DNA from: Acidobacteriota bacterium
Lineage (GTDB): Bacteria; Acidobacteriota; Terriglobia; Acidiferrales; UBA7541
Direction: 5' to 3'
Length of the DNA stretch: 10,396 nucleotides
Assembly: GCA_003131705.1 (NCBI GenBank)
Contig: PKUY01000185.1
Coordinates: 7,687-18,082 of the forward strand
Shown: positions 1 to 10,396 of the stretch, in pieces
How the letters are laid out: each line of letters opens with the position of its first letter
Position numbering within the stretch: the stretch's first letter is position 1
Program-made: the position numbers and the translations under genes
The notes under the pieces: model-generated
The model's input: only the letters and a program-made list of their open reading frames with translations
Databases searched by the model: none
Told to the model about the DNA's origin: nothing

Positions 1-198
1 CTATCGTATGTCTGCCCAACCAGCATCGCCGCTCCGTCCTGCTTGGGTCCGCAGGTACGTACCGTCCTAGGGCTCGGCGGCACGCAGACGTCGAATCCGG
101 TGCTTGGTCCCAACGCCGTCGCGATTGATCCGAAGCTGAATCTGGCCGTGCTGGTGGACCCGGATAACAACCGAGTGTTGCTGGTTCCGCTGCCATAG
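1..198 (+). CDS. 3' end of a beta-propeller / NHL-repeat-like protein (partial)
   Basis: The frame is open from the first base to TAG at 196-198 and gives the last 65 residues of a protein whose start lies outside the window. The readable end contains a segment of the form GPNAVAIDPKLNLAVLVDP followed by DNNRVLLVPLP. This 'xxAVAxDPxxNxAxVxDxxNNRVxxx' pattern is what one blade of an NHL- or YVTN-type beta-propeller looks like. Such proteins are usually secreted or surface exposed, and acidobacterial genomes carry many. Two cysteines lie in the N-terminal part of the fragment. I cannot say what it binds. The gene ends about 65 bases before the promoter of the next gene, so the two are probably transcribed separately. 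The alternative is an unrelated secreted protein that happens to end in a similar strand. Confidence 0.6.
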   Translation, partial: LSYVCPTSIAAPSCLGPQVRTVLGLGGTQTSNPVLGPNAVAIDPKLNLAVLVDPDNNRVLLVPLP

Positions 199-264
199 GG
201 AGGAGATTTTCTCAACGGATGTGAGGCAAATTACGGCGGGGCTGAAAGCGCGAGTCAAATCCAA

Positions 265-294
265 TTGACCGAGCTCTCGGATCAAAGCTATAAT
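265..294 (+). promoter_or_regulatory. Strong sigma70-type promoter for the OmpH-like gene
   Basis: A -35 box TTGACC (265-270) and a perfect -10 box TATAAT (289-294) are separated by 18 bases. Transcription would start near 301 and leave a 5' leader of about 47 bases before the ATG at 348. This is the closest match to consensus in the window and fits a constitutively expressed envelope gene. I see no operator-like repeat over it. Confidence 0.72.
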
Positions 295-336
295 CCCCGA
301 TTTCGGTTTATCGGAATGATCTAAACAATTCTACGT

Positions 337-342
337 GAGGAG
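337..342 (+). promoter_or_regulatory. Ribosome binding site that fixes the OmpH-like start
   Basis: GAGGAG lies five bases before the ATG at 348. An in-frame GTG at 342 overlaps this site and would leave no spacer, so the ATG is the better start. Confidence 0.7.
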
Positions 343-347
343 TGAGA

Positions 348-974
348 ATGAAGATTCGAGCAGTAGTTATGGTCTTGGCAGCGCTGTTTATGACACCCGC
401 GATTTGGGCGCAGGCGAGCAGTGCGGCCCCGCAGGCGCCGACAAAGATCGGAGTCATCAACGTGCAGGCGGCAATCGCGAGCACGGCGGAGGGCAAGCAG
501 GCAGGCGCGGAATTGCAGTCGCAATTCGCTCCGCGAACAACGGAACTTCAAAATCTCCAGAAGCAGATACAGGATCTTCAAGGTAGGCTGCAGGCTGGTC
601 AGACGACGCTGAGCGACGAAGAGAAGGCCCGGCTGCAACGCCAGGGCGATCTGCTGACCCGCGGCTTTCAGCGGAAGCAGCAGGAATTTCAGGACGATAC
701 GAATGAGGCGCAGCAGGAGGTCGTAAACCGCATCGGAAGAAAATTAGTCGATGTTCTTGATAAGTATGCGAAAGAGAATGGCTATGGCGTGGTTCTGGAT
801 ACTTCCTCGCAGCAAGCGTCCGTCATTTATGCGGCGAACCAGATTGACGTCACGCAAGATATTATCCGGCTTTACGATCAGAGCTATCCTGTGAAGGCGG
901 GCGCGGCGACAACGCCAACGACCCCGCGCGCCACGACGCCGAAGCCTGCTCCTGCGCCGGCTCCAAAACCGTAA
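348..974 (+). CDS. OmpH/Skp-family periplasmic chaperone
   Basis: This 208-residue protein has a clear Sec signal peptide (about residues 1-23, hydrophobic core VVMVLAALF, likely cut after the IWAQA region). The mature part opens with KIGVINVQAAI, the usual first strand of OmpH/Skp proteins. A long charged and Gln-rich coiled coil follows (about 50-145), forming the 'tentacle' helices. A closing strand, YGVVLDTSSQQASVIYA, comes next, then a Pro/Ala/Thr-rich tail (about 184-208). Family members are trimeric holdases that carry unfolded outer-membrane proteins across the periplasm. The Pro-rich tail is an addition to the core fold and could span peptidoglycan or be a disordered linker. The gene is not in the common bamA-skp-lpxD context: it stands alone between its own promoter and a strong terminator, so it may be a paralogue rather than the main Skp. 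The family call is firm; the client proteins are unknown. Confidence 0.87.
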   Translation: MKIRAVVMVLAALFMTPAIWAQASSAAPQAPTKIGVINVQAAIASTAEGKQAGAELQSQFAPRTTELQNLQKQIQDLQGRLQAGQTTLSDEEKARLQRQGDLLTRGFQRKQQEFQDDTNEAQQEVVNRIGRKLVDVLDKYAKENGYGVVLDTSSQQASVIYAANQIDVTQDIIRLYDQSYPVKAGAATTPTTPRATTPKPAPAPAPKP

Positions 975-1004
975 CGGTAGCAAACAGTATTCCCTGGCGA
1001 TTTA

Positions 1005-1046
1005 GCAAAAAGGCCTTGCCGGCGTGAGTCGGCAAGGCCTTTTTGC
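1005..1046. terminator. Bidirectional intrinsic terminator with perfect 17-bp stem
   Basis: The left arm (1005-1021) and right arm (1030-1046) are exact reverse complements over 17 bases, with an 8-base loop at 1022-1029. The stem has a GC-rich centre (AGGCCTTGCCG) flanked by five A's on the left and five T's on the right, so a U-tract is made on either strand. It sits 30 bases after the OmpH-like stop and 37 bases from the stop of the convergent S41 protease, and would end both transcripts. Confidence 0.88.
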
Positions 1047-1083
1047 TTGGATTTCATGTCGCGCAAAGCGCGCGGGGCAAGCT

Positions 1084-2418
1084 TTAAAACGGCAGCCATT
1101 CGAAGGGGAACATCTTGGCGGCCTGTGAAGGGTCCAGCTTGGCGCCCGCCAGTTCCGCCGCGCGAGCAAGAACCGGATCTCGTCTGGCGGCAAGATCCTG
1201 TGCGGTAGGCAGAATGATTTCGTCGGGCGTGACGCCGACGTGCTCAAGACTCTTGCCGTCGCTCATGACCAGGTCAGCGTCGGTCACGGAGAATCCGTAA
1301 TAAAACTGCATGTCCGCGCCTTGAGAGTAAGAATACTCCCTGGCTTCCATCACGCTCCCCGAAGAGCGATCGCCCAGAACGGTTCCGCGGTGCTCCAGCT
1401 GCATCACGCGTGCAAATAGCTCGGCAGCGGACGCCGACTGGCTATCCACCAGAACGACTATTTTCCCAGTAAACGCATGATCGCCTATCGTCTTGGCCAG
1501 TTGGGGCTTCATTTCTTTTCTGCCAACGCGATCTGAAATCTTCACGTCGTGGTCGAAGACGTTTCCAACCATCCGCTCGAGAGTATCGACTGCACCACCC
1601 GGGTCCCCTCGGAGATCGAGGATTAGCGCCTTATGTTTGCGAACGATGCTGAACAGGTGGTCTACTTCATCGTCGCGCAGAAGAAACTCCGGCATTTTCC
1701 AAATCATGGCGTCTTCCATCTCTACATATCTTTGGCGAACGACGTGATCTTGATTCTCCTCCTCGCGGATGTACTGCCAAACATCGTTACCATCATCTGA
1801 AAATGTGAAGTCCAGCACTTTGCGTCCCGTTTGAACCCTGGAATTCACCAACGATTGGCGAACCGTGCCAGATGGATCGCGCAGGTCGAGTTGGGTGGCA
1901 GGTTGGGGGGCAAGTGTGTTGAAGGTGTAGAACAGGTCACGGTAATCGGTCCGGTTGACGCTGAAAGTGTCGTAGTGCACCACCTGGTCACCTGGATGAA
2001 CTTTGGATTCCGCGTCACTTCCCGGACGAACCTGGGTGATAAAAGCATCATTGCCGAAGAGCTGGATTCGAAAACCGCAGTCGGTACGCGAAGAACGCAT
2101 GGGCGGAATAAAATATGTGTGGCTGTCTTTCAAGCCGCCGAGGAAGGCCGCAATTGCGCGGAAGGCTTCGCCGAGCGAGCGAGCATTCTTGACCCGGTCG
2201 TCGTACTGCTGATATCGCGCGTCCAGATCCAGTCCGTGGTAATCCGACAGGTAGTAGTGCTTCTTGACAGCGTCGCGAGCATCGCGCAAAATTCCGCGGG
2301 CGTGATCCATGTCTGTACCATTCATTTTTTGCTGGGCGCGCAACTCGCCGCAGACGAAAAATACCGCGAGAACACTCAAGCACGACAGAAACGCGCAGCG
2401 GATTCCATGCATGGTCAC
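1084..2418 (-). CDS. Secreted S41-family serine peptidase (tricorn/S41B-like core)
   Basis: The protein is 444 residues from GTG 2418. An N-terminal signal peptide (hydrophobic core about 10-24, then GELRAQQ) sends it to the periplasm or outside. Residues about 95-105 read GGLKDSHTYF, the S41 segment that in tricorn-like (S41B) enzymes carries the Ser-His pair (here S99-H100). A PDZ-like domain follows (about 110-185, with VRPGSDAESKVHPGDQVV). The peptidase core (about 230-420) contains ILDLRGDPGG and VDSQSASAAELFARV, with nucleophile S330 by family comparison. Where CtpA/Prc enzymes have the catalytic Lys of TFGKG, this protein has GDRSSGS (S355), so a Ser-Lys dyad is not available and a tricorn-type Ser-His mechanism is more likely. 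Start choice: GTG 2418 has GGAGGG six bases upstream; TTG 2421 is too close and ATG 2412 is possible. The substrate is unknown. It is monocistronic, with its own promoter and terminator. Confidence 0.86.
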   Translation of the reverse strand: MTMHGIRCAFLSCLSVLAVFFVCGELRAQQKMNGTDMDHARGILRDARDAVKKHYYLSDYHGLDLDARYQQYDDRVKNARSLGEAFRAIAAFLGGLKDSHTYFIPPMRSSRTDCGFRIQLFGNDAFITQVRPGSDAESKVHPGDQVVHYDTFSVNRTDYRDLFYTFNTLAPQPATQLDLRDPSGTVRQSLVNSRVQTGRKVLDFTFSDDGNDVWQYIREEENQDHVVRQRYVEMEDAMIWKMPEFLLRDDEVDHLFSIVRKHKALILDLRGDPGGAVDTLERMVGNVFDHDVKISDRVGRKEMKPQLAKTIGDHAFTGKIVVLVDSQSASAAELFARVMQLEHRGTVLGDRSSGSVMEAREYSYSQGADMQFYYGFSVTDADLVMSDGKSLEHVGVTPDEIILPTAQDLAARRDPVLARAAELAGAKLDPSQAAKMFPFEWLPF

Positions 2419-2424
2419 CAAGCA

Positions 2425-2430
2425 CCCTCC
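2425..2430 (-). promoter_or_regulatory. Ribosome binding site deciding the S41 peptidase start
   Basis: On the minus strand GGAGGG (2430 down to 2425) lies six bases before the GTG at 2418. The same site is only three bases from TTG 2421 and twelve from ATG 2412, so GTG 2418 is favoured. Confidence 0.55.
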
Positions 2431-2458
2431 AAGGGGGACGGAACACTTTGCCCCGAAT

Positions 2459-2487
2459 CGTATACATTACATCGCGGCAATAATCAA
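2459..2487 (-). promoter_or_regulatory. Promoter for the S41 peptidase
   Basis: On the minus strand a -35 box TTGATT (2487-2482) and a -10 box TATACG (2464-2459) are exactly 17 bases apart. The start point would be near 2452, about 34 bases ahead of the GTG at 2418. The match is good but not perfect, and no regulator site is obvious. Confidence 0.5.
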
Positions 2488-2546
2488 ACTAGATATTAAC
2501 GGACCGCAGCAACGGTAATCGAGCTCGAGCAGCAGGGAAGACGGGT

Positions 2547-2575
2547 TTGTATGCCCCTGCCGGTTCGGCTATCAT
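2547..2575 (+). promoter_or_regulatory. Probable promoter for the peroxiredoxin
   Basis: TTGTAT (2547-2552) and TATCAT (2570-2575) are 17 bases apart in the divergent intergenic region. They would give a leader of about 60 bases. The boxes are only moderately close to consensus, so this is a tentative call. Confidence 0.38.
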
Positions 2576-2641
2576 AAGTGCGAAATAGATCTGTTTTCAG
2601 ATTCATGGAATTCTTCGCGCGAGCGAACCAGGAGGATCAGC

Positions 2642-3103
2642 ATGGCACTTTCAGTGGGAGCTGCAGCTCCTGACTTTACGCTAAAGGATCAGAACCAGAA
2701 GGACGTGAAGCTTTCTGATTTTCAAGGGAAGAAAAATGTCGTGATCGTGTTTTACCCGCTGGACTGGAGCCCCATCTGCACGAACGAGCACGTCTGCCTG
2801 GTGAACGACATGAAGAACTTCGAAAAGCTCGATGCGCAGGTTCTGGGTGTCAGCGTGGACAGCGTCTGGTCGCACAAGGCTTTCGCCGAAAAAATGGGTA
2901 TCCAGTATCCGCTGCTCGCGGATTTTCAGCCCCGCGGCGCGATGGGCGAAAAGTACGGCGTGTATCTTGCTGACAAGGGGATTACCGGGCGAGCCATCGC
3001 GATCGTGGATCGCGGCGGCAAAGTCGCCTGGTTCAAGAACTACGACATTCCGACCGTGCCAGATATGAAGGAAGTTGCCGAAGCGCTCGCGAAAGTGAAG
3101 TAA
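2642..3103 (+). CDS. Peroxiredoxin (AhpC/TSA family, thioredoxin fold)
   Basis: This 153-residue cytosolic protein has no signal peptide. It should reduce hydrogen peroxide or organic hydroperoxides through a peroxidatic cysteine. The N-terminus [18 protein letters not shown] and the segment [20 protein letters not shown] are diagnostic. The active-site motif Pxxx(T/S)xxC is met by P39, S43 and C46, and the conserved active-site arginine is probably R117 ([11 protein letters not shown]). A second cysteine at C52 lies six residues after C46. The well-known BCP/PrxQ resolving cysteine lies five residues after the peroxidatic one, so C52 is either a shifted resolving cysteine or unrelated, in which case the enzyme is 1-Cys, AhpE-like. 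The length is normal. GGAGG six to seven bases before the ATG supports the start. It is transcribed away from the S41 peptidase and ends 24 bases from the convergent cytochrome gene. Confidence 0.93.
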
Positions 3104-3127
3104 GCCGGGAGCAATTGAGATCGGCTA

Positions 3128-3583
3128 TTATTGGGGCGGGGCCAGGCTGACTGGGGCTGGCTCCGCAAACGTCCGGATGTAATCCACAGCCTGCCAGCGT
3201 TTTTCCTCGCTCAATTTCCCCGCAAAGGCGGGCATCGGAAGCCGCCCCTTGGTGATCTGGAAGAACAGCTCGCCATCGGTGATGTCGCTCATCTTTTGGG
3301 TATCGGTGAAATCTCCCGGAGCGACGGAAAGCTCGGCGGCTTTTTTGCCCGTCCCGTCTCCCCTTTCGCCGTGGCAGCTCTGACAGTGTTCTCGGTACGT
3401 CTGCTTTCCCGCCGCAAGACTGTCCGCGGTCACCGGAACCGGATTATTCAATTTTCTGGCAGCCGCCCGCGCCCCCCAGTTTCTGGCGCCATAGATGGCT
3501 GCGAACAAGGCCACGGCGAGTACCAAAAGCAGGATAACGGTTCCGAGCGATCGAAAAGTTTTCCTGGATTGGACGGATTGCAT
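3128..3583 (-). CDS. Membrane-anchored mono-haem cytochrome c
   Basis: The 151-residue protein (from ATG 3583) has one uncleaved-looking N-terminal membrane segment (about 14-31, rich in Leu/Val/Ala) and then a periplasmic cytochrome c domain of class I type. The haem attachment site is CQSCH (C67, C70, H71). The likely sixth ligand is M117 in the RLPMPAF loop, the usual spacing for small soluble-type cytochromes c. GRxGDGTGK after the haem site and the C-terminal helix EEKRWQAVDYIRTFA are also typical. It probably shuttles electrons on the outer face of the inner membrane, but its partners are not in the window. An in-frame TTG at 3610 would add nine residues. Neither start has a convincing ribosome binding site, so the start is uncertain by a few codons. 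It lies downstream of the small membrane protein and the Nramp-like transporter on the same strand. Confidence 0.87.
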   Translation of the reverse strand: MQSVQSRKTFRSLGTVILLLVLAVALFAAIYGARNWGARAAARKLNNPVPVTADSLAAGKQTYREHCQSCHGERGDGTGKKAAELSVAPGDFTDTQKMSDITDGELFFQITKGRLPMPAFAGKLSEEKRWQAVDYIRTFAEPAPVSLAPPQ

Positions 3584-3706
3584 GAGATGTTTCGCTGCTC
3601 TCCGTGGCAACCGGATGAGTTCGCTGCTTCTTCTGAGAATTCTCGCACGGCGTACCAGAGTTTCCTACCGTCATGGCAGGGAAACTATGCGTGTCGAGAA
3701 TAAGGT

Positions 3707-3979
3707 TTAGTGCAAAGCGTGGAGCGCGCGGAAGACCGCAATTACGACGATCACGAGCATCAGCACGACGTAGGCGCGCAAGCTCCACAGCAACGCTTTC
3801 AGAGCAAACGAAAATTTCCGGCGGCCAAAACGCGTCCGGCTTTTTTGCGCAACCACCTGATCGGTCTCCAAAACAGCCAGAACGGCGCGAGGGTCATTCA
3901 GGTTCGGCCGCTCTGGATCCGCGCCGATGGTTTCCAATTCCGGCGGGTTTGCTCCCGTACGCGATTTCCCTGATTTCAT
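3707..3979 (-). CDS. Small single-TM protein of unknown function
   Basis: A 90-residue protein that I do not recognise. The N-terminal half is hydrophilic, with Pro- and Glu-rich stretches (PPELETIGADPERPN) and a short LNDPRAVLAVLETDQVV segment. It is followed by a basic patch (KSRTRFGRRKF) and one hydrophobic helix (about 63-86, with VVLMLVIVVIAVF) ending in a short His-containing tail. The positive-inside rule puts the N-terminal part in the cytoplasm, so it would be a tail-anchored type protein. ATG 3979 has AGGGAG seven bases upstream, better than TTG 4006. It sits 72 bases after the Nramp-like stop and 123 bases before the cytochrome c start, all on one strand, so it may share a transcript with the transporter. 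Confidence 0.68.
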   Translation of the reverse strand: MKSGKSRTGANPPELETIGADPERPNLNDPRAVLAVLETDQVVAQKSRTRFGRRKFSFALKALLWSLRAYVVLMLVIVVIAVFRALHALH

Positions 3980-4051
3980 TTGGTTGCTCCCTGCGCGCGC
4001 TTGCAATCCTGATAATGCCAGTGTTTCATTGTTTCATCTGCCTGACGAAGA

Positions 4052-5485
4052 TTAACCACCCATCCACTTCGGGAAGACCGTGGCGATACCAAAGGTGATC
4101 CCCGCGCAGATCAACAGCACGGTAACCGTTACGCCGGCAATGTTTGCCCATTTGCCGTTCACGTGCTCTCCCATGAGTTCGCGATCGTTCACCAACAGCA
4201 GCAGGAAGACGAGGGCGGGAGGCATAGCCAAAACGGCGATCACGTTCACCGTCAGCACGATGAACTCGAGCGAAACATTGGGAATCAGGACGAGCGCCGC
4301 AGCGGCGCCAGCCGAGCCGAGCAAAACGATGTAGAAGGGCCAAGCCTCGCGCAGAGAGCGATTCAGGCTGTGACCGGTTTGGAGAACCTCGCCGAAGGCG
4401 TACGCGGATGACGTGGAGATTGCGATCGCCGCGACGATTCCTGCTTCAAAAATGCCGAGGGCAAAAAGCGCCGCGCCTGTGTGACCGATCCACGGCTCCA
4501 GAGCCTGCGCGAATTCAGCGGTCTGAAATTGAGAAGCATCGATGCCGTGGTGAAACAACGGCACCGTGGCGAGGACAGTTGCGATGGCAAACACGGAGGC
4601 CAGGGATGCGCCAAGAAGCGTGTCGAAACGTCCGGCGCGGATGTCGCGGGGCTGCATGCCTTTATCCACGGCGGCGCTTTGCTGAAAGAAAAGCATCCAG
4701 GGTGTTACGGTTGCGCCGATGTCAGAGAGAATTAACACGAGAATTTCGTAATGGTTTCCTCCTGGCAGGGGCGTCCACGTCAGCAGTGCGTGACCCACGG
4801 CCGACCAGTCGGGATGCGCCAAGATCGCCGCCGGAATGAACAGCGCATTGAAGATCGCGAGGCCGAGAGTGATTCGCTCCCAGGTCCAATAACGGCCCGT
4901 GGTAATGACGACAAGAACGAGAACGAGGGCTCCGCCTACCGCAATTCCTGGCCGAATTCCAAAAAAACTCAGGCCGGCGCGCACACCGATGAATTCCGTC
5001 ACCAGCGTCAAGAAGTTTCCGAGAATCAAATCTCCCATTGCGAAAAGGCCCCAAAATCTCCCGAACCGGTCGAAGATCAGCTCCGCGTGTCCTCGGTGAG
5101 TGACTGCGCCGAGCCGCACCGTCATTTCCTGAACCACATACCCCATCACGAACGTGAGCACAATGAAGGGAATGAAAAAACCAACACCAAAGCGCGCGCC
5201 CGTAGCCGAGTAAGAGAGCATGCTTGGTGCGTCATTCTCGCCAAGAAAAACCAGAACCCCAGGGCCGATGAGCAACCAAAACAACGGGAGCCAGCCAAAA
5301 AGTTTCGACCGCCGTTCTCTGAGCCGAGCGCGTGTTACCCGCCATCGGTCCCGGGCGCGATCAACGTCCTCATGCGTCAGTTGATCGATCAATCCAGGCG
5401 CTTCGGAAGAGCTAACGGCCGGTTGGGTGGTCGGGTGGGCTGGCCGGTATGTTGGGTGGGCGGGCTTTTCTTTCGGACTGTCCAT
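4052..5485 (-). CDS. Divergent Nramp-superfamily divalent metal transporter
   Basis: The 477-residue protein has about eleven membrane segments with the Nramp/LeuT-fold order, starting with LFWLLIGPGVLVFLGENDAP near residues 67-88. In classical Mn/Fe Nramps the first helix carries the metal motif DPGN and the sixth carries MPH. Here the equivalent positions read DAPS (D85, S88) and TPW (T261-W263, in GATVTPWMLFFQQ). The Asp is therefore kept, but the Asn and the soft-metal-selective Met are replaced. Transport of a divalent cation across the inner membrane, probably proton linked, is expected from the family; the altered site argues against assuming Mn2+. The N-terminus is a 60-residue cytoplasmic extension rich in Pro and Arg, with a repeated PAHPT (residues 8-12 and 15-19). 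ATG 5485 has no clear ribosome binding site, so the true start could lie further in. A 90-residue membrane protein follows downstream. Confidence 0.88.
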   Translation of the reverse strand: MDSPKEKPAHPTYRPAHPTTQPAVSSSEAPGLIDQLTHEDVDRARDRWRVTRARLRERRSKLFGWLPLFWLLIGPGVLVFLGENDAPSMLSYSATGARFGVGFFIPFIVLTFVMGYVVQEMTVRLGAVTHRGHAELIFDRFGRFWGLFAMGDLILGNFLTLVTEFIGVRAGLSFFGIRPGIAVGGALVLVLVVITTGRYWTWERITLGLAIFNALFIPAAILAHPDWSAVGHALLTWTPLPGGNHYEILVLILSDIGATVTPWMLFFQQSAAVDKGMQPRDIRAGRFDTLLGASLASVFAIATVLATVPLFHHGIDASQFQTAEFAQALEPWIGHTGAALFALGIFEAGIVAAIAISTSSAYAFGEVLQTGHSLNRSLREAWPFYIVLLGSAGAAAALVLIPNVSLEFIVLTVNVIAVLAMPPALVFLLLLVNDRELMGEHVNGKWANIAGVTVTVLLICAGITFGIATVFPKWMGG

Positions 5486-5507
5486 AGGTTAACGCTGTTG
5501 AACTAAG

Positions 5508-5541
5508 AGTATAAACTACGCTTAACTTCGGCCAGCGTCAA
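5508..5541 (-). promoter_or_regulatory. Possible promoter for the Nramp-like transporter
   Basis: A good -35 box TTGACG (5541-5536, minus strand) is followed 17 bases later by a weak TAGTTT (5518-5513), or 22 bases later by a better TATACT (5513-5508). Neither combination is ideal. The region is the only AT-rich stretch ahead of the gene. No MntR-like or Fur-like palindrome is visible. Confidence 0.33.
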
Positions 5542-5621
5542 CCCGCTACTGAAGTTGAGTTGCGAAAAATGCGCCAGGAGGCGATTCAGCGCTCTGCTAT
5601 AGTGAGAGGGCAGGTAACACG

Positions 5622-5627
5622 AAGGAG
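5622..5627 (+). promoter_or_regulatory. Ribosome binding site fixing the DUF3467 start
   Basis: AAGGAG ends six bases before ATG 5634. The preceding in-frame GTG at 5631 is only three bases away, so the ATG is preferred. A -10-like TATAGT lies at 5598-5603, but it has no clear -35 partner. Confidence 0.5.
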
Positions 5628-5633
5628 AGGGTG

Positions 5634-5933
5634 ATGCCAGAGCAGCTGAAACAACAGGTGCAGATCAAAGCCGATGAAAAAGAATTACTCGGCCAGTATT
5701 CCAATCTTGTCGTGGTCCATCATAACGCCGAGGAATTCACGCTAAACTTCATTTACATGTATCCGACGGTACCGCAGGGGAAGCTCGTTTCCAGCATCAT
5801 CGTGAACCCCACGCACGCGAAAAGGCTCCTGCGCGCTTTGCAAGAGAATGTGACGCGATACGAAGCGCAATTCGGTCCGCTGCCAGAAGGTCCGGGACCC
5901 GGCCAGGAGCCGAATGTGGGTTTTATTCAATAG
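5634..5933 (+). CDS. DUF3467 family protein
   Basis: This 99-residue cytosolic protein matches the DUF3467 pattern: an acidic/Gln-rich start, then QYSNLVVVHHNAEEFTLNFIY, a hydrophobic turn, KLVSSIIVNPTHAKRLLRAL and the helix QENVTRYEAQFGPL, closing with a Pro/Gly-rich tail. Family members are about 90-110 residues long and widespread in bacteria, and their biochemical function is not known to me. The 'V.NP.HAKRLL.AL..N...YE..FG' segment is the most conserved part. It has no membrane segment or signal peptide. The gene stands alone: it diverges from the Nramp-like gene and converges with the PilZ gene, so context gives no functional clue. The family call is confident; the role is unknown. Confidence 0.85.
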   Translation: MPEQLKQQVQIKADEKELLGQYSNLVVVHHNAEEFTLNFIYMYPTVPQGKLVSSIIVNPTHAKRLLRALQENVTRYEAQFGPLPEGPGPGQEPNVGFIQ

Positions 5934-5944
5934 GATCAAAGACG

Positions 5945-5976
5945 CGGCGGTGAATCGTAGGTTCCTACGACTGCCG
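5945..5976. terminator. Hairpin between convergent DUF3467 and PilZ genes
   Basis: TCGTAGG (5955-5961) and CCTACGA (5964-5970) form a 7-bp stem with a tight loop, and outer CGGC/GCCG arms (5945-5948, 5973-5976) can extend it across an uneven internal loop. It lies in the 80-base gap between two converging stops. There is no proper U-tract on either side, so terminator function is only a possibility. Confidence 0.3.
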
Positions 5977-6013
5977 AGTGAACTTTATCGACAGGACCAA
6001 ACTTGATGGGATA

Positions 6014-6343
6014 TCAGTCGGCTACGATCCAGCTTCCAGTGGTCTCTACGAACTCAAGACCGACGGCGAACCCCGCCTGAGGAACCATTTGGCAATACGC
6101 GACGCGCGCGACTGAGCGAAACGTCCCCGCAAGAGTGCTGAGAACCAGCTGGTCATTGATCTTCCACCGGCGCGTGCTCAGGACGCGCGCGCCCCGCGAG
6201 CTCACGTTCTCCGTGAATGTAGCTTCGGTGCCCGGAAGCACCGCGTGACCGCTGATATGAACTCCGATTTCCATCGGAATGCGTGATTCACTTCGCAGTA
6301 CGGTGAAACTTTTAGTTTTGGGGAGCCCCATCCCAAGCGCCAT
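6014..6343 (-). CDS. Single-domain PilZ protein (cyclic dinucleotide receptor)
   Basis: The 109-residue cytosolic protein consists of one PilZ domain. The two signature elements are present: RxxxR (R17-S-E-S-R21) and (D/N)xSxxG (N46-V-S48-S-R-G51). In PilZ proteins these wrap around c-di-GMP. The rest is a beta-barrel pattern (RIPMEIGVHISG, TFTENVSSRGARVLS, FRSVARVAYC, AGFAVGLEFVE). With no output domain attached, it probably acts by contacting a partner protein when ligand is bound. The start ATG 6343 has a G-rich ribosome binding site about nine bases upstream. The gene begins 21 bases after the stop of the GGDEF gene on the same strand, so enzyme and receptor are very likely co-transcribed. 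Because that GGDEF may make a mixed dinucleotide, the ligand here could be c-di-GMP or cGAMP; the sequence alone does not decide. Confidence 0.85.
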   Translation of the reverse strand: MALGMGLPKTKSFTVLRSESRIPMEIGVHISGHAVLPGTEATFTENVSSRGARVLSTRRWKINDQLVLSTLAGTFRSVARVAYCQMVPQAGFAVGLEFVETTGSWIVAD

Positions 6344-6364
6344 ATTGCATGTCCCCCTTTCCTT

Positions 6365-7663
6365 TTACAGGCAGGCTGCGACGTGCCCGAGACGTATGTT
6401 CCCTACTCCCCGCCCCTTCATTTTATAGAGCGCCAGGTCAGCGGCGCCCAAAAGCTGCTCGATAGACGTCCCATCTTCCGGATAAACTGCCTGGCCCACG
6501 CTGACTGTGATGAAGGGCTCCAGACCGTCGTGCGCAAGGCTCTCGCAGATCCGCGTGGCCGCCTGTTCGGCGTCGCTCCCGCCCGTTTCCGGCAGGACGA
6601 GCGCAAACTCGTCGCCGCCGTAACGCGCGGGCGTGTCAATCGCCCGGCTGCCGCTTCGCAGGACCTCTCCCAGACGCTTGATCGCGCGGCTTCCCGTTAG
6701 ATGCCCGTACTTGTCATTGATTTTTTTCAACTCATCGAGATCGAAGAGCAGCACGGCAAAGTTGCGCCGAGTCCGGCGGGATCGTTGGATCTCATTCTCA
6801 ATCGCTTCGAGCAGTCGGCGATGATTTGCTAAACCGGTCAGCGAATCCGACGCGGCCATACGACTCACTTGATCGAAAAGCTGGGCATTATCGAGCAGCG
6901 TTCCAGCGAGAACGACAACGTAGCTCAAGACCATGATAACGTGCGCGAGCATGAAAGGCGCATCGAGCACGCGCTGAGACTGGCTGATCGTAATGTGGCA
7001 GATCACGTTCAGTCCGGCGGCGATAAAGAGGGCGCGATCGAGAGCTGCATTCGCGCGGCGAAGCCGCCACCCGAATCCCAGCGTGGCGACCACGTAAATC
7101 GCCGCGGGAAGCAGGTCCCACAGCCGCGGCACGAAAGCGCCGGGCTGAATCTTCGGCGCACGCGGCAGCATGAAATAGAAAATGCTCGACAGGTAGGCGA
7201 TGGCTCCCACGATGAGCGTCGCACCGGCGATTTCTTTTCCGGGATCGCGCGATACAGGGATCCGATGTTCGACTGCAAGCGCGGCAATCAGGAGCATTCC
7301 CAATAGTGTTCGCCCCGCGAGCCATCCCAGAGAGATCGTATCTCCACCAACGGGCGTCACGAGCATTCCGCGATAGAACGCCATGCTCGTCCCGGCTTCG
7401 ATCAGGCCGGCGACCACGAAACCGAATGCAAGAATCAGGGAAATTCGGTCGTGGGTTCCGCGAAATCGCACCATCGCGTTCGCGGCAAACGTGAAAGCGA
7501 CCAGGCTGCCTGCCATCTCGATATAGGCATCCAGGAGCGGATCGGCCAAATAGGAGGAAGAGCGAAGAGTCCACAGAAGAAAGCAATACGCCGCCGCGAC
7601 AAGCGTCCCAACCAGGACGAGCCGAAGCCGGTATTCTCCCCAAGATTTGCCCGGAAGACCCAC
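6365..7663 (-). CDS. Multi-TM GGDEF nucleotidyl cyclase, candidate Hypr type
   Basis: From GTG 7663 the protein has 432 residues: about eight membrane helices (about 13-257), a short linker, then a GGDEF domain (about 270-425). The active-site loop is RYGGDEFALVLPET (GGDEF at 349-353). The first metal-binding Asp lies in FDLDELKKIND (D308), and the product-inhibition I-site RxxD is present as RAID (340-343), five residues before GGDEF. DSLTGLANHRR marks the domain start. The usual GHxxGD motif reads GHLTGS: the residue equal to PleD Asp344, which contacts guanine, is Ser325 (codon at 6691-6689). That exchange is the known signature of Hypr GGDEFs, which use ATP as well as GTP to make 3',3'-cGAMP. 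The membrane part is a probable sensor of unknown ligand. An upstream in-frame GTG at 7741 would add 26 non-hydrophobic residues and has a poor ribosome binding site. A PilZ gene follows directly. Confidence 0.88.
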   Translation of the reverse strand: MGLPGKSWGEYRLRLVLVGTLVAAAYCFLLWTLRSSSYLADPLLDAYIEMAGSLVAFTFAANAMVRFRGTHDRISLILAFGFVVAGLIEAGTSMAFYRGMLVTPVGGDTISLGWLAGRTLLGMLLIAALAVEHRIPVSRDPGKEIAGATLIVGAIAYLSSIFYFMLPRAPKIQPGAFVPRLWDLLPAAIYVVATLGFGWRLRRANAALDRALFIAAGLNVICHITISQSQRVLDAPFMLAHVIMVLSYVVVLAGTLLDNAQLFDQVSRMAASDSLTGLANHRRLLEAIENEIQRSRRTRRNFAVLLFDLDELKKINDKYGHLTGSRAIKRLGEVLRSGSRAIDTPARYGGDEFALVLPETGGSDAEQAATRICESLAHDGLEPFITVSVGQAVYPEDGTSIEQLLGAADLALYKMKGRGVGNIRLGHVAACL

Positions 7664-7667
7664 ACTG

Positions 7668-7672
7668 CCCCC
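7668..7672 (-). promoter_or_regulatory. Weak G-rich ribosome binding site ahead of GTG 7663
   Basis: GGGGG on the minus strand lies four bases before GTG 7663. The alternative GTG 7741 has only CAGGA 17 bases away. The choice between the two starts therefore rests on a weak site plus the lack of hydrophobic character in the extra 26 residues. Confidence 0.35.
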
Positions 7673-7768
7673 AAAACAGATGCTTTGTCCGACGGCTAAG
7701 TAGCAGCAACCGGTATGCCGATCTGAAACCGACCGGCCCACCGTCTAAATCTACTATTTCCTGAGCGA

Positions 7769-7780
7769 TTTTCTAGAAAA
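7769..7780. repeat. Perfect 12-bp palindrome upstream of the GGDEF gene
   Basis: TTTTCTAGAAAA is a perfect 12-base palindrome in the 210-base gap between the CDGSH gene and the GGDEF gene. It lies 105 bases ahead of the preferred GGDEF start and 28 bases ahead of the alternative one. It could be a site for a dimeric regulator, but such a short AT-rich palindrome can arise by chance. Apart from this, I see nothing in the gap that I can name. Confidence 0.3.
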
Positions 7781-7873
7781 GTGCCGCCGGCGAGGGCGAA
7801 AGGGTACACGGGGTCGCGAGCTGAGGGTGAAAATGTTACAGGCGGCGAGCCGTTCTTTCCCAATCCGAACGAA

Positions 7874-8119
7874 CTACGGTTTGGGGGCTGTTGGGGGGAC
7901 TGCCGGCGGCAAGTCGTGGGCCTGTATGACGCTCTGGAAGTTCATTTTCTTGTGCGCGCCGTCGCAAAACGGCTTGGTTTCTGAGTGTCCGCAGCGACAA
8001 AGGCCGATCTTGTTGCGGCCACCAAGGCCGAATGCCTTGCCATCTTGATCCTTGATTTCAAAGTCGCCTTCGACTCGAATCGAACCATCGTTGCGAACGG
8101 TTATCGTTGTAGCGGCCAT
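7874..8119 (-). CDS. CDGSH iron-sulfur domain protein
   Basis: The 81-residue protein carries the CDGSH [2Fe-2S] signature CxCx2(S/T)x3PxCDG(S/A/T)H as CRCGHSETKPFCDGAH: ligands C41, C43, C52 and H56, with Ala in place of the usual Ser. The three-Cys one-His ligation holds a redox-active, labile [2Fe-2S] cluster. The N-terminal part (TITVRNDGSIRVEGDFEIKD) is the beta-strand lead-in common to short bacterial members, and the C-terminus is a Pro-rich tail. It has no membrane anchor, so it should be cytosolic. AGGGAGG lies five bases before the ATG. It starts 25 bases after the MoeZ-like stop, as the last gene of the sulfur-carrier operon. This suggests a role in redox or in iron-sulfur supply tied to sulfur mobilisation, but that is inference from position only. 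Confidence 0.9.
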   Translation of the reverse strand: MAATTITVRNDGSIRVEGDFEIKDQDGKAFGLGGRNKIGLCRCGHSETKPFCDGAHKKMNFQSVIQAHDLPPAVPPTAPKP

Positions 8120-8144
8120 TCAATCCTCCCTAGAGTTTCGCGAA

Positions 8145-9341
8145 TTAGTACTTCGGAACGGTCGGGTCCACTTCGTCCGACCAGGCGAGAATACCACCTT
8201 TCAAGTTCCATATTTTTTTGAAGCCGGCTTTTCGCAGGAAGTCCACGGCATCGCCCGAACGCTTTCCCGTGCGGCAATGTGCGACGATCTCGCGAGAGCT
8301 GTCCAGCTCGTGCACGCGGCGCGCAAGCTCTCCGAGCGGGATCAGGTGCCCGTTCAGATTGCAGATTTGGTATTCGTGCGTCTCGCGCACGTCAAGAATG
8401 AAGAGATCCTCCCCGCGATCGAGGCGCGCTTTCATATCTCGCGGAGTGATTTCCGGAAGATTCGTTGTCGTCACTGGCGCATCCTCACCGCGAATGCCGC
8501 AGAACTCGACGTAGTCGATCAGCTTTGTGACCGTGGGATGCTCGCCGCAGACCGGGCATTCGGGATTCTTCCTCAACTTCAACTCGCGGAATTTCATCGC
8601 GAGCGCATCAAACAGCAAAAGCCGGCCGACGAGCGGCTGACCGCTTCCCATAACCAACTTCAGTGTTTCGGCGGCCTGAATCGTGCCCACGATCCCCGGC
8701 AGCACACCGAGCACCCCGCCTTCGGCGCAGGAGGGAACCAGGCCCGGCGGAGGGGGCTCGGGATAAAGGCACCGGTAGCAAGGCCCGCTCGGGTAACCGA
8801 ACACGGTGATCTGGCCTTCGAACCGGAAAATCGAGCCATACACATTGGGTTTTCCAAGCAGCACGCAGGCGTCGTTCACCAGATAGCGCGTGGGAAAATT
8901 GTCCGTACCGTCCACGACGATGTCGTAGTCTTTCATGATCTCGAGCGCATTCTCACTCGTCAGGTGCGTCTCGAAAACATCGATCTGGATATCCGGGTTC
9001 AGATTTCGCAGGCGCTCGGCGGCAGCCAGGGTCTTTGGCCTGCCGACGTCGCTCGTCCCAAAGAGAACTTGGCGCTGCAGATTCGTCAAATCGACGTTAT
9101 CAAAATCAACCAATCCAATGCGTCCCACACCTGCTGCAGCGAGGTAAAGCCCCAGCGGCGCTCCGAGCCCGCCCGTGCCGATGCAAAGCACCTTCGCGTT
9201 CTTGAGCTTGAGCTGGCCGTCCATGCCCACTTCCGGCATGATCAAGTGTCGGCTGTAGCGCAGCACTTCCTCTTTCGACAGCGTCGCTGCCGCGGCTTTG
9301 GCTGCTGGCGGAGCCGACGGAATTCCCGTTTTCGTAGCCAT
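8145..9341 (-). CDS. moeZ: MoeB/ThiF adenylyltransferase fused to rhodanese (MoeZ type)
   Basis: The 398-residue protein is an E1-like ThiF/MoeB domain (about 21-280) joined to a rhodanese domain (about 295-398). It adenylates the C-terminal glycine of a ubiquitin-like sulfur carrier and then delivers sulfur to make a thiocarboxylate. Visible motifs are the nucleotide loop GTGGLGAP (55-62), DFDNVDLTNLQRQ (79-91), DGTDNF (144-149), and the structural zinc cysteines C188/C191 (CYRC) and C262/C265 (CPVC). A cysteine in the crossover region, C205 (PSCAEGGVLG), is also present. The rhodanese persulfide site is CRTGKRS (C356). The length matches MoeZ/MoeBR proteins (about 390 residues). A disordered Ala/Pro-rich head precedes the first helix. 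GGGAG lies seven bases before ATG 9341. The carrier gene is 37 bases upstream, which strongly links the two. It could also serve molybdopterin or tRNA thiolation carriers encoded elsewhere. Confidence 0.94.
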   Translation of the reverse strand: MATKTGIPSAPPAAKAAAATLSKEEVLRYSRHLIMPEVGMDGQLKLKNAKVLCIGTGGLGAPLGLYLAAAGVGRIGLVDFDNVDLTNLQRQVLFGTSDVGRPKTLAAAERLRNLNPDIQIDVFETHLTSENALEIMKDYDIVVDGTDNFPTRYLVNDACVLLGKPNVYGSIFRFEGQITVFGYPSGPCYRCLYPEPPPPGLVPSCAEGGVLGVLPGIVGTIQAAETLKLVMGSGQPLVGRLLLFDALAMKFRELKLRKNPECPVCGEHPTVTKLIDYVEFCGIRGEDAPVTTTNLPEITPRDMKARLDRGEDLFILDVRETHEYQICNLNGHLIPLGELARRVHELDSSREIVAHCRTGKRSGDAVDFLRKAGFKKIWNLKGGILAWSDEVDPTVPKY

Positions 9342-9378
9342 CCAAATTCTCCCGTTTCGCTGCTACTTCGAACTTAGT

Positions 9379-9663
9379 TCAGTTGCGTGCGCCACCGGCG
9401 ATCGAGGGCACGATGCTCACCGTATCGCCGTCGCGCACGGCGGTCTGTTCCTTTTGGAGGTAGCGGATATCCTCGTCGTTCACGTAGACGTTCACAAAAC
9501 TGCGCAAGCGGCCGTCGTCGGAGAAGAGGTGCTTCTTCAGCTCCGAGAATTGACTGGTCAACGCTGAGAGCGCCTCGCTGACCGTCGTCGCCGCTACTTC
9601 GATACTCTCTTGCTTGCCCGCATAGGCCCGCAGCGGCGTCGGAATGATGACTTTAACTGCCAT
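9379..9663 (-). CDS. cysO: ThiS/MoaD-family sulfur carrier protein, CysO-like, with capped C-terminus
   Basis: This 94-residue beta-grasp protein is close in length to CysO of M. tuberculosis. The first strand is AVKVIIPTPLRAYAGKQESI, the helix is TVSEALSALTSQF, and the region FVNVYVNDEDIRYLQ is followed by the common 'V.DGD.VSIVP.IAGG' ending. The di-glycine that should be the activated terminus is not last: the protein ends in GGARN, so three residues must be removed before adenylation by the MoeZ-like enzyme. A JAMM peptidase is encoded just upstream. AAGGAGG lies seven bases before ATG 9663, which settles the start. It sits 92 bases after the peptidase stop and 37 before the MoeZ-like start. 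MoaD (molybdopterin) or ThiS (thiamine) roles are possible, but the neighbouring cysteine synthase and peptidase favour the CysO role. Confidence 0.88.
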   Translation of the reverse strand: MAVKVIIPTPLRAYAGKQESIEVAATTVSEALSALTSQFSELKKHLFSDDGRLRSFVNVYVNDEDIRYLQKEQTAVRDGDTVSIVPSIAGGARN

Positions 9664-9755
9664 TCGCCGTCCTCCTTGTCGATCTATTGCTGATGAAACC
9701 TGCGAAAACTCGCCCGGCGACCCCCGATCGGGTACTGACTTCCGGAGGCCAGACA

Positions 9756-10205
9756 TTAGATGCTCGCGGGACTCCCCACGGTTTCGATCTCTTCGGGATC
9801 GTATGCGGCGCGGTCGTCGTGCAATCGCCAGGACGTTGTATCGCGCGATTCGCCCTTCTGGATGCTCACGATGATGTAGCTGTACCACGGCCACGCATGG
9901 TCGCGGTCGAATTCACTGGGGCGCGCCGGGGCATCGGGATGGGAATGATACCACCCGATCAGTTCGATTTTCTTTTCGCGCGCCGTTTTCTCCGCGAGGC
10001 GTACGTCGTCGGGCGTCACCTCAAAGCGATTTCGCGGCAAATCGTCGCGGCGGTTTGCGAGCGGCAGCAGGTCGATCACTTCGCGCGACGCGTCGCCGTC
10101 GCGGCCAAGCAGCGCGCCGCAGCATTCGTGCGGATACGTCTCCACGCCGTGTGCGTGAATACGGCGAAGGAGCTCGTCCTGAATCTTTAGCGGCGCTCTG
10201 TTCAC
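9756..10205 (-). CDS. mec: JAMM/MPN+ zinc metallopeptidase, Mec-like
   Basis: The 149-residue protein is a single JAMM domain. The zinc-binding and catalytic pattern is complete: a Glu in [11 protein letters not shown] (E27), then [14 protein letters not shown], matching HxHx7Sx2D (H87, H89, S97, D100). Prokaryotic stand-alone JAMM enzymes cut at the C-terminal glycine of ubiquitin-like sulfur carriers. Mec of M. tuberculosis releases cysteine from CysO-cysteine, and QbsD-type enzymes trim extra residues after Gly-Gly. Both jobs make sense here because the next gene encodes a carrier with three residues beyond Gly-Gly. The start is GTG 10205, which overlaps the TGA of the cysteine synthase by four bases (GTGA) and has GGAG six bases upstream, a classic coupled start. 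Metal ligands are intact, so activity is expected; the exact substrate is inferred. Confidence 0.9.
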
Positions 10206-10396
10206 GCTTCGCTCCAGAATCTCTCGCTCAAATATTTTTCGCCGGAATCGGGAAACACCGTCACGACCACCGCATTTTCTCCCTCTGGCAAACGCCGGGC
10301 GACGTCCAGGCATGCCCAGAGCGCACCGCCCGCGCTTACGCCCACGAGAATTCCTTCTTCCCGCGCGAGGCGTCGCGCCATCTGTTGCGCGTCTTC
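10202..10396 (-). CDS. cysM: Cysteine synthase, 3' end (partial, CysK/CysM family)
   Basis: Only the last 64 residues are inside the window; the start lies beyond 10396. They read as the C-terminus of an O-acetylserine/O-phosphoserine sulfhydrylase of the PLP-dependent fold-type II family. [20 protein letters not shown] is the helix and Ser-Gly-rich PLP-phosphate region near the end of the fold, and [18 protein letters not shown] is the nearly invariant closing motif with the conserved PDSGEKYLS. The stop TGA (10204-10202) overlaps the start of the JAMM peptidase by four bases, so translation is probably coupled. That coupling and the CysO-like carrier downstream point to the CysM type that takes sulfur from a protein thiocarboxylate, not free sulfide. 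CysK and CysM cannot be told apart from this fragment. Confidence 0.87.
10212..10215 (-). promoter_or_regulatory. Ribosome binding site inside the cysteine synthase gene, setting the JAMM start
   Basis: GGAG on the minus strand ends six bases before GTG 10205, within the final codons of the cysteine synthase. It supports the overlapping GTG start over any start further upstream in the synthase reading region. Confidence 0.5.

Follow-up and report, generated by a model that had tools for sequence, protein, structure and literature searches.

The reverse strand of the window (the whole 10,396-nt stretch of DNA analyzed here) carries a gene for a GGDEF protein whose GHxxGD motif reads GHLTGS, followed by a gene for a small PilZ-domain protein. 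The locus raises the question of which cyclic dinucleotide the enzyme makes and which protein reads it. A first-pass annotation had taken the Asp-to-Ser exchange as the mark of a hybrid promiscuous (Hypr) cyclase of the GacA type, which would put 3',3'-cGAMP signaling under the control of an eight-helix membrane sensor. We put at roughly 0.7 the probability that the product of this gene is a GGDEF cyclase of the Hypr type, bound to the membrane, which makes 3',3'-cGAMP with some c-di-GMP, the PilZ protein being the likeliest local receptor.

Domain make-up and active site of the cyclase

The source genome (G000) comprises 3.94 Mb in 441 contigs and is 81% complete. The open frame of the cyclase is unbroken and encodes 432 aa when read from the GTG at 7663; the reading frame continues upstream as far as a GTG at 7741. 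Among the best 120 listed relatives, whose lengths range from 369 to 480 aa, 432 aa was the most frequent (46 of 120), and the start at 7663 is therefore likely, but not certain. Both domains scored over their Pfam cut-offs (MASE3, PF17159, 42.2 bits versus 31; GGDEF, PF00990, 131.5 bits versus 23.8), which places the protein among the MASE3-GGDEF proteins. The membrane sensor foreseen by the first-pass annotation is thus recognizable as MASE3, but a hydropathy scan gave six clear membrane segments and so did not confirm its eight helices.

In pairwise HMMER alignments, the GHLTGS of the cyclase coincided with GHLVGS in the GacA domain of Geobacter metallireducens (6d9m) and with GHxxGD in WspR and IsPadC. 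When GacA and four relatives were aligned with it by MAFFT, the G324 and S325 columns were invariant. The equivalence to PleD D344 was placed through the GacA, WspR and IsPadC alignments together with the numbering of the papers, PleD (1w25) itself being among the matches. The AGC-encoded serine does stand where the annotation had put it, at the PleD Asp344-equivalent position that is also serine in GacA. The KIND, GGDEF and RAID motifs that it had described as intact were likewise all found, as Asn316 of KxxND, RYGGDEF and RxxD. Two additional features fit a Hypr enzyme and went beyond that annotation, namely GGDEF rather than GGEEF and His281 at the cross-dimer site. The cyclase therefore combines Ser at the PleD Asp344 site, a central Asp in the signature and a cross-dimer residue other than Arg, the last of which is a usual Hypr criterion and not a strict one. 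The coordinates of these features are collected in Table 1.

Table 1. Features of the cyclase and PilZ genes, with positions in the window
Feature	Position	Strand	Basis or remark
MASE3-GGDEF cyclase gene	6365..7663	-	432 aa; predicted Hypr-type active site
MASE3 membrane sensor domain, residues 44-254	6902..7534	-	PF17159 E 9.4e-11; hydropathy
GGDEF domain, residues 270-419	6407..6856	-	PF00990 E 3.1e-38; TIGR00254 139.4 bits
Ser325 codon AGC, base-specificity position (GmGacA Ser348, canonical Asp)	6689..6691	-	Alignments
His281 codon CAT, cross-dimer position (GmGacA Tyr304, canonical Arg)	6821..6823	-	Alignments
Asn316 codon in KxxND, sugar-face contact	6716..6718	-	Asn in 121/121 (query and best 120 listed)
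RAID, I-site RxxD motif, five residues ahead of GGDEF	6635..6646	-	Motif intact
GGDEF signature; central Asp fits what the Goldilocks model demands alongside Ser	6605..6619	-	GGDEF in 121/121
PilZ-domain protein gene, 109 aa, candidate receptor	6014..6343	-	21 nt downstream of the cyclase, same strand

Conservation, sequence rules and origin of the Ser-type family

Conservation was assessed over 121 proteins, made up of the query plus the best 120 listed of 6395 protein matches. The specificity position was Ser in 111 and Thr in 10 of these, the cross-dimer position was His in 120 and Tyr in one, and all 121 had GGDEF, the Asn of KxxND and both charged residues of RxxD. Since the query and its best 120 listed relatives are without exception Ser or Thr, the residue is beyond chance and Ser325 is no sporadic mutation. 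The same alignment bears on the alternative explanation of a catalytically dead GGDEF domain that works as a sensor by binding nucleotides, for which it can be said that Ser departs from the commonest motif. With Asn, GGDEF and both RxxD residues kept throughout the 121 proteins, and with the degenerate GGDEF paralogs of these genomes looking different (TAWSL replaces GGDEF), we regard this explanation as very improbable.

Of the 19 further genomes of the genus, 16 had an ortholog at 69-82% identity (partial in two cases), so that the gene is present in 17 of 20 genomes when G000 is included. The three genomes with no cyclase match were G009 (82% complete), where the contig stops within the neighboring PilZ gene and absence is uninformative, G016 (55% complete) and G017 (96% complete), from which the cyclase is gone. 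Close relatives that carry names are labeled Candidatus Acidoferrales, Acidiferrales, Terriglobia or Acidobacteria bacterium, with one protein record labeled Verrucomicrobiae.

According to the available part of an earlier study, natural Ser/Thr enzymes carry GGDE[F/Y] exclusively, Ser combined with GGEEF is inactive, and Hypr enzymes have another residue in place of the cross-dimer Arg that 94% of predicted diguanylate cyclases carry (PMC6456294). These rules were scored on 283 distinct GGDEF domains, of which 8 were short or uncovered and 275 were usable; the rows were collected by similarity to the candidate and to GacA, and are thus related sequences rather than a random draw or an independence test. 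Ser or Thr occurred in 180 of the 275, every one of them with GGDE and none with GGEE. In this similarity-gathered set, Arg was found at the cross-dimer site in none of the 179 covered Ser/Thr domains (His 126, Tyr 32, Ser/Ala/Gly/Thr/Phe 21; one uncovered). Among the 90 Asp-type domains the cross-dimer residue was Arg in 71, and the signature was GGEE in 70, GGDE in 17 and neither in 3; the remaining 5 of the 275 had other residues at the specificity position. Judged by its sequence, the candidate obeys all three Hypr rules.

Five D-to-S mutants of canonical enzymes have been described, four of which, with GGEEF, were inactive; the D-to-S mutant of GSU3350, which has GGDEF, was still a pure diguanylate cyclase that made c-di-GMP only (available part of PMC6456294), so Ser together with GGDEF is not sufficient for Hypr activity. 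That mutant lends some weight to the view that our enzyme, too, is a pure diguanylate cyclase despite its Ser, with GTP as its sole effective substrate and a PilZ protein that reads c-di-GMP. We think this unlikely, since Asp is absent from the query and its best 120 listed relatives, Thr, the other Hypr residue, takes its place in 10 of the 121, and the Arg that favors c-di-GMP is missing from the cross-dimer site of the Ser/Thr domains.

The histidine that stands there instead leads to a related alternative, a promiscuous enzyme that leans toward c-di-GMP in the cell and makes cGAMP as the lesser product. Two Arg-bearing Hypr enzymes, Cabther_A1065 and Ddes1475, yield more c-di-GMP than other Hypr enzymes, as reported in the accessible text of PMC6456294, and the cross-dimer His, if charged, could favor guanine as Arg does and so act partly like it. 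His is not Arg, however, and in Ser/Thr lineages elsewhere in the phylum the site holds Tyr, Ser or Ala, which are residues of enzymes that make mostly cGAMP (same source, in part); a Cabther_A1065-like balance of products therefore seems to us less probable again than a pure diguanylate cyclase.

To see how common such domains are, eight genomes (G000 and seven selected from the genus and family) were scanned for PF00990 matches, with split matches merged and one G021 match with an internal stop left out. Of 87 domains that covered the specificity position, 71 had an intact GG[DE]E. Ser or Thr occurred in 21 of these 71 intact domains, with at least one in each of the eight genomes, as compared to the 0.17% that the Hypr type makes up of all GGDEF domains in the part of PMC9140294 available. 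The Ser/Thr domains of the eight genomes fell into two sorts, one belonging to a GacA-like protein and the other to the family of the candidate itself. The first sort comprises L232, L233, L235, L237, L238 and L220, which have Ala at the cross-dimer site, and the cut L009 of the source genome; both of those scanned for an input domain, L232 and L237, have GAF. The inputs of the candidate's family are MASE3 (as in L128, at 26.8 bits below the Pfam cut-off of 31) or receiver-PAS (as in L135, which comes from a different genome of the genus). Among the other classes of Acidobacteriota, best matches to the GacA domain (30 loci in 199 genomes) had Ser in 28 cases and Gly in 2, and GacA-type genes are therefore widespread in the phylum.

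Several other variants were seen in the course of these searches. The source genome has a second Ser-type GGDEF gene (L009/L145, on G000:C137), which is GacA-like, has GHLVGS and GGDEF, and is cut by the contig end. Two loci of the GacA clade (L166 and L167) have Gly at the specificity site (GHMTGG and GHMVGG) together with GGDEF and a cross-dimer Ser, a third state of the site. The degenerate paralog with TAWSL is itself conserved and occurs in all eight genomes (L012, L247-L251, L253 and L254).

The main tree was built from 134 domains after removal of three trait columns. Domains shorter than 140 aa (118 for L009) were excluded, and 28 loci were omitted (L006, L007, L010-L015, L145, L039, L051, L073, L080, L081, L093, L125 and L244-L255), of which L039, L051, L073, L080, L081, L093 and L125 were long-branch rows and L244-L255 degenerate; the 71 loci L025-L095 were represented by 21 and the 120 listed proteins by 4, near-copies among the rest being left out. 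With a bootstrap that had not settled, the candidate's family formed a clade with support of 100/97 and joined at 98/84 an Asp-type clade with cross-dimer His and GGDEF, while the GacA clade, which contains L009 of the source genome, stood apart from it (81/98, not starred). A quick first tree of 131 selected rows, again with three trait columns removed, likewise kept the two Ser/Thr clades apart. The nearest Asp-type neighbors of the family are long GGDEF proteins with Asp at the specificity site and His at the cross-dimer site, such as L002, a GAF-GGDEF-HD-GYP protein; proteins of this kind were found at L002, L118, L119, L121-L124, L212, L213, L218 and L223, and L221 has Asn at the specificity site (GHLEGN). 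The presence of a cross-dimer His in the Asp-type clade as well (L002, L118, L119, L121-L124) weakens the Hypr reading of the candidate.

Taken at face value, this topology would mean two origins of Ser, or a single origin followed by reversion to Asp, and it suggests a second origin of Ser apart from GacA. A tree constrained to hold all 60 Ser/Thr rows in a single clade was just 3.5 log units worse (AU p 0.446), which does not reject a single Ser/Thr origin, and proof of independent origin was thus not reached. It is tempting to speculate that the Hypr site arose a second time here, from an Asp-type ancestor that had His and GGDEF and for which Asp to Ser was the last step, that its line later came to be coupled to MASE3 as well as to receiver-PAS inputs, and that one branch gained a dedicated cGAMP-reading PilZ protein. 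We hold this full sequence of events to be doubtful; if it is true, the dedicated protein would be a PilZ-type cGAMP receptor.

The PilZ gene and other possible receptors

PilZ domains are known c-di-GMP receptors, a fact that in itself speaks for the pure diguanylate cyclase discussed above. The PilZ motifs RxxxR and (D/N)xSxxG were kept in 19 of 19 aligned rows, with R17, R21, S48 and G51 invariant and the second motif headed by Asn or Asp. PF07238 matched 16 of the 19 rows at E values up to 10 (best 1e-6), the window's own copy being among those without a match. An AlphaFold model had six beta strands, in keeping with a PilZ barrel, with a mean pLDDT of 75.8 for the best of five models and 40.7 for the worst, and residues 1-18, including the first Arg of RxxxR, were poorly modeled. 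Matches of the PilZ alignment in the PDB to designed repeat proteins (6g6o and others) were taken as chance.

A PilZ gene lay on the same strand, 12-86 nt downstream (match end to match end), in 19 of 20 cyclase loci from 19 genomes. The exception was L115, a divergent second cyclase copy in G023; the other copy in that genome (L126) has its PilZ gene. A contig fragment of G014 holds the end of the cyclase and then PilZ. None of 18 loci of cyclase paralogs (L127-L144, with short flanks) had a PilZ gene alongside, and the idea that PilZ is tied to the whole cyclase family was rejected, since it adjoins the orthologous locus only. Strict dependence of PilZ on the cyclase was rejected as well. 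G017 preserves the order ThiF-CDGSH-PilZ with about 310 nt left between CDGSH and PilZ (L264:1324-1635), and because it lost the cyclase yet kept PilZ, the pairing is not obligatory. This persistence weakens the Hypr reading and fits a PilZ protein that reads c-di-GMP from a pure diguanylate cyclase. G017 also carries the GacA-like Ser-type gene L232, and the ligand of its PilZ protein could be c-di-GMP or cGAMP from another source.

Window positions 7874-10313 encode a CDGSH iron-sulfur protein, a ThiF-rhodanese protein, a JAB protease and a small protein that, judged by eye, is a MoaD/ThiS-like carrier, a set that we take to resemble a carrier-protein cysteine or sulfur pathway. A gene that, judged by eye, is cysteine synthase-like occurs in the same CDGSH/ThiF neighborhood at L265 (2137-3087). 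In G024, which retains its PilZ gene, such a gene and another reading frame separate PilZ from CDGSH, a further point against strict pairing with the cyclase. Convergent to the PilZ gene is a DUF3467 gene (window 5631-5933), which is retained in most of the relatives' loci examined.

A riboswitch was considered as an alternative local receptor, the c-di-GMP-I family including the cGAMP riboswitch type. No c-di-GMP-I riboswitch was found in the window using all of Rfam at E up to 1. None was found in the 81% complete source genome, and GEMM-I (RF01051-type) riboswitches were found in 0 of the 20 genus genomes, in searches in which the positive controls were silent. The same model matched 10 of 151 genomes of the class under stricter filters, two of them in the same family, which indicates that the model works. 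On these searches of the window, the source genome and the 20 genus genomes, a c-di-GMP-I riboswitch as the local receptor was rejected. The lack of such hits in the 20 genus genomes, together with the position of the candidate's family outside the GacA clade, also weakens the Hypr reading. The c-di-GMP-I type riboswitches of the class (L146-L163) are in some cases tandem (L148, L149).

Six HD-GYP and eight EAL matches were found in the source genome, some of the EAL matches being pieces of one gene, and enzymes for cyclic dinucleotide breakdown therefore exist there. The Myxococcus HD-GYP enzyme PmxA prefers cGAMP, according to the available part of PMC8844925.

Proposed mechanism and relation to known Hypr enzymes

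Despite the points against it, the GacA-type interpretation offered by the first-pass annotation gains support from conservation across relatives and is, on sequence grounds, the best reading of the active site. Hypr-type activity of the cyclase is likely in our view, and from it we infer cGAMP production in this organism. The proposal is built on observed motifs, conservation and gene linkage, from which we infer substrate use, products, signal, receptor binding and co-transcription. The MASE3 membrane domain would read a signal and set the pairing of two GGDEF domains. By analogy with GacA, Ser325 would admit either base, guanine or adenine, Mg2+ would be held at the proper distance by the central Asp of the GGDEF motif, and His281 would span the dimer in place of the guanine-favoring Arg without enforcing guanine. 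The predicted output is 3',3'-cGAMP plus some c-di-GMP. Binding of the latter to the RxxD site may restrain the cyclase through product inhibition. The PilZ protein, probably encoded on the same transcript as the cyclase, is predicted to be the most likely local receptor.

GacA (GSU1658, Gmet_1914; 6d9m) resembles the candidate in its Ser specificity site, the central Asp of GGDEF, the Asn contact, RxxD and a cross-dimer residue other than Arg, and the GGDEF domains are 42% identical. The two differ in input, which is a MASE3 membrane sensor in the candidate and a response receiver and GAF in GacA (PDB title), in the cross-dimer residue (His versus Tyr) and in falling into separate clades of the tree. 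The candidate also has an adjoining PilZ gene, and no c-di-GMP-I riboswitch was found in the 20 genomes of its genus. The same genus also holds GacA-like GAF-GGDEF proteins (L009, L232, L233, L235, L237), which share Ser, GGDEF and the Hypr type with the candidate, but lie in the GacA clade and have a cross-dimer Ala where covered (L009 is uncovered there).

The prefix Cabther presumably denotes Chloracidobacterium, an acidobacterium. Cabther_A1065, compared here by description only, is a Hypr enzyme of the same phylum that differs from the candidate in having Arg at the cross-dimer site and making more c-di-GMP; it has been assayed before, and its recognition as a Hypr enzyme is credited to Hallberg et al. 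2016 (available part of PMC6456294). Bd0367 of Bdellovibrio and GSU1937 of Geobacter also have Ser at the specificity site, and GSU1937 is membrane-linked as well, but the latter has GGDDF and transmembrane HAMP domains, the former controls gliding exit from prey, and the partial descriptions at hand name no adjoining PilZ gene for either. Hypr enzymes are thus a described class with an acidobacterial member already known, and the candidate is a probable variant within it. Titles and opening lines of abstracts, mainly from the open-access literature, contained no report of the candidate's family or of a cGAMP PilZ receptor.

What the locus adds is what looks like a membrane sensor making the rarer signal cGAMP beside or instead of the common c-di-GMP. 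In a genus whose 20 genomes gave no c-di-GMP-I riboswitch, a PilZ gene that stays next to a probable cGAMP cyclase makes its product a direct receptor candidate. The natural His and Tyr variants of the family and the neighboring Asp-type clade form a set for studying how GGDEF enzymes gain the use of adenine. Finally, the proportion of Ser/Thr domains in the eight genomes, set against the overall figure in the part of the literature available, suggests that this soil lineage may use cGAMP routinely as a signal.
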